Assembly (NCBI RefSeq): GCF_025685425.1
Contig: NZ_JAGTAS010000048.1
Span: 1 to 64,000, forward strand
Direction of reading: 5' to 3'
Source of the DNA: Terriglobus albidus
GTDB taxonomy: Bacteria > Acidobacteriota > Terriglobia > Terriglobales > Acidobacteriaceae
DNA length: 64,000 bases
Shown: piece after piece, positions 1 through 64,000 of the stretch
Layout of the letters: each line of letters starts with the position of its first letter
Numbering within the stretch: the stretch's first letter is position 1
The notes under the pieces: model-generated
What the model was told of the DNA's origin: nothing
The model's input: the letters and a program-made list of their open reading frames with translations, nothing else
Database searches by the model: none
Made by a program: the position numbers and the translations under genes

Positions 1-121
1 CAGCTTCCGCCTTCTTCTCCATAACAGACGCAGCGGTTCCTCACAGAGCTACTTCTGATTCAACCCTAGCTCCCTCTCCTCAACTCACTTTTTCTCCTCT
101 CACGTACAAAGTAAGTGACAT

Positions 122-148
122 TAGGCTAAAAGCCCACGGCTCCCACCG
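122..148. repeat. Fragment of the GGGCT-AAAGCCC extragenic palindrome
   Basis: Short tract with the half-palindrome GGCTAAAAGCCCACGG followed by CTCCCACC, the same wording as the ends of the larger composite repeats near 2.7, 5.8 and 12.8 kb. The remainder of bases 1-204 shows no recognisable gene. It is the downstream region of the DHA2 transporter gene. Confidence 0.6.
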
Positions 149-204
149 TTTTGAGCTTCGTTCGAAGATCCCGTGCGTGATGGATGGAATTTCGAACTGC
201 AGTT

Positions 205-1851
205 TTAGTGTCCCGCCGATGCACTGGCGCCCTTTGGCGGCCGCGGAATGAGGAACAGCAGCGGCAGCATGAGAGCGCAGAAGATCGTCAGATAGCGAAT
301 GACGTCGATGTATGCCAGCGCGGATGCCTGACGGTGCAGCATGTTGTAGATATAGGCCTGCGCCGTATGCAGCGCTCCCTGGGACTCTGAGCCTCCGTTG
401 CCGCCGGCGAAGATGCTGGCGAACGAGTGGACGCGATCCATGAAGTTGCGATCATTCGGTGTCAGGTTGCGAATCATCGAGTTCTCATGGGCTGCAATGC
501 GACGCGTAAGCATCGTAGCCATGAAGGCGGTACCGCAGCTTCCACCTACATTACGCGCAAGGTTCGTCAGGCCGGAGACGTCGTTGTTCTCGCTCTGCTT
601 TACGCCAATGTACGCAATGGTGTTGATCGGGATGAACAGGAAGGCGAGACCGGATGCCTGGAAGATACGCATGAGGACCAGCGTTCCATAACTGACATCC
701 AGGTTCAGCCTTGCCATGTTGATCAGAGATAACGTCAGTGAGGTGAAGCCGAAGGCAATCAGCTTGCGTGGATCGACCTTGCTTGAAAGGAAGCCCACCA
801 CCGGCATCATGGCCATCATCATGAAGCCCGCGGGTGAAAGTACCTTGCCGGCGAGCTCGGCTGTGTAACCCAGCAGCGTCTGTACGAACTGCGGAATCAG
901 GATGGTGGTTCCGTAGAGGGTGAAGCCCAGGACGAACATCAGAATGAAGCTGATGGAGAAGTTCGTCCGCTTGAAGAGCGTCAGGTTCACGATCGGCCGG
1001 TGACCGGTGCGGAGCTGACGGAGTTCCCACCAGATCATGGCGATGAAGGCGGTGACCATCAGTACGGTGAAGAAGGTAATGGCGCGCGAGGAGAACCAGT
1101 CGTCTTCCTGGCCCTTATCGAGCACGAACTCCAGCGAACCGAAGGTCATACCCAGCAGGGCGAATCCCAGGAAGTCGAGTTTGATGCCCCCCTTCTGCGC
1201 CTCGGCGACCTGCTTGTGCACATACGGCGGATCTTCCACGATGCGGCTGGTCAGGAAGAGCGACAGCAGACAGATGGGCACATTGAGGAAGAAGATCCAT
1301 CGCCAGTCGTAGTTGTCGGTGATCCATCCACCGAGGGTGGGTCCGATGGCGGGAGCCACGACGACGGCAAGACCATACATAGCGAAGGCCTGCCCTCGTT
1401 TTTCAGGCGGAAAGGTATCGGCCAGGATGGCCTGTTCGGATGGCGCCAGACCTCCTCCTCCCACACCCTGCAGGATACGGAAGAAGACCAGCAACGGTAG
1501 CGAGGGCGCCAGACCGCACAGCGCAGACGAGATGCCGAAGAGCGCCACGCAGATCATGTAGAACTTCTTACGACCGATGAAGGTCGTCATGTAGGCGCCT
1601 GCGGGCAGAATGATGGCGTTCGCCACCAGGTAGGCGGTCAGTACCCAGGTCGCTTCATCCTGACTGGCTCCGAGGCCGCCGGCGATGTGCGGCAAGGCTA
1701 CGTTGGCGATCGAGGTGTCCAGCACCTCCATGAACGTGGCCAGTGTGACCGTCATGGCGACGACCCAGGGGTTTACCTTGGGACGCCATGGCTGTACAGG
1801 GGCGGCGGCGGTAGACGCGGAGGTTGTTTCCAGGGTCGCTGTAGCGCTCAT
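205..1851 (-). CDS. DHA2-family MFS multidrug efflux transporter (EmrB/QacA-like)
   Basis: Predicted inner-membrane proton-driven drug exporter of about 548 residues, the usual length for 14-helix DHA2 transporters. The first helix carries LDTSIANVALPHIAGGLG, followed by the cytoplasmic loop signature GRKKFYM and the motif C-like stretch APAIGPTLGGWI. Many further hydrophobic segments run to the C-terminus. The reading frame can be extended to a TTG at 1863, but the ATG at 1851 (MSATATLETT) is the better start. No EmrA-type membrane-fusion partner or outer-membrane channel lies beside it in the window, so the partner subunits, if any, are encoded elsewhere. The substrate cannot be told from sequence. 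Confidence 0.93.
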   Translation of the reverse strand: MSATATLETTSASTAAAPVQPWRPKVNPWVVAMTVTLATFMEVLDTSIANVALPHIAGGLGASQDEATWVLTAYLVANAIILPAGAYMTTFIGRKKFYMICVALFGISSALCGLAPSLPLLVFFRILQGVGGGGLAPSEQAILADTFPPEKRGQAFAMYGLAVVVAPAIGPTLGGWITDNYDWRWIFFLNVPICLLSLFLTSRIVEDPPYVHKQVAEAQKGGIKLDFLGFALLGMTFGSLEFVLDKGQEDDWFSSRAITFFTVLMVTAFIAMIWWELRQLRTGHRPIVNLTLFKRTNFSISFILMFVLGFTLYGTTILIPQFVQTLLGYTAELAGKVLSPAGFMMMAMMPVVGFLSSKVDPRKLIAFGFTSLTLSLINMARLNLDVSYGTLVLMRIFQASGLAFLFIPINTIAYIGVKQSENNDVSGLTNLARNVGGSCGTAFMATMLTRRIAAHENSMIRNLTPNDRNFMDRVHSFASIFAGGNGGSESQGALHTAQAYIYNMLHRQASALAYIDVIRYLTIFCALMLPLLFLIPRPPKGASASAGH

Positions 1852-1996
1852 AAGTTCCGGCAAATTAGGGGTCTATTGCTTAGGGTTTGGATGTGCCGGC
1901 TATCGCTCCGATGCAGTTTATTCACCGGTCGCAGGCTGCTCATTAAATGCGCCGAGGTTTCCCGTGCAGGCAGAGCGCGGTACGATCTATATCGAA

Positions 1997-2107
1997 AGCA
2001 TTTTTCCTGTTGCTGGGTATCCCGGAAGAGGGAGTGCAGCGGCGTTTTCATTGCGGAAACGCCCATAGATGCGGATGCCCTACTCTAGCCCTACAGGAAA
2101 AAATGCT
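1997..2107. repeat. 111-bp palindromic element, copy 1
   Basis: The ends are inverted repeats: AGCATTTTTCCTGT at the left and ACAGGAAAAAATGCT at the right. A central hairpin of GGCGTTTTC-type arms lies at 2041-2063. The same 111-bp element occurs at 22650-22760 and, in reverse orientation, at 61952-62062. The right end contains an ATG in frame with the downstream nucleotidase gene. No target-site duplication is visible. Confidence 0.85.
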
Positions 2108-2114
2108 AAGCCCT

Positions 2115-2690
2115 ATGTCGCTGAAAAGAATCGCAATCGATATGGATGAGGTAATGGCGGACACGCTCAGTGAGCACATTGCCCGCTACAACCGAGATCA
2201 CGGCGAGCGGATTACGAAGGAAGATCTCACCGGTAAGTGGCTCTGGGACGTGGTCTCGGTCGACCGCCACCATATATTGCAGCAGTACCTCTCCAGTGAG
2301 GACTTCTTCGCAGACCTGCCCATCATGGAAGATGCGCAGCGGGTGATTCAGGCGCTGCAGGCGAGGTACGAGGTCTTTATCGCCTCGGCGGCCATGGAAG
2401 TGCCGTCCTCGTTCGCGGCGAAGTTTCGCTGGCTGGAGCGCCACTTCCCCTTTCTTCCGCCCTCTCATATCGTCTTCTGCGGCGACAAGGGAATCATCGA
2501 TGCGGATTATCTGATCGACGACAATCCCCGACAGTTCCGCCGGTTCAAGGGCGAAGGCATCCTGTTCACCTCGCCGCACAACAAGCTGATCAAGGGCTAT
2601 CGGCGGGTGAATAACTGGCTCGATGTGGAAGAGCTTTTCCTGGGGGCGGCTGTTGGCTCCGGCGGTCTGCAGGAAAAGCTGATTCCGTAG
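2115..2690 (+). CDS. 5'(3')-deoxyribonucleotidase-like HAD hydrolase (NT5C family)
   Basis: Predicted cytosolic phosphatase of the 5'-nucleotidase type C family, about 191 residues, which removes phosphate from (deoxy)nucleoside monophosphates. The N-terminus carries the HAD motif I DMDEVMAD, with nucleophile Asp and acid/base Asp two residues on. IASAAM fits the Ser/Thr motif II, and DYLIDDNPRQF fits the acidic motif IV. The start is taken at the ATG of MSLKRIAIDMDE. An ATG 12 bases upstream (MLSP) is in frame, but it belongs to the right arm of the 111-bp repeat, and the longer frame upstream is only the repeat read through. The gene stands alone, and the substrate is inferred from family resemblance. 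Confidence 0.85.
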   Translation: MSLKRIAIDMDEVMADTLSEHIARYNRDHGERITKEDLTGKWLWDVVSVDRHHILQQYLSSEDFFADLPIMEDAQRVIQALQARYEVFIASAAMEVPSSFAAKFRWLERHFPFLPPSHIVFCGDKGIIDADYLIDDNPRQFRRFKGEGILFTSPHNKLIKGYRRVNNWLDVEELFLGAAVGSGGLQEKLIP

Positions 2691-2720
2691 CGAGACGTAT
2701 CAATACATTTTGGGCACCCC

Positions 2721-2947
2721 TACTCTGGGTGCCCCATCCATTGCATCGCAATGGGTGGGTATTCGAGCGAAGCTCGAACCGGGTGGGAGCCGTGGGCTGA
2801 AAGCCCACGGTCTATCGGCTCAATATTGAAATGGGCTTTAGCCTTGGGCTTTTTCCTGTCAGACAAAGAAGGCCCGGGGCTAAGAAGCCATTACTTTTAC
2901 GCCTTTATCAGCGGGCTGAAGCCTGGCTGAAGCCCGCTGCTCCCACC
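2721..2947. repeat. Composite extragenic repeat, copy at 2.8 kb
   Basis: Starts with a GGGTGCCCCATCCATTGC module with its own inverted arm. GGGTGGGAGC, a GTGGGCTGAAAGCCCAC palindrome, a GGGCTTTAGCC module and finally GCGGGCTGAAGC-type arms ending in CTCCCACC follow. The same order of modules is found at 12655-12899, and parts recur at 5711-5881 and 44013-44070. It fills most of the 320-base gap between the nucleotidase gene and the XRE regulator gene; no gene is seen there. Confidence 0.8.
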
Positions 2948-3011
2948 AATTTTAGACATCCTCCGGGCTGTCTCAGATCAACCTCGAATTGGATGACAAG
3001 CCCTGACGCGC

Positions 3012-3737
3012 TCACGCGCTTTGTTGTGGACGATTCACCACAGACAGGCGCCGGGAGTTGTTTGCTCCGTTTGCGTGCGGCCGCTGGCCCGGGTCGGCCT
3101 GATGTGCTCCCTGCATGCTGATGATGAGAGCGCGGGCGTGAGTCTCTCCAACGCACTGGTAGCTGTGAATCGTGCCGGAGTCGAAGTAGATCGCATCATC
3201 GGCTTCGAGCCGATGTGTTTGCCCGCCATGTGTGACCTGCAACTGGCCGTGCAGCAGATACAGGAACTCATGTCCCGGATGTTGATGAGCGCGCGTCTCG
3301 CGGCCCGGCTGCGCTGGCAGAAACTCGGCAAGGTAGGGGTCCAGCTGTCGATCGGGAACCAGGTAGCCCAGGTTTTCAAAGTAGTAAGCCGGGTTTTCCG
3401 TACCGGATTGCGGCATCTTCACGCGCTCACTCGCGCGGTGAATCCGAAAGAGCGGCCGTGGCTCCGGTTCGAAGAAATAGGAAAGGTCCTTGGAGAAGAC
3501 CAGGGCAATGCGTGCCAGGTTGCGCAAGGTTGGCACCACGCGTCCAGTCTCGATCTGCGAGAGGAAACTCGCCGAAAGACCGGTGTGGCGCCCCAGCTCT
3601 ACCAGTCCCATGGACTTTTTCAGGCGCAAAGCCTTGACTCGTTCGCCGAGGCGTTTTTCCTGAATGCTGGCTTCGACAGCGCCTGAAATCGGGTCGGAGG
3701 AGACGGGATCTTCCGGAAGGGATGCGGTGAGGGACAT
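3012..3737 (-). CDS. XRE-family regulator with C-terminal cupin domain
   Basis: Predicted DNA-binding transcription factor of 241 residues. A helix-turn-helix of the Cro/C1 type lies at about residues 30-85 (LGERVKALRLKKSMGLVELG, with recognition-helix region SASFLSQIETG). A cupin barrel at about 145-225 (HQHPGHEFLYLLHGQL, then DAIYFDSGTIHSY) probably binds a small ligand. This layout is that of the PuuR/SutR class, which usually represses a neighbouring catabolic or efflux gene. The start ATG has AGGAG 11 bases upstream. It is transcribed divergently from the lipoprotein/FAH pair. The gap holds two direct copies of ACGTTA near 3763-3780 that could be operator half-sites (a guess). Confidence 0.92.
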   Translation of the reverse strand: MSLTASLPEDPVSSDPISGAVEASIQEKRLGERVKALRLKKSMGLVELGRHTGLSASFLSQIETGRVVPTLRNLARIALVFSKDLSYFFEPEPRPLFRIHRASERVKMPQSGTENPAYYFENLGYLVPDRQLDPYLAEFLPAQPGRETRAHQHPGHEFLYLLHGQLQVTHGGQTHRLEADDAIYFDSGTIHSYQCVGETHARALIISMQGAHQADPGQRPHANGANNSRRLSVVNRPQQSA

Positions 3738-3844
3738 GCGTTTTGCTCTCCTGCGGGGAATACGTTATGTCGCAAACGTTAGATTTTGGCCCATCAGCAA
3801 TTTCTTTACGGCAGAGACACCAGAGGCGGAATGCTAGTCTCTAG

Positions 3845-4918
3845 ATGGTGGTGCTGGTTTCGAGACGGATGCGACTAAGGCAAAGAAAAGCTTATTTATG
3901 TGCATCTTGCTCCCTTCTTGCGGTCGTGGGATGTGCGAATCCCGGGCCGCCAAAACCACCGTCACTTCATCTTGCGCGCGTTCCTACGGACCTTTCAGCA
4001 GTTCGACAGGGAACCCGAGTGACCCTCCATCTCACGCTCCCTAAGACGACAACCGATAACGAGCCTCTGGACCGCGACTCCAGCGTGGAGATCTGCCGCA
4101 GCGAGGGCACATCGGAATGTGCGCCTGTGATCAAAGTGCCAATAAGTAAGATCAATGACTTACGAGACACGTTGCCTCAGACCCTCGCTTCTGGTGCGGC
4201 AGTGGAGGTGCACTACCAGGTACGCATCACAAATGCGGCGGGGCGCGCGGCGGGTTGGTCAAAGCCGGTGACGGTCGCGGGTGGAGACGCTCCGGACCAG
4301 ATCCAGGGGTTGCAGGCCTCACTTGGAGGCACAGGACTACTGCTGCGTTGGGCACCTTCCGCGGCGCCTTGTGACGAGATCCGGATCGAGCGCATTGAGC
4401 CGGACAGGGCACAACCCAAAAAGAAGACATCCATCGAACGCAAGCGGGAGCAGCAACAGATCGTGCTAGCCGTACCCGCAACCCAGGGAGATCCAGGTGG
4501 CGCTGTCGACGCCACGGCAGAGGCGGGGCAGCGCTATGTCTATCGTCTTGAGCGGCGCCGCCGTCTGCGGCTGGGTACCGATGAGATCTGGGTGGCTGGT
4601 GCGGCTACGGAATTGGATACGGGCGTCCTGCGCGATACCACTCCACCGGCGGTTCCGCAGTCCCTGGAGGCGCTGTCGTCAGAGTCGGGCATCTCTCTCT
4701 CCTGGCAGCCGGGAACCGAGACCGACCTGGCGGGATACGTGGTCTATCGCGTGGACGACTCCGGAGAGCTTCGCCTGACTGCCATGCCTGTCACCGCACC
4801 GCAGTTTACTGACACGACAGCCATAAAAGGCAAACAGTATCGTTATCGCGTCGCGGCTGTGGACCGCGCCGGCAATGAGAGCGCTAAGAGCGAACCAGTT
4901 ACTGAGGAGATGCGATGA
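3845..4918 (+). CDS. Fibronectin type III domain lipoprotein
   Basis: Predicted secreted lipoprotein of about 357 residues. A basic n-region and hydrophobic stretch end in LLAVVGC, a fair lipobox with Cys as the lipidated residue. The mature part is Pro-rich at first and then holds about three beta-sandwich repeats. The last is clearly fibronectin type III (TPPAVPQSLEALSSESGISL to YRVAAVDRAGNESAKS). An in-frame ATG at 3869 gives a shorter signal peptide and is equally possible. Its last codons overlap the start of the next gene as ATGA, so the two are translationally coupled. The role is unknown; FN3 lipoproteins usually bind surfaces or polysaccharide. Confidence 0.8.
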   Translation: MVVLVSRRMRLRQRKAYLCASCSLLAVVGCANPGPPKPPSLHLARVPTDLSAVRQGTRVTLHLTLPKTTTDNEPLDRDSSVEICRSEGTSECAPVIKVPISKINDLRDTLPQTLASGAAVEVHYQVRITNAAGRAAGWSKPVTVAGGDAPDQIQGLQASLGGTGLLLRWAPSAAPCDEIRIERIEPDRAQPKKKTSIERKREQQQIVLAVPATQGDPGGAVDATAEAGQRYVYRLERRRRLRLGTDEIWVAGAATELDTGVLRDTTPPAVPQSLEALSSESGISLSWQPGTETDLAGYVVYRVDDSGELRLTAMPVTAPQFTDTTAIKGKQYRYRVAAVDRAGNESAKSEPVTEEMR

Positions 4919-5676
4919 GGTACTGCCGATTTGTTGCCGATGGACAGCCCACGTATGGGCGTATCGAAGGAGACCGGATCGTCGCCCGCGCTTCCAGCTT
5001 TGAAGGCCTGGCAAACAGCTCGCCTGTGAGCCTTGCGCTGGATGAAGCCGAGCTGCTCCCCCCGGTCGAGCCAACGAAGATTCTTTGCGTGGGCCGCAAC
5101 TATCGCGACCACGCTGCCGAGATGGGCAACGACGTTCCCAAAGAGCCTCTGCTCTTCCTCAAGCCTCCGTCGGCGCTGCTGGCGCCGGGCGGCACGATCT
5201 GGAAGCCGGCCATCACGCAACGCCTGGACTTCGAGGGAGAACTCGGCATCGTGATTGGCAAGCGAGCCAGCCGCATCGGGCCGGATGAGGACGTGCGCGG
5301 CTACATTCGCGGCTACACCATCGTGAACGATGTCACCATGCGCGATATCCAGAAGGCAGATGGGCAGTGGACGCGCGGTAAGGGATTCGATACCTCCTGC
5401 CCCGTGGGACCTGTGGTGACCGATGAGGTGGATCCGCTTCAGAGCTCGCTTACTGTGGAGACATCGCTGAACGGCGAGGTTCGTCAGCATGGCGAGACAC
5501 GCGACTTCATCTTCCCGATTCCCGAGCTTCTGCGTTACATCACAGCAGTGATCACGCTGGAGCCGGGAGATCTGATTCCCACGGGAACGCCCGCGGGCGT
5601 TGGGCCGATGCAGAGCGGTGACAGGGTCGAGGTGCGAATTCAGGGGATTGGTTTGTTGACGAATAAGGTGGGTTAG
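4915..5676 (+). CDS. Fumarylacetoacetate hydrolase family protein
   Basis: Predicted cytosolic metal-dependent enzyme of 253 residues in the FAH / MhpD-like superfamily, which hydrolyses, decarboxylates or hydrates 2-oxo acid intermediates of aromatic or sugar-acid breakdown. The family signature is intact: ILCVGRNYRDHAAEMG, then FEGELGIVIG with metal ligands Glu107 and Glu109, and NDVTMRD with Asp139. TPAGVGPM lies near the C-terminus. The length suits the single-domain FAHD1/YcgM-type members. It overlaps the upstream lipoprotein gene by 4 bases (ATGA). No other catabolic genes are nearby, so the substrate (acylpyruvate or oxaloacetate are likely for this size) is not determined. Confidence 0.93.
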   Translation: MRYCRFVADGQPTYGRIEGDRIVARASSFEGLANSSPVSLALDEAELLPPVEPTKILCVGRNYRDHAAEMGNDVPKEPLLFLKPPSALLAPGGTIWKPAITQRLDFEGELGIVIGKRASRIGPDEDVRGYIRGYTIVNDVTMRDIQKADGQWTRGKGFDTSCPVGPVVTDEVDPLQSSLTVETSLNGEVRQHGETRDFIFPIPELLRYITAVITLEPGDLIPTGTPAGVGPMQSGDRVEVRIQGIGLLTNKVG

Positions 5677-5710
5677 CTCACGGAGAACTCATCTCCCTTT
5701 CAATGAATTC

Positions 5711-5990
5711 GGGTGGGAGCAGCAGGCTCCAGTCCGCTGATAGAGACTTGTAAAGAAATGGGCTTTTAGCCCCGGGGCCTCTTTGATCTATTACGCTCAA
5801 AGGCCCAGGGCTAAAAGCCCAAATTCTTATAGAGCTATAAACCGTGGGCTGAAAGGCAGACTGAAAGCCCACGGCTCCCACCTGATCTCGCTTCGCTCGA
5901 TACCCACGCTAAGCCCAGCGAACAAGTTCGCTGGGGACCCCACCCTTTCGCTGTTCGCGAAAGCATGGGCAACCATGGCATCGCTCGTGC
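5711..5990. repeat. Composite extragenic repeat region
   Basis: Holds GGGCTTTTAGCCC and GGGCTAAAAGCCC palindromes, then a GTGGGCTGAAAG...CTGAAAGCCCAC pair ending in CTCCCACC near 5881. A second type follows at 5890-5975: GCTCGATACCCACGC, CCCAGCGAACAAGTTCGCTG and TTCGCTGTTCGCGAA. The second type recurs at 25434-25660. The region fills the whole gap between two convergent genes, so it may also act as a terminator. No coding sequence was recognised. Confidence 0.7.
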
Positions 5991-5995
5991 GGGTT

Positions 5996-8353
5996 TTACT
6001 TTGCGGCTGACTGACGCGGTTTCTTCTTTTTGTTGCGGCGGATGCCCTTCTCAATCACAGCGCGCATCCAGTAGTTACCGTTGCCGTCGACCTCGATACC
6101 ATGGACTTCGCGCTCGAAGCCGGGGAAGCGCTTGCCGAACTCTTCCATGGCCAGAATCAGCTTGATCACCGGGCTATTTGGTCCGCCCAGCCGCTCACCC
6201 GGCATCGACATCGGGATACCTGGAGGATAGGGAACCAGCATCACGGCGGCGATGCGGCCGGCCATCTTGGCGAAGGGTACACGCTCGGTTTCGTGGCGGA
6301 CGAGCTTCTGGTAGGTCTGTGACGGCGTCAGCACAGGATCGAAGTCTTCGTCGCAGGCGGCATTGACCAGGCCGGCGAGATTCAGCTCGATCATGGCCTC
6401 GTGCATCTCGTCGGAGAGCTCCTTCAAGGTGGTATTGCGATACCGCTGCGGAAACCGGGCTACCAGCTCGGGCAGTGCTTCTTCCAATGAGGCTTCGCTG
6501 TCGTAGAGGCGCTTGAACTCAAAGAGGTTCTCGAGCAGCGATCCCCACTTACCCTTGGATGTGCCCACACTGAAGAGCACCAGGACGGTGTAGTCGCCGG
6601 TACGGGCGATCTCCACGCGGCGGGAGTCGAGAAACTCGGTCAGGATCGCGCCGGGGATGCCCCAGTCGGCCACGGTACCCTGCGCGTCGACGCCCGGGGT
6701 CAGGATGGTGACCTTGGTGGGGTCGAGCATGCAGTACTCGTCAGTGATATCGGCGTCCTGGTAGCCGTGCCAGTCGTGGCCGGGCTTCAGGGTCCAGCAG
6801 GAGGGATTGGTGCCCAGCAGCTCGTCGGGGGCCTCTTCGAAGAGGTGTGTCTCGCCGCTGCCGGGGTCGGTAACCGACTCCGGCTGGAAGAGGCGGAAGA
6901 ACCAGCCATCTCCGTTGTCTTCCGTAGAGCGGAGACGGTGAGCGACCGAAGACATGGCCTTGCGGAAGCTGATGGCGTCCTGAATGGTGTCTTCCATCAG
7001 CGTCGGACCCGAGGGCTCATCCATCATGGCCGCGGCAACGTCGAGAGAGGCGATCAGCGGATAGAACGGCGAGGTGGTGCCGTGCATCATGAAGGCCTCG
7101 TTGAACTGGTCGAAGTCCATCGGAGCGCGCTCCGACAGGCTGACGTGAATCATGGAACCCATGCTGAAGGCAGGCAGCATCTTGTGCGTGGACTGCACGG
7201 CGAAAATAGCCGGGCGGTTCGCCATATCTTCCGGAACGCCCATGGCGTAACGGCCCTTGTAGATGGGATGGAACTTGGCGTAGGCGTACCAGGCCTCATC
7301 GAAGTGAACGCGCGGAACCGAGGCGGCCAGCTCCTTCACGACGCGATTTACGTCATAGCAGAGGCCGTCGTAGGTGGAGTTGGTGACGACGGCGTAGGTC
7401 GCCTCCTGCGAGGCGGCGCCCTTGCAGAACGGACTCTTCGCGATCAGCTCCTTCACGTTCTTCGCGCTGAAGCGCTTCAGGGGCACCAGACCGATCATGC
7501 CGTAGCCGTTGCGTGTCGGCTTGAAGTAGACGGGACGAGCTCCGGTCACCGTCAGCGAGTGACAGATGGACTTGTGACAGTTGGCGTCGGCGAGGACGAT
7601 GTCGTCTTGCGCGATGACGCCGTGACCGACGATCTGGTTGGAGTTCGACGAGCCGCCGAGCACGAAAAAGGTCCAGTCCGCTCCGAAGATGCGGGCGGCA
7701 TTGCGCTCGGCGTCTCCCGGAGGTCCGAGGTGATCGAGCCAGCTTCCCAGCGGAGCGGTGGAGATGCCGAGGTCAGAGCGCATGAGGTTCTCGCCGAAGA
7801 AACGGTGGAACTCCATGCCGATGGGATGCTTCAGGAAGGCGACGCCGCCCATGTGTCCCGGGGCGTCCCAGCTATACGCGCCCTGATCGGTGTACTTCTT
7901 CAGCTCGCGGAAGTAGGGCGGTAGCAGGGTCTCGTGGTAGCGCTCGACGGCGAAGTCAACGCGGTTGGCGATGAAGGCTGGGGTATCGCCAAAGAGGTGA
8001 ATGTACTCGTGCACCTGCTTCACGACTTCGATCGGTAGCTCGCTGACCAGGGTGCGGTCGGCGATGAGGAAGATCGGGATCTTCTTGTTGTGGCGGCGTA
8101 CGGCGCGCAGAATCTGCACGGCCTCGCGTTCTTCGAACTGGCTGTCTCCTTCGAGATCCCAGTCCAGCAGAACGGCGGAGTAGGAGGGGTCCGAGATGAC
8201 CAGCGACAGGCCGTCTTCGGGGGTCGTCGTACGGACAACATCGTAGCCTTCATCGGAGATGGCTTCGACCAGACGCCCCATGGCGCGGTCGGATACAGAT
8301 TCGGTGCCGCCAACCTCGGAGGCGATCAAAAGGACCCAGCGTTTTTCACTCAT
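5996..8353 (-). CDS. Orn/Lys/Arg decarboxylase (biosynthetic or acid-resistance type)
   Basis: Predicted PLP-dependent amino-acid decarboxylase of 785 residues (fold type I, AdiA/LdcC/SpeF family) producing a polyamine or cadaverine-type diamine. The N-terminal wing domain resembles a response-regulator receiver (AVLLDWDLEGD). The PLP domain carries STHKMLPAFSMGS, with the Schiff-base Lys at about residue 390, and VHFDEAWYAY with the cofactor-binding Asp. The C-terminal domain includes PYPPGIPMSMPGE. The frame continues upstream to 8452 through repeat sequence, but MSEKRWVLLIASEVG at 8353 is the natural start. Substrate choice among Orn, Lys and Arg cannot be settled by eye. No antiporter gene accompanies it. 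Confidence 0.93.
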   Translation of the reverse strand: MSEKRWVLLIASEVGGTESVSDRAMGRLVEAISDEGYDVVRTTTPEDGLSLVISDPSYSAVLLDWDLEGDSQFEEREAVQILRAVRRHNKKIPIFLIADRTLVSELPIEVVKQVHEYIHLFGDTPAFIANRVDFAVERYHETLLPPYFRELKKYTDQGAYSWDAPGHMGGVAFLKHPIGMEFHRFFGENLMRSDLGISTAPLGSWLDHLGPPGDAERNAARIFGADWTFFVLGGSSNSNQIVGHGVIAQDDIVLADANCHKSICHSLTVTGARPVYFKPTRNGYGMIGLVPLKRFSAKNVKELIAKSPFCKGAASQEATYAVVTNSTYDGLCYDVNRVVKELAASVPRVHFDEAWYAYAKFHPIYKGRYAMGVPEDMANRPAIFAVQSTHKMLPAFSMGSMIHVSLSERAPMDFDQFNEAFMMHGTTSPFYPLIASLDVAAAMMDEPSGPTLMEDTIQDAISFRKAMSSVAHRLRSTEDNGDGWFFRLFQPESVTDPGSGETHLFEEAPDELLGTNPSCWTLKPGHDWHGYQDADITDEYCMLDPTKVTILTPGVDAQGTVADWGIPGAILTEFLDSRRVEIARTGDYTVLVLFSVGTSKGKWGSLLENLFEFKRLYDSEASLEEALPELVARFPQRYRNTTLKELSDEMHEAMIELNLAGLVNAACDEDFDPVLTPSQTYQKLVRHETERVPFAKMAGRIAAVMLVPYPPGIPMSMPGERLGGPNSPVIKLILAMEEFGKRFPGFEREVHGIEVDGNGNYWMRAVIEKGIRRNKKKKPRQSAAK

Positions 8354-8430
8354 ACCAGCTATGTATGCTATCGCGATTGCGTGGTTTATGTGTGAGTAGG
8401 AACGCCTAATCCCATTCACCTTCCTGACTG

Positions 8431-8574
8431 CCCGGGTGCCCCACCCTCGCAACGCTAGGGTGGGTAAGGAAAACTCCAGAATCTATCGCAAGACAAAATC
8501 AAACTTGCTGCGTTATTTCTCGATCTATCGTGACTTCGAACCCACCCTAGCGTTGCGAGGGTGGGGGACCCGGG
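8431..8574. repeat. Inverted pair of 34-bp REP-like palindromes (REPIN-like)
   Basis: Bases 8431-8464 and 8541-8574 are inverted copies of each other, identical at 33 of 34 positions. Each arm starts or ends with CCCGGGT and contains the smaller palindrome CCACCCT...AGGGTGG around CGCAACGCT. The 76-base spacer between the arms shows no gene. The pair lies between the decarboxylase gene start and the 3' end of the PP2C gene. Confidence 0.85.
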
Positions 8575-8615
8575 TTTGGAAAAAGATGCCTCAGAAACGA
8601 CGAGATGGACACACT

Positions 8616-10583
8616 CTACTCCAAGGCCAAAGCCAGCACAGTAATGTCGTCTGTCTGCCCAAAGGCATGCGCAACTTCGGCGATGTCATTGGCAGGCAGG
8701 CGTGTCAGCGTTACCAGCTTGTCGAAGCCGTAGAGATCGCCTGTGGCGGAGCGCGCCTCCGGCACGCCGTCGCTCAGCAGCACCAGCCGTTGGCGAGTGG
8801 CCAGGTTGCCATGTTCCGTGTCGTATTCCGCCTCGGGGCTGATGCCGAGTGGAAGAGCTCCGGCACTCGGCAGCTCCTCTCCGTCGAGATAGGGATTCAG
8901 ATGGCCCGCATTCGCGTAACGGAAGCGTCCGTCCTTTTCCACCAGCAGTGCACAGGCGGTGGTGAAGCCGATGTCACCTTGCGAGAGCAGAGCGCCGTTC
9001 AGGTTCTGCAGCACGAGTGAGGGTTCACGCGAGCTCTCGCGGTGCAGCGCGCCCAGAATCAGCGAAACGCGTAATGCCGCCTGCATGCCTTTGCCGGAGA
9101 CATCGCCGACGATCGCGAAGAGTGAACCGTCCTCTCCAGGGGAGATCAGGAAGAAGTCGCCACCGACCTCTGAGGCGGGACGATACGCCGTCTCAACAGC
9201 GAATCCGGGCGTCGGTTTGTTGGCGCGCGCCAGCAGCAGCGTTTGTACGTTGTGTGCGGCTGCAATCTCGGCGGAGAGTTCGGCCTTCTCGCGTGCCAGA
9301 CGGATGGTGCGCAGCACCATGAAGACCAGCAGCACGATGCTGGCAAAGAAGGACGTCACCTCGGACCAGCCAATATTGAAGGTGATGCCGGGAACCCGTT
9401 CGAGAGGATTGCTGCCGCCCGCGATCACCTTCGTAAGGATGAGGATGCTTCGCGTAATCTGTGCCAGAACCAGCACAGACGATGGTAGTACGGCGACCAG
9501 AAGCAGACCGGCGTCGCGATTCCCACGGCGCCATGCACGGTAGATGATCACCGGAACGACGAAGTCGAGAAGTGCATAGGTGCCGATGGCAAACGCTGTC
9601 GGCAAGAGACCCTGAACCAGGAAAGAAAATATCTGTGGTGCGAGCAGGAAAAGATTCTGCAGGACAACGCCATTGACCAGCAGCAGAAGCTGGATGATGC
9701 CGAAGAGCTTCCATCGTGGCCGGTCCAGAATGCGGCGGATGAACTCAAGATTGAAGATGACCGGAGCGGTGGCCAGCAGCGTCGTCAGTAACAGGGCAAA
9801 GCCGCTGCGCTGAATCGGCCTGGTGAACTCCCACATCTCGAGCATGTTGTAGACAGCGATCGTGATGTAGCTCAGTGCGAGGTCAAGGTACTCTCGTCCA
9901 CGCGCTGAGAGATAGAGTCCCAGGGCAACGATGCCGGCGATACATGCGATCACCAGGTTGGTGTAGTTGCTGGCCAGGCTCTCGAAGATGGAGAGGGAAC
10001 GCGTGTCGTTGATATGTGCGGCTGCACCCAGAAGCAGAGATGAGTCTGTGCTGATGCCGCCCTGTTGCGAATCTTTGGTGAACAGAATGCCCGTGCGCAG
10101 GGCAAGCACCAGATGGCCATCCGGAGCGATATCCGCGGGTAAAAGGTAGACCATGGGAACCATATCGCCAAAGACTCCCGGGTCGCCGATTCTTCCTGCG
10201 CCGCCGACGCGCTGTCCGTTGGCATACAACTCAAACGGACCATGGATGCCATTGACGCTGACGGCAAGATCTTTGATCCCCGCAGGCGCTTCGATATGGG
10301 CACGGTACCACACTACATGGGATGGCCGTTGCCAATAGGCGCGCAACGCGTCACTACGTTTGCGCGGTCTCCAGTGTGAGTCGTCATAACCGGGCTGAGC
10401 GAAGGCAGGTTCATCCTGTGTGGAGTTGGTAAACCAGAACGAAGAGATGTTGAGCGGCCGGTCCATGCCGGTCCACGTCAGATGCGCCGGGTCGGCGGTA
10501 TCGGGCGCTGGAACAGGTATCTGCGCACGCAGCGCCGTCATGCTCAGCAACAGCAGAATCGCGAGAAGAGATCGGCGCGGCAT
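8616..10583 (-). CDS. 7TM membrane PP2C (SpoIIE-type) phosphatase
   Basis: Predicted inner-membrane Ser/Thr phosphatase of 655 residues. A signal peptide (MPRRSLLAILLLLSMTALRA) is followed by an extracytoplasmic beta-rich, sugar-binding-like sensor domain (about 30-190). Roughly seven hydrophobic helices (about 205-420) come next. The last third is a PP2C/SpoIIE domain with PASEVGGDFFLI and AIVGDVSGKGMQAAL, which hold the metal-binding Asp residues. This layout matches 7TMR-DISM-linked phosphatases. It is the last gene of a four-gene partner-switching cluster, 14 bases after the STAS gene, with AAGGAC about 10 bases before its ATG. Inferred job: dephosphorylate the STAS antagonist on an outside signal. 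Confidence 0.9.
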   Translation of the reverse strand: MPRRSLLAILLLLSMTALRAQIPVPAPDTADPAHLTWTGMDRPLNISSFWFTNSTQDEPAFAQPGYDDSHWRPRKRSDALRAYWQRPSHVVWYRAHIEAPAGIKDLAVSVNGIHGPFELYANGQRVGGAGRIGDPGVFGDMVPMVYLLPADIAPDGHLVLALRTGILFTKDSQQGGISTDSSLLLGAAAHINDTRSLSIFESLASNYTNLVIACIAGIVALGLYLSARGREYLDLALSYITIAVYNMLEMWEFTRPIQRSGFALLLTTLLATAPVIFNLEFIRRILDRPRWKLFGIIQLLLLVNGVVLQNLFLLAPQIFSFLVQGLLPTAFAIGTYALLDFVVPVIIYRAWRRGNRDAGLLLVAVLPSSVLVLAQITRSILILTKVIAGGSNPLERVPGITFNIGWSEVTSFFASIVLLVFMVLRTIRLAREKAELSAEIAAAHNVQTLLLARANKPTPGFAVETAYRPASEVGGDFFLISPGEDGSLFAIVGDVSGKGMQAALRVSLILGALHRESSREPSLVLQNLNGALLSQGDIGFTTACALLVEKDGRFRYANAGHLNPYLDGEELPSAGALPLGISPEAEYDTEHGNLATRQRLVLLSDGVPEARSATGDLYGFDKLVTLTRLPANDIAEVAHAFGQTDDITVLALALE

Positions 10584-10597
10584 AGAAGTTCAAGTCC

Positions 10598-10951
10598 TTA
10601 GAGCAGGCGCAGAGCTGTTGCTTCATCCGGTGAGAGCGTGGCGTACTTGCCGATGCCCACCATCGTAAAGACCTTTTGAAAGTGCGGTGTCAGGCCGAAG
10701 ATGCCGACGGTCCGGCCACCATTCCTGGTGGCGTCCAGCAGCAACTGGATGATGATGGCGATGCCGGAAGAGTTCACATACTCGGTCCCGGAGAAGTCCA
10801 GCAGAAGCTTCTGCGCGTCGGTAGCTCCGTATGCCTCCAGAATGGGCTCCTTGGAAGTGGAGGCGATGTCGCCCGCAAAGGCGAGGATGGTCACCGGAGC
10901 TCCGGAGGCAGCGATCGCTGTCCGCGTAGCAACTTTCGTCGGGGCCTGCAT
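10598..10951 (-). CDS. STAS-domain anti-sigma factor antagonist (SpoIIAA/RsbV-like)
   Basis: Small cytosolic protein of 117 residues with one STAS domain. The phosphorylation region reads YVNSSGIAIIIQL, matching the conserved Ser of RsbV/SpoIIAA proteins. In this family the unphosphorylated form binds the kinase and releases that kinase's partner. Its ATG directly follows the stop of the kinase gene (TAAATG), so the two are coupled. Which regulator or sigma factor is finally freed is not visible, because no sigma factor gene lies in the window. Confidence 0.92.
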   Translation of the reverse strand: MQAPTKVATRTAIAASGAPVTILAFAGDIASTSKEPILEAYGATDAQKLLLDFSGTEYVNSSGIAIIIQLLLDATRNGGRTVGIFGLTPHFQKVFTMVGIGKYATLSPDEATALRLL

Positions 10952-11389
10952 TTAGTTCTTCTCCTTGTCGAGGCGGATCACCAGCCGTACGAAGCTCTTT
11001 CCCGGCGGTCCCTGGTGCCATTCGGCCTCATCGACCAGTGACTGAATCAGAAAGATGCCCATGCCGCGTGGGTCCTCTTCGCCGGCCATCTTGCGGTCGA
11101 TATCGGGTGTGGCCGGTTGTCCTATGATGCCTGCTCCATCGTCAATGACCTTGATCTCAAGATGATCTTCGCCGGGTGACAGAATCACGCCCACGGAGAG
11201 CGTGTCGTCCATCTGATTGCCGTGCTCGATCGCATTGATACAAGCCTCGGCCACGGCCGTCTTCAGATCTTCAATGCGGTCGGGGCTGAAGCCCATCAAC
11301 TGGGCCATGCTGGCGGCCGTGCTCATGGCTACTTTTTCAAAGCCGAGCTCGGAGGGCAGGGTTACTTCGACGGCGCTTCCGTTCTTCAT
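10952..11389 (-). CDS. Anti-sigma-factor-type serine kinase (RsbW/SpoIIAB-like HATPase)
   Basis: 145-residue protein with a GHKL ATP-binding fold. The N box is in DLKTAVAEACINAIEHGN, the G1 box is IDDGAGI, and the G2-like loop is DPRGMGIFLIQSLVDE. Such stand-alone kinases phosphorylate the STAS antagonist and hold a sigma factor or another output protein. Its start overlaps the stop of the GAF-PP2C gene as ATGA, and its stop abuts the STAS gene, so the proteins are probably made in fixed ratio. Its true target in this organism is unknown. Confidence 0.92.
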   Translation of the reverse strand: MKNGSAVEVTLPSELGFEKVAMSTAASMAQLMGFSPDRIEDLKTAVAEACINAIEHGNQMDDTLSVGVILSPGEDHLEIKVIDDGAGIIGQPATPDIDRKMAGEEDPRGMGIFLIQSLVDEAEWHQGPPGKSFVRLVIRLDKEKN

Positions 11390-12558
11390 GCGGTTGCTGC
11401 CTCAAGATGGCAGAGGGCCAGGCCGGTCATGTCATCGGTTGGTGGTGCGTTGTTGGAGAAGGCGGCGAGCGTCGCCCAGATTGCGTCGAGCATCGCCTCC
11501 GGATCGCGGGTCTCAAGCTGCTGAAAGGCTGCTGCCAGCCGCTCGCAGCCGAACTCATCCTCGCCACAGAAGACCTCGCTGAGGCCATCGGTGTAAAGCA
11601 GCACACGGGCGCCGGCAGGCACGTGGATCGGTTCGGCGGTATAAGTCATGCCAGGGAACATACCCAGGGGAGGCCCGGAGGCCTCGATCATGCGCAGGCT
11701 GCGGTCCGGCTCCAACAGAATGCCGGGATTATGGCCACAGTTCACAATCTCTCCCTCGCCTGTCCTGGGATCGAGCCGCAGCAGGATCGCCGTCACATAG
11801 CGGCGTCGCGCTTCACTGCCTTCATCGTAATGCTGCTGGCCTACCTGTGATGCCATCTCGGCCAGCGACACTGCGCGGCTGGCCAGCGAGCGGAGTGCGG
11901 AGCGAAAGCTGGTGGCGACGATGGCCGAGGCCAAGCCCTTACCGGCAACGTCGGCAACCACCATCAGGTGCGATCCGTCGGGCAGCTCAATGGTGTCCAG
12001 GTAATCACCGCCCACCTCATAACAGGTGGTGGAACGCGCCGCGATGGCGAAGCCGGGAATCTGCGGCATGGCTTTGGGAAGCAGTGACCGCTGGATCTGC
12101 CGGGCGGCGTCCAGATCCTGCTGTACCCGAGCCCATTGGAGATTGCGTTCGTGGAACGTTGCGTTCTCCAGGGCAACGGCGGTCTGCAGGACAAGACCTT
12201 CGAGGAAGTCCTGTTCGTAGAGTGAGAGCGCTGCATTCTGTGGTGTGGCGACGATAAGGGTCGCGAGGCTGGAGCCTTCTTTTGAGAGCAGGGCAAACCG
12301 GGGACAGCCATCGAAGGGCGGCTGAGGAGCCTCACCATAACTTGCCATCACGTCCCCGTCTGAAGCGAGAAAGACTGCTCCTTCCATCTCCAGCTCACGC
12401 ACCACGATACGCGCAGTCTGCTGCAGTACCTCGCTCGCCTGAATGGTGGAATGCACCTGACGCGAGGCCTCGAGCAACGCCTGGAGGCGCGCGATCTGTT
12501 GTTCGAGAATAAGGGTGTCCTGGAGGCTCGACATAGCGGTGATGCCGGAAGTGTACAT
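11386..12558 (-). CDS. GAF-domain PP2C (SpoIIE/RsbU-type) phosphatase
   Basis: First gene of the partner-switching cluster, about 390 residues, cytosolic. A short coiled stretch (LEQQIARLQALLEASRQVH) leads into a GAF domain (about 45-160). The phosphatase domain follows, with YEVGGDYLDTIELP and MVVADVAGKGLASAI carrying the metal-binding Asp residues, and VLLYTDGLSEV near the end. The frame extends to a GTG at 12603, but the ATG at 12558 has AAGGG six bases upstream, so it is preferred. Inferred role: a second input, probably to an internal signal, on the same STAS antagonist. A perfect 15-base palindrome lies just upstream of the start. Confidence 0.9.
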   Translation of the reverse strand: MYTSGITAMSSLQDTLILEQQIARLQALLEASRQVHSTIQASEVLQQTARIVVRELEMEGAVFLASDGDVMASYGEAPQPPFDGCPRFALLSKEGSSLATLIVATPQNAALSLYEQDFLEGLVLQTAVALENATFHERNLQWARVQQDLDAARQIQRSLLPKAMPQIPGFAIAARSTTCYEVGGDYLDTIELPDGSHLMVVADVAGKGLASAIVATSFRSALRSLASRAVSLAEMASQVGQQHYDEGSEARRRYVTAILLRLDPRTGEGEIVNCGHNPGILLEPDRSLRMIEASGPPLGMFPGMTYTAEPIHVPAGARVLLYTDGLSEVFCGEDEFGCERLAAAFQQLETRDPEAMLDAIWATLAAFSNNAPPTDDMTGLALCHLEAATA

Positions 12559-12567
12559 GGAAAACCC

Positions 12568-12582
12568 TTGCGAAGTTCGCAA
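12568..12582. promoter_or_regulatory. Palindrome TTGCGAAGTTCGCAA upstream of the PP2C operon
   Basis: Perfect 7-1-7 inverted repeat, 9 bases before the ATG at 12558. On the coding (minus) strand its last bases run into the AAGGG ribosome-binding site. It could be a repressor site or a small RNA hairpin at the start site. No matching copy was seen elsewhere in the window. Confidence 0.5.
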
Positions 12583-12654
12583 ATTGGTACTTCTAATAGG
12601 CACTCATGGTAAGCGGTCGATCACCTTGAGCGGGAGATAGCCCATACTCTGGGT

Positions 12655-12899
12655 GCCCCATCCATTGCGTAGCAATGGGTGGGATATTCGGGTGCTCGGC
12701 GAGCTTGGTTCGCTGGCTTGAACGATGCGAGCGAAGCTCGAAACGGGTGGGAGCTGTGGGCTTCCAGCCCACAGTCTATTGGCTCAATATAGAAATGGGC
12801 TTCAGCCCTGGGCTTCTTTGTCTGTCAGGAAAAGGCCCAGGGCTGAAGCCATCTACTTTTTCGTCTTTATCAGCGGGCTGAAGCCCGCTGCTCCCACCC
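12655..12899. repeat. Composite extragenic repeat, copy at 12.8 kb
   Basis: Same module order as the repeat at 2721-2947: GGGTGCCCCATCCATTGC with its inverted arm, GGGTGGGAGC, GTGGGCTTCCAGCCCAC, a GGGCTTCAGCC/GGGCTGAAGCC pair, and GCGGGCTGAAGCCCGC ending in CTCCCACC. Differences between the copies often fall at paired positions. The short stretch after it (12905-12945) is rich in TCAATCATTC units. No gene was found in the gap. Confidence 0.8.
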
Positions 12900-12942
12900 A
12901 CTCAGCTGATCATTCAATCATTCCATTCTTCAATCATTCAAT

Positions 12943-13611
12943 TTACCCCGGCAGCCGTTGTTGTTCCTTGAGCTCCAGCAACAATGCATCGATCTGGCTT
13001 TCACGCTCCAGCTTGTGAAAACGGTCTTCTACCGTATTCATGCCGAGGACGGTCTGTGCACCGGTGTTCTCGGCTTCCTGTCCCAGGATCTTTGCTTTCA
13101 TCCGGTCGAGAGAACGTAACGCGGCTCCATCGGCGATCTTCGTCTGCGCCGCCGTGGCTTTGCTTGCAGCGCGGGCGCGACGATTGCGCGCCATCAGCAG
13201 CTCGCACTGTGCTTCGGTCTCTTTCAAGCGCGCCTGCAGTTGCAGATAGGCATTGCGCATGGTGTCCAGCTCTACCTGTTGATCTTCAATCTGTTGATTG
13301 AAGCTGACAGCGAGTTGCTGCGCGCTCAGGCTGCGGTCCAGTGCGGCGCGGGCAAGGTCTTCATCGTGGCGGCCGATGGCCAGCTCGGCTTTGCGTCGCC
13401 AGCCGGCGGCAGACTCTTCATACTCTCGCTTACGATTTTCCAGCAGATGCAGGTCGGCCACGGCAATCGCGACTTGAGTCTTAACCTGGAGCAACTGGTT
13501 TTCCATATCGAGCAGGAGCTGCTTGATCATCTTTTCGGGATCTTCAGCCTTATCGATCAGGTCGTTGAGATTGGCTCGCAGCAGTGTAGTGACTCTTTCT
13601 AAAAGCGGCAT
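12943..13611 (-). CDS. pspA: PspA/IM30 family membrane-stress protein
   Basis: 222-residue, almost wholly alpha-helical protein of the PspA/IM30 (ESCRT-III-like) family, which coats and repairs the inner face of the cytoplasmic membrane. The N-terminal amphipathic helix reads MPLLERVTTLLRANLNDLI, followed by the family signature DPEKMIKQLLLDME and long coiled coils. The C-terminus is ERESQIDALLLELKEQ. A longer frame starts at 13650, but the ATG at 13611 follows AGGAGG by eight bases. It is the last gene of the XRE - NfeD-like - flotillin - PspA series, 63 bases after the flotillin gene. Confidence 0.93.
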   Translation of the reverse strand: MPLLERVTTLLRANLNDLIDKAEDPEKMIKQLLLDMENQLLQVKTQVAIAVADLHLLENRKREYEESAAGWRRKAELAIGRHDEDLARAALDRSLSAQQLAVSFNQQIEDQQVELDTMRNAYLQLQARLKETEAQCELLMARNRRARAASKATAAQTKIADGAALRSLDRMKAKILGQEAENTGAQTVLGMNTVEDRFHKLERESQIDALLLELKEQQRLPG

Positions 13612-13674
13612 GATGGGTTCCTCCTTCCATCGAAGCCGGCGGAGCCGCATGATCCGGCTCCGCCGACTTACAAC

Positions 13675-15096
13675 TTACGCATGGCTGTTGCCCTGAGAGT
13701 TGTCGCGAGGCTTCATCTGCTTCACGTTGCTCATCAGGTCGTTCAGGTTCATACCGCTCAGAGCTTCGAACAATGCCGGAACTTGCGAGGCAATCTTGGT
13801 CATCTCGCCGGTGAGCTTGTTCGCGCCCAGGTTGTTGCCGTCGCCGGTGGAGACGATGGTGATCTTGTCCACCTTCGAGAGCGGCTCGCTCATGGCGCGT
13901 ACCACCTCAGCCATATTCGAGATCAGGCGGTCGACAACGGCAGCCTGCGTCCACTCCTGATAGGCCTCGGCCTTCACGTTCATGGCCTTCGCTTCGGCCT
14001 CACCCTTCTGGAAGATGATGGCGGCTTCCGCTTCACCCTGCGCACGGATGGCAGAGGCGCGGCCTTCGGCTTCGGCAACCAGGCGGGCACGTTCAGCGGC
14101 GGCAAGGTTTTCGATGCGCTTACGCTCGATCTCAGACTGCTTGAGCACCGTAGCGATCAGCTCTTTCTCGTGACGCAGGATCTCAGCCTCCTGCACCTTG
14201 ACCTGCTGCTCCTTCTCCACCTGCTGCACCTTCACTTGCTCAGCCACAACCTGCTGCTGCATGACGTTGGTCTGCAGTTCGTAGGCTTTGTCGGCCTGGG
14301 CTTCCTGGCGGCGGCTCTGCTCGGTGAACTGTGCCTTCTGGATGTCGAGGTCGCGTTGTGCCTCAGCCTGTTTAGCCAACGAGGCGGTCTCGGCGATGAC
14401 TCGCTCCTGGTCGGCAGCGGCCTTGGCAATGGCGGCTTCACGCAGAGCATTAGCACGCTTGATGGCGGTATCGCGCTCTGCTTCGGCTGCGGCGATTTCA
14501 GCATCGCGGCGAATGCGGGCAACGTCCGGGCGGCCCATGTTCGTGATGTATTCGTTCTTGTCACGCACCTCCTTGATGGTGAACGAGACGACTTCCAGAC
14601 CCATCTTGCTCATGTCTTCAGCACAGGTGGAGCGCATACGGTCGGCAACCATCTCCGGCTCTTTGACGATCTGTTCGACCGTGAGCTGACCGATGATGCC
14701 GCGCAGATGGCCTTCCATAACCAGGCGGATCAAGCCCTCGCGCTGTGGGGGCGTCTTGGTCAGGAACTGCTCCGCGGCTGTAAGGATCGACTGCTGATCG
14801 CTGCGTACTTTGATCTGTGCCACGGCCTCCACCGTTACGGCGACACCCTGTTTGGTGTACATGTCCTGCTGCGGGGCTACGTCGAACGACATCAGTTCAA
14901 GCGAGAGCTCGCGGCAGCTTTCCACGAGCGGGAAGATCACCGAGCCGTGTCCCTTGATGACACGCGGCCCACGAAAACCGTAGACGATTAAGGCTTCGTT
15001 CGGTCCGGCTTTACGAAACATCTTGGCCAGAAGGACCAGAAGAACCAGCGTCGATACGGCAATGAGTCCAACAATAATGAATACCGAATCCGGCAT
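13675..15096 (-). CDS. Flotillin / SPFH-domain membrane scaffold protein (YqiK/FloT-like)
   Basis: 473-residue protein anchored by one N-terminal transmembrane helix (MPDSVFIIVGLIAVSTLVLL). An SPFH/band-7 domain covers about residues 25-200. A long Glu/Ala/Lys/Gln-rich coiled coil follows (about 200-400), and a tail contains VVRAMSEPLSKVDKITIVST, typical of flotillins. Flotillins organise membrane microdomains and usually sit with an NfeD-type partner, as here. The ATG at 15096 has AAGGA upstream; the longer frame to 15144 lacks support. It is in the same direction as the NfeD-like gene (126 bases before) and pspA (63 bases after). Confidence 0.93.
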   Translation of the reverse strand: MPDSVFIIVGLIAVSTLVLLVLLAKMFRKAGPNEALIVYGFRGPRVIKGHGSVIFPLVESCRELSLELMSFDVAPQQDMYTKQGVAVTVEAVAQIKVRSDQQSILTAAEQFLTKTPPQREGLIRLVMEGHLRGIIGQLTVEQIVKEPEMVADRMRSTCAEDMSKMGLEVVSFTIKEVRDKNEYITNMGRPDVARIRRDAEIAAAEAERDTAIKRANALREAAIAKAAADQERVIAETASLAKQAEAQRDLDIQKAQFTEQSRRQEAQADKAYELQTNVMQQQVVAEQVKVQQVEKEQQVKVQEAEILRHEKELIATVLKQSEIERKRIENLAAAERARLVAEAEGRASAIRAQGEAEAAIIFQKGEAEAKAMNVKAEAYQEWTQAAVVDRLISNMAEVVRAMSEPLSKVDKITIVSTGDGNNLGANKLTGEMTKIASQVPALFEALSGMNLNDLMSNVKQMKPRDNSQGNSHA

Positions 15097-15222
15097 AACA
15101 TTCCTTTGAGTTAAGCCAGTCGTAAGGCATGGGCTGCCGTTCACCCGGTCGCTGGCTGCGGCCGGGCAGGCATTGAGCTTTTCTTCTGCAGCTCAGGTAG
15201 AAGAACTTAGTGAAATCTGGCC

Positions 15223-15789
15223 CTAAGGCGTGTCATCGAGCCGGAGATCGTTCCATGGCTTCACGTACGCCACGCCCCTCTCATACCGCAGCACGATCAC
15301 CTCGGCGCCACGCGGTAGCGGTTGTCCATCCGCACTGCGGGCGATCGCCGAGCAGCGCACACCGTTCTGCGTGTACAGCAGTTCGCCGGTGCCTCCATCG
15401 CGGATGCCCGCACTCAACCGTCCGGTAACACCCCGAACATCTGTGTCCTCGGCGGTCAGCTCCCGCTCGCGGGGCAGCAGCACCTTCGCGAAGAAGGTGA
15501 ACAGAATCGCCGCTCCCACCAGGCCGCTTGCCGCCGCCAGCAGCAGGACTACAGGAGCGATGAATACGCTGTAGTGATGCAGCAGGTAGCCTGCGCCGCC
15601 GAACCAGCAAAGAAACGCCAGAACGGTGAAGGCGTTGAAGCGGGAGACTCCATGTCCGTGGTGCAGGCCGGCCGAATGGCCGAGGTGGAAGTGTCCCAGA
15701 TGAAGATGCCCAAAACCACCGACTGCGGACAGCACACTCAAAACCAATCCAGTACCAAAGCAGACGAGATAGATGACATCCCAGTTCAT
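15223..15789 (-). CDS. NfeD/YqiJ-like membrane protein with OB-fold tail and His-rich loop
   Basis: 188-residue protein with two or three transmembrane segments and a C-terminal soluble beta-rich domain (about 115-185, GVTGRLSAGIRDGGTGELLY to GVAYVKPW). This matches the OB-fold of NfeD/YuaF/YqiJ proteins. Between the first two helices is a His/Gly-rich loop, GHLHLGHFHLGHSAGLHHGH, not usual for the family and possibly metal-binding. NfeD-type proteins are partners of flotillins, and the flotillin gene follows directly. Its start lies two bases after the stop of the XRE gene, so the two are probably coupled. Confidence 0.85.
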   Translation of the reverse strand: MNWDVIYLVCFGTGLVLSVLSAVGGFGHLHLGHFHLGHSAGLHHGHGVSRFNAFTVLAFLCWFGGAGYLLHHYSVFIAPVVLLLAAASGLVGAAILFTFFAKVLLPRERELTAEDTDVRGVTGRLSAGIRDGGTGELLYTQNGVRCSAIARSADGQPLPRGAEVIVLRYERGVAYVKPWNDLRLDDTP

Positions 15790-15791
15790 CG

Positions 15792-16319
15792 TTATTCCTT
15801 CCTTCCGCGGGCTGCCTTCTTTGGGACAGCCTTTGCGGGTTTCCTCTCCACCTCTGCCGGCCGCAGAATCTCCGTCAGCCGCTCGACCAGGTGGGGCGTG
15901 TCGAGAATCGATGCCAGTAACAGCAGGCAGTGCCGGGAGCGTTCGTTCCGCGCTAGCTTCAGCAGCGCCGCGCGCAGCTCCGGATCGCGCCGGAAGCGCT
16001 CAGCTCCGCTGACCAGCCAGAGATCGACCTTGTCCTCCAGCACTCGCGCATCCGACAGCAGGTCGGCGTGATATCCCTCAGGGTCATCCACCAGGTAGCC
16101 GGGATGGACCTTGAAGAACTTCGCCAGCACCTGCCTGGTTGTGTTGGTGAGGTGAGGACGGGCTCCGCTCTCGATCTGTGAGAGGTAGCTTTGGCTCAGG
16201 GAGCCTCCGGTCTCTGTCTCAATGGCCCGCAACAGTTCCTGCTGCGTCATCGACCGGTTCATCCCGCGAAGCGAACCTTCCACTTCGCGGAGGTAGCGGA
16301 TTTTCTCTGCCAGTTTCAT
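15792..16319 (-). CDS. XRE-type helix-turn-helix regulator of the NfeD-flotillin-PspA operon
   Basis: About 175 residues. The N-terminal helix-turn-helix (about 1-80) includes MTQQELLRAIE and SQSYLSQIESGARPHLTN. An alpha-helical middle contains LKLARNERSRHCLLLLASIL. The Lys/Arg/Ala tail (KPAKAVPKKAARGRKE) could contact nucleic acid. The ATG at 16319 is chosen over in-frame ATGs at 16325 and 16337, since MKLAEKIRYLREVEGS begins the domain. It is the first gene of a four-gene operon. The 19-base palindrome between the -35 and -10 of its own promoter makes autoregulation likely, a known habit of XRE proteins. Confidence 0.88.
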   Translation of the reverse strand: MKLAEKIRYLREVEGSLRGMNRSMTQQELLRAIETETGGSLSQSYLSQIESGARPHLTNTTRQVLAKFFKVHPGYLVDDPEGYHADLLSDARVLEDKVDLWLVSGAERFRRDPELRAALLKLARNERSRHCLLLLASILDTPHLVERLTEILRPAEVERKPAKAVPKKAARGRKE

Positions 16320-16339
16320 GGCCATCGCAATCCGCAATA

Positions 16340-16368
16340 TTTATATCGCAATTTGCGATATAGGTCAA
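16340..16368 (-). promoter_or_regulatory. Promoter with internal operator for the XRE-flotillin-PspA operon
   Basis: On the minus strand TTGACC (16368-16363) and TATAAA (16345-16340) are separated by exactly 17 bases, a good sigma-70 arrangement. The spacer and -10 overlap the palindrome ATATCGCAATTTGCGATAT (16343-16361; two perfect 9-base arms, one central base). Further TTGCGG/TTGCGA half-sites lie between the -10 and the ATG. A protein bound here would block the polymerase. Confidence 0.8.
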
Positions 16369-16410
16369 GGGATGTTGTGGCTGTCGTTTACCGCGTGGGT
16401 GGGTTTTGTT

Positions 16411-16540
16411 GAATAGTTGAATGGTTGAATTGTGTGATTGTGGCGGGCTTTCAAACACAAGCCACACGGAACTAAGTGGAGAGGCCCTCTCGGTGAGAGG
16501 GCCTACGATTCAACCATTCAACTATTCCACCATTCAACCG
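16411..16540. repeat. TTGAATGG-type arms around a strong hairpin
   Basis: Left arm has repeated GAATAGTTGAATGGTTGAA (from 16411) and right arm has ATTCAACCATTCAACTATTC (from 16508), its reverse complement. Similar arm pairs occur at 38329-38416 and 41268-41358. The hairpin at 16482-16504 lies in the middle. Confidence 0.65.
16482..16504 (-). terminator. Hairpin downstream of nrdB
   Basis: AGGCCCTCTC pairs with GAGAGGGCCT around a three-base loop, 40 bases after the nrdB stop. There is no long T-run on the nrdB side, so this is a likely transcript end or RNA-stabilising hairpin rather than a textbook terminator. Confidence 0.5.
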
Positions 16541-16543
16541 TTT

Positions 16544-17575
16544 TTAGAAATCCTCATGGCTGAAGTCGACTTCTCCTGCTACCGCGACCTGGTAAGCCGA
16601 GACGCGGCGTTCGAAGAAGTTGGTCAGCTCCTGAACGTCCTGCAGTTCCATGAAGGCGAAGGGATTCTTGCTGCCGAAGATCGGCTGCATGCCCAGGCGG
16701 GCGACGCGTGAATCGGCGACGTACTCGAGATACTGGCGCATGTCGCGGACACTCAAACCGGCCACGCCGCCGGAGAGCAGGTCTTCCGCGAACTGCAGCT
16801 CTGCGTTCACCGCGTCCTTCAGCATCTCCGCAACGTCCTGCTCCATCTGTGCGTCCCACAGGTCGGGTTGCTGGCCGCGGACGACGTTCACCACTTCGAA
16901 GGCGAACTCCAGGTGCGCGCTCTCATCGCGGAAGACCCAGTTCGTTCCCGAGGCCAGGCCATGCAGCAGGCCCTTCGAGCGCAGGAAGTAAACATAGGCG
17001 AAGGCTGCGAAGAAGAAGAGGCCCTCGATGCAGGAAGCGAAGCAGATCAGGTTCAGCAGGAACTGGCGGCGGTGCTGCGCGGTCTCCAGTTGATCGAGCT
17101 TCTGGATGGAGTCCATCCAGCGCATGCAGAACTCGGCCTTCTTGTGGATGGAGGGAATGTTCTCGACGGCAGCGAAGGCGGCGGCGCGTTCATCGGGATC
17201 GGGGATGTAGTTGTCCAGCAGCGTGAGATAGAACTGCACGTGCACGGCCTCTTCAAACAACTGGCGCGAGAGATAGAGGCGCGCTTCAGGCGAGTTGATG
17301 TGCTTGTAGAGATTCAGCACCAGGTTGTTGGAGACGATGGCGTCACCGGTGGCGAAGAAGGCGACAAGGCGCTGGATGAGGTGAATCTCGGCCGGGGAGA
17401 GTTTGCTGCGCAGATCGACCAGGTCGGTAGAGAAGTCGACCTCTTCCACGGTCCAGGTGTTCTTGATGCCGTCGCGGAACATGTCGTAGAAGACCGGGTA
17501 GCGCATGGGGCGCAGGGTCAGGCAGAGGCCGGGATCGAGGATATGTTCGGGAACTTCGACGGAAGACGTAGACAT
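16544..17575 (-). CDS. nrdB: Class Ia ribonucleotide reductase, small (beta) subunit
   Basis: 343-residue ferritin-like subunit that makes the tyrosyl radical for deoxynucleotide synthesis. Iron ligands are visible: the EEAVH pair (Glu and His), with the radical Tyr four residues later in VQFYLTLL, and RDESAHLEF for the second Glu/His set. The C-terminal tail ends in SHEDF, which docks onto the large subunit. AAGGAG precedes the ATG by seven bases. It follows nrdA by 67 bases, in which an 11-bp-stem hairpin lies. It probably shares the nrdA transcript and therefore the cobalamin riboswitch. Confidence 0.97.
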   Translation of the reverse strand: MSTSSVEVPEHILDPGLCLTLRPMRYPVFYDMFRDGIKNTWTVEEVDFSTDLVDLRSKLSPAEIHLIQRLVAFFATGDAIVSNNLVLNLYKHINSPEARLYLSRQLFEEAVHVQFYLTLLDNYIPDPDERAAAFAAVENIPSIHKKAEFCMRWMDSIQKLDQLETAQHRRQFLLNLICFASCIEGLFFFAAFAYVYFLRSKGLLHGLASGTNWVFRDESAHLEFAFEVVNVVRGQQPDLWDAQMEQDVAEMLKDAVNAELQFAEDLLSGGVAGLSVRDMRQYLEYVADSRVARLGMQPIFGSKNPFAFMELQDVQELTNFFERRVSAYQVAVAGEVDFSHEDF

Positions 17576-17598
17576 GGGTAGGCTCCTTCGAGTACAAG

Positions 17599-17630
17599 GC
17601 CAGTCCTTCCCGTATCAGAGAAGGACTGGC
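17599..17630 (-). other. Intercistronic hairpin between nrdA and nrdB
   Basis: GCCAGTCCTTC and GAAGGACTGGC form a perfect 11-base stem around a 10-base loop. No T-tract follows. The hairpin starts 12 bases after the nrdA stop and ends about 24 bases before the nrdB start. Possible roles are partial termination, RNA processing or mRNA stability that sets the NrdA:NrdB ratio. Confidence 0.65.
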
Positions 17631-17642
17631 GGATGAATTGGG

Positions 17643-20093
17643 TTACTGGCAGGCTTCGCAGCTCTCGGGATTCTCGAGCGAGCAGGCGATGGCCTCAGAG
17701 GGCGTATAGGTGGTGGTAGCGGCGGGAGCGGCTGCCGGAGCAGTCTGCCGCGCGCTGGAGCCCTGAATGGTGGTCTTGGCGATACGCGTCGCCGGGCGCG
17801 AGCGCAGGTAGTAGGTGGTCTTGATGCCGTTCTTCCAGGCATACATGTACATCGACGACAGCTTGCCAATGTTCGGGCTCTCGGCGAAGAGATTCAGGCT
17901 CTGCGACTGGTCGATGTAGGCTCCGCGGTCGCGCGCCATATCGATCAGGGAGCGCATGGGGATCTCCCACACGGTGCGGTAGACCAGCTTCAGATCGTCC
18001 GGAAGCTCGGCGATGCCCTGTACGGAGCCCTCGCTCAGCTTCAGACGCTGCCGCATCTCTTCGTTCCACAGACCGCGCTCTTTCAGCTCGTTCACCAGGT
18101 ACTTGTTCACCTGCAGGAACTCGCCCGACAGCGTCTCCCGCTTGAAGAGGTTTGAGATCTGGGGTTCGATGCACTCGTAGCAGCCGACGATCGATGCGAT
18201 CGTGGCTGTCGGAGCAATGGCTATAAGCAGCGAGTTGCGAACACCGAACTGCTTGATGCGCTCACGCAATGCATCCCAGCGCGCGGTATCTTCCGGAACC
18301 ACGTTCCAGAGATCGAACTGCAGCTTACCCTCGGCGAGACGGCTCTGCGCGAAGGCCTCGTGAGCGCCGAAACGCTCGGCGAGCTGATTGCTGGCGACCA
18401 GGGCGTGATAGTAGATCTCTTCCTGGATCTTGCGCGAGAGCTCACGAGCCTCGGGAGAGTCGAAAGCGATCTTCATCTGGAAGAAGACATCCTGCAGTCC
18501 CATCAGGCCCAGGCCTACCGGCCGCCATTTGGCGTTGGACTTCGCCGCGGGCTCGACGGGGTAGTAGTTGATGTCGATTACGCGATCGAGCATCGGGAGG
18601 GCGATGCGAACGGTCTCGGCCAGCTTGGCGAAATCGAACTTACCCTCCGGAGTGAGGTAGAGCGCCAGGTTGATGGAACCCAGATTGCAGACGGCGGTCT
18701 CGTCCTTGCTGCTCACCTCGGTGATCTCGGTGCACAGGTTTGAGAGATGCACGGTGTTGCCGGGAGCGCCAGTCTGGTTGCACTTCAGGTTGCAGGCATC
18801 CTTGAAGGTCATCCAGCCATTGCCGGTCTCGGCCAGCGTACGCATCATGCGGGCGTAGAGATCGCGAGCCTTTACCTGACGGCGGTACTTCTGCTCTGCC
18901 TCGGCCTGCTCGTAAGCGGCCTTGAAGGCATCGCCGAAGAGGTCAGGAAGCTGTGGAACATCCTTCGGATCGAAGAGCGACCACATGCCGTCGGCATCCA
19001 CGCGCTCCATGAAGAGGTCGGGGATCCAGTTGGCCAGATTTAGGTTGTAGGTACGGCGGGCGTGGTCGCCGGTGTTGTCGCGCAGCTCCAGGAACTGTTC
19101 GATGTCGGCGTGCCACGGCTCGAGGTAGACGCAGCAGGCTCCCTTACGCTTGCCGCCCTGGTTTACCGCGGCGACAGAGGAGTCCAGCGTGCGCAGCCAC
19201 GGCACAATGCCGTTGCTCAGGCCATTGGTGGCGCGGATCAGCGAACCTTCGCTGCGAACGCGGTGAAAGGCGAGGCCGATGCCGCCGGAGAACTTCGAGA
19301 GCATCGCGACCGATTTGTAGGCGTCATAGATCGACTCCAGCGAGTCCGACGGAGAGTCATGCAGATAGCAGCTCGACATCTGCGCATGCTTGGTACCGGA
19401 GTTGAACAGCGTCGGCGAAGAGGGCATGTACTCGTGCGATGCGATCAGGCGATAGAACTCGATTGCCTCAGCAGGTGTGCCGGCAAGCCCGCAGGAGACG
19501 CGGAGGAAGAAGTACTGCGGCGTTTCGATGACGCGGCGCGAGATCGGATCGCGCAGCAGATAGCGGTCATAGACGGTGCGCAGGCCGAAGTATTCGAAAC
19601 GGTCGCTGAACTCATCGTCGATGGCGTGATTCAGCTTGCGTGCATGCGTGTTCACGAACTCGGCAACGGCCTTGTTCACCACACCCTCGGCATGTCCATA
19701 AGCGATGGACTGCGAGAACGAGTGCAGGTTCTGGTTGGCAACCTCTTTGTGAATAGTGGCCAGCAGCAGGCGGGCCGCCAGCCGCGAGTACTGCGGCTCC
19801 TCGGCGATCAGTGCCGCGGCGGTGTCGATGGAGATCTTGTCCAGCTCCCGTGTGGTTGCGCCGTCGTACAGGCCGCCGATGGTCTTCGATGCAACACGGA
19901 TCGCATCGACACCGTTTAGTCCCTGGGCGCAGCGCTGTACCGCGCGCACGATCTTGTTGACGTCGACCGGCTCCAGCGAGCCGTTGCGCTTGCGCACATG
20001 CATGACTGCGGTCTCAGAGGCAGGCGCCGGGAAACCCGGATGTACATCATGCAGTGTGGTCTGCGAAATGGGATGGGTGGAGAGGGTGGCCAT
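17643..20093 (-). CDS. nrdA: Class Ia ribonucleotide reductase, large (alpha) subunit
   Basis: 816-residue catalytic subunit that reduces ribonucleoside diphosphates. An N-terminal ATP-cone (about 30-115, VRKRNGSLEPVDVNKIVRAV) gives overall activity control by ATP/dATP. The catalytic barrel holds the active-site cysteines expected from the E. coli enzyme: SSCYLHD, NLCTEITE and AVCNLGSIN. The C-terminal swinging Cys pair is ESCEACQ. About 55 residues longer than E. coli NrdA. Translation starts at the ATG at 20093, behind AAGGAG at 20109-20104. That ribosome-binding site can pair with an upstream arm in the riboswitch leader. nrdB follows on the same strand. No nrdR-box pair was recognised. 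Confidence 0.97.
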   Translation of the reverse strand: MATLSTHPISQTTLHDVHPGFPAPASETAVMHVRKRNGSLEPVDVNKIVRAVQRCAQGLNGVDAIRVASKTIGGLYDGATTRELDKISIDTAAALIAEEPQYSRLAARLLLATIHKEVANQNLHSFSQSIAYGHAEGVVNKAVAEFVNTHARKLNHAIDDEFSDRFEYFGLRTVYDRYLLRDPISRRVIETPQYFFLRVSCGLAGTPAEAIEFYRLIASHEYMPSSPTLFNSGTKHAQMSSCYLHDSPSDSLESIYDAYKSVAMLSKFSGGIGLAFHRVRSEGSLIRATNGLSNGIVPWLRTLDSSVAAVNQGGKRKGACCVYLEPWHADIEQFLELRDNTGDHARRTYNLNLANWIPDLFMERVDADGMWSLFDPKDVPQLPDLFGDAFKAAYEQAEAEQKYRRQVKARDLYARMMRTLAETGNGWMTFKDACNLKCNQTGAPGNTVHLSNLCTEITEVSSKDETAVCNLGSINLALYLTPEGKFDFAKLAETVRIALPMLDRVIDINYYPVEPAAKSNAKWRPVGLGLMGLQDVFFQMKIAFDSPEARELSRKIQEEIYYHALVASNQLAERFGAHEAFAQSRLAEGKLQFDLWNVVPEDTARWDALRERIKQFGVRNSLLIAIAPTATIASIVGCYECIEPQISNLFKRETLSGEFLQVNKYLVNELKERGLWNEEMRQRLKLSEGSVQGIAELPDDLKLVYRTVWEIPMRSLIDMARDRGAYIDQSQSLNLFAESPNIGKLSSMYMYAWKNGIKTTYYLRSRPATRIAKTTIQGSSARQTAPAAAPAATTTYTPSEAIACSLENPESCEACQ

Positions 20094-20300
20094 CGCTCAT
20101 GAGCTCCTTGTCACCGGCCTCTGCGGTCGTGGCGGGAAAGGAGGGCTTCCAGGGTGCGAGCACGACAAGGGCACCTGAGCCGCTGACCACGCCATTCCCT
20201 CCGCGGGGACGATGATTGCGTATTTCCTCACGGCAGGTGCTCGGACTTTAACCGTTGCGGGACAGTGCCGGGTTTCCACCGGTCTTTCCCTGCACATCGT
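20094..20300 (-). promoter_or_regulatory. Cobalamin (B12) riboswitch leader of nrdAB
   Basis: Minus-strand reading gives the conserved aptamer parts in order: GGGAAAGACC, GGTGGAAACCCGGCACTG, CCCGCAACGG and the B12 box AAGTCCGAGCACCTGCC (within 20226-20248). ACGATG (20300-20295) can pair with CATCGT (20214-20209) as the closing P1 stem, so the aptamer spans about 20209-20300. In the 115-base expression platform, CCTTGTC (20170-20164) is complementary to GACAAGG (20112-20106), which includes part of the nrdA Shine-Dalgarno AAGGAG. This points to control of translation. Bases 20301-20470 hold upstream sequence for both this leader and the transaldolase gene; nothing else was recognised there. 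Confidence 0.88.
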
Positions 20301-20470
20301 GAAGTTTCTCCACAGTAACTTGCGATCGATTAGAAAGCAACCCAAGATATAGCGGTCGATGTGGAAATGTGGCCTAGGCCTTGGATTGTCGCGGGAAGCG
20401 ATGTATTGGTAGGACCACACCTGCTATCCGCCTGGAAGGTGTAGTCTTAAAGTGCGAGGAGAACTTTCCA

Positions 20471-21463
20471 ATGGCGACCCTTTTGGAGCAGCTCAAGCAG
20501 TACACAACCGTCGTAGCCGACACCGGCGACATGCAGTCGATGGAGAAATTTAAGCCGACTGACGCCACCACCAACCCGTCCCTGATCACTGCCGCGGCCA
20601 ACATGCCCGCCTATTCGCACATCGTGGACGAAGTGCTGAAGGAAGCCAAGCAGAAGGCCGGCGCCAACGCCGACGATAAGGCGATTGCCGCCGAAGCCTT
20701 CAAGACGCTGGCTGTCGCCTTCGGCAAGAAGATTCTTGAGATCGTTCCCGGCCGCGTGTCGACCGAGGTGGACGCTCGCCTCTCCTACGACAGGGAGAAG
20801 ACGATCGCGGTCGCCCACGACATCATCAAGCAGTACGAAGATGCCGGCATCAGCCGCGAGCGCATCCTGATCAAGATCGCTTCCACCTGGGAAGGCATCA
20901 AGGCCGCCGAGCAGCTCGAGAAGGAAGGCATCCACTGCAACCTGACGCTGCTCTTCGGTATCCACCAGGCTATCGCCTGCGCCGAAGCGAAGGTCACGCT
21001 GATCTCCCCGTTCGTCGGCCGCATCCTCGACTGGTACAAGAAGGACACCGGCAAGGACTACGTCGGCGCCGATGACCCCGGCGTGCAGTCGGTTACCCGG
21101 ATTTACAACTACTACAAGAAGTTCGGTTATAAGACTCAGGTGATGGGCGCCAGCTTCCGCAACATCGGCGAGATCATTGAGCTGGCCGGAAGCGACCTTC
21201 TGACCATCTCGCCCAAGCTGCTGGAAGAGCTGGACTCCAAGGACGCTCCGCTCGAGAAGAAGCTGGATGCCGAGAAGGCCAAGGCTATGGACATCGAGAA
21301 GATCTCGATCGATCAGGCCACCTTCGAGAAGATGCATGCCGAGGACCGTATGGCCCACGACAAGCTGAAGGAAGGCATCGAGGGCTTCTCCAAGGCGCTC
21401 GAGGAGCTGGAAGCTCTGCTCGAAAAGCGTCTCAAGGAGATCGCCGAGCCGGTCACCGCATAA
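20471..21463 (+). CDS. tal: Transaldolase
   Basis: Cytosolic pentose-phosphate enzyme of 330 residues that moves a dihydroxyacetone unit between sedoheptulose-7-phosphate and glyceraldehyde-3-phosphate. [10 protein letters not shown] is the first family signature. The Schiff-base lysine is in [19 protein letters not shown], matching the E. coli TalB-type length and order. The ATG at 20471 has AGGAG upstream; the frame upstream to 20381 is not translated from a supported site. It is a single gene with its own terminator, divergent from nrdA. Confidence 0.96.
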
Positions 21464-21482
21464 ATGTGATCAAGAACAAGAG

Positions 21483-21511
21483 ACGCTCCCTTCGGGGAGC
21501 GTTTCTGTTTT
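21483..21511 (+). terminator. Rho-independent terminator of tal
   Basis: ACGCTCCC and GGGAGCGT form an eight-base stem around a stable TTCG loop, followed by TTCTGTTTT. It starts 20 bases after the transaldolase stop codon. Confidence 0.9.
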
Positions 21512-21540
21512 AAGGACAAACCTCATCAGAGAAGGTTCGG

Positions 21541-21784
21541 GGGAGATGAGGGCTTGACCTCAGCGGCTAAAGCCGCGCGTCTTCTGAACCTTAAGGGGAC
21601 GGCTGAAGCCGTCCCCTTAAGCAATGCATTCGCACCTGCGGCGCGAAATGGTTGCGCTAAGCGCAACGGCGGGTTGAAGCAATATTTCTCTCCAACGCCA
21701 TAGGATGTTTTGTTTAAGGGCACGGCTTTAGCCGTGCCGTATCAGCGATTTAAACGACATGCGGCTTTAGCCGCTGAGGGCTAA
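21541..21784. repeat. Cluster of GGCT-AAGCC palindromes with 19-bp flanking inverted repeat
   Basis: Four palindromic cores are present: GCGGCTAAAGCCGC (21563), GGACGGCTGAAGCCGTCC (near 21597), GCACGGCTTTAGCCGTGC (near 21719) and GCGGCTTTAGCCGC (21761). The outer two belong to a perfect 19-base inverted repeat (21558-21576 with 21761-21779). The block fills the gap between convergent genes and holds no recognisable gene. Confidence 0.75.
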
Positions 21785-21799
21785 AAAACTAAGTGTTGC

Positions 21800-22624
21800 C
21801 TAGCCAATTCTTGGTGGCTCAAGCTGCCACTTCGTCCGTGTATACGCGATACGGAAACCATTGCGTTGGGCGTTACGTTGCGAGGTGCTTCCCGGCTCCG
21901 TCACCATCATGAAGAGATCACATCCTATGACGCAGGCATGACGCATGCGAGCATTGAGTAGCGCTGATTGAGCGCCAAGCCTGCGTAGTGGGGGCAAAGT
22001 CGCAGAGCCGGCAAAGAGAGCTACACCTCCATGGACATGCAGTACCGCTGTTGCAGCGGGCTGTCCATCGATGATGGCGAGAAAGCAGTGGGTATTCTCC
22101 CGGCTAATCGAAATCTTTCCCATGTCCAGCAGGAACTCGCGAAACTCCGGATGATCCGCAGACCACGCGTCTGCGGCGACTCTGCCCCACAGCTCGGCTT
22201 CATCCTGCTTCACGACGCGCACATCGACGGTTGCGGGGACCTCAGGACAATGCGCTGGCTGATACATCACGCTGCTCATCTCGACCGGCCGGTAGCGACG
22301 CTTGCAGAGCAGTTGGTGTAGCGCGAGGCCCGCCAGCGGTGAGACCTCGTGATTGACAGCAGCGCCGCGCGAGAAGAAGAACTCCTCCAGCGCGCCAAGG
22401 CTCTCTTCGAAGCCATCTGAACTTGTGATTCCCAGGCAGAAGGTCTGAGTCAGTGGCGAGTCGGGTCCATCGAAGACAGCAATGGCGCCGTGCGCGGTAT
22501 CCCAGGCGGTGCTGCTCTCGGGGTTCAAGCGCTTACGGGTATGAGCGAAATCCAGGCAGGCATGGCCTTCGGCGAGCTCCAGCCGATGCGCAAGGGAAAG
22601 GTCAGCAAACATGCGTTCCAGCAT
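21800..22624 (-). CDS. GNAT-family N-acetyltransferase
   Basis: 274-residue protein. The C-terminal half (about 125-270) fits a GNAT acyltransferase fold: DVRVVKQDEAELWGRVAADA, then a beta strand HCFLAIIDGQPAATAVL, an acetyl-CoA loop region ATLPPLRRLGAQSALLNARM, and FMMVTEPGSTSQRNAQRNGF. The N-terminal 120 residues look like a second, diverged GNAT-like domain. Two near starts (residues M1 and M5) are possible. It is convergent with tal across a repeat block and divergent from tetR-shc across copy 2 of the 111-bp element. The substrate is unknown. Confidence 0.78.
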   Translation of the reverse strand: MLERMFADLSLAHRLELAEGHACLDFAHTRKRLNPESSTAWDTAHGAIAVFDGPDSPLTQTFCLGITSSDGFEESLGALEEFFFSRGAAVNHEVSPLAGLALHQLLCKRRYRPVEMSSVMYQPAHCPEVPATVDVRVVKQDEAELWGRVAADAWSADHPEFREFLLDMGKISISRENTHCFLAIIDGQPAATAVLHVHGGVALFAGSATLPPLRRLGAQSALLNARMRHACVIGCDLFMMVTEPGSTSQRNAQRNGFRIAYTRTKWQLEPPRIG

Positions 22625-22649
22625 AGAGGTTCGAGAACAGAAGAGTTAG

Positions 22650-22760
22650 AACATTTTTCCCTGTTGCTGGGTATCCCTGAAGAGGAGTGCCGCGGCGTTT
22701 TTATTGCGGAAAACGCCCATAGATGCGGAAATCCTAGGCTACATCTACAGGGAAAATGCT
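22650..22760. repeat. 111-bp palindromic element, copy 2
   Basis: Same orientation as copy 1. End arms are ACATTTTTCCCTGT and ACAGGGAAAATGCT, and the central hairpin lies at 22694-22717. It ends four bases before the TetR operator palindrome, between the divergent GNAT and tetR genes. Confidence 0.85.
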
Positions 22761-22764
22761 ACTG

Positions 22765-22784
22765 TACCGTCTGGACGGTATACT
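22765..22784 (+). promoter_or_regulatory. TetR operator and -10 box of tetR-shc
   Basis: TACCGTCTGGACGGTA (22765-22780) is a perfect palindrome of two 7-base arms, typical of TetR-family operators. TATACT (22779-22784) overlaps its right edge and sits 10 bases before the tetR ATG, a likely -10 box. A regulator bound here would block its own transcription and that of shc. Confidence 0.75.
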
Positions 22785-22793
22785 AAGCAGCGT

Positions 22794-23396
22794 ATGAGTA
22801 AGCGTGACACCATCCTCAAAAGCGCCGAAACCCTGATCCGCAGCGAGGGCTCGCAGCAGTTGACCCTTGACCGTGTTGCTGAGAAAGCCCAGGTCAGCAA
22901 AGGAGGGCTGCTGTATCACTTTCCCTCCAAGGAAGAGCTGGTCGCCGGCCTGGTGGCGCGCACCATCGAGTACTTCGATCGTGATCTGGCTGCGGCCAGA
23001 GCAGAACTCCCTGAGAGACCCGGGCGCAACACACTGGCCTTTGTTCTGGCATCGCTTGAGGGCCGCTGGGCGCAGGATGCCGGTCTCTCTCCAGAGCGTC
23101 TGGACGTCTTTGCCTCAGCGCTTGCCGCCGCCTCCACGGACATGAAACTGGTTGAGCCTATGCGTGAGGCCTATGCGCGCTGGCAGGCGCTGTTGGAGAA
23201 CGATGGCATCGATCCCATTACTGCGACGATCGTGCGGCTGGCGGTAGATGGCCTGTGGTTCACAGAGATGTTCGGCTTCGACGAAGCGATCTGTACCGGC
23301 GAACGCCGTGCACAAATCATGACGCGATTGAAACAAATGTGCACGGCGGAACCGCAATCCACATCCAAGCGTAAGAGCAGGAGAGGGAAGGCCTGA
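22794..23396 (+). CDS. TetR/AcrR-family transcriptional regulator
   Basis: 200-residue predicted repressor. The N-terminal helix-turn-helix (about 5-55) reads LKSAETLIRSEGSQQLTLDR and VAEKAQVSKGGLLYHFPSKE, the standard TetR signature. The C-terminal ligand domain resembles the YcdC/TetR_C-6 type (VFASALAAASTDM). The longer frame to 22704 runs through the 111-bp repeat; the ATG at 22794 follows the operator and -10 box. Its stop overlaps the start of shc (TGATG), so regulator and cyclase form one operon. Hopanoid synthesis would then be under its control; this follows from context only. Confidence 0.92.
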   Translation: MSKRDTILKSAETLIRSEGSQQLTLDRVAEKAQVSKGGLLYHFPSKEELVAGLVARTIEYFDRDLAAARAELPERPGRNTLAFVLASLEGRWAQDAGLSPERLDVFASALAAASTDMKLVEPMREAYARWQALLENDGIDPITATIVRLAVDGLWFTEMFGFDEAICTGERRAQIMTRLKQMCTAEPQSTSKRKSRRGKA

Positions 23397-25390
23397 TGAG
23401 AGAGCAGTTCGGCGGCGCCATTCCGGCCGTAATCAGCGTCGGCAGTCTTGAATTAGAGCAACAGAACGAAGAAGTTAGCCAGCAGGCCATCGCCCGGCTG
23501 GAGCAGCAGTTGTCGTTGACCGCTGAGGCTCTGCTGCGGAAACAGCATGCTGACGGCTACTGGTGCGGCGACCTGACAGCAGACTCCACCCTGGCCTCGG
23601 ATTACGTGTTGCTGCAGCTATGGCTATTTCCTCCCGAGGAGGGCGGTCCGTGGACGCCTCCGAGCGCACAGCGTACAGCGAAGCTCGTCCGTTATCTGAA
23701 AGGCTGCCAGCTTGCGGACGGTGGATGGAATCTCTTCGCCCAGGGCGAAGCTGATGTGAACGCTACGGTGAAGGCCTATACCGCGCTCAAGATCATGGGT
23801 GAGGATATGGACTCGGAGTGTATGCGCGCGGCTCGTGAGCGCATTCTGGAGCTTGGCGGCCTGCAGGCATGCAACAGCTACACCAAGATCAACCTCAGCC
23901 TCTTCGGTCTTTTCCCGCGTGAGTTTGTGCCCACGGTCCCGGCGGAGATCATGATCGTGCCCGGCAGTTTTCTCTACGAGATGTCATCGTGGACACGCAC
24001 TATCATCGTGCCCCTCTCCATCGTCCAGGGCCTAGGCGTTCAGCGTACGGCGCCCTTCGGCATGACGCTGCAGGAGCTGATCTATCCTGGCTCGCCGATC
24101 ACCATGCCGCGCAAGGATCTTACCTCTGAGCTCTTCCTTCATGCCGATAAGCTGCTCAAGCACTGGGAGCGCCGCGGTGTGCAGAAGATCCGCGGCCGTG
24201 CGATTGCCGCCGCCGAGCGTTGGATGCTGGAACATCTGCAGCACTCCGAGGGTCTGGGAGCCATCTATCCTTCGATGATGTACGCCATCATGGCGATGGA
24301 CTCACTCGGCTATGAGCGTGATCAGCCTGACATGATCGAGGCGATCCGCCACTTCGATGATCTGCTCCTGGAGCGTGAAGACTCCATCGAGTTTCAGCCC
24401 TGCAAATCGCCGGTATGGGATACCGCGATTGCTGCCTTCGCTCTTGGTGAGACCGGAGACATCGATGCCACCGCCATGACACGAGCGGCGGACTGGCTGC
24501 TGAGTAAAGAGGTTCGCCGTAAAGGAGACTGGTCGGCCAAGCGCCCGAACCTGCGCCCCAGCGGCTGGGCCTTCGAATTCGCCAACGACTTCTATCCCGA
24601 CATCGACGATACGGCGATGGTGCTGCTCGCGCTGCAGCATATCCGCGCTTCCAATCCTGAACGCCAGGCGCGTGCGGAGCAGCGAGCCATCGACTGGCTT
24701 CTCGGTATGCAATCGGCAGATGGAGGCTGGGCGGCCTTCGATGTTGATAACGACTGGCAGCTGTTGAATAAAGTCCCTTTCGCCGATCACAATGCGATGC
24801 TCGACCCAACCTGCGCCGATATCACCGGCCGCGTGCTGGAGGCTCTGAGCAAACGTGGGCTGGGAACGAAGCATCCCGCAATCGTAAGAGGAGTGCAGTA
24901 CCTGCTTAGCTCACAGGAACAGAATGGAAGTTGGTACGGCCGCTGGGGAGTGAACTACGTCTACGGCACCTTCCTGGCGATGCGCGGGCTCATTGCGACC
25001 TGTGACTCTCGTGCACATTCTGCTATCGAGAAGGCAGCTCGATGGCTGTTATCTGTTCAGAACGACGATGGCGGCTGGGGAGAGAGCTGTGTCAGCTACG
25101 AAGTCGATCACTTCGTAGCCGCACAGAGCACACCCACGCAGACCGCCTGGGCTCTGATGGGCCTGATGGCTTGCGGGAAAACTCGTTCATCGCAGGTGGA
25201 ACGCGGCATACGGTGGCTGTTGGACAATCAGCGGGCCGATGGTGACTGGGATGAGGGCCTGACAACGGGTACTGGTTTCCCCAATGTTTTTTATCTCAGC
25301 TATCACCTCTACCGGATGTACTTCCCGGCGTTGGCACTGGCAACCTATCGCAAGGAGCTCGTGCGCCCTGCCCTGACCGTTCAACTTTGA
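23396..25390 (+). CDS. shc: Squalene-hopene cyclase
   Basis: Membrane-associated triterpene cyclase of 664 residues that folds squalene to hopene/diplopterol, the base of hopanoid membrane lipids. The catalytic DxDD motif is in YPDIDDTAMVLLAL. Several QW repeats are present, among them GGWNLF, DGGWAAFDVDN, NGSWYGRWGVNYVYGTF, GGWGESC and a last one around DGDWDEGLTTGTG. YLSYHLYRMYFP near the C-terminus is typical. Length and motif order are complete. It overlaps the upstream tetR gene by one base. No squalene synthase (hpnCDE) or hpn tailoring genes lie in the window. Confidence 0.97.
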   Translation: MREQFGGAIPAVISVGSLELEQQNEEVSQQAIARLEQQLSLTAEALLRKQHADGYWCGDLTADSTLASDYVLLQLWLFPPEEGGPWTPPSAQRTAKLVRYLKGCQLADGGWNLFAQGEADVNATVKAYTALKIMGEDMDSECMRAARERILELGGLQACNSYTKINLSLFGLFPREFVPTVPAEIMIVPGSFLYEMSSWTRTIIVPLSIVQGLGVQRTAPFGMTLQELIYPGSPITMPRKDLTSELFLHADKLLKHWERRGVQKIRGRAIAAAERWMLEHLQHSEGLGAIYPSMMYAIMAMDSLGYERDQPDMIEAIRHFDDLLLEREDSIEFQPCKSPVWDTAIAAFALGETGDIDATAMTRAADWLLSKEVRRKGDWSAKRPNLRPSGWAFEFANDFYPDIDDTAMVLLALQHIRASNPERQARAEQRAIDWLLGMQSADGGWAAFDVDNDWQLLNKVPFADHNAMLDPTCADITGRVLEALSKRGLGTKHPAIVRGVQYLLSSQEQNGSWYGRWGVNYVYGTFLAMRGLIATCDSRAHSAIEKAARWLLSVQNDDGGWGESCVSYEVDHFVAAQSTPTQTAWALMGLMACGKTRSSQVERGIRWLLDNQRADGDWDEGLTTGTGFPNVFYLSYHLYRMYFPALALATYRKELVRPALTVQL

Positions 25391-25433
25391 TATCAGGTAT
25401 GGTCTGACATTTTGACGAGGTAATACACCCGTT

Positions 25434-25660
25434 GACCCATTCTTTGTCGAAGACAAAGGGTGGGGTATCGCGCTGTGCGCGACCGCTCTTCGCTTTTCCT
25501 TGAAGGTGCCAGACTCGCTTGAAGGAGGTTCTTTCCCAATGCGTAAAGACGGTCTCGTTTCGCTCGATACCCCACGCTACACCCCAGCGAACAAGTTCGC
25601 CGGGGACTCACCCTTCGCGATGAAACCGCGAAGAATGGGGCAACGGTGTATCGGTTGCCG
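25434..25660. repeat. REP-like repeat region
   Basis: Holds GGGGTATCGCGC and, inverted, CGATACCCCACGC; also CCCCAGCGAACAAGTTCGCC and CACCCTTCGCGAT...CGCGAAGAATGGG. The same wording occurs at 5890-5980 and, in part, inside the ABC-F gene near 47.7 kb. It occupies the gap between the convergent shc and GNAT genes; no gene was seen. Confidence 0.65.
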
Positions 25661-25668
25661 AACATGCC

Positions 25669-26097
25669 CTACAGCTCTTTCTCGAAAAGATAGGAAGTCT
25701 TGGTGCGCCGGTAGCCATCACGTTCGTAGAAGGCATGCGCCCGTTCGCGCGTAGAACGCGAGGTCAGCATCATCGTTTTCAGACCTTGCTGCCGTGCCCA
25801 CTCTTCTGCATGACGGCACAATAACGCGCCAACACCTTTACCACGGGCGCTCTCGCTGACCACCAGGCCGTCGATACGGCCTTTTGGCGCCACGTGCAGG
25901 TGCATCTCCGTAGAGAGATCGATGTAGCCCGCGATCTGTTCTCCGTCACAGGCGACGAAGACGGCTCGTCCGGGCACCTTTGTCTGGCGAGCGATACGCT
26001 CGGCAATTTCACTGGATGTGGTGGCATAGCCCAGCTCGCCTGCGAGCCGGACTATCTCGCTTGCATCGTCTTCGGTGGCAGGACGGATCGTGATCAT
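25669..26097 (-). CDS. GNAT-family N-acetyltransferase
   Basis: Small single-domain acetyltransferase of about 142 residues. MITIRPATEDDASEIVRLA starts the domain, the central strand is GRIDGLVV, and the acetyl-CoA loop is SARGKGVGALLCRHAEEWA. RERAHAFYERDGYRRT ends the fold, and all parts are standard. The in-frame ATG at 26127 would overlap the redoxin gene by 16 bases, whereas the ATG at 26097 gives a 14-base gap. The substrate is unknown. It lies in the same direction as the redoxin and EAL genes upstream, possibly on one transcript. Confidence 0.9.
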   Translation of the reverse strand: MITIRPATEDDASEIVRLAGELGYATTSSEIAERIARQTKVPGRAVFVACDGEQIAGYIDLSTEMHLHVAPKGRIDGLVVSESARGKGVGALLCRHAEEWARQQGLKTMMLTSRSTRERAHAFYERDGYRRTKTSYLFEKEL

Positions 26098-26111
26098 TGC
26101 CGAGGAAGGTT

Positions 26112-26687
26112 CTAATCGGCTTTCCATTTGATGTTGCAGCCGATGGAATACTTCTGGTTCGGATCAGGCCGTTTGCCTGCCAGCACCATATCGATCGCGG
26201 CGCGCAGGTCTTTACCGGTTACCGGGAGATCGTTGCCGAAGTCTTTCCGCTGCGGCCGGCTGTCATCCAGTTGACCGCGATAGACCAGCTTCTGGTCGGC
26301 ATCGAAGAGGAAGAGGTCGGGCGTGCAGGCTGCGTCATAGCTGCGGGCGACCTCCTGCGTCTCGTCATAGAGATAGGGGAAGGTCCAGCCGTTGCGGCTG
26401 GCCTGCTCCTTCATGTGTTCGGGACCGTCTTCGGGATATTGGCTGACGTCGTTGGCGTTGATCGCCACGATGCCGATCTTCCCCTGATAGTCCCCGCCGA
26501 TACGGCCCAGCTCCGCCTCGACATGTTTGACATATGGGCAGTGCGGGCAGACGAACATCACCAGCAGGCCTTTAGTGTCTGCGGCAACATCATCACGGCC
26601 AACGGCCTTGCCGGTGATCACATCGGTAAGCTCAAACGGCGGGGCAACCGTGCCCAGCGCCACCATGGTGGACGGAGTTCGGGACAT
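26112..26687 (-). CDS. Thioredoxin-like / redoxin family protein
   Basis: 191-residue cytosolic protein of the AhpC/TSA-Redoxin type with a thioredoxin fold. The active site is CPHC (MFVCPHCPYVKHVEAEL, about residue 47). The cis-Pro loop is DAACTPDLFLFD, and VYRGQLDDSRP follows. Proteins with this layout are annotated as thioredoxin-like or alkyl-hydroperoxide-reductase-like. The CxxC with a cis-Pro loop suggests thiol-disulfide or peroxide chemistry, but its substrate is unknown. There is no signal peptide. It sits 9 bases after the EAL gene and 14 bases before the GNAT gene. Confidence 0.88.
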   Translation of the reverse strand: MSRTPSTMVALGTVAPPFELTDVITGKAVGRDDVAADTKGLLVMFVCPHCPYVKHVEAELGRIGGDYQGKIGIVAINANDVSQYPEDGPEHMKEQASRNGWTFPYLYDETQEVARSYDAACTPDLFLFDADQKLVYRGQLDDSRPQRKDFGNDLPVTGKDLRAAIDMVLAGKRPDPNQKYSIGCNIKWKAD

Positions 26688-26696
26688 GCGGCGATT

Positions 26697-27527
26697 TTAC
26701 GCCGTTTGCTGTGTCGGTTCCGCCAGCAGCCAGCGCTCAATCGCTACGGCCGGCATGGGACGAGCAAAGTAGAAGCCCTGGCCGAGATGGCATCCCATCT
26801 CGAGCAGCATGTTCACGTGCTCTGCGGTCTCGATTCCTTCGGCAATCACCTGGAGGCGAAGCTTCTGGCCAAGAGCCACGACGGTTTTGGTCAGCGACAG
26901 GCTCTGCGATTCACGATCCATGTCCGCGACCACGGTACGGTCGATCTTCACGCAGTCGAAGGGGAAGCGATGCAGATAGCTCAGTGAAGAGTAGCCAGCG
27001 CCGAAGTCATCCAGATGAATGCGGAAGCCCGCATCCTTCAGCTCACGCAGCGCGTTCAGGCCCGCAGCCTCTTCGTCCAGTGTTGCTTCGGTGACCTCAA
27101 GCTCAAGATCGTCGGGTTGCAGACGATGACGCTCCACGGCAGCCAGCAGTTCATCCAGCAGCAGGGGATCGTTCAACTGCCGTCCCAGGAGATTGATGGA
27201 GACGCGCGTGTGCGGCGTAGCAAGACCGCTTGCCCGCCAAGCTGCAAGTTGGCGCAGAGCCTGGTCGGCAACCCAGTAGCCTACGGTGCGGACCTCGTTG
27301 CTGCGCTCGGCCCATGAGAGAAAGTCACCGGGGGAGATAGAGCCAACGATCGGGTTCTGCCAGCGCAACAGGGCCTCATATCCCACGACAACGCCGGTCG
27401 CGCCTTCCGTCGGCTTCATGTCGATCTTCGGCTGAAAATGAAGGGTCAACTCCCCGCGCTCCAGCGCCCGGGCAAGTCCACCCTTCATCGGGATATGCTC
27501 AGTGTGGGGAGGATTTTCGTGTTTCAT
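26697..27527 (-). CDS. EAL-domain cyclic-di-GMP phosphodiesterase
   Basis: About 276 residues, essentially one EAL domain without visible sensor or membrane segments. The key residues are kept: EALLRW (the EAL motif), SINLLGRQL, LELEVTEATL, DDFGAGYSSLSYL with both Asp, VKIDRTVV and AEGIETAEH. Hydrolytic activity against c-di-GMP is therefore likely. The frame extends to 27731 over the divergent neighbour, but the ATG at 27527 has AAGGA six bases upstream (an ATG at 27539 is also possible). No GGDEF gene is nearby. Confidence 0.92.
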   Translation of the reverse strand: MKHENPPHTEHIPMKGGLARALERGELTLHFQPKIDMKPTEGATGVVVGYEALLRWQNPIVGSISPGDFLSWAERSNEVRTVGYWVADQALRQLAAWRASGLATPHTRVSINLLGRQLNDPLLLDELLAAVERHRLQPDDLELEVTEATLDEEAAGLNALRELKDAGFRIHLDDFGAGYSSLSYLHRFPFDCVKIDRTVVADMDRESQSLSLTKTVVALGQKLRLQVIAEGIETAEHVNMLLEMGCHLGQGFYFARPMPAVAIERWLLAEPTQQTA

Positions 27528-27624
27528 AACGTCCTTCATCGTAGGTCTCGCTAAAGGGGCCCAGCAATGCAACTTTCCGGCTATTACCCTCTGAAAGGGG
27601 TTCGGAGTCCCATTTCTCAATAGG

Positions 27625-28623
27625 ATGCAGGTACCGGCCAAAATCCGCCAAGCGGTGGAACAACAGTTAGAAGGGCTTCCGCTCAAGCAGTTGCGGCAGG
27701 CCGCCGAAGTGCTCTCACAACGGTACCGCACGGAGGCACCGACCGCCAGCGCTCATTTAGCCAGTGATCTGGCTGCCGCGGCTTACCTTGCTGTCCGTTT
27801 TCCCGCAACCTTCAGCGCCGTTCGCCGTGCCATGGCGGAGACGGCAGACGTGCATCCGGAGTTTGCTCCGGTGACGCAGCTCGATGCGGGTAGCGGGCCT
27901 GGGACAGCCGTGCTGGCTGCCGGGGATGTCTGGCCGTCGCTAAGGCAGGCTCTTCTGCTTGAGGGCAGCGCTCCCATTCGCCAGTCAGGGGAACCCCTGG
28001 TTGCTGCGTCGGGGATCGCGGCAGAGTGGCGGGCTGGGGATCTGGCTTCGACGGCAATCCCAGATAGCTCCGAGGTCCTCACCCGCTTCGATCTGGTGAC
28101 CTGTGCATATGTTCTTTCGGAGCTCTCGGCCACCGCACAGCGTCTGCTGGTCGAGCATCTATGGTCGGCAACCGCCGGCGTGCTGTTGCTGGTGGAGCCC
28201 GGCACTCCCGCCGGATGGCAGCGCATTCTGGAGGCGCGTACCGCCCTGCTGCATGCAGGCGCCCAGATCCTTGCCCCCTGCCCGCATGCCTTCGCTTGCC
28301 CTCTGGTGAGTCCGGATTGGTGTCACTTTGCCGAAAGGGTCGAGCGTAGCCGCATGCACCGCCTGGTCAAGCAGGGAGACGTGCCATGGGAGGATGAAAA
28401 GTTCCTCTACCTGGCGGTGAGCCGCGAGGAGCGGCCAGTGAAGCCTAAGTCACGCGTGTTGACGCGTCCGAAGATCAACAGTGGCTTGATCGCATTGAAG
28501 CTTTGTAATCCGGACGGAACAATGACCCAGCCGGGAATCCGGAAGCGGGACAAAATCTATAAGCAGGCTCGCAGAACTGACTGGGGTGAAACGCTTGATT
28601 TTATGTTGGATAACGAACAGTAG
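27625..28623 (+). CDS. Rsm22-like methyltransferase of the small ribosomal subunit family
   Basis: 332-residue protein with an SAM-binding fold (QLDAGSGPGTAVLAA) and the Rsm22 signature CPHAFACPLVSPDWCHF followed by ERSRMHRLVKQGDVPWEDEKF. Three Cys (about residues 219, 225, 233), and perhaps one more in KLCNPDG, are the metal or Fe-S ligand candidates known from mitochondrial METTL17/Rsm22. In that family the protein aids small-subunit assembly; methyltransferase activity is often uncertain. The ATG lies divergent to the EAL gene. The C-terminal region (LTRPKINSGLIALKLCNPDG) is the usual small beta domain. Confidence 0.85.
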   Translation: MQVPAKIRQAVEQQLEGLPLKQLRQAAEVLSQRYRTEAPTASAHLASDLAAAAYLAVRFPATFSAVRRAMAETADVHPEFAPVTQLDAGSGPGTAVLAAGDVWPSLRQALLLEGSAPIRQSGEPLVAASGIAAEWRAGDLASTAIPDSSEVLTRFDLVTCAYVLSELSATAQRLLVEHLWSATAGVLLLVEPGTPAGWQRILEARTALLHAGAQILAPCPHAFACPLVSPDWCHFAERVERSRMHRLVKQGDVPWEDEKFLYLAVSREERPVKPKSRVLTRPKINSGLIALKLCNPDGTMTQPGIRKRDKIYKQARRTDWGETLDFMLDNEQ

Positions 28624-28808
28624 AATCTGTTAGATTACTAAGTAGGCAATGTCGTACCGCTCCGGCCCTGGTTACCAAAAATATAAAAATTTACCGGGTG
28701 CTCATCTCTCTTCCATTGCATAAAAGACACTTAGGTTTGTCGTTTTCTTGGCCTTGTATCCGTCTCGGTTGAAGCAGAGACTTGAAGATCGGAGCACGTT
28801 CTGTATCC

Positions 28809-28961
28809 ATGAGTAGTAGAGAATGTTCAAACTGCATCGGCGTGATATTGGAACGTCGTCCGGCGAGCGGTTTATTTGAAATTATTGCTTCCCTTGTTGG
28901 TCTAAAGCCGTGGCGTTGTCGCCGCTGTGGGCGGACTCACATGCGGTTCCAATCCAAGTAA
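28809..28961 (+). CDS. 50-aa zinc-ribbon protein
   Basis: Small open frame starting MSSRECSNCIGVILERRP and ending WRCRRCGRTHMRFQSK. Two CxxC pairs (CSNC and CRRC), 34 residues apart, form a clear zinc ribbon. Between them is a hydrophobic stretch (GLFEIIASLVGLKP). Short proteins of this shape are common in Acidobacteria, but I cannot give a function. The Shine-Dalgarno is weak (GGAG about 14 bases upstream), which lowers confidence. It lies between rsm22 and the convergent amidase gene; bases 28624-28808 show nothing else. Confidence 0.65.
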   Translation: MSSRECSNCIGVILERRPASGLFEIIASLVGLKPWRCRRCGRTHMRFQSK

Positions 28962-28992
28962 GGTTCTCCAGCAAGTCGAACGATCGGAGTGT

Positions 28993-30633
28993 CTATTCCG
29001 CCGCAAGCACGGGCGGTTTGCGGTGGTGCGTCTTCTGTTCATAGGCATATGCGTAGCCCAGCAGTGCGCCGTCTTGCCATACCTTCCCGCTGATCTCCAG
29101 GCCAAAGGGAAGACCATTGTCATAAAAGCCACCTGGTACCACGACGGCGGGAACGCCGATTCGGTTCACCCAGCCAGTATTGCTGTGTGGTCCAGTGGAT
29201 GGTCCGCCGCCGGGCTGCGGAGCAATCTCGTCATTGGGCGGCATCTGCAGCGCTGGATAGACCATGCCGTCAAGATGCAGGCGATCGAGGGCCTCGTTGT
29301 ATGCGGCCAGGGCCTTTGCCTGCGGATCCCAAAAGGTCTCTTTGGACTTCGGGTCATCTTCCAGGCGACATTGCGGAGTCGCAGGTGCATTGCTACGGCC
29401 CTGGCCTAAGAGGAACCCTGGCAGCTTCTGACCGGTAGCCTGTTCAAAGGCTGCCGGAGACTTATACTCGGCAGGTCCAAAATCTCTCAGGAAATTTTCA
29501 AACCCTTCTGCGCGGTAGGGGCCGGTACCGATGGCACGGACCAATGCTTCGAAGCTTGAGGGAAGAATGGTGTCATCTTCCACGATGGTTGCGCCTGCGG
29601 CACGTAGCCCCTCGATCGCTTTCCGGAATGCAGTCAGCGTTTCCGGGCGAAGTGCAAGGCTGCGTGAAGCACCTGTGGAGCTGAGCGCGGTTCCCTGATT
29701 GTTGAGGATGAAGCTGGGCACACCGAAGCGTTTGCCCTTCAGCGCATCGGCCTTCAGATACTGCGTGAAGTGGGGTGGTTCCTTGGCCGTTGAGCCGGCA
29801 GTACGATTGTCGAGCGTGTCTTCGCCCGCCATGACTTCCAGAGCGATGGCGGCATCGGTGACATTGCGCGCCAGAGGACCGGTATCGTCGAGCAGCCAGT
29901 CCAGGGGTGCGATGCCGGCAATGCTGACCAGGCCGCGTGTGGGCAGGAAGCCGACGAGCGAATCCGTCGAAGCGGGATTACGAATGGAGTTTGAAGTATC
30001 GGTGCCCTGTCCCAGAACTGTGAGGTTTGCCGCGACAGCGGTCGCGGTTCCTCCGGAGGAGCCGCCTGGAGAGTAGCGCACGTTGTAGGCGTTGCCGGTG
30101 CGTCCGCCGGCGCTGCTGTTGTTGGTGTCGCTGGCGGCGAAGTCCGGCATATTGGTGTGGCCGAGAATGATGGCGCCCGCAGCTTTGAAGTGCGCGACAA
30201 TCTGTGCATCGCGCGGTGCAATCAGCTCATGACCGGGCTGCATGAAGCCGGTCCATCCATCGCTGGTCACACGGCCTTCGATGCTGGTGTTGGCCTTGAT
30301 GGCGATGGGAACGCCCCAGAGAGGCTGTGTCTTCAGCTTTGCGGCAAGGGTAGCGGGAGACTTCGCTTCGGCATCTTCCTGATCGGCTCGCTTCAAGGCG
30401 CCTTCGCGGTCGAGCTCAAGCATCGGCTTGTATGCTGGGTTGTACTTGTCAATGCGAGCGAGATACCACTCCGTGACCTGCCGGACGGTATAGGTATGTG
30501 CGCGGTAGAGCGTATGCAGCTTCGTGACGGAGACCTCGAGCAGATCGCGGTCCATCGCCGCAGGGGTCGGTGTCGCGGCTATAGCGGACACGCTCAGCAG
30601 CGTGCAGAGGAGTGTGGCCTTCAGGACATGCAT
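28993..30633 (-). CDS. Secreted amidase (amidase-signature family)
   Basis: 546 residues with a cleavable signal peptide (MHVLKATLLCTLLSVSAIA). The amidase-signature Ser-cisSer-Lys triad is present: Lys in VPIAIKANTSIEG, cis-Ser in SPGGSSGGTATAVAAN and nucleophile Ser in GTDTSNSIRNPAS. The family hydrolyses amides, and secreted members can act on peptides or amino-acid amides. It begins 16 bases after the transglutaminase gene on the same strand, making it the fourth and last gene of the ATP-grasp/alpha-E/transglutaminase operon. That context suggests a peptide-like substrate (inference). Confidence 0.92.
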   Translation of the reverse strand: MHVLKATLLCTLLSVSAIAATPTPAAMDRDLLEVSVTKLHTLYRAHTYTVRQVTEWYLARIDKYNPAYKPMLELDREGALKRADQEDAEAKSPATLAAKLKTQPLWGVPIAIKANTSIEGRVTSDGWTGFMQPGHELIAPRDAQIVAHFKAAGAIILGHTNMPDFAASDTNNSSAGGRTGNAYNVRYSPGGSSGGTATAVAANLTVLGQGTDTSNSIRNPASTDSLVGFLPTRGLVSIAGIAPLDWLLDDTGPLARNVTDAAIALEVMAGEDTLDNRTAGSTAKEPPHFTQYLKADALKGKRFGVPSFILNNQGTALSSTGASRSLALRPETLTAFRKAIEGLRAAGATIVEDDTILPSSFEALVRAIGTGPYRAEGFENFLRDFGPAEYKSPAAFEQATGQKLPGFLLGQGRSNAPATPQCRLEDDPKSKETFWDPQAKALAAYNEALDRLHLDGMVYPALQMPPNDEIAPQPGGGPSTGPHSNTGWVNRIGVPAVVVPGGFYDNGLPFGLEISGKVWQDGALLGYAYAYEQKTHHRKPPVLAAE

Positions 30634-30649
30634 GACTTGGCCTCCGTAC

Positions 30650-31636
30650 TTACTGTTGTTGCTGTGCCTGCTGAAGCTGTGTCAGGTTCACCAGCGGTGG
30701 CGATGGCGGCTGTTGTGCGCGTTCCACCAGAATCGACCAATCTTCCGGTACCGGCAGCTCCTGGTCGAGCAGCGGTGTACCTTCGCTCTGCGTCACGCGG
30801 ACTGCCACGGTCAGTTCCGAGTTGGCAAGGCCGCGGAAGATTCCATGCGTCGGCGGTACATCAGCATAGTCGCGCCCGATGGCGGTGCGGATATGACGAT
30901 CACCGGCGATGAGCCAGTTCGTTGGGTCGAATCCAACCCAGCCGAGCTGTGGCACCAACGCTTCTACCCATGCGTGTGTGGCTGATGAGACCGAGCGGTC
31001 ATGGTCTTCGTTGCCATGAAAAAGATAACCGGAGACGTAGCGGCAGGGAATCCGCAGCTTCGAACGCACCAACGTGATCATGATGTGCGCGAAGTCCTGG
31101 CATACTCCCATGCGGTGATTGATGGCGACGTCGATCGGCGAATCCACCTTGGTGGACTTCGGCTTGTAGTCGAAGTATTTATAGAGCCGCTCATTCAACT
31201 CATGCAGCACCTGCAACGGATCGTCGCGGCGCGTTACCTCCAGGTTTTCGGCAAGCTCATCCAGAGCGGCTGTCGGTGTAGCAAACTCGCTGGGGAAGAG
31301 CATCTCCCAGTAGTCGCCCTGCTCGATCATGTAGTCGAGCTCCTTCCACGCATCCGGCGCGAGAAATGCAGGCACCTGTGGGACGGGAGCGATCTCCACC
31401 AGAGATTCGGCAACAATCACAAGCTGCGTGTGCTGCCCGGGAATATCAAAGTGATGGACATGATTGGCCAGATGATCGCGGTAACTGAAGACACGGCAGC
31501 GCGGTGTGACCGAGAGCTGAAAGTTAAGGCAGCGCTGGTTGGAGTCCGAACGTGGATGCATCCGCGTCTCCATGATGGACTCGCTTACCGGGTCGCTGTA
31601 GAGAAACTTCGTCAGATGGCGGACTGAATAGTACAT
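30650..31636 (-). CDS. Transglutaminase-like cysteine protease family protein
   Basis: 328 residues. An N-terminal beta domain of the bacterial-transglutaminase type (MYYSVRHLTKFLYSDPV) is followed by the core domain with the catalytic triad Cys in GVCQDFAHIM, His in SATHAWVEA and Asp in GFDPTNWL. Bacterial members are thought to be peptidases or amide-forming enzymes. The C-terminus is Gln-rich (LTQLQQAQQQQ). There is no signal peptide. It lies 12 bases after the alpha-E gene and 16 before the amidase gene. Confidence 0.93.
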   Translation of the reverse strand: MYYSVRHLTKFLYSDPVSESIMETRMHPRSDSNQRCLNFQLSVTPRCRVFSYRDHLANHVHHFDIPGQHTQLVIVAESLVEIAPVPQVPAFLAPDAWKELDYMIEQGDYWEMLFPSEFATPTAALDELAENLEVTRRDDPLQVLHELNERLYKYFDYKPKSTKVDSPIDVAINHRMGVCQDFAHIMITLVRSKLRIPCRYVSGYLFHGNEDHDRSVSSATHAWVEALVPQLGWVGFDPTNWLIAGDRHIRTAIGRDYADVPPTHGIFRGLANSELTVAVRVTQSEGTPLLDQELPVPEDWSILVERAQQPPSPPLVNLTQLQQAQQQQ

Positions 31637-31648
31637 CGGTTTTCCTCC

Positions 31649-32632
31649 TTAGCCTGCCAGGGCGGTTTGAATCGAGTAATCGATGTACAACTCATAGATG
31701 GCGCAGTGGATGTCGCGGCACTCGCTCAGGATGCCCTGTAGGTAATCAACCACATTGCCTCGCAGGATCTCTTCGACGCTGGAGTAGCGCAGGCTTGCCT
31801 GCAGCCGGCCCGCAAGCCGGGTTAGGTTTTCCGTGCGCGACTTACCGCTCTCTCGCTGAATCGCATCCAGTGCGCTGACCAGGCTCTCGATCGAGAACCG
31901 CAGCGAATGCGGGAAGTTCTCATCGAGCAGGAGAAACTCAAGAATGCGCTCGGGTGTGAGGTCGGCAGTATAGACCTTGCAATACGCCTCGAAAGCCGTA
32001 GCGCTACGCAGCAGTCCCATGTATTCGAGATATTCGTTGCCCTCGGGGATGCGTTCCGGATGTTCCCACAGGTCGTGGTGATATGCCTCCAGCAGCATGG
32101 CGGTAGCCGAGGCGCGTTCGATGAAGCGGCCTACCTGGATGAAATGCCATCCCTCTCCGTGCGACATAGTGGAGTCGGTGACACCCTGGAACTGATGGAC
32201 GGCTTCCATCACGGACTGTAGAAACTCGCCTGGTTCCTGGCCTCCGCTCAGCAGGGCCTCGGCGTGCATATCGCTGTGCATCTCCGGCCGGGTGACGGCG
32301 AGATAGAGCGAGTTGAGCCGGTGCCACATTTCGGTAGAGATCTGCTCGCGGACATGGCGTGCATTTTCACGTGCCGCGATGATGCAGGAGAGCACCGACG
32401 TGCGATTCGCCGTATCGAAGGTGAGGTCATGCGAAAGTTTATAAGGATCGCCGTCCCATTCTGTTCCCGCTGGGCCGAGAGCCGTCACCATGCGCTGCCA
32501 GCGATGATCGGTGCCACTGGCAGACTCATCGAGCATGAGATTGAAATTCACGTCGAGCAGGCGCGTGGTGTGCTCGGCGCGCTCGAGATAACGGCTCATC
32601 CAGTAGAGACTGTCTGCAACACGGGATAGCAT
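31649..32632 (-). CDS. Alpha-E domain-containing protein
   Basis: 327-residue, almost entirely helical protein. The N-terminus MLSRVADSLYWMSRYLERAE is the family signature of alpha-E (DUF403) proteins, which accompany circularly permuted ATP-grasp and transglutaminase genes in many bacteria. The biochemical role is not established. It lies nine bases after the ATP-grasp gene, clearly in one operon. Confidence 0.93.
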   Translation of the reverse strand: MLSRVADSLYWMSRYLERAEHTTRLLDVNFNLMLDESASGTDHRWQRMVTALGPAGTEWDGDPYKLSHDLTFDTANRTSVLSCIIAARENARHVREQISTEMWHRLNSLYLAVTRPEMHSDMHAEALLSGGQEPGEFLQSVMEAVHQFQGVTDSTMSHGEGWHFIQVGRFIERASATAMLLEAYHHDLWEHPERIPEGNEYLEYMGLLRSATAFEAYCKVYTADLTPERILEFLLLDENFPHSLRFSIESLVSALDAIQRESGKSRTENLTRLAGRLQASLRYSSVEEILRGNVVDYLQGILSECRDIHCAIYELYIDYSIQTALAG

Positions 32633-32641
32633 GATGTCTCC

Positions 32642-34105
32642 TTAGCTCAACACCCAGGTGTCTTTGCTGCCGCCGCCCTGCGACGAGTTGACGACGAGCG
32701 ACCCCTTACGCAGCGCTACGCGTGTCAGGCCGCCAGGGACGATGCTGACCTTATCTCCGTACAGTACATACGGGCGAAGGTCCACGTGGCGCGGTTCGAG
32801 CTGGTCATCGAACATGCATGGCGCGCGGGAGAAGCTGATGGTCGGCTGGCCAATGTAGTTGCGCGGGTCGGCCTCGATGCGCCGTGCAAACTCCTCTCGC
32901 TGCGCCGCGGTGGAGTGCGGACCAACCAGCATGCCGTAGCCTCCGCTTTCGCCGACTGCCTTGACGACAAAATTCTCCAGGTTGGCGAGCACGTGTTTGC
33001 GCTCATTCTCGCGGGCGCAGAGAAAGGTCTCCACGTTTTTCAGCACAGGTTCTTCGCTGAGGTAGTACTTGATGATGTCGGGGACGTAGGCATAAAGCGC
33101 TTTGTCATCTGCCACGCCGGTGCCGAATGCATTGGCCAGCGTTACGTTGCCGGCGCGGTAGGCGTTGAACAGGCCGGCGACACCAAGAATGGAATCTCCC
33201 CGGAAAGCCAGCGGATCGATGAAGTCATCATCGACACGGCGGTAGATCACGTCGACGCGCCGCAGGCCTGAAGTTGTCCGCATATACACGACGTTGTCAT
33301 GCGTTACCAGGTCGCGGCCTTCCACCAGCTCAATGCCCATCTGGCGCGCAAGGTAGGCGTGTTCATAGTAGGCGGAGTTGAAGACGCCCGGCGTCAGAAG
33401 GACGATATTGGGCTCAGGCCGGCCTTCGGGCGCCAGCGAACGCAGTGTGCCCAGAAGCAACTGCGTGTACTGCTCGATCGGCCGCACGTTATAGCTGCGG
33501 AAGAGCTGCGGGAAGATACGCTTCATCACGCGCCGGTTGGTGAGCATGTAGCTCACGCCCGAGGGGACGCGGAGGTTATCTTCCAGAACGACGAACTCGC
33601 CGTTCTCCAGGCGAATGAGATCAGTGCCGGTGACCGCGATATAGATATTACGCGGCACTTGCAGGCCCACCATCTGGCGCCGGAACTGCTTGCAGGAATA
33701 GACGACCTCGCGCGGCACAATGCCATCGGCCAGAATGCGGCCCTCGTGGTAGATATCGCGCAGGAACAAATTCAGCGCGGTAATACGCTGTGTGAGTCCG
33801 CGTTCCACCGTCGCCCATTCTTGCGCGGTAATCACGCGAGGCAGGAGGTCATAGGGGAAAATGCGCTCGGTGCCTTCTTCCCGGCCATAGACCGTGAAGG
33901 TGATGCCCTGATTCAGGAAGGAGAGATCGGCAGCCTGTTTGCGGCGCTGCAGCTCCGCGTGGGGCAAAGACGTGAAGTGATTCAACAGTAATTGGTAGTG
34001 AGGGTGCAGCGCCTCGGGCGAGGCGAACATCTCGTCGTAGGCGTTGTCCAGAAGGTAGTTCTGGAGCGCCGGCATCTTGAACTGGCTGGTCTGAAGTGTA
34101 CCCAT
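32642..34105 (-). CDS. Circularly permuted ATP-grasp type 2 protein
   Basis: About 487 residues. Family stretches include [40 protein letters not shown] and [20 protein letters not shown], ending in [14 protein letters not shown]. The ATP-grasp fold usually forms a carboxylate-amine bond, so this is a predicted peptide or amide ligase; its substrates are unknown. The frame is open upstream to a TTG at 34150; ATGs at 34141 and 34105 are candidates, and the latter is used. First gene of the alpha-E/transglutaminase/amidase operon. Confidence 0.92.
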
Positions 34106-34197
34106 CTGGAAACTGTGGTTTGAGTATAGAGGCCGCGGCATCGCAGTCAAACTGCAAATCCCGCGGCCGGCTGAATCTCAACCGCAGTTTCGTGGGT

Positions 34198-35082
34198 CTA
34201 CTGCCGTGCGGCGACCGCAAGCGTCATCTGCGAACCGCTATCGACGTGTACGTTCTGTCCGCTGGCCGCCACAGTGCCGGAATTGGAGGTGTCTGTAGAA
34301 GCCGACAGCATCACGCCCGGGATTGCCGTCTGAACCGCTCCGTTCGCCCCGACCGTTCCAGCGCCGGAAACCTGACCGGCCGTTGAACCCACAGTCTCTC
34401 CGGCTCCATTAGCCGCACTGCCGACTGTATTCGTCGCGCCGCCTACTGTCTGGCCGGCACGATTCACCGTATTCGTTGTTGCCCCACGCACTCCGCCCAC
34501 GGTATTGCCGACCACACCGCCTGCCGAGGGTGCAACTCCACCGCCGCCCGAGGGGTCGGGAGCCGGTGCAGGCGCTGCCATCCCTGGATCAGCGTTCCCG
34601 CCGCCGGTCTGGCTCATCTGGTATTGGGACATCAGGGATGGCTTCAGATCACGTACGACAGCGTAGATGGGGATCGTATTGCCTTCTTTGGTTTTGGCCT
34701 GATCGAAGAGGAAAGTCACAGAACCTGTGCCCGCCTGCTTGTTGTAGGCCGCAGCCTCGGTCACATGGCCGATCAAGGTCGTACCCTTGGGGAGGGTAGT
34801 GCCGTTATTCAAGACTGCGGCTGATTTCGTGACAGCCGTGACCTGATCGCCCTGCTTCGCTTTCTTGGAGTCCAGACTCGACTTCAGTTCCGCATCAAGG
34901 TTAGTGGCCTGTACTGCCTGTGCCGTAGTGTTGTTGCCCCTCTGTGCACCCTGCACCTGGGTCTGCGTGCCCTGTTGCACCTGGGTGCTGGTGCCCTGGC
35001 TTCCCACGGAATTCGGTGCCGTCTGCTGTGCGACAGAGACGGCCGAAACGAGGAGAAGGGCGGGGAAAATCCTGGAAGACAT
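34198..35082 (-). CDS. Secreted Gly/Thr/Asn-rich protein of unknown function
   Basis: 294 residues with a signal peptide (MSSRIFPALLLVSAVSVAQQ). A first low-complexity stretch rich in Gln/Thr leads to a folded part (about 60-150, LDAELKSSLDSKKAKQGDQV to IPIYAVVRDLKP) with beta-strand character. A long Gly/Asn/Thr/Val-rich tail then repeats VGGxxNTVG-like units. The tail resembles a surface or matrix linker. I do not recognise the family, although similar proteins are typical of Acidobacteria. It is on the same strand as the ATP-grasp operon, 92 bases upstream of it. Confidence 0.75.
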   Translation of the reverse strand: MSSRIFPALLLVSAVSVAQQTAPNSVGSQGTSTQVQQGTQTQVQGAQRGNNTTAQAVQATNLDAELKSSLDSKKAKQGDQVTAVTKSAAVLNNGTTLPKGTTLIGHVTEAAAYNKQAGTGSVTFLFDQAKTKEGNTIPIYAVVRDLKPSLMSQYQMSQTGGGNADPGMAAPAPAPDPSGGGGVAPSAGGVVGNTVGGVRGATTNTVNRAGQTVGGATNTVGSAANGAGETVGSTAGQVSGAGTVGANGAVQTAIPGVMLSASTDTSNSGTVAASGQNVHVDSGSQMTLAVAARQ

Positions 35083-35167
35083 AGTCCACCTCCAGTCTTA
35101 TGAGACACATGCGCCTCAGGCTGATGTTGCCTGCGATGCCTCTTTTTCGGATTTTGCATCTTACGTT

Positions 35168-36502
35168 ATGAGAACGTCCATGATTCTGCGATGCTTCCAC
35201 GGATTTGCCGTTATATGGGTGTCGTTGCTGCTGCTATTTGGGGATGCAGCTACGGCAAATGCTTACAGCGTGTTGTCGCACGAGGAAGTTGTCGATATGG
35301 TTTGGACACCCTACCTTGTCCCCCTGCTGCAGGCGCGCTATCCCGGATTGACCTCCGATCAACTGAGGGAAGCACACTCCTATGCTTATGGTGGTTGTTT
35401 AATTCAGGATCTCGGCTATTACCCATTTGGCAATAAGTTCTATTCGGACATGCTGCACTACGTCCGGACAGGAACCTTCGTCGAGAATTTGCTGCACGAC
35501 GCCGGCAATGCGGACGAGCTGGCCTTTGCTCTCGGCGCGCTGGCGCACTATACAGCTGACGCGGTGGGACATCCGTACATCAACCGTCTGACCGCGGAAG
35601 AGAATCCAAAGCTGAAGAAGAAGTATGGGGATGTTGTGACTTACGAACAGGCCAAGGTCGCGCATATCCGTACGGAGTTTGGTTTCGATGTCGTGGAGGT
35701 TGCGCATGGCCGTTATTCCCAGGACAACTACCGCGACTTCATTGGCTTTCAGGTTGCGAAGCCTCTGCTCGACCGTGCGTTTGAGGAAACCTATGGCATG
35801 AAGCTTCAGGATCTACTACACGATGAAGACCACGCCATTACCACCTATCGCAGTGCGGTCTCCGAACTCATCCCAAAGATGACTGTTATCGCCGCGACCG
35901 CTTATGCGAAGCAGATCGAGAAGGAGAATCCAGGCTTTAATAAGCGCAAGTTCATTTATCGGCTTCGGCGCACGGAGTTTGAAAAGAAGTGGGGACGTGA
36001 TTACTCGAAGCCGGGCGTTGGAACTCGCTTTCTGGCTTTTCTCGTGAAGCTGCTGCCGAAGATAGGTCCTCTGAAGGTGCTGAAGCCGAAGATTCCCAAT
36101 GCGACGCAGCAGGATGGCTACATCAAAAGCGTGAATCAGACGGTCGATCGCTATGGCGAGTATCTCAAACAACTTGCGGCCAGTAATGGCCCGGCTGACA
36201 AGGCGCAGATTTCTACGGCTGCTCTGGGATTGGGTGGTGCAAATCTGGACACCGGCGATCTCATTCGGTTCGGACAATACCGCCTCTCCGATCAGACCCA
36301 TGAACGGCTGTTGCAGGAATATCTGAAGCCAAAGGCCCAACCCGTGCCTCCGGCCGTTCTGGATCACCTTGTTCGCTTTTATGCCGACGGTCCTGTGGGC
36401 GAGAACCAGGTGCCGCAAAAGGACATAGATCGCATTCACCTTCAGCTTGTCTCCCTGCAGCAACGGGTGGCTGCTGTACGACAAGCAAAGGTATCGAATT
36501 GA
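35168..36502 (+). CDS. Secreted zinc-dependent phospholipase C-like protein
   Basis: 444 residues with a signal peptide ending near FGDAATANA. The segment HYTADAVGHPYINR, with several spaced His/Asp residues (HSYAYGG, HDAGNADELA before it), fits the all-helical zinc-dependent phospholipase C / S1-P1 nuclease fold. The remaining 250 residues are mostly helical and less conserved. The frame extends far upstream, but the ATG at 35168 (MRTSMILRCF) gives the signal peptide; M at 35180 is an alternative. It is divergent from the secreted Gly-rich protein gene. The substrate is unproven. Confidence 0.8.
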   Translation: MRTSMILRCFHGFAVIWVSLLLLFGDAATANAYSVLSHEEVVDMVWTPYLVPLLQARYPGLTSDQLREAHSYAYGGCLIQDLGYYPFGNKFYSDMLHYVRTGTFVENLLHDAGNADELAFALGALAHYTADAVGHPYINRLTAEENPKLKKKYGDVVTYEQAKVAHIRTEFGFDVVEVAHGRYSQDNYRDFIGFQVAKPLLDRAFEETYGMKLQDLLHDEDHAITTYRSAVSELIPKMTVIAATAYAKQIEKENPGFNKRKFIYRLRRTEFEKKWGRDYSKPGVGTRFLAFLVKLLPKIGPLKVLKPKIPNATQQDGYIKSVNQTVDRYGEYLKQLAASNGPADKAQISTAALGLGGANLDTGDLIRFGQYRLSDQTHERLLQEYLKPKAQPVPPAVLDHLVRFYADGPVGENQVPQKDIDRIHLQLVSLQQRVAAVRQAKVSN

Positions 36503-36562
36503 TTTCCTGTAACCACGTGAGGCGTGCAGATTGCGTCCAACAAAAGTAAGGTTGCAATAGCT

Positions 36563-38329
36563 ATGGTCTTCCTTCGCCGCATGTTGGCAGTCGCTGCGCT
36601 GGCCTCTTCCCTGAGCTTGAGTGCGCAGATGTTGTCCCGTCCCGGTTGGGCGGGTTCGGGTATGTCTTCCGATCCATGGTGGCAGCACGCTGTCATCTAT
36701 GAGATCTATCCCCGCAGCTTCCAGGATTCGAACGGCGATGGTGTCGGCGATCTGAAGGGCATCACCCAGCGCCTGGATTATCTGCAGTCACTTGGTGTGG
36801 ACGCCATCTGGCTTACGCCCATCTATCCCTCGCCACAGGTCGATTTCGGCTACGATATCTCCGACTACACGTCGATCGATCCGCAGTACGGCACGATGGA
36901 GGACTTCGACAACCTGGTGCAGGAGGCGAGCCGCCGCAACATCCGCGTGCTGATGGACCTGGTGCTCAACCACACCTCCGACAAGCACGCGTGGTTCGTA
37001 GAGTCGGAGTCGAGCAAGAACAATCCCAAGCGCGACTGGTATGTATGGCGCGATGGCAAAGGTTCGGGTCCAGATGGCAAGCCTTTACCGCCGAACAACT
37101 GGCAGAGCCTCTTCGGTCACTCCGCCTGGCAGTACGATCAGAAGACGAAGCAGTTTTACTATCACTGCTTTTATCCGCAACAACCTGATCTGAACTGGCG
37201 AAACCCGCAGGTGAAGCAGGCCATGTTCGATGTGGCGCGTTTCTGGCTCAATCGTGGTGTCGCCGGGTTCCGGCTCGACGCCATCGATACCTTGTTCGAA
37301 GATTCGTCGTTGGCCGATGCGAAAGAGCTTCCAGGACTGAACATTTTCGGCGATCCCAATATCGAAAAATCGCAGCAGATGGGTCTGCCGGAGATACACG
37401 GCGTCCTGCGGGAGTTGCGCTCCGTGATCAACAATGCACCGGGGCAGCGTCTTCTGGTCGGTGAGATTTACACGAAGAGTGCCGCCGATCTCGCCGCCTG
37501 GTATGGCGCAAAGAATGACGAGCTGCAGTTGCCGATGGATACAGGCGTAGGCTTCACCAACAAGCTGGATGTCACTGCCTTCCGTGAGAAGCTTGAGGCG
37601 GCGCAGACCCAGCTCCACGGCAACCCGCCTCTGCTGGTCTTCGACAATCACGACAATCCGCGCAGTTGGGACCGCTATGGGGATGGTCGACATAATAAAG
37701 AGATTGCACGTGTGCTGGCGACGATTCTGCTGACGTCGCGCTCTGCGTCGCTGCTGTACTACGGGCAGGAGCTCGGCATGGCCACTGCCACACCGGGACG
37801 CAAAGAGGATGTGAAGGACCCGATTGGTATTATCGGCTGGCCGAAAGAGAAGGGCCGCGACGGCGAGCGCACGCCGATGCAGTGGGACGGTAGAGCAGAG
37901 GCCGGATTCAGTAAAGCGGCAAAGACCTGGCTGCCGATTCCGACCTCGGCCATGACGGTGAATGTCGAGACCGAGCAGAAGGACGATCATTCGCTGCTGA
38001 AGTGGTATGAGCAGTTGATCGCGTTACGCCGCAGCCGGCGTGCGATGCGCGAGGGTCAGCAGATCCTGTTGAACCATGATGCGGATAACGCGCTGGTCTG
38101 GGTTCGCAAACATCAAGGTGTGACCGCAACCTCACCTGCCGTCGTGGTGGCCTGCAACTTCTCGGATAAGCCGGTCACGCTGCATCTGAAGAGCGAGATC
38201 ACGAAGCTCGGTCTCCGCGGCCAGTTCTTGCGCAGCCTGATGCGCAGTGACTACGGCATGGGCCCGATGAACCTCGACTCCGTGAAGCTTGAACCGTACG
38301 GCGTGTATATCGGGGAAATCCATTATTAG
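36563..38329 (+). CDS. GH13 alpha-glucosidase (oligo-1,6-glucosidase type), secreted
   Basis: About 588 residues: a signal peptide (MVFLRRMLAVAALASSLSLS), then the GH13 barrel. Visible conserved regions are DLVLNHTSDKHAWF (region I), GFRLDAID with the nucleophile Asp (II), LLVGEIY with the acid/base Glu (III) and FDNHDNPR with the third Asp (IV). WWQHAVIYEIYPRSFQDSNG and QPDLNWRNP are typical of alpha-glucosidases acting on short oligosaccharides. The open frame begins at a GTG (36524), but the ATG at 36563 suits the signal peptide. An exported location suggests use on periplasmic maltose- or isomaltose-like sugars. Confidence 0.93.
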   Translation: MVFLRRMLAVAALASSLSLSAQMLSRPGWAGSGMSSDPWWQHAVIYEIYPRSFQDSNGDGVGDLKGITQRLDYLQSLGVDAIWLTPIYPSPQVDFGYDISDYTSIDPQYGTMEDFDNLVQEASRRNIRVLMDLVLNHTSDKHAWFVESESSKNNPKRDWYVWRDGKGSGPDGKPLPPNNWQSLFGHSAWQYDQKTKQFYYHCFYPQQPDLNWRNPQVKQAMFDVARFWLNRGVAGFRLDAIDTLFEDSSLADAKELPGLNIFGDPNIEKSQQMGLPEIHGVLRELRSVINNAPGQRLLVGEIYTKSAADLAAWYGAKNDELQLPMDTGVGFTNKLDVTAFREKLEAAQTQLHGNPPLLVFDNHDNPRSWDRYGDGRHNKEIARVLATILLTSRSASLLYYGQELGMATATPGRKEDVKDPIGIIGWPKEKGRDGERTPMQWDGRAEAGFSKAAKTWLPIPTSAMTVNVETEQKDDHSLLKWYEQLIALRRSRRAMREGQQILLNHDADNALVWVRKHQGVTATSPAVVVACNFSDKPVTLHLKSEITKLGLRGQFLRSLMRSDYGMGPMNLDSVKLEPYGVYIGEIHY

Positions 38330-38416
38330 TTGAATGGTGATTTATCGGTAGGCACAATGCCTCGACTTACCTCGGGCTCACTATTCAACGATTCAACCAA
38401 TCAACTATTCAACTTG
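38329..38416. repeat. TTGAATGG-type inverted arms
   Basis: Left arm AGTTGAATGGTGA and right arm TATTCAACGATTCAACC plus ATCAACTATTCAACT surround a short GC-rich centre between the convergent GH13 and glycosyltransferase genes. Same class as at 16411-16540 and 41268-41358. Confidence 0.6.
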
Positions 38417-39564
38417 CCGTAGGCATCGTACACCCTTTCAAACACCGCATCCCAACTGCAGTTCAAGGCGTATTCGCGTGCGGCGAGGCGCATGCGGGCC
38501 AGGGTCGTGGGCTCGCGTAGAAGGCGTTCGATGGCGTCGGGAAAGCCTTCGTCGGTGGCGATGTAGCCGGTCTCGTCGTTGCGCACGATGTATTTGGGGC
38601 CGCCGTCCGGGGTAACGACAGCGGGAACTCCGCTGGCGAGTGCTTCCAGCACCACATTGCCGAAGGTGTCGGTATGCGATGGGAAGACCATCACATCCAT
38701 GTTGGCGTAAGCGGTGGCCAGCGCGGTGCCCTTCAGCACGCCGGGGAACTCGGCGCGGGGCAGGGCGGCTTTCAGCAGAGCATCTTCCGAGCCATGACCG
38801 ATGACCAGAAAACGGAAGTTGGTGATGCCGCGTGATTCGAGGGCGCGTTGAATCACGGGCAGCAGTGCAACATTCTTTTCGACGGAGAGCCGGCCGACGA
38901 AGCCAAGGACAAACTCATTGTCGTCCAGCGGACGGGTGCGATGCGCGGGAGAGAAGGTGCCAGTCTCCACACCGCGCTGCATCAGGTGGCAGGGTTTGCC
39001 GGTGGCGTTGGTGAGCAGCGTGCACAACTCATCGTTGGGTGCGAAGAGCACCTTGGCCAGGCGATAGAACCGGGCCGTGGCGTTCAGGGTTGCGTCTTGT
39101 ACCGTGCGTTCGGTCGCTTCTTTGGCGCGGGGAGAGAAGAAGCGCGTCAGCCATTCGGCGCGGCGGGCAGCGTATTCGTGCACGTTGGTGTGCCAACTTG
39201 CGGCGAGCGGGATGCCCATGCGCCAGGCGAAGATAGCGCCCAGGATCCCCTGTTCGCTCGGGCCGGTGATGTGGATGAGGTCGGGCCGGAAGCTCTCCAG
39301 CCGCAGCCGCACTATGCGCAGATGCCGCAAGAAGAGCGTATCGAAGGCCAGGTCGCGTTCCATGGGAACGGAGGCGAAGCTGCGCCGCAGTTCCAGTGTT
39401 TGCACGCTGCCATGCTCTTCGAAGGCAGTTTCGCGCGATCCGGCGCGGACGCAGAGGAAAGGGAGCTGGTGACGCTCGGCAAAGGCTTGAAAGTTGCGGC
39501 TGGTATGGGCGACGCCATTGACTTCATGAAAAGAGTCCGGAAAATAGGCGACGCGCTGCCTCAT
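38401..39564 (-). CDS. GT4-family glycosyltransferase
   Basis: 387-residue GT-B fold enzyme. The N-terminal nucleotide-independent domain begins RQRVAYFPDSFHEVNGVAHT, a start typical of PimB/MgtA-like enzymes. The donor-binding domain has GFVGRLSVEKNVALLPVI and EALASGVPAVVTPDGGPKYI, where the Glu of the EX7E motif sits. It probably transfers a hexose (GDP- or UDP-sugar) to a lipid or polysaccharide. No signal peptide. It is divergent from the membrane-protein gene at 39610 and convergent with the GH13 gene. Confidence 0.92.
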   Translation of the reverse strand: MRQRVAYFPDSFHEVNGVAHTSRNFQAFAERHQLPFLCVRAGSRETAFEEHGSVQTLELRRSFASVPMERDLAFDTLFLRHLRIVRLRLESFRPDLIHITGPSEQGILGAIFAWRMGIPLAASWHTNVHEYAARRAEWLTRFFSPRAKEATERTVQDATLNATARFYRLAKVLFAPNDELCTLLTNATGKPCHLMQRGVETGTFSPAHRTRPLDDNEFVLGFVGRLSVEKNVALLPVIQRALESRGITNFRFLVIGHGSEDALLKAALPRAEFPGVLKGTALATAYANMDVMVFPSHTDTFGNVVLEALASGVPAVVTPDGGPKYIVRNDETGYIATDEGFPDAIERLLREPTTLARMRLAAREYALNCSWDAVFERVYDAYGKLNS

Positions 39565-39609
39565 GCAAGCTAGCGTAACAGTGCTCCGTCTATGCTGTGT
39601 GTAGCCTGC

Positions 39610-40188
39610 ATGATCACGGAATCTTCAGCGCCACCCTCCATCACGCTTCGCGGCGCCCTGGTGGATATTCTCAGTAACCCCGGCCAGCATCTCCTTCGGG
39701 AGTGGAACTGGAAGGCGGCGCTCTTCAGCGCTGCCCTCCGCGCGCCTATCTTCTTTGTCTCTGACCATCACGCCGCTCCGGGGCAGGCGCTGGGCGCCAT
39801 GCTGACCGAGGCCGTCTTTGCAGCCGGATTAGGCGGTTTTCTTGGCTCCATCATCCAGCGCCTGCGCGATGCCCGTCCACGCTGGGGCACGGCGCTGATC
39901 ATGCTGGTGGCGATTCCGGCCGTGCTGGTTGGCGTGCAATATGTAGTGCACACCTGGGTCTCACCCCAGAAGATCCGCGGCAGCCTGATCGCCAGTTTTC
40001 TGTTGGCGGCGCTGTCGACAGGCTTCAATTGGTTTGCGACGGAACAGGGAGCCATCCTCACGGATGGGCAGGCTGACTCGCTCGGAGCGGACTTGCAGCA
40101 CATTCCGTTGATTATTTACCGGTTTTTAATGGCTGGACCGAGGGCGCTGTTTGGGAGAGGGTTGAATCGTTCGGTCGTTGAAGAATAG
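39610..40188 (+). CDS. Integral membrane protein of unknown function
   Basis: About 192 residues with about three or four hydrophobic helices (WKAALFSAALRAPIFFV, AMLTEAVFAAGLGGFLGSII, WGTALIMLVAIPAVLVGVQY, SLIASFLLAALSTGFNWFAT). The C-terminal region is soluble (ILTDGQADSLGADLQHIPLI). I recognise no family. It starts at MITESSAPP (39610), an ATG six codons inside the longest frame. The neighbours (glycosyltransferase and LOG protein) do not indicate a role. Confidence 0.75.
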   Translation: MITESSAPPSITLRGALVDILSNPGQHLLREWNWKAALFSAALRAPIFFVSDHHAAPGQALGAMLTEAVFAAGLGGFLGSIIQRLRDARPRWGTALIMLVAIPAVLVGVQYVVHTWVSPQKIRGSLIASFLLAALSTGFNWFATEQGAILTDGQADSLGADLQHIPLIIYRFLMAGPRALFGRGLNRSVVEE

Positions 40189-40290
40189 TTGCCAGTTGCT
40201 TACGCACGAAGTCGGACGAATGCTACTGCGTCTATCCGAATACTTGGGAAAGACCAAGTAAAAAATGTAGCCACGCAGTAACTGGCAACT
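40187..40290. repeat. Inverted repeat between convergent genes
   Basis: AGTTGCCAGTTGCT (40187-40200) and AGTAACTGGCAACT (40277-40290) are reverse complements at 13 of 14 positions. A smaller hairpin (ACTTGG/CCAAGT) lies inside at about 40244-40260, followed by an A-run. It probably acts at the 3' ends of the membrane-protein and LOG genes. Confidence 0.55.
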
Positions 40291-40307
40291 GTTTACTCGA
40301 AACTGCT

Positions 40308-41258
40308 TTATCCTCTTGTTTTCGCGATATCGGGACCGACGAAGTCCTCCACAGTCGGCGGAGTTGTAGGTTCGGTCTGCGGCTGCAGGTGGTTCTTCGT
40401 CAGGCCGTCGACCAGAAGATGGAAGGCTTCTTCGGGTGTGTCGGCGAACTGGAAGAGGTCGCGGTCTTTGACGGCGATGGCGCCCTTATCCACCAGCACG
40501 TCGAGATTGATGACCTGTGACCAGTACTCGCGGCCATAGATCACCACCGTGATCTGCTTGGCCAGCTTGCGGGTCTGGGCGAGGGTCAGCAGCTCGAACA
40601 TCTCATCCAGCGTTCCAAAGCCTCCGGGAAAGACCACCAGAGCCTTTGCCAGATAGGCGAACCAGTACTTACGCATGAAGAAGTAGTGGAACTGAAAGTT
40701 GAGTTCAGGCGTGATCCATGGGTTCGGCAGCTGCTCGAAGGGAAGCGCGATGTTCAAACCGATGGACTTGGCTCCGGCCTCTGTGGCGCCCCGGTTCGCG
40801 GCCTCCATAATGCCTGGTCCCCCGCCAGAAGTGACGACAAAGCGGTTGCGACGGCCCGGCAGCTTCATCGCCCAGGTAGCCATCATGTGCGCCAGCGTGC
40901 GCGCGTCTTCGTAGTAGCGAGCCATCTCAATGGCGGCTTCCGTACGCTTCTTCTTCAGCTCGCTGGTCTCGTCGCCGTCGAAGTCCGGCTGTTCTTCTTC
41001 CGGTGCGAGTTTTGCCGAACCGGTGTTCTCCAGCAGCCGCATCTGGTCTTGCGCGGCGTCCATACCGATAAAGCGGGCCGAACCGAAGAAGACCACCGTG
41101 TCCTGGACACGTTCCTTGCGAAAGCGGGCAAGCGGCTCAGAGTACTCCGCCAGAATGCGGAAGATGCGTCCATCGGGGGAGTTGATGAAGTGGTCGTTCT
41201 CGTAGGCGAGGGGGGCGTGCTCAAGGGGATCCGGAACCGGATGCTGGGGCTGACTCAT
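40308..41258 (-). CDS. LOG-family (TIGR00730) Rossmann-fold protein
   Basis: About 316 residues. The nucleotide-binding motif VTSGGGPGIMEAANRGA and the catalytic PGGFGTLDEMFELLTLAQ motif identify the LOG / lysine-decarboxylase-like family, whose tested members release cytokinin bases or other nucleobases from ribotides. An extra N-terminal part (about 1-90) precedes the fold. The longest frame begins inside a TTGAATGG repeat; the ATG at 41258 (MSQPQHPVPDP) is the natural start. Confidence 0.9.
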   Translation of the reverse strand: MSQPQHPVPDPLEHAPLAYENDHFINSPDGRIFRILAEYSEPLARFRKERVQDTVVFFGSARFIGMDAAQDQMRLLENTGSAKLAPEEEQPDFDGDETSELKKKRTEAAIEMARYYEDARTLAHMMATWAMKLPGRRNRFVVTSGGGPGIMEAANRGATEAGAKSIGLNIALPFEQLPNPWITPELNFQFHYFFMRKYWFAYLAKALVVFPGGFGTLDEMFELLTLAQTRKLAKQITVVIYGREYWSQVINLDVLVDKGAIAVKDRDLFQFADTPEEAFHLLVDGLTKNHLQPQTEPTTPPTVEDFVGPDIAKTRG

Positions 41259-41267
41259 AGCACAAGG

Positions 41268-41358
41268 GTAGTTGAATGGTTGATTGGTTGAATAGTTGAA
41301 TGGTCGACAATCGGCAGCGCCAAAACCATTCAACTATTCAACTATTGCACTATTCAAC
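41268..41358. repeat. TTGAATGG-type inverted arms
   Basis: Left arm holds GTTGAATGGTTGATTGG and TTGAATAGTTGAATGG, and right arm holds ACCATTCAACTATTCAAC, its reverse complement. It separates the start of the LOG gene from the small membrane-protein gene upstream. Confidence 0.65.
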
Positions 41359-41364
41359 CCGGCA

Positions 41365-41667
41365 TCAGCCGCGGTAGTCCCGATACTGGATCACTTCACT
41401 GATGCCGATCCAGATGTCCAGCAGGCCCAGGCCGGAGATCAGGCCCTTGACGGCGCCATTCCGTAGAATGGCGCCGACGGCGGGATATGCATTAAAGAGA
41501 TTGTTGTGGTCCCAGACGCGGGGCCACCAGGGAAGCACCGTCACCAGCACGCCCAGGTAGACACAGAAGAGCACCAGGATGAACAACGAGATGCGTTGCA
41601 GCCAGACGGGGGCCGGACGATCGTGGTGCTGTCTTTCCTCGTGCGCTGCTTCCGGCTGTACTGCCAT
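41365..41667 (-). CDS. Small membrane protein of unknown function
   Basis: 100 residues. A hydrophilic, charged N-terminal part (about 1-24) is followed by a transmembrane helix (ISLFILVLFCVYLGVLVTVL) and a probable second one (GLISGLGLLDIWIGISEVI), ending YRDYRG. GGAG lies six bases before the ATG. The gene sits 36 bases downstream of typA on the same strand and may be on the same transcript. No known family was recognised. Confidence 0.75.
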   Translation of the reverse strand: MAVQPEAAHEERQHHDRPAPVWLQRISLFILVLFCVYLGVLVTVLPWWPRVWDHNNLFNAYPAVGAILRNGAVKGLISGLGLLDIWIGISEVIQYRDYRG

Positions 41668-41702
41668 CAAATCTCCGAGACTAGCTCTTAGACGTAAGCC
41701 TA

Positions 41703-43520
<1,818 letters not shown>

Positions 43521-43633
43521 GGGAAGTGGATCCTGTTCTGAAAACTTGAGTTTTGCGGGGAACCGGCAGGAATCTGCCGCCTCCGACAGTTTACCAGCAC
43601 GGGCTGGCGGCAGACGACGGAGGAGGCTAATCT

Positions 43634-44005
43634 TTGGCCATAGACCCTATGCCACCACGCTTTACAGCAGACCCGCGCTCTGTCCCCGGCGATTTTTACG
43701 TTATCCAGAACGAGTGCATGGGCTGTGGGATTCCCCAGAAGATCGCTCCGGAGCTGGTGAATTGGGTCGAAAACTCTCCTCCGCACTGCGGTTGGGTACG
43801 TCAGCCCGCCACCAAGAAAGAACTGAAGCGGGCGATCGAGATCCTGAAACAGCAGGACTTCGGCTGCCATCGCTATGCGGGAATGGATCCACGAGTGCTT
43901 CAGAGTGTTCCGGAGTGCTGTGATTATTACGTCCAGCCGGGAGTAGATATGTCGCCACCGAAGGTGAATTGGTGGTGGCGGCTTTGGAGGAGGCTGATTC
44001 GATAG
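43634..44005 (+). CDS. Small ferredoxin-like cysteine protein
   Basis: 123 residues. The opening [20 protein letters not shown] has a CMGC pair followed by a Pro-rich stretch, then more Cys at HCGWV, FGCHRY and PECCDYY. This resembles small proteins often annotated as ferredoxin, although four closely spaced Cys of a classic cluster are not present. The likely start is the TTG at 43634, since AGGAGG lies seven bases before it; the first ATG is at 43649. It is divergent from typA, and its function is unknown. Confidence 0.8.
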
Positions 44006-44012
44006 CCCATGC

Positions 44013-44165
44013 ACTGGGTGCCCCCATCCATCGCATCGCGATGGGTGGGAATTCGAGCTGTGCTCGAACATGTTTTTGTCGTTCGTAGCCAAGAGGACTG
44101 GCAAAGCGATTCGAGCTTGCGCTCGAACGTCCCACATATGCTTCGCATATATGAGGCACCCGGTG
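44013..44165. repeat. Extragenic repeat fragment
   Basis: GGGTGCCCCCATCCATCGCA and its inverted arm (to about 44048) copy the first module of the composite repeats at 2.7 and 12.7 kb. Two GAGCT...GCTCGAA arms and the small palindrome ATATGCTTCGCATAT (near 44147) follow. It fills the gap between the ferredoxin-like gene and the convergent AsmA-like gene. Confidence 0.6.
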
Positions 44166-44221
44166 TATGGGTGCTCATGTAGCCAAGCCTCAACTAGCCA
44201 CCAGGAACTAGCAACCAGCAA

Positions 44222-45946
44222 CTACTTCGGTGGCGGCAGATCCTTCCCCAGATCCTTCGTCCGCTCATCCTTGAAGTCTGTTCCGAAGTGCGGCTCGTCT
44301 TTGGTGCCGTTTATCTTCACCGGGATCTCCGCACCGGCGCCATGCTTTTTGAAGAAGGGGTCAGCGGGTTTCAGCAGCCATCCCTTCCACCCTGTCACCA
44401 TCTGGCTTATCCGGGCTTTGGTGCGCACCTTGCCGACGAAGTCGAAGGTGTTGCCGTCGGTCGAATACTGGCCAAGCATCAACACCTGCGCGCCAGGCAT
44501 GTCATAGCGCAGCGAGGGAACGTTGATGATGCCGTTTTTGAGCTGGAAGCTCCCGCGCATGTCGCTGGGGATATCGAAAGCGGCGGTACCCTGAGCGTTG
44601 GCCTCCTTGGGCTTGCCCTGGGCGCGCATGCTCAGCGCATCGACCTTCTCCTGAATCTTGTCGCTGGTGAAGTGGGCGTTGCGAATCTCAAAGGTGCCAT
44701 CGGTCAGTTCTATTTTTTTCGCTACCGGGATATCGCCCGCTGGAATATGCAGTTTGGTCTTCATCTTGAAGCCGCCGGTCATCAGCGGAGGCGAGGTCTT
44801 CACTCCCAGGCGCAGCATGTCTTCAATCCGTGCCTTCGGCATTACAACGTCAAGGCGGATGTCCTTGCCTTTCGGATCTTTGTTATTGATCACGTGGCCG
44901 ACGCACACGAAGTAGCTTTTGAGCAACCAGGCTTCAACCGGCTGCAGCAGGACATCTCCGTTGGTGCCGTCGATGATGGCGTGATACTTCGTGTGCAAGG
45001 GCACAGGATGCTCGCTGACGTCCAGGCGGAAGTCCGGTGTATCGGTTTCGCCGTCCGCGACGATATCGTCCAGGGTTCCACCAAAGGTGCCTTTCGAGGA
45101 AAGGATGCCGGCGATGCCTTTCGTTGTGCTCAGATCGGCATTCGAAAATTCATAAACCCCGTCGAGCGGTGTATCGCCAGGAACAAAGACATTCCACGGG
45201 CCGAAGTGGCCCTTGGCGGCGATATTACCCAGCGGTTTCGGGTTGACCAGCGTGGCGGTGTAATCGAAGGGCCGCTTTGCTCCGACATCGACCAGCACCA
45301 TGTGGGCGATATCCCATTGAAGCGGCAGCTTGTCCGGCTTATGTGTCTCCATTACCAGGTCGGCATGATCGACGATGATGCGGTCGACGACGATTGATTC
45401 CTTCGGCGGTTTCTTCGGTTCCGGAGGCGTCGCCTTGCGGTCTTCCTTGGGTGGTTTGCGGAGATGCAGACCGGTAACGTGGACCTCGCTTACATGCGTC
45501 GGCGACTTGCGTAGGTCGTTCAACGTGCTTCGAAAGCTGAACTCGTCGACGGCCAGCATCGGTTCTTCCCGCTGCTGCCCCTGCGCATTCACCTCCGTCA
45601 GGTACATGATGCGTAAGCCCTTACCCTCAACGCCAAGGCCTTTGGCGACGGTGACATGGAACTCATCCAGCTCGACAGGAGATTGAAAACGGGCTGAGAG
45701 CGTGTCGATGATGCGCTGACGCATCAGGGGCTCGGCGTGGCGAGCAAGCCACCATGTGGCTGCCCCAAAGACCAGCAGTACCAGGCAAGCAGCAAGGCCG
45801 ACCCATTTCAGCCAGCGAAACCGGCTTTTGGGTCGGGATGGGGATGGAGTGGACTCGGAGGCGGGGGAACCGCTGGCTAGCTCGCGTTCTTCGTCGTTCA
45901 CTGCAATGGCCTTTCCTGCACGTCGTGCTGGGTTTTCAGATGCCAC
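44222..45946 (-). CDS. AsmA-like envelope protein
   Basis: 574 residues. A cytoplasmic Ser/Pro-rich N-terminal part precedes one transmembrane helix (WVGLAACLVLLVFGAATWWL, about 47-67). A long beta-rich periplasmic domain follows, fitting the AsmA / TamB-like lipid-transfer superfamily, with a conserved C-terminal segment near TDGNTFDFVGKVRTKARISQ. A Pro/Lys-rich insert (KPPKEDRKATPPEPKKPPKE) lies near 165-190. Start is a GTG at 45946; no ATG fits. It lies 62 bases from the divergent ABC-F gene. Role in outer-membrane biogenesis is likely by family. Confidence 0.8.
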   Translation of the reverse strand: MASENPARRAGKAIAVNDEERELASGSPASESTPSPSRPKSRFRWLKWVGLAACLVLLVFGAATWWLARHAEPLMRQRIIDTLSARFQSPVELDEFHVTVAKGLGVEGKGLRIMYLTEVNAQGQQREEPMLAVDEFSFRSTLNDLRKSPTHVSEVHVTGLHLRKPPKEDRKATPPEPKKPPKESIVVDRIIVDHADLVMETHKPDKLPLQWDIAHMVLVDVGAKRPFDYTATLVNPKPLGNIAAKGHFGPWNVFVPGDTPLDGVYEFSNADLSTTKGIAGILSSKGTFGGTLDDIVADGETDTPDFRLDVSEHPVPLHTKYHAIIDGTNGDVLLQPVEAWLLKSYFVCVGHVINNKDPKGKDIRLDVVMPKARIEDMLRLGVKTSPPLMTGGFKMKTKLHIPAGDIPVAKKIELTDGTFEIRNAHFTSDKIQEKVDALSMRAQGKPKEANAQGTAAFDIPSDMRGSFQLKNGIINVPSLRYDMPGAQVLMLGQYSTDGNTFDFVGKVRTKARISQMVTGWKGWLLKPADPFFKKHGAGAEIPVKINGTKDEPHFGTDFKDERTKDLGKDLPPPK

Positions 45947-46008
45947 ATAGCAGAGATGTGCTGCCAGTAAGGGATGTGGGCGCCTACACCTGCGAAAATA
46001 GAGTTGTA

Positions 46009-48036
46009 ATGCTGCAACTCGCCGCTGCCGGAAAACGATTCGGTCCCAAACTGCTCTTTGACGAGGCCAACTGGCTGATCACCGCCCATGAACGCACCGG
46101 GCTGGTGGGCGGCAATGGCACTGGCAAATCCACCCTGCTGAAGACCTTAGCCGGCATCGAGACACTCGACTATGGCGCCCTGCACCGCACCAAGGGCATG
46201 ACCCTGGGTTATCTGCCGCAGGATGGCCTCAATCTCACCGGGCGCACCGTCTTTAACGAGTGCCTGACGGTTTTTCAGTCCCAGCGCGAGATGGAGCAGG
46301 AGCTCGAGCAACTTACCCAGGCCATGTCGGAGCTTGATCCCGCCTCCGCTGAGTACACCGAGGTAGGCGAGCGTTTCTCTGAGATCAATGATCTGTTCCA
46401 GGCCCACGACGGCTATTCTCTCGATGCCCAGGTGGGCAGCGTCCTCGGCGGTCTGGGCTTCAGTAAAGCAGACTGGGGCCGCGATACCAGCGAGTTCTCG
46501 GGCGGCTGGCAGATGCGTATCGCTCTGGCCAAGCTGCTGTTGCAGAAGCCCTCGCTTTTATTGCTCGATGAGCCCACGAACCATCTCGATCTCGAATCGC
46601 GCAACTGGCTTGAAGGCTATCTTAGGGGCTATCCGCACGGCTTCATCCTTATCTCGCACGACCGCTACTTCCTCGACGTCACGGTTGAGAAGATCGTGGA
46701 GGTCTGGAACAAGCGGCTGCACTTCTACACCGGCGGCTACGAGAAGTACGTCACACAGAAACAGGAGCGCAAGCAGCAGCTTCTGTCGGCGTATAAGAAT
46801 CAGCGCGACCACATTGAGCAACTCGAAGCTTTCATCGGCCGTTTCCGCTACCAGGCCACCAAAGCCAAGCAGGTGCAATCGCGCATCAAGGAGCTCGAAA
46901 AGATCGAGCACATCGACATTCCTGAAGAGGAGTCCACCATCCACTTCACCTTCCCCCAGCCGCCGGCCAGCGGTCGCACTGTTCTGGAGGCGAAGGGGAT
47001 CTACAAGTCTTACGGCCCCAAACAGGTTCTGGAGAATGTAAGTTTCACCATCGACCGCGGCGACCGCATTGCCCTGGTAGGCGCAAACGGAGCCGGTAAA
47101 TCGACGCTGATTCGCCTGCTCTCGCAGCTTGAACCACCCACATCGGGTGAGATCAAGCTCGGCCACAACGTAGCCGCCGACTACTTCGCGCAAGACCAGT
47201 ACAAGGTGCTCGATCCGCAGGCCAAGATGCTGGACGATATCTCGTCCGCCGCACCTAAGGTGCCGGAGGTCGAGCTGCGCGGGCTGCTGGGTTGCTTCCT
47301 CTTCTCCGGCGACGATGTCTTCAAGCAGCTTGGCGTGCTCTCCGGCGGTGAGCGCAATCGTTATGCCCTGGCCAAGATGCTGGTCTCGCCGGCGAACTTC
47401 CTGCTGATGGACGAGCCCACGAACCACCTCGATCTGCGCGCCAAGGACGTTCTGCTGGAGGCCATCCGCAACTTCACCGGAACGGTGGTCTTCGTCTCGC
47501 ACGACCGCTACTTCATCGACGGCCTGGCGACCCGCGTCTTCGAGGTCGAAGGCGGTCACGTCCACGTCTATCCTGGCAATTACGAAGACTATCTGCGGAC
47601 TAAAGAAGGACAAGCCGCTTCGGCAGGGTCCCAGTCCAATGCAGATTCTTCCTCACCCCGGGTGCCCCAGCTTCGGGATCCCCACCAAACTTCGTTTGCT
47701 GGGGTGAACGCTCGCAACGCCAGGGTGGCTTCGGAGGCACAACTTTCCGAACAGGTACATACTGCAGGATCGGTACCGCCTCCTCCACAAAACACCACCA
47801 CCAAACGTCTGAACCCCATCAAACTCCGTCAACTGGAAGACCGTCTGGGCACCCTTGAAGAAGAGATTCCGCGCACCGAATCGGCGATAGCGACCACCGA
47901 ACAGGCCCTCTGCAACTTCGTCTCTGCGGATGAGACGCAGCGGCAGACCGAGCTGCTGGCGCAGCTCCGCGATCAACTACAGTCGCTCATGCAAGAATGG
48001 GAAGAGCTCTCGCTCACCCTTGAATCACAGGCATAA
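46009..48036 (+). CDS. ABC-F family ATP-binding protein (ribosome-associated)
   Basis: 675 residues with two ABC ATPase domains in tandem and no membrane part. Walker A motifs are GGNGTGKSTLLK and GANGAGKSTLIR. The signature and Walker B regions are FSGGWQMRIALAK with LLLLDEPTNHLD, and LSGGERNRYALAK with LLMDEPTNHLD. The linker (about 230-320) is charged and helical. A C-terminal coiled coil (LGTLEEEIPRTESAIATTEQ) is the YheS/Uup-like tail. Residues about 545-580 come from a REP-like tract read in frame. A longer upstream frame exists, but the ATG at 46009 (MLQLAAAGKRFG) is the domain start. ppc follows two bases after the stop, so both are probably one transcript. Confidence 0.93.
   Translation: MLQLAAAGKRFGPKLLFDEANWLITAHERTGLVGGNGTGKSTLLKTLAGIETLDYGALHRTKGMTLGYLPQDGLNLTGRTVFNECLTVFQSQREMEQELEQLTQAMSELDPASAEYTEVGERFSEINDLFQAHDGYSLDAQVGSVLGGLGFSKADWGRDTSEFSGGWQMRIALAKLLLQKPSLLLLDEPTNHLDLESRNWLEGYLRGYPHGFILISHDRYFLDVTVEKIVEVWNKRLHFYTGGYEKYVTQKQERKQQLLSAYKNQRDHIEQLEAFIGRFRYQATKAKQVQSRIKELEKIEHIDIPEEESTIHFTFPQPPASGRTVLEAKGIYKSYGPKQVLENVSFTIDRGDRIALVGANGAGKSTLIRLLSQLEPPTSGEIKLGHNVAADYFAQDQYKVLDPQAKMLDDISSAAPKVPEVELRGLLGCFLFSGDDVFKQLGVLSGGERNRYALAKMLVSPANFLLMDEPTNHLDLRAKDVLLEAIRNFTGTVVFVSHDRYFIDGLATRVFEVEGGHVHVYPGNYEDYLRTKEGQAASAGSQSNADSSSPRVPQLRDPHQTSFAGVNARNARVASEAQLSEQVHTAGSVPPPPQNTTTKRLNPIKLRQLEDRLGTLEEEIPRTESAIATTEQALCNFVSADETQRQTELLAQLRDQLQSLMQEWEELSLTLESQA
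47655..47735. repeat. REP-like tract inside the ABC-F coding sequence
   Basis: Contains GGGTGCCCCA, then CCCCACC and CTGGGG around TTCG-centred arms, then CGCTCGCAACGCCAGGGTGG. These match the wording of the extragenic repeats at 8431-8464 and 5890-5980. The tract keeps the reading frame and encodes the low-complexity linker before the C-terminal coiled coil. Confidence 0.75.
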
Positions 48037-48038
48037 GT

Positions 48039-50837
48039 ATGGCTTCGTTGTGGCAACCGAAGAACTGGAGCGAACGTCTGGCCGAGTTGGAGGCACAGAC
48101 GGGCGATCTGAAAGAGGCGCCGTTACGGCGCGATGTGCGCTCGCTGGGCAAACTGCTGGGCGATGTGCTTCGCGAACAGGTCGGCGAAGAGCTGTTCCAA
48201 CTGGTGGAGACACTGCGCCTTTCCGCCATTGAGCGCCGCGACGCAGATGCGAAGGGTGATACTGCCCGGGCCAACAGCAATCTGCAACAGACGATCCTCA
48301 GCATTCACAGCCTGGATGAGAAGCAGGCCTACCAGTTGGCGCGCGCGTTTGCCTTCTACTTCGAGCTCATCAACCTGGCGGAGACGAATCACCGCAAGCG
48401 TCGCCGTGTTGCACACGAGCTGAATCCTTCCACGATCCCTCAGCGCGGGTCGCTGCGGGGTACGCTACGCCGGATGAAGCAGGTCGGCTATACGGCAGAG
48501 CAGGCGTACGACCTTCTAGGCAAGCTGTGTGTGACGCCGGTCTTTACTGCGCATCCCACAGAGGTGGCGCGCCGCCTGGTCATGTTCAAGCAGCGCCGTA
48601 TCAGCTACATTCTCTGGCGGCTGGACCGTATCCCCACCGCTCCCGAGCGTCTTGAAGCCCTGGAGCGCGAGCTCATGGCTGAGATTACGGCTCTGTGGCA
48701 GACCAACGATGTACGCACCGAGAGGCCTTCGGTCCGTGACGAGATTCGCATCGGCCTGGACTACTACGAGGCCTCGCTCTTCGCCACGCTGCCCCGGCTC
48801 TATGGAGAGATCTCCGGCGCTTTGGCCGCCGAGTACAACCTGAAGCCCGCTCCTGCCGATCTGCCCATCGTTGTGGACTATGGCTCCTGGATCGGCGGCG
48901 ACCGCGACGGTAATCCTTACGTCACGCCCGATGTCACGCGCGAAGCCATCACGATGGCTTCGAATCTCCTGCTGAAGCACTATGGCGCGCGGCTGCAGAA
49001 TCTCTTTGAGCAACTCGGCGCCAGCACCCAGCAGGCGCCGGTCTCAAAGGAGCTGTTGAAGCTGATGGCCGGCTACGTCAAACACTTCCACGGTACTGAG
49101 CACGAGGGGTTGGAGAAGCGCTTTGCGCATGAGCCGGTACGCCTGCTGGTCATCTGCATCATGATCCGCCTCGGCGCTTCGCCGCGCAGCAGCGTGCCCT
49201 TCTCCGGACTGCCTGCGTTGCCGCGCTACGCCAGCGCCGATGAGTTTCAGCATGACCTGTGTGTGCTGCGCAGCAGCCTGATGGAGAATCGCGGCAGCCG
49301 CCTCGCTGAGCTGCTGCTCGATCCGCTATTGCTGGAGGTGCGTACCTACGGCTTGCATCTGCACACCCTCGATATCCGCCAGCACGCCCGCGTACACGCT
49401 GCTGCTGTTGCGGAGCTTGGCGATGTGCAGCGCGTGAGCGAAGGCGCTTTGCCGAAGCAGATCTCCGCGCAGACGCTGGAGCTGATCGAGACGGTGCGCG
49501 CCGTTGCCGAGATCAAGCGGAAGTCGCCCCGCGCCATTCGCCAGTACGTCATCAGTGGCGCTACCGAAAAAGAAGACCTGCTCCGCGTCATCTGGCTGGC
49601 CCGCATGGGCGGCGTTACGGTGGAAGGCCGTGAAGGCGATCCTGGTCTGAAGCCGGTGCCGCTCTTCGAGTCGATTGAAGATCTGCGCAATGCTCCGCGT
49701 ATCTGCCGCGATGTCTGGACCAGCGAGGCTTACAAGCCGCTGCTCGAGAGCTGGAACTTCGAGCAGGAGATCATGCTTGGCTACTCCGACTCCAACAAAG
49801 ACGGCGGCATGATCACCTCGACATGGGAGATTTACAAAGCACATCGCGCGCTGCACGATGTTGCCCGCGAGTGTGGCGTGAAGCTGCGGTTATTCCATGG
49901 CCGCGGGGGAACCGTCGGCCGTGGCGGTGGACCGACGCACCGCGCCATCTATGCGCAGCCTTTCGACGGATTCAACGGTCAGTTCCGCATCACCGAGCAG
50001 GGCGAAGTGATGAACTGGAAGTACTCTGATGTGGTGCTTGCCGAGCGTAATCTGGAGCTGATGCTTGCCGCTTCGCTCGACGCCCTGGCGCGTCCCGATG
50101 CCAAGGCGCAATGCGATGCGTGTCTCACCGGTCTGCTTACGCCGGAGTGGGAAGAGGCGCTGAACGAGCTGAGCGACACCTCCTATGGTTTTTACCGCTC
50201 CAGCATCGTTGAAGACCCGGAGGTCTTCACCTATTTTGAGCAGGCCACACCGGTGGTTGAGCTGGAACACGCCAAGATCGGTTCCCGCCCCGCCCGTCGC
50301 AGCGGCAAGCGCAATTTTGCTGATCTGCGCGCTATTCCCTGGGTCTTCGGATGGATGCAGAGCCGTCACCTGGTGCCCGCGTGGTTCGGAGTCGGTTATG
50401 CGCTGGAGAACTTTGCCGGCAAGGGACCGGAGGCTTTGGCTCTGCTGCAGCAGATGATGCGCGAGTTCCCGCTCTTCATCGACATGATCCGCAACGTTGA
50501 GATGGCGCTGGTGAAGAGCGACTTCGGTATCGCCCGCATGTATGCCGGACTGGTGAAGGATGAAGGGCTCCGCGAGCGTGTCTGGTCGAAGCTGTTGGCC
50601 GAATTCGAGCGTACCAAGAAGATGGTGCTAGCGGTGACCGGGCAGACAGAGCTGCTTGCTACCAACCCAGTGCTGGCGCGGTCAGTGCGTCTGCGTAATC
50701 CGTATGTCGATCCGATGAGCCTGATCCAGGTAGAACTGATGCGGCGTAAGCGCGATGAGGGAGAGACAGACGACCTGAATCGCGCCATCACGGCGACCAT
50801 CAACGGCATCTCCGCGGGTCTGCGGAACACTGGCTGA
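48039..50837 (+). CDS. ppc: Phosphoenolpyruvate carboxylase
   Basis: 932-residue cytosolic enzyme that adds bicarbonate to phosphoenolpyruvate, giving oxaloacetate to refill the TCA cycle. The catalytic His region is VFTAHPTEVARR, the glycine loop is GYSDSNKDGG, and the conserved Arg/His segment is FHGRGGTVGRGGGPTHRAI. The C-terminus ends RNTG, where most family members have QNTG. Full length. It starts two bases after the ABC-F stop; no separate promoter was looked for. A strong terminator follows. Confidence 0.97.
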   Translation: MASLWQPKNWSERLAELEAQTGDLKEAPLRRDVRSLGKLLGDVLREQVGEELFQLVETLRLSAIERRDADAKGDTARANSNLQQTILSIHSLDEKQAYQLARAFAFYFELINLAETNHRKRRRVAHELNPSTIPQRGSLRGTLRRMKQVGYTAEQAYDLLGKLCVTPVFTAHPTEVARRLVMFKQRRISYILWRLDRIPTAPERLEALERELMAEITALWQTNDVRTERPSVRDEIRIGLDYYEASLFATLPRLYGEISGALAAEYNLKPAPADLPIVVDYGSWIGGDRDGNPYVTPDVTREAITMASNLLLKHYGARLQNLFEQLGASTQQAPVSKELLKLMAGYVKHFHGTEHEGLEKRFAHEPVRLLVICIMIRLGASPRSSVPFSGLPALPRYASADEFQHDLCVLRSSLMENRGSRLAELLLDPLLLEVRTYGLHLHTLDIRQHARVHAAAVAELGDVQRVSEGALPKQISAQTLELIETVRAVAEIKRKSPRAIRQYVISGATEKEDLLRVIWLARMGGVTVEGREGDPGLKPVPLFESIEDLRNAPRICRDVWTSEAYKPLLESWNFEQEIMLGYSDSNKDGGMITSTWEIYKAHRALHDVARECGVKLRLFHGRGGTVGRGGGPTHRAIYAQPFDGFNGQFRITEQGEVMNWKYSDVVLAERNLELMLAASLDALARPDAKAQCDACLTGLLTPEWEEALNELSDTSYGFYRSSIVEDPEVFTYFEQATPVVELEHAKIGSRPARRSGKRNFADLRAIPWVFGWMQSRHLVPAWFGVGYALENFAGKGPEALALLQQMMREFPLFIDMIRNVEMALVKSDFGIARMYAGLVKDEGLRERVWSKLLAEFERTKKMVLAVTGQTELLATNPVLARSVRLRNPYVDPMSLIQVELMRRKRDEGETDDLNRAITATINGISAGLRNTG

Positions 50838-50855
50838 TGCGAAGTTACCTACATA

Positions 50856-50895
50856 ACGAAGGCCCGCATCCGTCTGTTGCGGGCCTTCGTGTTTT
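50856..50895 (+). terminator. Rho-independent terminator of ppc
   Basis: ACGAAGGCCCGCA and TGCGGGCCTTCGT form a 13-base stem with a nine-base loop, followed by GTTTT, 19 bases after the ppc stop. Confidence 0.88.
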
Positions 50896-50907
50896 GCCGA
50901 GATTTAT

Positions 50908-51126
50908 CTAGCGATGCTGTTTACCGCTACGGCTTTGAACCTCAGGTGGCTGACGCAGACTGTTTCCATGGCTTCCGGAGCTGTTACCGGAATCTTCCTG
51001 TGGTTTCATCTGTTGCATGCCGTCAGTCCCGGTGTGGGCGGCGTAGCTGCGGTCGTGGCCTCGGTTATGCACGGGTTCCATGATGTCCCCGTGTTGTTTG
51101 AGTGGAGTCGATTGTTTATTGCTCAT
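50908..51126 (-). CDS. Small hydrophilic protein of unknown function
   Basis: 72 residues, rich in Gln, Ser, His, Gly and basic residues (MSNKQSTPLKQHGDIMEPVH to RQPPEVQSRSGKQHR), no hydrophobic segment and no known motif; probably disordered. The reason to call it is the ribosome-binding site: AAAGGAGAAGAGG ends next to the ATG, with AAAGGAG about six bases upstream. It lies 36 bases after the next small gene on the same strand and ends 12 bases from the ppc terminator. Confidence 0.6.
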   Translation of the reverse strand: MSNKQSTPLKQHGDIMEPVHNRGHDRSYAAHTGTDGMQQMKPQEDSGNSSGSHGNSLRQPPEVQSRSGKQHR

Positions 51127-51162
51127 CCTCTTCTCCTTTCCACTTTTGTGCCGATACAGCGA

Positions 51163-51411
51163 TCAGGCAGCTTCTGTCTCACTCTCGTCCCCAATCTCCA
51201 GTGCTCTGACAGGCTCGTCACCGGGAGGGGATGGAGCGCCCCAATCATACTCATGACCGGGATATTTCTCCTCCACGCCGGGCGGTCCCACGGCGGGAAT
51301 GCGGCGCTCGTCCTCGAACAGTTGCCAGCCCTGTTCGTGAGCGTATTCGCCTGAAAGGCCGCGTGTGCGGTTGGTGAATCCGACGGGTTCGTGGTGCGGT
51401 GCTTCAACCAT
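51163..51411 (-). CDS. Small acidic protein of unknown function
   Basis: 82 residues, acidic and Pro/Gly-rich (MVEAPHHEPVGFTNRTRG to EIGDESETEAA); contains EHGYDW-like GHEYDWGAP and ends with a Glu-rich tail. No known domain. The Shine-Dalgarno AAAGGAGGTGA lies six to seven bases before the ATG, nearly the full complement of the 16S rRNA end, so it is probably well translated. It is followed by the 72-residue gene and is divergent from nadC. Confidence 0.65.
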   Translation of the reverse strand: MVEAPHHEPVGFTNRTRGLSGEYAHEQGWQLFEDERRIPAVGPPGVEEKYPGHEYDWGAPSPPGDEPVRALEIGDESETEAA

Positions 51412-51519
51412 CGCCTGTCACCTCCTTTTGAGGGTGTTGAGATGGGGCTGCCCCGCAGGTGGATGCCCGTTTCCGGGAGAAATATGCCAGGGCTCAGCAG
51501 GAGCGCGAAACACCGTAGA

Positions 51520-52413
51520 ATGAAGCGCATGGACTGGAAGAGTAAGCGCGTGACTGCCCTGCTGGAAGCCGCGCTGATAGAAGACCGTGCGACTGAGGAT
51601 GAGACAACCCGACTGACGATTGACCCTTTGCTGCGAGCCTCGGCGTCGATCCTGGCAAAAGAAGACTGTGTCGTCTCCGGATTGGGCTGTATCCCCGCAT
51701 TTCTTGAGATCTTTGCCCGGCTCAGCAAGAAGCCCGTCGGGCGTTTTGAAGTCATCAGCCACCCCGAAATCTTCGATGGCGTGCGGGTGAAAAAGGGGCA
51801 GGCGCTGGCGGTCATCCGCCACAATGCCGCGTCGATCCTCTCCTGCGAGCGCGTGATTCTGAACCTGATGCAGCGCATGAGCGGCATCGCAACGCTTACC
51901 GCACAGTACGTGCGGGAGGTACAGGGAACGAAGGCCAAGGTGCTGGATACACGCAAGACCATGCCCGGAATGCGCCTGCTGGATAAATATGCCGTGGCCT
52001 GCGGCGGCGGCACCAACCACCGGCAGGACCTGCATGACGACGTGCTCATTAAGAACAATCACATCTCGCTCGGCGGTGGCATTCCTACCGTGTTGAAGAA
52101 GGCCTTGGAAGATCGCCGCGGCGGCATGAGGGTCCAGGTTGAGGTCCGCACCTTTACCGAACTGGAACAGGCACTGCTGGGCGGGGCAGAGGCTCTGTTG
52201 CTGGACAACATGACACCCGCCGAGGTCGCCAAGGCAGTCAAGGTGATCCGCAAGCGGGCCCCGGGTGTCTCCATCGAGGCCAGCGGCAACATGAACCTGA
52301 AGACCATTCGCAGCTATGCCGAGACTGGCGTGGACTTTATCAGTGTTGGCGCGCTGACACACTCTGCCGTTGCTGTCGATCTCAGTATGAAGATCACCGC
52401 GGACGTGTACTGA
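51520..52413 (+). CDS. nadC: Nicotinate-nucleotide pyrophosphorylase (carboxylating)
   Basis: About 297-residue cytosolic enzyme of NAD synthesis that makes nicotinate mononucleotide from quinolinate and PRPP. The signature RVILNLMQRMSGIATLTAQY is followed by DTRKTMPGMRLLDKYAVACG and GGTNHRQDLHDDVLIKNNH, which hold the phosphate- and quinolinate-binding basic residues. The C-terminal VDFISVGALTHSA is typical. ATGs at 51520 and 51529 are both possible starts. First gene of a compact cofactor cluster; its stop overlaps the birA start (TGATG). No nadA or nadB is present in the window. Confidence 0.96.
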   Translation: MKRMDWKSKRVTALLEAALIEDRATEDETTRLTIDPLLRASASILAKEDCVVSGLGCIPAFLEIFARLSKKPVGRFEVISHPEIFDGVRVKKGQALAVIRHNAASILSCERVILNLMQRMSGIATLTAQYVREVQGTKAKVLDTRKTMPGMRLLDKYAVACGGGTNHRQDLHDDVLIKNNHISLGGGIPTVLKKALEDRRGGMRVQVEVRTFTELEQALLGGAEALLLDNMTPAEVAKAVKVIRKRAPGVSIEASGNMNLKTIRSYAETGVDFISVGALTHSAVAVDLSMKITADVY

Positions 52414-53183
52414 TGTATGACCTGGCAGCAATGCAGGCCGCGCTTCGCGGGACCATCTTTGCGGACCAGGTCGCGTACTTTCCCACGATCGACTCGACCA
52501 ACACCTACGCCCTGGCACAGGCGCAGCGTGGAGCTCCTCACGGCAGTGTCTATCTAGCCGGGGAACAGACGGCGGGCAGGGGACGCGGCGGCCACCAGTG
52601 GCACTCGCGTCCGCAGGACGGCATCTACGTCAGTGTTTTGGTGCGGCCGTCGCTCAGCAGCGACCGCGCGCTCTGGCTTTCGTTGATTGCCGGCATGGCG
52701 GTAAAAACGGCCATCGAGGGGGCAACCGCGCTGGCAGCCGATATTCGCTGGCCCAACGATGTTTTGTTGCATGAAAAGAAGTGCGCGGGCATCCTGGTGG
52801 AGTCGGTATATGCGGGCGATGCAATGCGGTACGCCGTGATCGGCATTGGCCTGAACGTAAACCACGAGAGCTTTCCTGAGCCGCTTTCCCATACAGCCAC
52901 TTCGTTGCGCCAAGAGACCGGGCATCCCCAGAGTCGAGAGGTTCTTCTAACCACTCTGTTGCACGCCCTGGAGGCGGAGCTGACGGCATTGGCGGCAGGA
53001 GAGGACGTGCTGGAACGGTTCGCCGCAGCCTCTTCCTGGGTGCGGAATAAGCAGGTGAGCGTGGCCGAAGACGAGGGCTATACTGGGGTGACGTGCGGGT
53101 TGAATCCCCAGGGGTTTTTGCTGGTTAAGACTCGTGAGGGGATACGAACGGTTCGCTCCGGCGGCGTGCGTCCTTGCGAATGA
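52413..53183 (+). CDS. birA: Biotin-[acetyl-CoA-carboxylase] ligase
   Basis: 256-residue enzyme that joins biotin to the carboxyl carrier protein. The biotinyl-AMP loop GRGRGGHQW and the IRWPNDVLL segment are present, and DSTNTYALAQAQ starts the fold. No N-terminal helix-turn-helix is present, so it is a class I ligase that does not act as a repressor. The C-terminal SH3-like part (DEGYTGVTCGLNPQGFLLVK) is seen. Start overlaps the nadC stop by one base. Confidence 0.95.
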   Translation: MYDLAAMQAALRGTIFADQVAYFPTIDSTNTYALAQAQRGAPHGSVYLAGEQTAGRGRGGHQWHSRPQDGIYVSVLVRPSLSSDRALWLSLIAGMAVKTAIEGATALAADIRWPNDVLLHEKKCAGILVESVYAGDAMRYAVIGIGLNVNHESFPEPLSHTATSLRQETGHPQSREVLLTTLLHALEAELTALAAGEDVLERFAAASSWVRNKQVSVAEDEGYTGVTCGLNPQGFLLVKTREGIRTVRSGGVRPCE

Positions 53184-53211
53184 CGGAAGGGAAAGAGGCT
53201 AAGAGCGCGCA

Positions 53212-54039
53212 ATGCTACTGGCACTCGATGTAGGAAACACCAACATTGTGCTGGGCGTGTATGACCGCCCGGAGGCCGGTCAACCGGCAAAGCTTATCGC
53301 CGACTGGCGTGTTACCACCATTCTCCATCGCACTGTCGATGAGATGAGTGTTCTTCTGCGAGAGCTCTTTGAGCTGCGCGACCTGAAGATTGAAGATGTG
53401 ACCGGAGTCGCTATCTCTTCTGTTGTTCCACCCGTCGACCAGGTGTTGCGCCGTGTCTCGGAGACGTTATTTAAAATCCGGCCACTCTTCGTGGAGCCGG
53501 GTATCCGCACAGGTCTCGCTGTCCTGGTCGATCATCCCACTGAGGTCGGCGCCGATCGTATCGTGAATTGCGTCGCGGCGTTCGAGCGCTATGGCGGCCC
53601 CTGCATTGTGGTGGACATGGGCACGGCCACAACGTTCGATGTCATCTCGGCTAAGGGCGAGTTTCTCGGCGGCGCTATCGCTCCTGGTCTGGGCATCTCT
53701 GCCGATGCGCTCTTCAATCTGGCTGCGCGGTTGTCGCGCGTCGAGATTCGCAAGCCCTCCAAGATCATCGGTACCAATACGACGGAAAACATTCAGATCG
53801 GTCTGTACTACGGCTACATCGGCCTGGTAGATGGCATCCTGGAGCGCATGATTACTGAACTCGCTGCACCGGTGAAGACAGTCGTGACCGGCGGTCTCGG
53901 CAAGCTGATCGCGCCCGGCTCGCGCTATCTCGATACGGTCGACGAAATGCTTACTCTTGATGGTCTGCGCATCATCTACGACCGCAACCAGGAGCGCCGC
54001 CGCCGGCAGGGCGAAGCTGCGAAGGTGTTGCAGGCGTAG
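53212..54039 (+). CDS. coaX: Type III pantothenate kinase
   Basis: 275-residue enzyme that phosphorylates pantothenate in CoA synthesis. The ASKHA-type motifs are LLALDVGNTNIVLGVYD at the N-terminus, GADRIVNCVAAFERYG, and VVDMGTATTFDVISAKGE. The fold continues to TGGLGKLIAPGSRYLDTVDE. The ATG at 53212 follows birA by 28 bases. Type III kinases are not feedback-inhibited by CoA. It is part of the cofactor cluster. Confidence 0.96.
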   Translation: MLLALDVGNTNIVLGVYDRPEAGQPAKLIADWRVTTILHRTVDEMSVLLRELFELRDLKIEDVTGVAISSVVPPVDQVLRRVSETLFKIRPLFVEPGIRTGLAVLVDHPTEVGADRIVNCVAAFERYGGPCIVVDMGTATTFDVISAKGEFLGGAIAPGLGISADALFNLAARLSRVEIRKPSKIIGTNTTENIQIGLYYGYIGLVDGILERMITELAAPVKTVVTGGLGKLIAPGSRYLDTVDEMLTLDGLRIIYDRNQERRRRQGEAAKVLQA

Positions 54040-54041
54040 CG

Positions 54042-54779
54042 GTGCTGAATTACTTCAACTACTTCACTGAGATCGAGCAGCGTTTCCAGCAACGTCGGGG
54101 ATCGCTTCTCATGCTCTCCACGCTGGACTGGGCTTTGATTGAGACCTGGCGCGATGCCGGCATTCCGCTGGAAGCGGTGCTCCGCGGCATCGATCAGGCC
54201 TTCGATAAGTACGATGAACGCCAGCGGCGTGCGCCTCGCGGCGTGCGCAAGGTGAACGGCCTGGCATGGTGTGCTCAGGCCGTGATGGAAGCAACCGAAG
54301 AGATGAAGGAAGCCGCGATTGGCGCCTCGAAGCATCCGCAGGAAGAACAGGAGTCCGGCTTCGAGGGCGAGTCTGTCGCGCGCTACCTGGAATCGAATGC
54401 CGGCATTCTTGCCGGCGCCAAACTGGCGGCCCCTGCTGATGCTGTGGCGGCTGAGGTAGCGGCGCGTCTTCGCGCGCTGGCTGCAGAGATGCGTGTGACG
54501 GCTGGTGGAAGTCTTGGAACACAGCCCGGCAATATGGAGCAGCTCGACCGCACGCTGACCGTGCTGGAGGAGAAGCTCTTTGCCGGCTTGATGACGGCCG
54601 CGCCCGAGGCAGAGCTGACCGCCTTGCGCGAACAGGCCGCGCGCGAACTTGCTCCGTATCGCAGCCGCATGCAGGCCGTGCAGATTCGCCAGGTGGAGCA
54701 GCAGTTCCTGCAGAAACGCATCCTTGAGGCGCGTAATCTTCCACGTCTCTCGCTCTTCTACATGACTCACGATTTATGA
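54042..54779 (+). CDS. Conserved helical protein of unknown function between coaX and rlmD
   Basis: 245 residues, nearly all alpha-helical and without transmembrane parts or cysteine clusters. The start region MLNYFNYFTEIEQRFQQRRG leads to LSTLDWALIETWRDAGIPLE, then coiled-coil-like Ala/Glu-rich stretches (VAARLRALAAEMRVTAGG) and a basic C-terminus (QKRILEARNLPRLSLFYMTH). The start is a GTG only two bases after the coaX stop, and its stop overlaps the next gene as ATGA. I cannot name it. Its tight place between coaX and the methyltransferase gene argues that it is a true gene. Confidence 0.82.
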   Translation: MLNYFNYFTEIEQRFQQRRGSLLMLSTLDWALIETWRDAGIPLEAVLRGIDQAFDKYDERQRRAPRGVRKVNGLAWCAQAVMEATEEMKEAAIGASKHPQEEQESGFEGESVARYLESNAGILAGAKLAAPADAVAAEVAARLRALAAEMRVTAGGSLGTQPGNMEQLDRTLTVLEEKLFAGLMTAAPEAELTALREQAARELAPYRSRMQAVQIRQVEQQFLQKRILEARNLPRLSLFYMTHDL

Positions 54780-56062
54780 AGCTGCGCATCGAGAAGGCCA
54801 TTTACGGCGGCAACGGACTCGCGCGCATGACAGAAGGCGAGCAGGCGGGCAAAGCTGTCTTCGTTCCCTTTACTCTTCCGGGCGAGGTCGTGGATGCAGT
54901 CGTGCGCGCATCGAAAAAGGGTTTCGCCGAAGCGGAGTTGCTCGCTGTCGTTGAGCCTGCACCGGAACGTGTCGCTGGGCTATGCCGCCACTTCGGCGTA
55001 TGCGGCGGATGCCAGTATCAGCATGCCGCCTACGAGGCGCAGCTCGCCATGAAACGCGGCATCCTGCGCGAAACAATGGAACGCGCAGGCGTACGTCAGC
55101 TTCCAGAGATCGCTGTGCACGCCGCCGAACCATGGCACTATCGCAACCGTATTCGTCTGCGCTGCGAGAACAACCGGCTCGGCTATAACCGCCGGGGATC
55201 GCATGTCTTTCTGCCGATTGCTGAGTGTCCCATCGCCGCGCCACTGTTGTGGCAGGCCGCGCAGGCCTTGATGGGGCTTCCGCTGGAAGGCGTTGCTGAG
55301 GTGGAGTTGTTTACCGACGCATCCGAAAGTGCGCTCCAGCTCACGCTGCTTGCTGTTAAGCCCATTGCGACGCAGCGTCTCGCGCGCCTGTGCGAAGCGC
55401 TGCAATCGAAGATGCCGCAGCTCATCGGAGCCAGCGTTGTGCAGGCAGATCGCGACCAGCGCGGCCATCGTGGCCAGCCGGATGAGTCGGTAGAAGGCCA
55501 TGTTGCGGCACAGTGGGGCGAGCCGTCTCTGCCGTATACGGCGGCAGCACAGATCTATCGTGTCCAGGCAGGCGGCTTCTTCCAGGTGAACCGTTTCCTT
55601 ATCGACACCATGGTTTCGCTGGTGACAGCACAGCGCAGCGGACAGCACGCATGGGATCTGTACGCCGGTGCGGGTCTTTTCACTGCTGCCCTGATGCAGC
55701 ATTTCGCGCAGGTAACAGCCGTCGAGATCGGTGAGGCCAGCTTCCGCGAGCTTTCATCGTTGGTGACCCTGCCCCATCGTGCCCTTCGCGCGACGACGGC
55801 AGAGTTTCTGCGCCGCGGCAAACTGCAGGCGCCAGATCTGGTTGTGGTCGACCCGCCGCGTGCCGGGTTGGGGCAAGAGGTGGTTGAGCGGCTTGGCGCC
55901 TTAGGAACGCCGCGTATCGTCTACGTCTCCTGCGATCCTGCTACTTTCTCGCGCGACGCAGCTGGACTGCTACAATCCGGCTACACGTTAGCTGAGCTGC
56001 ATCTCGTGGACATGTTCCCCCAGACATTTCATTTGGAGACGGTTGCCGTCTTCGAGAGATAG
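54776..56062 (+). CDS. TrmA/RlmD-type 5-methyluridine rRNA methyltransferase
   Basis: 428 residues. An N-terminal TRAM-like RNA-binding domain is followed by a cluster CRHFGVCGGCQ with three Cys; a fourth is probably in AECP. This is the [4Fe-4S] site of RumA-like enzymes. SAM-binding motif DLYAGAGLFTAAL, then VDPPRAGLGQEV and the catalytic region VYVSCDPATFSRDAAG, where the Cys attacks uridine. It methylates 23S rRNA U1939- or U747-type sites by analogy; which one is not clear. Start overlaps the upstream gene by four bases. Confidence 0.92.
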   Translation: MKLRIEKAIYGGNGLARMTEGEQAGKAVFVPFTLPGEVVDAVVRASKKGFAEAELLAVVEPAPERVAGLCRHFGVCGGCQYQHAAYEAQLAMKRGILRETMERAGVRQLPEIAVHAAEPWHYRNRIRLRCENNRLGYNRRGSHVFLPIAECPIAAPLLWQAAQALMGLPLEGVAEVELFTDASESALQLTLLAVKPIATQRLARLCEALQSKMPQLIGASVVQADRDQRGHRGQPDESVEGHVAAQWGEPSLPYTAAAQIYRVQAGGFFQVNRFLIDTMVSLVTAQRSGQHAWDLYAGAGLFTAALMQHFAQVTAVEIGEASFRELSSLVTLPHRALRATTAEFLRRGKLQAPDLVVVDPPRAGLGQEVVERLGALGTPRIVYVSCDPATFSRDAAGLLQSGYTLAELHLVDMFPQTFHLETVAVFER

Positions 56063-56082
56063 CTTTTGCCGGCGTTCTATTT

Positions 56083-58782
56083 GTGCACGCGGCCACATCC
56101 ATTCTCGACAAGCTGTGGCCTCGCTGGGCGATTGAGCCGTTGCGGCTCGGGCGTATTCCTGTCTTTCTGGCGGCCCTAAGTTTCATCTCCGGCATCGTTC
56201 TGGCGCGATGGAACTGGATTCCGATCGGCTGCCTGCTATGGCTCAGCGGATGTTGTGTTCTGGTGACATGGCTTGCTCTACGTCATGCTCCGCGGGTTGC
56301 GCTCTGGCCTGCTTTGCTGCTTTGGCTGGTAGCCGGCATGATGTGTCTGGAGTTGGAGCCTCGCGCCGTATCCGCATCCGGGTTGGCGCAGTACGCTGAC
56401 CGCCTCAGCCGCCAGATTACGGCACAGGTGGTTCGCGTGCAGCCGCTCAGCGCCGCAACCTACGCCCCGGAAACCTTCGATCCCGAGGCGCTCGAAGACG
56501 AGTCTGCTCCGAAGCGTGCAAACCTTCTCGCTGTGGATCTTGCGGTCGACAGCGTAGAAGAGGTAAAGCCCGACACGTCGCGCATGCTTCCCGTGAAGGG
56601 AGGTCTTCGTCTCTACGTGCAGGCGGCCGATGTTACGGCGCTTCCGCGGTTGCACTGTGGTGACAGGCTCGCGTTTGCCGTGCAGATGCGCACGCCGGAA
56701 CGCTATCTCGACCAGGGTGTATGGCAGTATGCCGAATACCTGGAGCAGCAGGACATTGCCGCTACCGCGAGCATTCACGCAACGGTGCTGCAGCCAATGC
56801 CATCTGCGCACGCTGGGTTTCGCTGCACGCTGCATGCCTGGGCAACGTGGGCCGCGGGCCGCCTGCAACGCGTGGCCGACTCACGCGGAAACCGCATGTT
56901 GCCCGCGATGCTGCGGCTTACGGGCGACGATGCCGGCATGCTGAGTGCCATGCTCTTCGGCGACCGCACGCTGCTGGACCATGGCATGCGTCTTGCCTTC
57001 GAGCGCACCGGCACCTTCCATGTCTTCGTCGTTGCCGGCATGCATCTAGCGCTTCTGGCAGCGATGATCTACATGCTGCTGCCGCGACGTTTGCCGGAAG
57101 GCGGTCGCGTGTTGATCACCATCGGACTCACGACGCTCTATGCTCTCCTGACCGGCTTCCAGCCGCCGGTGCAGCGCGCGCTAACCATGACGGTTGTCTT
57201 CCTGCTGACGCGCTGGCTCTCCCGTGAACCCAGTACGCTGAATGCCCTTGGACTCGCTGCGGTTGTGGTGATCGCGGAGGCCCCACACCTGATCTTTGAA
57301 GCCAGCCTGCAGATGTCGCTCCTGGTGATCATCGCGATCGGTGGAATTGCAGTGCCTCTGCTTGAGCGCACCGTGCAGCCGTATCTCCGGGCGACGCAGC
57401 GGTTGCGTCTCGTGCAACTCGATACCGGCTTTCCTCCGCGGATTGCCCACTTCCGCGTGCTGCTGCGCATGTACGGCCGGCCCGCAGGATGGATCTTCGG
57501 TGCGTGGGCTCGCAACTTGCCCGCGTGGATGGTACGCGCGGTGTTACACCTCGTGGAACTTGCCTTCGTCAGTCTTGTGGCGGAGATGGTGATGGCGCTG
57601 CCCATGGCCATCTACTTCCATCGCCTCACGCTCTTCTCAGTCCCGCTCAACCTGTTGTGTGTGCCGCTGCTGGGCATGCTGATGCCAACAGCAATCGTGA
57701 CCTTTGTTGCATCCCTGATCTCACCCTGGCTGTCGATTTTGCCGGCTGCGGCGACATCGCTGTTGCTGCATGCCATGACTGTGATTGTGCAGCGGGTCAG
57801 TCATGCACCTGCGGTCGATCTTCGCATGCCTGCACCACCGGTATGGGCCATGCTCTTCGCTCTCGCATGCTGGGGCGGGTGTCTATGGCTGGTACGGCGA
57901 CGTGGCGCCTGGGTATGGCTGACAGCCGTGCTGCTTCCTGTAGCGATGCTTGCGGTCACGTGGCACTATCGCGCTCCATTGCATCAAGGAGAACTCGAAG
58001 TCACGGCGCTCGATGTCGGCCAGGGAGACTCCATCCTGCTTGCTTCCCCGCATGGAGCCACCATGCTGATCGACGCGGGAGGTCAGGTCGGTTCTTCACA
58101 GGTTTCCAATGGTGGTTGGGATATCGGCGAAGAGGTCGTCTCCCCTTATCTCTGGTCGCGTGGGATCCGCAGGCTGGATGTGATTGCTCTCACCCACGCG
58201 CACAGCGATCACATGGGCGGCATGGCCGCCGTGCTGCGAAACTTTCATCCACGTGAGCTATGGGTCAGTGTTAATGCGGGTTCGGCATCGTTTCACCGTC
58301 TTTTGCAGCAGGCGCGTGATCAGGGAACTGTCGTGCGATGGATGCATGCTCCCGACTCACTCACGTGGGACGGCCTACGCGTGCAGGTGCTGGCTCCACA
58401 GGCATCCGCGCCCAACGGTTTGGGGCCGATCAATAACGATTCCCTGGTGATGGAGGTCGATTATGGCCGCGCCTCTGTGCTGCTGGAAGGCGACGCAGAG
58501 CGGCAGAGTGAAGCCACCATGCTCTCATCAGGCATGGTTCATTCGGTCACGTTGCTGAAGGTCGGCCATCATGGCAGTCTATCCTCCACAACGCCGGAGC
58601 TGTTGCAGACCCTGCATCCGGGCTACGCTGTCATCTCCGCCGGAAGACATAACCGTTTCGGCCATCCGCGGATGGAGATCCTGCAACGGCTGCAAACAGC
58701 ACAGGTCCGTACAGAGCGTACGGACCTGCGGGGTGCTTCTACGTTTCTGCTGCGTAATGACGGCAGCGTCACTACAGATTGA
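56083..58782 (+). CDS. comEC: ComEC/Rec2-type DNA-uptake channel protein
   Basis: 899-residue membrane protein. An N-terminal DUF4131-like OB domain is followed by the competence domain with GDDAGMLSAMLFGDRTLLDH and VFVVAGMHLALLAAMIYML, and many transmembrane helices. A C-terminal metallo-beta-lactamase-like domain holds DVGQGDSILL, LTHAHSDHMGGMAAVL and LKVGHHGS, all metal-site regions. ComEC imports single-stranded DNA across the inner membrane during natural transformation. Start is a GTG (56083). It overlaps the 3' end of the convergent SDR gene by 11 bases. No comEA or comF nearby. Confidence 0.94.
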   Translation: MHAATSILDKLWPRWAIEPLRLGRIPVFLAALSFISGIVLARWNWIPIGCLLWLSGCCVLVTWLALRHAPRVALWPALLLWLVAGMMCLELEPRAVSASGLAQYADRLSRQITAQVVRVQPLSAATYAPETFDPEALEDESAPKRANLLAVDLAVDSVEEVKPDTSRMLPVKGGLRLYVQAADVTALPRLHCGDRLAFAVQMRTPERYLDQGVWQYAEYLEQQDIAATASIHATVLQPMPSAHAGFRCTLHAWATWAAGRLQRVADSRGNRMLPAMLRLTGDDAGMLSAMLFGDRTLLDHGMRLAFERTGTFHVFVVAGMHLALLAAMIYMLLPRRLPEGGRVLITIGLTTLYALLTGFQPPVQRALTMTVVFLLTRWLSREPSTLNALGLAAVVVIAEAPHLIFEASLQMSLLVIIAIGGIAVPLLERTVQPYLRATQRLRLVQLDTGFPPRIAHFRVLLRMYGRPAGWIFGAWARNLPAWMVRAVLHLVELAFVSLVAEMVMALPMAIYFHRLTLFSVPLNLLCVPLLGMLMPTAIVTFVASLISPWLSILPAAATSLLLHAMTVIVQRVSHAPAVDLRMPAPPVWAMLFALACWGGCLWLVRRRGAWVWLTAVLLPVAMLAVTWHYRAPLHQGELEVTALDVGQGDSILLASPHGATMLIDAGGQVGSSQVSNGGWDIGEEVVSPYLWSRGIRRLDVIALTHAHSDHMGGMAAVLRNFHPRELWVSVNAGSASFHRLLQQARDQGTVVRWMHAPDSLTWDGLRVQVLAPQASAPNGLGPINNDSLVMEVDYGRASVLLEGDAERQSEATMLSSGMVHSVTLLKVGHHGSLSSTTPELLQTLHPGYAVISAGRHNRFGHPRMEILQRLQTAQVRTERTDLRGASTFLLRNDGSVTTD

Positions 58783-59512
58783 GCTTCTTGAAGACCGACT
58801 CCGGAATGTGGCGGATCACGAACATGATGATCTTCCAGATGCCCGGTACGTACAGGACATCTTTCCGCGCATGGATCGCGTCGACGATGCTCTGCGCCAC
58901 CTTATCCGGATCGGCGAACTTCTCACTGCCTTTGATGCCCATGGTCATCGCAGTCTTCACCGGGCCAGGCTTGATGGTGAGCACGGTCACACCCTGGCGG
59001 TCCACGCGATTGCGCAGGCCGTCGAGGAAGGCAGTCAGGCCGGCCTTTGAAGAACCGTAGACATAGTTGGATTTACGGCCGCGCTCGCCGGCTACGGAGG
59101 AGATCACCGCCAGCACGCCACGGCCCTGCTTGACAAAGTAGTTCGACAGCCAGGTGCAGAGTGAAACCGGTGACAGGAAGTTGGTGTACAGCACCTGTGC
59201 GGCGGCGTTGAAGTCTTCTTCCGACTGCTGCTGCTCGCCCATAATGCCGTGGGCGAGGTAGGCAACGTCCAGGCCGCCCAGTGCGTTGATGGAGTCGGCC
59301 AACAGTTGCGGATGCCGCGCGGTGTCATCGAGATCGGCGACTGCGGTCTCCACAAATTTGGCTCCGCGGGCGCGCAGATCGGCGGCTACGGCGCCCAGCT
59401 TATCGGAGCTACGGCCTACCAGCACCAGGCTCGCGCCCTGTTTCGCCCATACGCGGCACGTAGCTTCGGCAATGCCGGAGGTTGCCCCCAGTACAAGAAC
59501 TCGTTCGCTCAT
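58772..59512 (-). CDS. Short-chain dehydrogenase (DprE2-like)
   Basis: 246-residue Rossmann-fold oxidoreductase. The NAD(P) motif is VLGATSGIAEATCRVWAKQG. VISSVAGERGRKSNYVYGSS followed by KAGL gives the Ser, Tyr and Lys catalytic residues. Its pairing with the FAD-oxidase gene 10 bases upstream is the same as DprE1-DprE2 in mycobacteria, which together epimerise decaprenyl-phosphoryl ribose to arabinose. By analogy it reduces the 2-keto intermediate. Its 3' end overlaps comEC by 11 bases on the opposite strand. Confidence 0.9.
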   Translation of the reverse strand: MSERVLVLGATSGIAEATCRVWAKQGASLVLVGRSSDKLGAVAADLRARGAKFVETAVADLDDTARHPQLLADSINALGGLDVAYLAHGIMGEQQQSEEDFNAAAQVLYTNFLSPVSLCTWLSNYFVKQGRGVLAVISSVAGERGRKSNYVYGSSKAGLTAFLDGLRNRVDRQGVTVLTIKPGPVKTAMTMGIKGSEKFADPDKVAQSIVDAIHARKDVLYVPGIWKIIMFVIRHIPESVFKKLNL

Positions 59513-59522
59513 TGATGTTGTT

Positions 59523-60914
59523 CTATTCCTCTCGTGTCACGCGCTCCCAGAAGCTGGAGGAGAGCAGCGGGTCTTTGTAGCGCCGGAACTGCTGCCACTC
59601 CGGATAACTCTTCTGGTATTGCGCAGCAGTCATGCGGGCATCTTTGGCCGGATAAAGCTTGCCGCCGAACTCCAGCGTCATCTTTGCCAGGCGATCGAAG
59701 AGCGGGAAACTCTTACCGGGCTTGATGGGGAAGTCCAGCGCCAACGTAATGCCGGGCTGCGGGAAGCTGAGCAGGCCGGGCGATGGAACATCGCCGAAGG
59801 CCTTCAGTACTGCGAGGAAGGAGGCGAGGCCGCTCTTCGCAACCTCATTCAGAATGGCGATTGTGCCCTCGCGTGCATGCTCCCACGGAATGGCGTACTG
59901 GAACTGCAGCAGGCCGCTAGCGCCATACATGCGGTTCCATTTCAGCACCTTATCCAGCGGATAGAAGAACGGCTCGTAATCCTGCAGTGCAGTGACGCGC
60001 TTCTTCATCTGCTTATGGAAGAAGACCGTGTTGAACGCGGCGACGGATGCTGAGTTCAACATGAAGCCTGGAGCTTCGAAGGGAAAGATAAGCTTCGGTT
60101 CTGGTGAAGGCTTCAGCTCTCCGGGATTGCGGGTGTGGTCGCCCTGCATGAAAACGCCGCGGGCAAAGTTCTTTCCGGTCGAGGAGCAATCGATCCAGCT
60201 CACCGTGTATTCCACATGCTTGCTGGCTTCAGTCAGCGCGAGAAACTCATCGACACCGTGGAACTGGATTCCCTCGTAGTCGATCTTGCGGCTGACGATG
60301 GGCTTCATCTTCAGCTTCGCCCATGTGATCACGCCGGTCAGGCCCAGGCCGCCGATGGTGGCGGCATACCAGTCAGGGTTCTCCGTCGCGGAGCAGCGCA
60401 GATGGGTTCCGTCGGAACGCACCAGCTCAAACTCCGGCACATGGCAGCCGAAGGTGCCGGCAACATGATGGTTCTTACCATGAATGTCGTTGGCGATGGC
60501 CCCGCCCAGGGTCACGTATTTCGTGCCGGGCGTGACGGGCAGAAAGTAGCCGCGTGGAACGCAGAAGTCCAGAATCTGAGCCAGCGTCATGCCGGCCTCC
60601 GCGGTCAGAATGCCGGTCTCAGGATCCCAGCCGAGGATGCGATTCATCCCGGTGGTGACCATCAGATTGCCGTCTTTCAGCAGGCAGACGTCGCCATAGC
60701 TGCGTCCCATGCCTACGGCGAGTGCGCCGTTATGCATGCCGCCATACCGGGAGACGATTGCGGGAAAGTCGCTTTGCCACTGCAGGGGAACGACATTTGC
60801 GTTGTATTTCGGATAGCGGCCCCATGGTTCAAAGGGAGGCTTTCCGGTCATCTGGTCGTCGCTCTGGTCAGGTACGCTCAAGGTTCTTTGAGGGGATCCG
60901 GCGGCAGTGGCCAT
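59523..60914 (-). CDS. FAD-linked oxidase (DprE1-like)
   Basis: 463-residue flavoprotein of the VAO/PCMH fold. The FAD-binding parts are VGMGRSYGDVCLL, GMTLAQILDFCVPRGYFLPV, and TLGGAIANDIHGKNHH. The C-terminal substrate domain resembles DprE1, with ASFLAVLKAFGD and GITLALDFPIKPG. In mycobacterial DprE1 the benzothiazinone-reactive Cys387 sits in the matching NICVDFPIK stretch (from memory); here Ala is at that place. It forms a pair with the SDR gene 10 bases downstream. Predicted to oxidise a polyprenyl-phosphoryl sugar at C2. Confidence 0.9.
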   Translation of the reverse strand: MATAAGSPQRTLSVPDQSDDQMTGKPPFEPWGRYPKYNANVVPLQWQSDFPAIVSRYGGMHNGALAVGMGRSYGDVCLLKDGNLMVTTGMNRILGWDPETGILTAEAGMTLAQILDFCVPRGYFLPVTPGTKYVTLGGAIANDIHGKNHHVAGTFGCHVPEFELVRSDGTHLRCSATENPDWYAATIGGLGLTGVITWAKLKMKPIVSRKIDYEGIQFHGVDEFLALTEASKHVEYTVSWIDCSSTGKNFARGVFMQGDHTRNPGELKPSPEPKLIFPFEAPGFMLNSASVAAFNTVFFHKQMKKRVTALQDYEPFFYPLDKVLKWNRMYGASGLLQFQYAIPWEHAREGTIAILNEVAKSGLASFLAVLKAFGDVPSPGLLSFPQPGITLALDFPIKPGKSFPLFDRLAKMTLEFGGKLYPAKDARMTAAQYQKSYPEWQQFRRYKDPLLSSSFWERVTREE

Positions 60915-60982
60915 GAAGACAGGATAGCTGATGGAGTTTACGAAATTAAAAACTCTGGATTAGAAGAGGGTGGTTCCAAACA

Positions 60983-61012
60983 CAACGGGCGCGACCGAAG
61001 TCGCGCCCGTTG
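60983..61012 (-). terminator. Hairpin terminator of rplT
   Basis: CAACGGGCGCGAC and GTCGCGCCCGTTG form a 13-base stem with a CGAA/TTCG loop, 23 bases after the rplT stop on the minus strand. The following T-run is weak (GTGTTTGG). Confidence 0.7.
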
Positions 61013-61035
61013 GTTTGAAACTTTGCAGCGGTTAC

Positions 61036-61410
61036 TTACGCAGCCTGCTTGGCGGCGGCGTTGGCATCCTTGGCCTGCTGGGCCAGGGCGGTGAAGCCCG
61101 CGGCGTCGTTGACGGCGATGTCGGCCAGAACCTTGCGGTCCAGCTCCACGCCGGCCTTCTTCAGACCGCTGATGAACTGCGAGTAGCTCAGGCCATTCAG
61201 CTTGGCGGCGGCGCCGATACGGACGATCCACAGCGAGCGGAACTGACGCTTCTTCTGCTTACGGCCGGTGTAGGCGAACTTCAGTCCACGCTCAACAGCT
61301 TCCTGCGCTGCCTGGTAGAGCTTTGATTTTGTGAGGAAGTAACCACTTGCGCGCTTAAGAATCTTTTTGCGCCGGTCACTGCGCTTTGTGCCACGTTTTA
61401 CGCGAGGCAT
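61036..61410 (-). CDS. rplT: 50S ribosomal protein L20
   Basis: 124-residue basic ribosomal protein that binds 23S rRNA early in assembly. [20 protein letters not shown] and [20 protein letters not shown] are the standard N-terminus, and [20 protein letters not shown] is the family signature. It follows rpmI on the same strand, separated by 184 bases, a longer gap than in most bacteria. This gap could hold the L20 autoregulatory leader, but I cannot show the structure. No pheS follows; the next genes are the DprE1/DprE2-like pair. Confidence 0.98.
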
Positions 61411-61594
61411 CGTATTTCTCCTTTTGCGTACTTCGTTTAGGCGGCTGGAGGTGAGAGTACCTCTTCACGCGCTTACTGCTTCAGGTCTGGTGTCGGTGTC
61501 GCACCCTTGTGCTCACCGAGGGGCCGGTACGCTTTTCTTGGCCCGTTGCTGTCTCCAGCGGCTCAACCTGAAATGGTTCAGATTCTGCCTACGC

Positions 61595-61792
61595 TCACGC
61601 GTAGGGAATCATGCGGCTGACCTTTGCGTAGTCGCCGTCGGAAACGTAAGACGACTTGCCGAGCTTGCGCTTCGTCTTGGTCTCCTTCGAGGTGAGGATG
61701 TGGCGCATCTTCGACTGACCGCGCTTGATCTTGCCGGTCCCAGTCTTCTTGAAGCGCTTGGCCGCACCTGAGTGTGTCTTGAGCTTAGGCAT
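61595..61792 (-). CDS. rpmI: 50S ribosomal protein L35
   Basis: 65-residue ribosomal protein, [20 protein letters not shown] at the start, then [20 protein letters not shown]. Usually encoded as infC-rpmI-rplT. Here no infC precedes it within the window: the next gene upstream is a GNAT enzyme, after copy 3 of the 111-bp element. The 184-base spacer to rplT has no gene. Confidence 0.98.
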
Positions 61793-61951
61793 GGTTTCCC
61801 TTACGGAGTTACTGCATCGAACAACGTTTTTCAGTATACCCCAGATTCTGCCCGGAACGGCTGTGTCCTCGCTCAGTTCAGCCGCCTCCCGGCGGGTTGC
61901 ACCATGGTTGGAGCACGGCCATTACCGGTTCGGTAGTTCTGAGCCGGCTAG

Positions 61952-62062
61952 AGAGCATTTTCACTGTAGGTGTCCTGCAGGGCTTCCACATCGATGGGCG
62001 TTTTCCAATGAAAACGCCGCTGCACGCCTTTCCGGGATACCCAGCAACAGTGAAAATGCTCT
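61952..62062. repeat. 111-bp palindromic element, copy 3 (reversed)
   Basis: Perfect 16-base end repeats: AGAGCATTTTCACTGT (61952-61967) and ACAGTGAAAATGCTCT (62047-62062). Central hairpin GGCGTTTTC-CAAT-GAAAACGCC at 61997-62018. Opposite orientation to copies 1 and 2. The right end overlaps the TAG stop of the GNAT gene. The rest of the gap (61793-61951) holds rpmI upstream sequence with no gene. Confidence 0.88.
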
Positions 62063-62600
62063 AAATCCTCTTCCGCATCCTCACTACCTCAACCGTCAGT
62101 CCCCCACCCACCGGCGCGTGGTGTCGCTCGATCTCGACATACCCGTGCTTCAGGTAAACCGGATACCCGGTCAGCGTTGCACCCATCTCCAGCTCCCGGA
62201 AACCCTCTGCCGCGGCGGCCTCTTCGGCGGTCCTCAGCACCAGGCTGCCCAGGCCTTTCCGGGCATGGTCCGGATGCACGAAGATCGCCCGGATCTTGGC
62301 TGCGTCTTTTGCGGGGTCAAGGAGTTCCGGTTCTTTGGCTTCGACTTGCGCATCGCCTCCGTAAAGGGTCTTCCGGCGGCTCCAGCCTCCACAGGCTGCG
62401 AAAGTGCCGTCGGGCGCCTCTACGACGAAGTAGGTGCCATCTGCGACCAGCCGGGTATCGACGGTGAAGATGGTGCGGACGGCGGCATTAATCTCCGCCG
62501 GGCCGTAGTCTCCGGCCTGCAGCGAACGGACGGAGAGCTCCAGCAACTGTTGCAAGTAGGGGACATCCGCGGCTCGTGCCGTGCGCAGGGTGTATTCCAT
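62061..62600 (-). CDS. GNAT-family N-acetyltransferase
   Basis: About 179 residues, single GNAT domain. MEYTLRTARAADVPYLQQLL starts it, AKIRAIFVHPDHARKGLGSL with LVLRTAEEAAAAEG is the acetyl-CoA loop, and YPVYLKHGYVEIERH closes the fold. The start is the ATG at 62600; an in-frame ATG at 62645 would extend it with GC-rich residues. The stop TAG lies in the end arm of the 111-bp repeat. Substrate unknown. Confidence 0.88.
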   Translation of the reverse strand: MEYTLRTARAADVPYLQQLLELSVRSLQAGDYGPAEINAAVRTIFTVDTRLVADGTYFVVEAPDGTFAACGGWSRRKTLYGGDAQVEAKEPELLDPAKDAAKIRAIFVHPDHARKGLGSLVLRTAEEAAAAEGFRELEMGATLTGYPVYLKHGYVEIERHHAPVGGGLTVEVVRMRKRI

Positions 62601-62751
62601 GGAAAAAGTGTGCCATTTCCCGCGAAAAACGCCATGTTTGGGCATCTGGGCACACCAGCGGGAAGACCCCCGAACGTGCTAAAATAAGCATGTCATCGAA
62701 GTTTCGAACGGCCATGCTAAGACGCTCAAATTCAGTAATTTACGGAGCCTG

Positions 62752-64000
62752 ATGTCCACTCAGAATGTTCTCCCCGAAACAATGCCCGGTACCCAGCCGA
62801 GCGCCTCATATACCAGCGAAAATATCAAGGTTCTGGAAGGCCTTGAGGCCGTCCGCTTGCGCCCTGCCATGTACATCGGTTCGACCACTGAGCAGGGATT
62901 GCATCACCTGGTGTATGAGGTCGTCGACAACTCGGTCGACGAGGCCCTGGCCGGCTATGCGACCAAGATCGATGTCGTCATTCATGTCGACAACTCCATC
63001 ACTGTTATCGACGATGGCCGTGGTATTCCCGTGGACGAGAAGACGTTGCCGAATGGCGAGCGTATGCCTGCGGTGCAGGTGGTGCTGACCAAGCTGCATG
63101 CCGGCGGTAAGTTTGATGCCAGCACCTACAAGGTCTCCGGCGGTCTGCACGGCGTAGGCGTAAGCTGCGTCAACGCGCTGTCGGAAGAGTTCGATGTCGA
63201 GATCTGGCTCAATGGCCAGACCTACGAGCAGACCTACTCCAAGGGCGAGCCCACCAGTAAGGTACGCCAGACCGGCGTGACCAAGAAGCGCGGCACCAAG
63301 GTACACTTCCTGCCCGACAAGACCATCTTCACGGTCACCGAGTACAACTACGACACGCTGGCCAATCGTCTGCGTCAGCTCGCCTTTCTGAACAAGGGCA
63401 TCGAGATCACGTTGACCGACGAGCGCACCAGCGATGCCAAGACCGGTGACTCCAAGACGGCGACCTTCAAGTACAACGGCGGTATCGCCGAGTTCATCAA
63501 GCACCTCAACAAGGGCAAGCAGGTGCTGCATGACAAGCCGTTCTACATGGAAGCTGAGAAGGGTACGCTGGTTGTCGAGGCGGCGCTGCAGTACAACGAC
63601 TCCTACTCGGAGACGGTCTTCTCGTTTGCCAACAACATCAACACGGTCGACGGTGGAACCCATCTCTCCGGCTTCCGCACGGCGCTGACGCGTACCATCA
63701 ACGCCGCCGGCCAGTCGCTGGGTCTCTTCAAGGACATGAAGGAGTCGCTCTCGGGCGACGACGTCCGCGAGGGTCTGGTCGCTGTGGTCTCGGTCAAGAT
63801 TCCCCAGCCGCAGTTCGAAGGCCAGACCAAGGGCAAGCTGAACTCCGATATCTCGGGTCAGGTGCAGAGCTTCGTCAATGAGCGTCTGGGCGCCTTCTTC
63901 GAGCAGAACCCGCAGGTGGCCAAGCGCATTATCAACAAGGCCATCGAAGCCGCACGCGCTCGTGAGGCAGCCCGTAAAGCTCGCGATCTCACCCGTCGTA
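62752..64000 (+). CDS. gyrB: DNA gyrase subunit B (partial, runs off the window)
   Basis: First 416 codons of the ATPase subunit of DNA gyrase, which introduces negative supercoils. N-terminal GHKL ATPase parts: [42 protein letters not shown], and [15 protein letters not shown]. The transducer begins with [20 protein letters not shown], including the Lys region [10 protein letters not shown]. The Toprim domain and C-terminus lie beyond the right edge. GGAG lies about four bases before the ATG at 62752. The gene is divergent from the GNAT gene. A parE call is possible, but the length and start fit gyrB better. Confidence 0.93.

Follow-up and report, generated by a model that had tools for sequence, protein, structure and literature searches.

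A palindromic repeat abundant in Acidobacteriaceae genomes is very probably an IS630-type MITE with copies concentrated at gene stop codons

The nearest known element to the palindrome described here is RUP of the pneumococcus, a MITE related to IS630-Spn1. In the passages of PMC2229807 and PMC3049150 that deal with it, RUP is 107 bp long, occurs in 108-110 copies, is intergenic, and has IS630-like terminal inverted repeats and a TA-containing target. The Terriglobus element shares the size, copy abundance, intergenic placement, IS630-like ends and TA target, the likeness being one to the description given in those passages. However, the hosts are unrelated, the helper proposed for RUP lies in the same genome whereas none was found here, and the inverted repeats of RUP, as tabled in the source passages, comprise 9 contiguous pairs compared with 15 here. 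A second repeat of S. pneumoniae, BOX, supplies the stop codon of the overlapped gene in 36 cases according to the part of PMC3049150 that covers it, and the Terriglobus element likewise provides a stop codon. As described there, BOX differs in being modular, with ends similar to ISSpn2 and not to IS630-Spn1, and its stop codon lies inside the repeat, whereas here the stop consists of the flanking TA and the first base of the element. QMITE2 of Coxiella, in the relevant portion of PMC5896051, is a MITE at a gene 3′-end that shifts the position of the stop codon and is similar in that respect; the one gene described in that portion is extended, whereas 33 of 97 copies of the Terriglobus element leave the reading frame ending where it did before.

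Other small repeats share fewer features. For the Nezha MITE of cyanobacteria, the proposed mover is an insertion sequence with similar ends (ISNpu3-like; passage in PMC3049150), and the resemblance, again to the description in that passage, lies in a MITE paired with such a mover in a different host. Correia/NEMIS and ERIC are small palindromic MITEs with TA at their termini and a target duplication (sections of PMC2229807). On the account in those sections, the small palindrome, terminal TA and target duplication are shared, and the hosts differ. The ends of Correia/NEMIS and ERIC differ from those of the Terriglobus element, and NEMIS transcripts are cut by RNase III. REP sequences are 20-40 bp with a GTAG or CGTC tag (excerpt of PMC3733652). 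REP/BIME with RAYT are also palindromic, intergenic and found in tandem arrays, but at 20-40 bp and with the GTAG/CGTC tag given in that excerpt they differ from an element of ∼112 bp that duplicates TA. REP/BIME are often near gene 3′-ends. No description of the Terriglobus element was found in the available portions of the open-licence literature on MITEs in Acidobacteria, or of that on IS630 MITEs or stop-codon repeats, and a term search of the available text of a review of prokaryotic MITEs (PMC10969869) returned no occurrence of 'stop codon', 'IS630' or 'Acidobacter'. The element resembles pneumococcal RUP, as far as RUP is described in the passages cited, in kind, and its noteworthy parts are a paired arm segment, a conserved core and a stop-codon niche.

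The window, the whole stretch of 64,000 nucleotides of Terriglobus albidus DNA that was analysed, carries three copies, which lie where an earlier note had placed them, with the third reversed and the internal order common to all. Copy 1 (1996..2106, forward strand) has an altered left end and a right end without the terminal TC, and is followed by a TA at 2107..2108; its site is empty in a single-contig relative, G001, and reads TATATATAAGCCC there. Copy 2 (22649..22759, forward strand), which also lacks the terminal TC of the right end, lies between a TA at 22647..22648 and a TA at 22760..22761. Copy 3 lies at 61953..62061 on the reverse strand. The three are not of equal length, as had been claimed, but differ by small indels (∼111, ∼111 and ∼109 bp within our own bounds). 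The end-arm pairs CCTGT/ACAGG in copy 1, CCCTGT/ACAGGG in copy 2 and CACTGT/ACAGTG in copy 3 are as the note gave them. The fold energy of all three is below the dinucleotide-shuffle mean on both strands, with z of -3.4, -3.9 and -7.2 on the better strand.

Many copies are present genome-wide, as the note had anticipated. A 16-mer of the left arm has 282 matches at ≤1 mismatch in the 6.1-Mb host genome, and a reversed control has 0. A profile built from full copies, with a family consensus of 112 bp, gave 124 matches in 1.02 Mb of sampled host DNA; the 100 near full length were used for the host-copy analyses and the 24 partial matches were excluded. One profile set of copies comprised 71 matches, 70 of them near full and 58 once duplicates were removed. 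Among 158 near-full copies from 13 genomes, 85 are exactly 112 bp; 153 fall within 109-114 bp, and the remaining 5 are shorter. A derivative of ∼40 bp (L024, host contig C23, ∼19404-19443) retains both ends and the TA flanks with the interior gone, and no second one like it was seen among the 24 partial matches of the host sample.

Within the genus, the 16-mer has 282, 214, 171 and 162 matches in four of 19 genomes and 0-1 in the other 15, and 0-7 matches were seen outside carriers in an order-level sample of 249 genomes. With a query from G145, which belongs to a second genus in the same family, relatives were detected in 16 of the 23 genomes tried, and this diverged form has at least 31 matches in each of six second-genus genomes, scoring being limited to 38 candidates per genome. 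In genomes other than G145 and G093, the best matches mostly share 75-85% identity with the query along almost its whole length. The exact core sequence occurs in at least 78 contig stretches, and all those listed are titled Acidobacteria, Acidobacteriaceae, Granulicella or Bryocella elongata, the last two of which we take to be Acidobacteria. The cultured Granulicella mallensis X5P3 is among the matches. None was found in viral contigs searched with the exact core pattern, or in plasmids or phages searched with one host copy (E 1e-5). The element is a very abundant repeat of Acidobacteriaceae genomes that can now be given a transposon class along with a target rule and niche.

An alignment of 63 near-full copies shows ends that read YTA|GAGCATTTTC...GAAAATGCTC|TAR, the commonest letters being YTA ahead of GAGCATTTT and TAR behind AAAATGCTC. 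The TA flank is not universal, with T in 45 and A in 53 of the 63 copies on the left, and T in 52 and A in 52 on the right. The terminal inverted repeats comprise 15 pairs, and 92.8% of cells are paired in 60 copies of exactly 112 bp. Sites were compared with their counterparts in relatives, and an exact single TA was found at 5 of the 10 distinct occupied places that have a mapped empty counterpart. At each of the five there is one TA when empty and two when occupied, which identifies the element as an insertion that duplicates TA. One exact place, C39:137342-137452 of the host, is empty in G001, G008, G010 and the non-carrier G018, and host tandem arrays account for two of the five. The place of copy 2 is another: the element is present in the host and at the G010 counterpart, and G008 and G001 have none and read a single TA. 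Here the two-base overlap is exact against the G010 copy, the host copy being short of two right-end bases. The claim that there is no target duplication does not hold for this copy, which has TA on both sides. The remaining 5 of the 10 places differ locally, the smallest difference being one extra base and the largest exceeding 20 bases. In the window, copy 3 has TA on both sides, one of them (61949..61950) two bases (TC) beyond the element end, and copy 1 has kept the right TA alone. Copy 1 is missing from G001, where the left flank is altered, and the G001 sequence is rearranged around the counterpart of copy 3.

Tandem copies are joined head to tail in two ways. The first, TGCTC-TA-GAGC, corresponds to simple insertion into the flanking TA and was found at 7 joints in relatives. 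The second, TGCTC-TAR-(T/C)C-GCATTTT, is one base longer and accounts for all 11 close joints between near-full copies of the host sample (examples on C39 and C28), as well as one array each in G008 and G010. The longer joint may be the trace of an excision that cut two bases in from the 5′-ends.

The ends point to a transposon class. A bacterial IS630 element, ISY100, inserts almost only into TA and duplicates it, according to the part of PMC2170065 concerned. Of the 19 genomes of the genus, 4 have genes matching DDE_3 (IS630-type), and the carrier G010 is without any match. Self-complementary TA-flanked ends were sought around 36 IS630 loci (34 distinct) with the MITE sequence left out of the search, and a pair was found at 17 of the 36 loci, with a TA-flanked pair starting GAGC in 7 distinct elements. 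Two of the IS630 elements, L111 from the same genus and L144, carry the 10-mer GAGCATTTTC at each TA-flanked end, these end pairs having been chosen for matching arms. Behind the 10-mer, at positions 16-20, IS630 ends tend to share a WGSTR-like motif that was recognised by eye, and of the 158 MITE ends on each side, WGVTR at the same positions fits 118 on the left and 112 on the right, which is a descriptive count. The palindrome is short (∼112 bp) and present in high copy number (282 matches), and has no transposase gene, with no frame open across hosts. Contrary to the view that it is not a plain MITE, TA duplication at empty sites and family IS630 transposons with matching ends identify it, very probably, as a non-autonomous DNA transposon (MITE) of the IS630/Tc1-mariner type. 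Several points count against an IS630 origin: no transposase with matching ends was found in the host or in G001, the insertion sequences and the MITE have the ends alone in common, five of the ten empty-site comparisons are unclean, the TA flanks of copies 1 and 3 are irregular, the close host tandem joints have one base more than predicted, and the core is more conserved than a MITE would require.

An IS630 transposase recognising the element ends would cut and paste it in trans, or would once have done so. The putative helper is assigned to IS630 on the basis of the ends and the target. None of the DDE_3 genes in the host or in G001 has matching ends, those present having other ends, and no protein like that of L111 was detected in either genome at E≤1e-20. 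A gap in the 58-contig host genome could hide one, but its absence from single-contig G001 speaks against this. DDE_3 matches from the second genus number 24 across 8 of 19 genomes; many are fragments, none has matching ends on both sides, and the L234 fragment of G145 carries GAGCATTTTC as its right end. From these sequences we infer that a helper with matching ends exists in relatives and that the element is now probably largely orphaned, or served by another transposase. An IS5-type helper (DUF4096) was also considered and rejected, with no match in the host, G001 or G008 and different ends for the single match in G010. Further IS630 copies were noted in passing: one in G008 (L112, contig C122) with CTAGAGC... 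ends beside an integrase-like ORF, seen by eye; two IS630-type copies in G001 (L114 and L115) that share the end pair TTGATTCC/TTGCTTCC; a similar IS630-type copy in the host (L113); and another that is cut at a contig end (L116).

Being palindromic, mostly intergenic and found in tandem arrays, the element could instead have been a REP/BIME of RAYT type, copied by a Y1 (TnpA-REP) transposase, as the earlier note proposed, and Y1 transposases are present in the host (10 matches). That origin is very improbable. Y1 matches occur in 17 of 19 genus genomes regardless of the element, which is abundant in 4, so that the genes do not track the copies. Only the G001 locus, among three carrier loci of one Y1 orthologue, has an element near it, ∼600 bp off, and at another Y1 locus (L055 of G008) the element is ∼1 kb away. 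The length of ∼112 bp, the IS630-like ends and the TA duplicated at empty sites also speak against it, as REP/RAYT-type insertion makes no target duplication. Different short repeats surround the orthologous Y1 (RAYT) gene in each of the three carriers (L069, L033 and L034), as seen by eye.

Gene calls for the placement of the MITE were made with our own codon-score ORF picker, which is not a standard caller. The 100 host copies comprise 82 that are intergenic, 11 over a gene edge, 2 inside genes and 5 at piece edges. Copies had been expected to be always intergenic, and most are (82 of 95 placed), with the 11 at gene edges and the 2 inside genes as the exceptions. Classified YTAR sites number 2654, with 1537 in genes and 1117 in gaps. 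In 55 gaps between genes of the same direction, copies lie a median 5 bp from the upstream gene end and 87 bp from the next start, and 27 copies are ≤10 bp from the gene end compared with 3 that are ≤10 bp from the start. Orientation relative to the genes is unbiased in these gaps, with 24 the same and 31 opposite (P 0.42).

A short coding insert, comparable to the RPE of Rickettsia, might be suspected from the sum of 112 and 2, which gives 114 and is divisible by three, and from frames that are open through copies 1 and 2. This is hardly credible, as no reading frame stays open through almost every copy of the different hosts and only 2 of 100 near-full copies are inside called genes. Variability by codon position (0.207, 0.203 and 0.263) differs weakly and was not counted as coding. 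A coding element was rejected, the best frame being open in 99 of 158 copies.

The position of MITE copies behind genes is exact in many cases. TA together with the first G of the element forms the stop codon of a called gene in 33 of the 97 host copies tested (3 of the 100 were left out), against 190 of the 1351 YTAR sites that lie outside gene bodies and carry no element (odds ratio 3.15, P 2.8e-6); a control site was countable on both strands and a copy once, a bias that runs against the difference. When 148 TA-flanked ends were read upstream, a long coding-like frame ended at TAG in the ratio 24 : 0 : 0 over the three frames. Copy 3 is such a case. The adjoining ORF (62061-62645, GNAT-like by eye) ends at 62061, the first base of the element, and its stop codon TAG (62061..62063, reverse strand) is made of that G and the flanking TA (62062-62063). 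The concentration at stop codons may reflect insertion preference or survival, and the insertions most likely to persist would be those that leave the coding frame undamaged. A target duplication that doubles as a stop codon (TA + G) offers a simple reason for hundreds of copies in a gene-dense genome. At the other side of a gene, the right end of copy 1, AGGAAAAAATGCTAAGCCCTATG, is in frame with the downstream gene (window 1947-2690), and copy 1 may thus add a ribosome site and an earlier start codon to that gene.

Covariation was assessed by swapping arms between copies and comparing within-copy mismatches. In the terminal stem of the 100 host copies, 137 of 1474 cells are mismatched compared with 184.5 ± 4.7 after swapping, and two-sided changes are mostly at pairs 10/103 and 11/102 (11 copies each). 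Over 158 copies from 13 genomes, 233 of 2339 are mismatched, against 418.9 ± 10.1 when arms were swapped freely and 315.3 ± 8.4 when swaps were kept within hosts. The central hairpin behaves differently from the terminal stem. Its mismatches, 37 of 858 in host copies versus 35.7 ± 1.2 swapped, and 81 of 1380 in the 158 copies versus 84.0 ± 2.2 (free) and 82.4 ± 2.2 (within hosts), are at the swapped level, indicating that the hairpin is conserved but does not covary. Covariation as originally proposed is thus upheld for the terminal arms in both sets and not for the central hairpin, and the restriction of its variation to the loop and paired bases finds no support in the swap comparison of host copies.

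In 60 copies of 112 bp (59 distinct), drawn from 77 copies of exactly that length with ≤30 from the host, a choice that favours well-kept copies, the covariation score is 0.150 compared with 0.075 ± 0.005 when shuffled and ≤0.051 when slid, with the relatedness of the copies inflating such scores. Cells changed on both sides number 57 versus 17.8 in shuffles, and such cells occur in 7 of the 15 terminal pairs and, as a single cell, in 1 of the 9 central ones. Counted by pairs, two-sided change shows a moderate excess (8 versus 5.1, reached in 13 of 500 shuffles). RNAalifold of the 60 copies gave -13.99 kcal/mol, the covariation term being just -1.06, and drew the central hairpin slightly differently. 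Among the 7 IS630 elements, the ends of which were chosen for matching arms, one end matches the other at 66 of 70 cells for positions 1-10 and 22 of 35 for positions 11-15, whereas the MITE matches at 1380 of 1549 and 726 of 790, respectively. The MITE thus keeps positions 11-15 paired more than the IS ends do. Stem pairs 10-14 are partly matched in IS630 ends and are held paired by compensating changes in the MITE.

Compensating changes of this kind need not reflect selection. Template switching between the arms of a quasipalindrome can correct one arm to the other, and the arm covariation may have arisen in this way, or by inheritance within a few subfamilies, either of which is compatible with a MITE origin; we regard this as a serious possibility, although somewhat short of an even chance. 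Pair types are largely host-specific, and standard pair types are no more frequent than in shuffles (23 versus 22.0, with 187 of 500 shuffles at least as high). Copies with A-T at pair 11/102 are closer to one another than to others (0.128 versus 0.172), and the change at this pair looks like a subfamily. The change at 10/103 does not, as the T-A copies are no closer to one another (0.182 versus 0.183). The changes of label on the copy tree number 6 and 5 as raw counts. Against correction or shared descent, mismatches are still fewer than in the within-host shuffles given above, and the central hairpin, with a short loop that makes it the easier substrate for switching, shows no excess pairing.

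The core of the MITE was compared between eight host genomes with at least 3 copies each, seven of the eight belonging to one genus. Identity between hosts is 0.883 over the 33-base core (columns 38-70, borders placed by eye once the alignment had been seen), 0.846 and 0.817 over the outer nine bases of each end, 0.877 in columns 90-97, and 0.562 and 0.535 in columns 28-37 and 71-89. None of the 98 core matches in the 1.02 Mb host sample is outside an element, and a scan of 58 IS630 loci with the element profile found no element interior inside an IS630 copy. Two second-genus loci do match the profile, L248 (E 2e-20) and L244 (E 0.002), both lying over 1 kb away from the transposase fragment by which the locus had been picked up, and the L248 match coincides with an element copy from the G145-query search. 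Conservation of the core is the least expected trait, because a MITE should need only its ends. The core, which is without covariation, may act as a hairpin or as a binding sequence.

One explanation, rather unlikely in our view, is that the element has been domesticated by the host as a structured RNA or protein-binding element at gene 3′-ends, with a role in mRNA stabilisation, processing or attenuation, which would be compatible with a MITE origin. Covariation of the terminal stem, a core conserved between hosts like the ends (0.883 versus 0.846 and 0.817) and the concentration of copies directly behind stop codons would all fit. However, orientation is unbiased (24 versus 31), several sites are empty in close relatives, the central hairpin does not covary, and an Rfam scan of the window at gathering score has no match at the element. 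The remaining traits are explicable by MITE biology and selection on amplifying copies. The one Rfam match in the window lies elsewhere, an AdoCbl-II (cobalamin) riboswitch at 20227-20303 on the reverse strand (60.5 bits).

For the IS630-type MITE, it is possible, and we suggest it tentatively, that the folded state itself is under selection, with the core and stem pairs 10-14 forming a cis-acting device in the MITE lineage. On the main reading as a MITE, the matched stem and conserved core would have been kept since amplifying copies need both in cis, and the need would be for transposition, or for tolerance in mRNA 3′-ends, rather than for a host benefit from each copy. The kind of element is otherwise ordinary; what is unusual is that the arms change together and that an internal stretch is nearly unchanged across two genera. 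If the suggestion is correct, the device would be needed for amplification by a transposase that the element does not carry or, alternatively, would make a copy tolerable as a 3′ hairpin on a stop codon that the copy itself has regenerated. With host-specific subfamilies, compensating arm changes and a nearly invariant core, the element provides a natural data set for asking what keeps small transposons palindromic.
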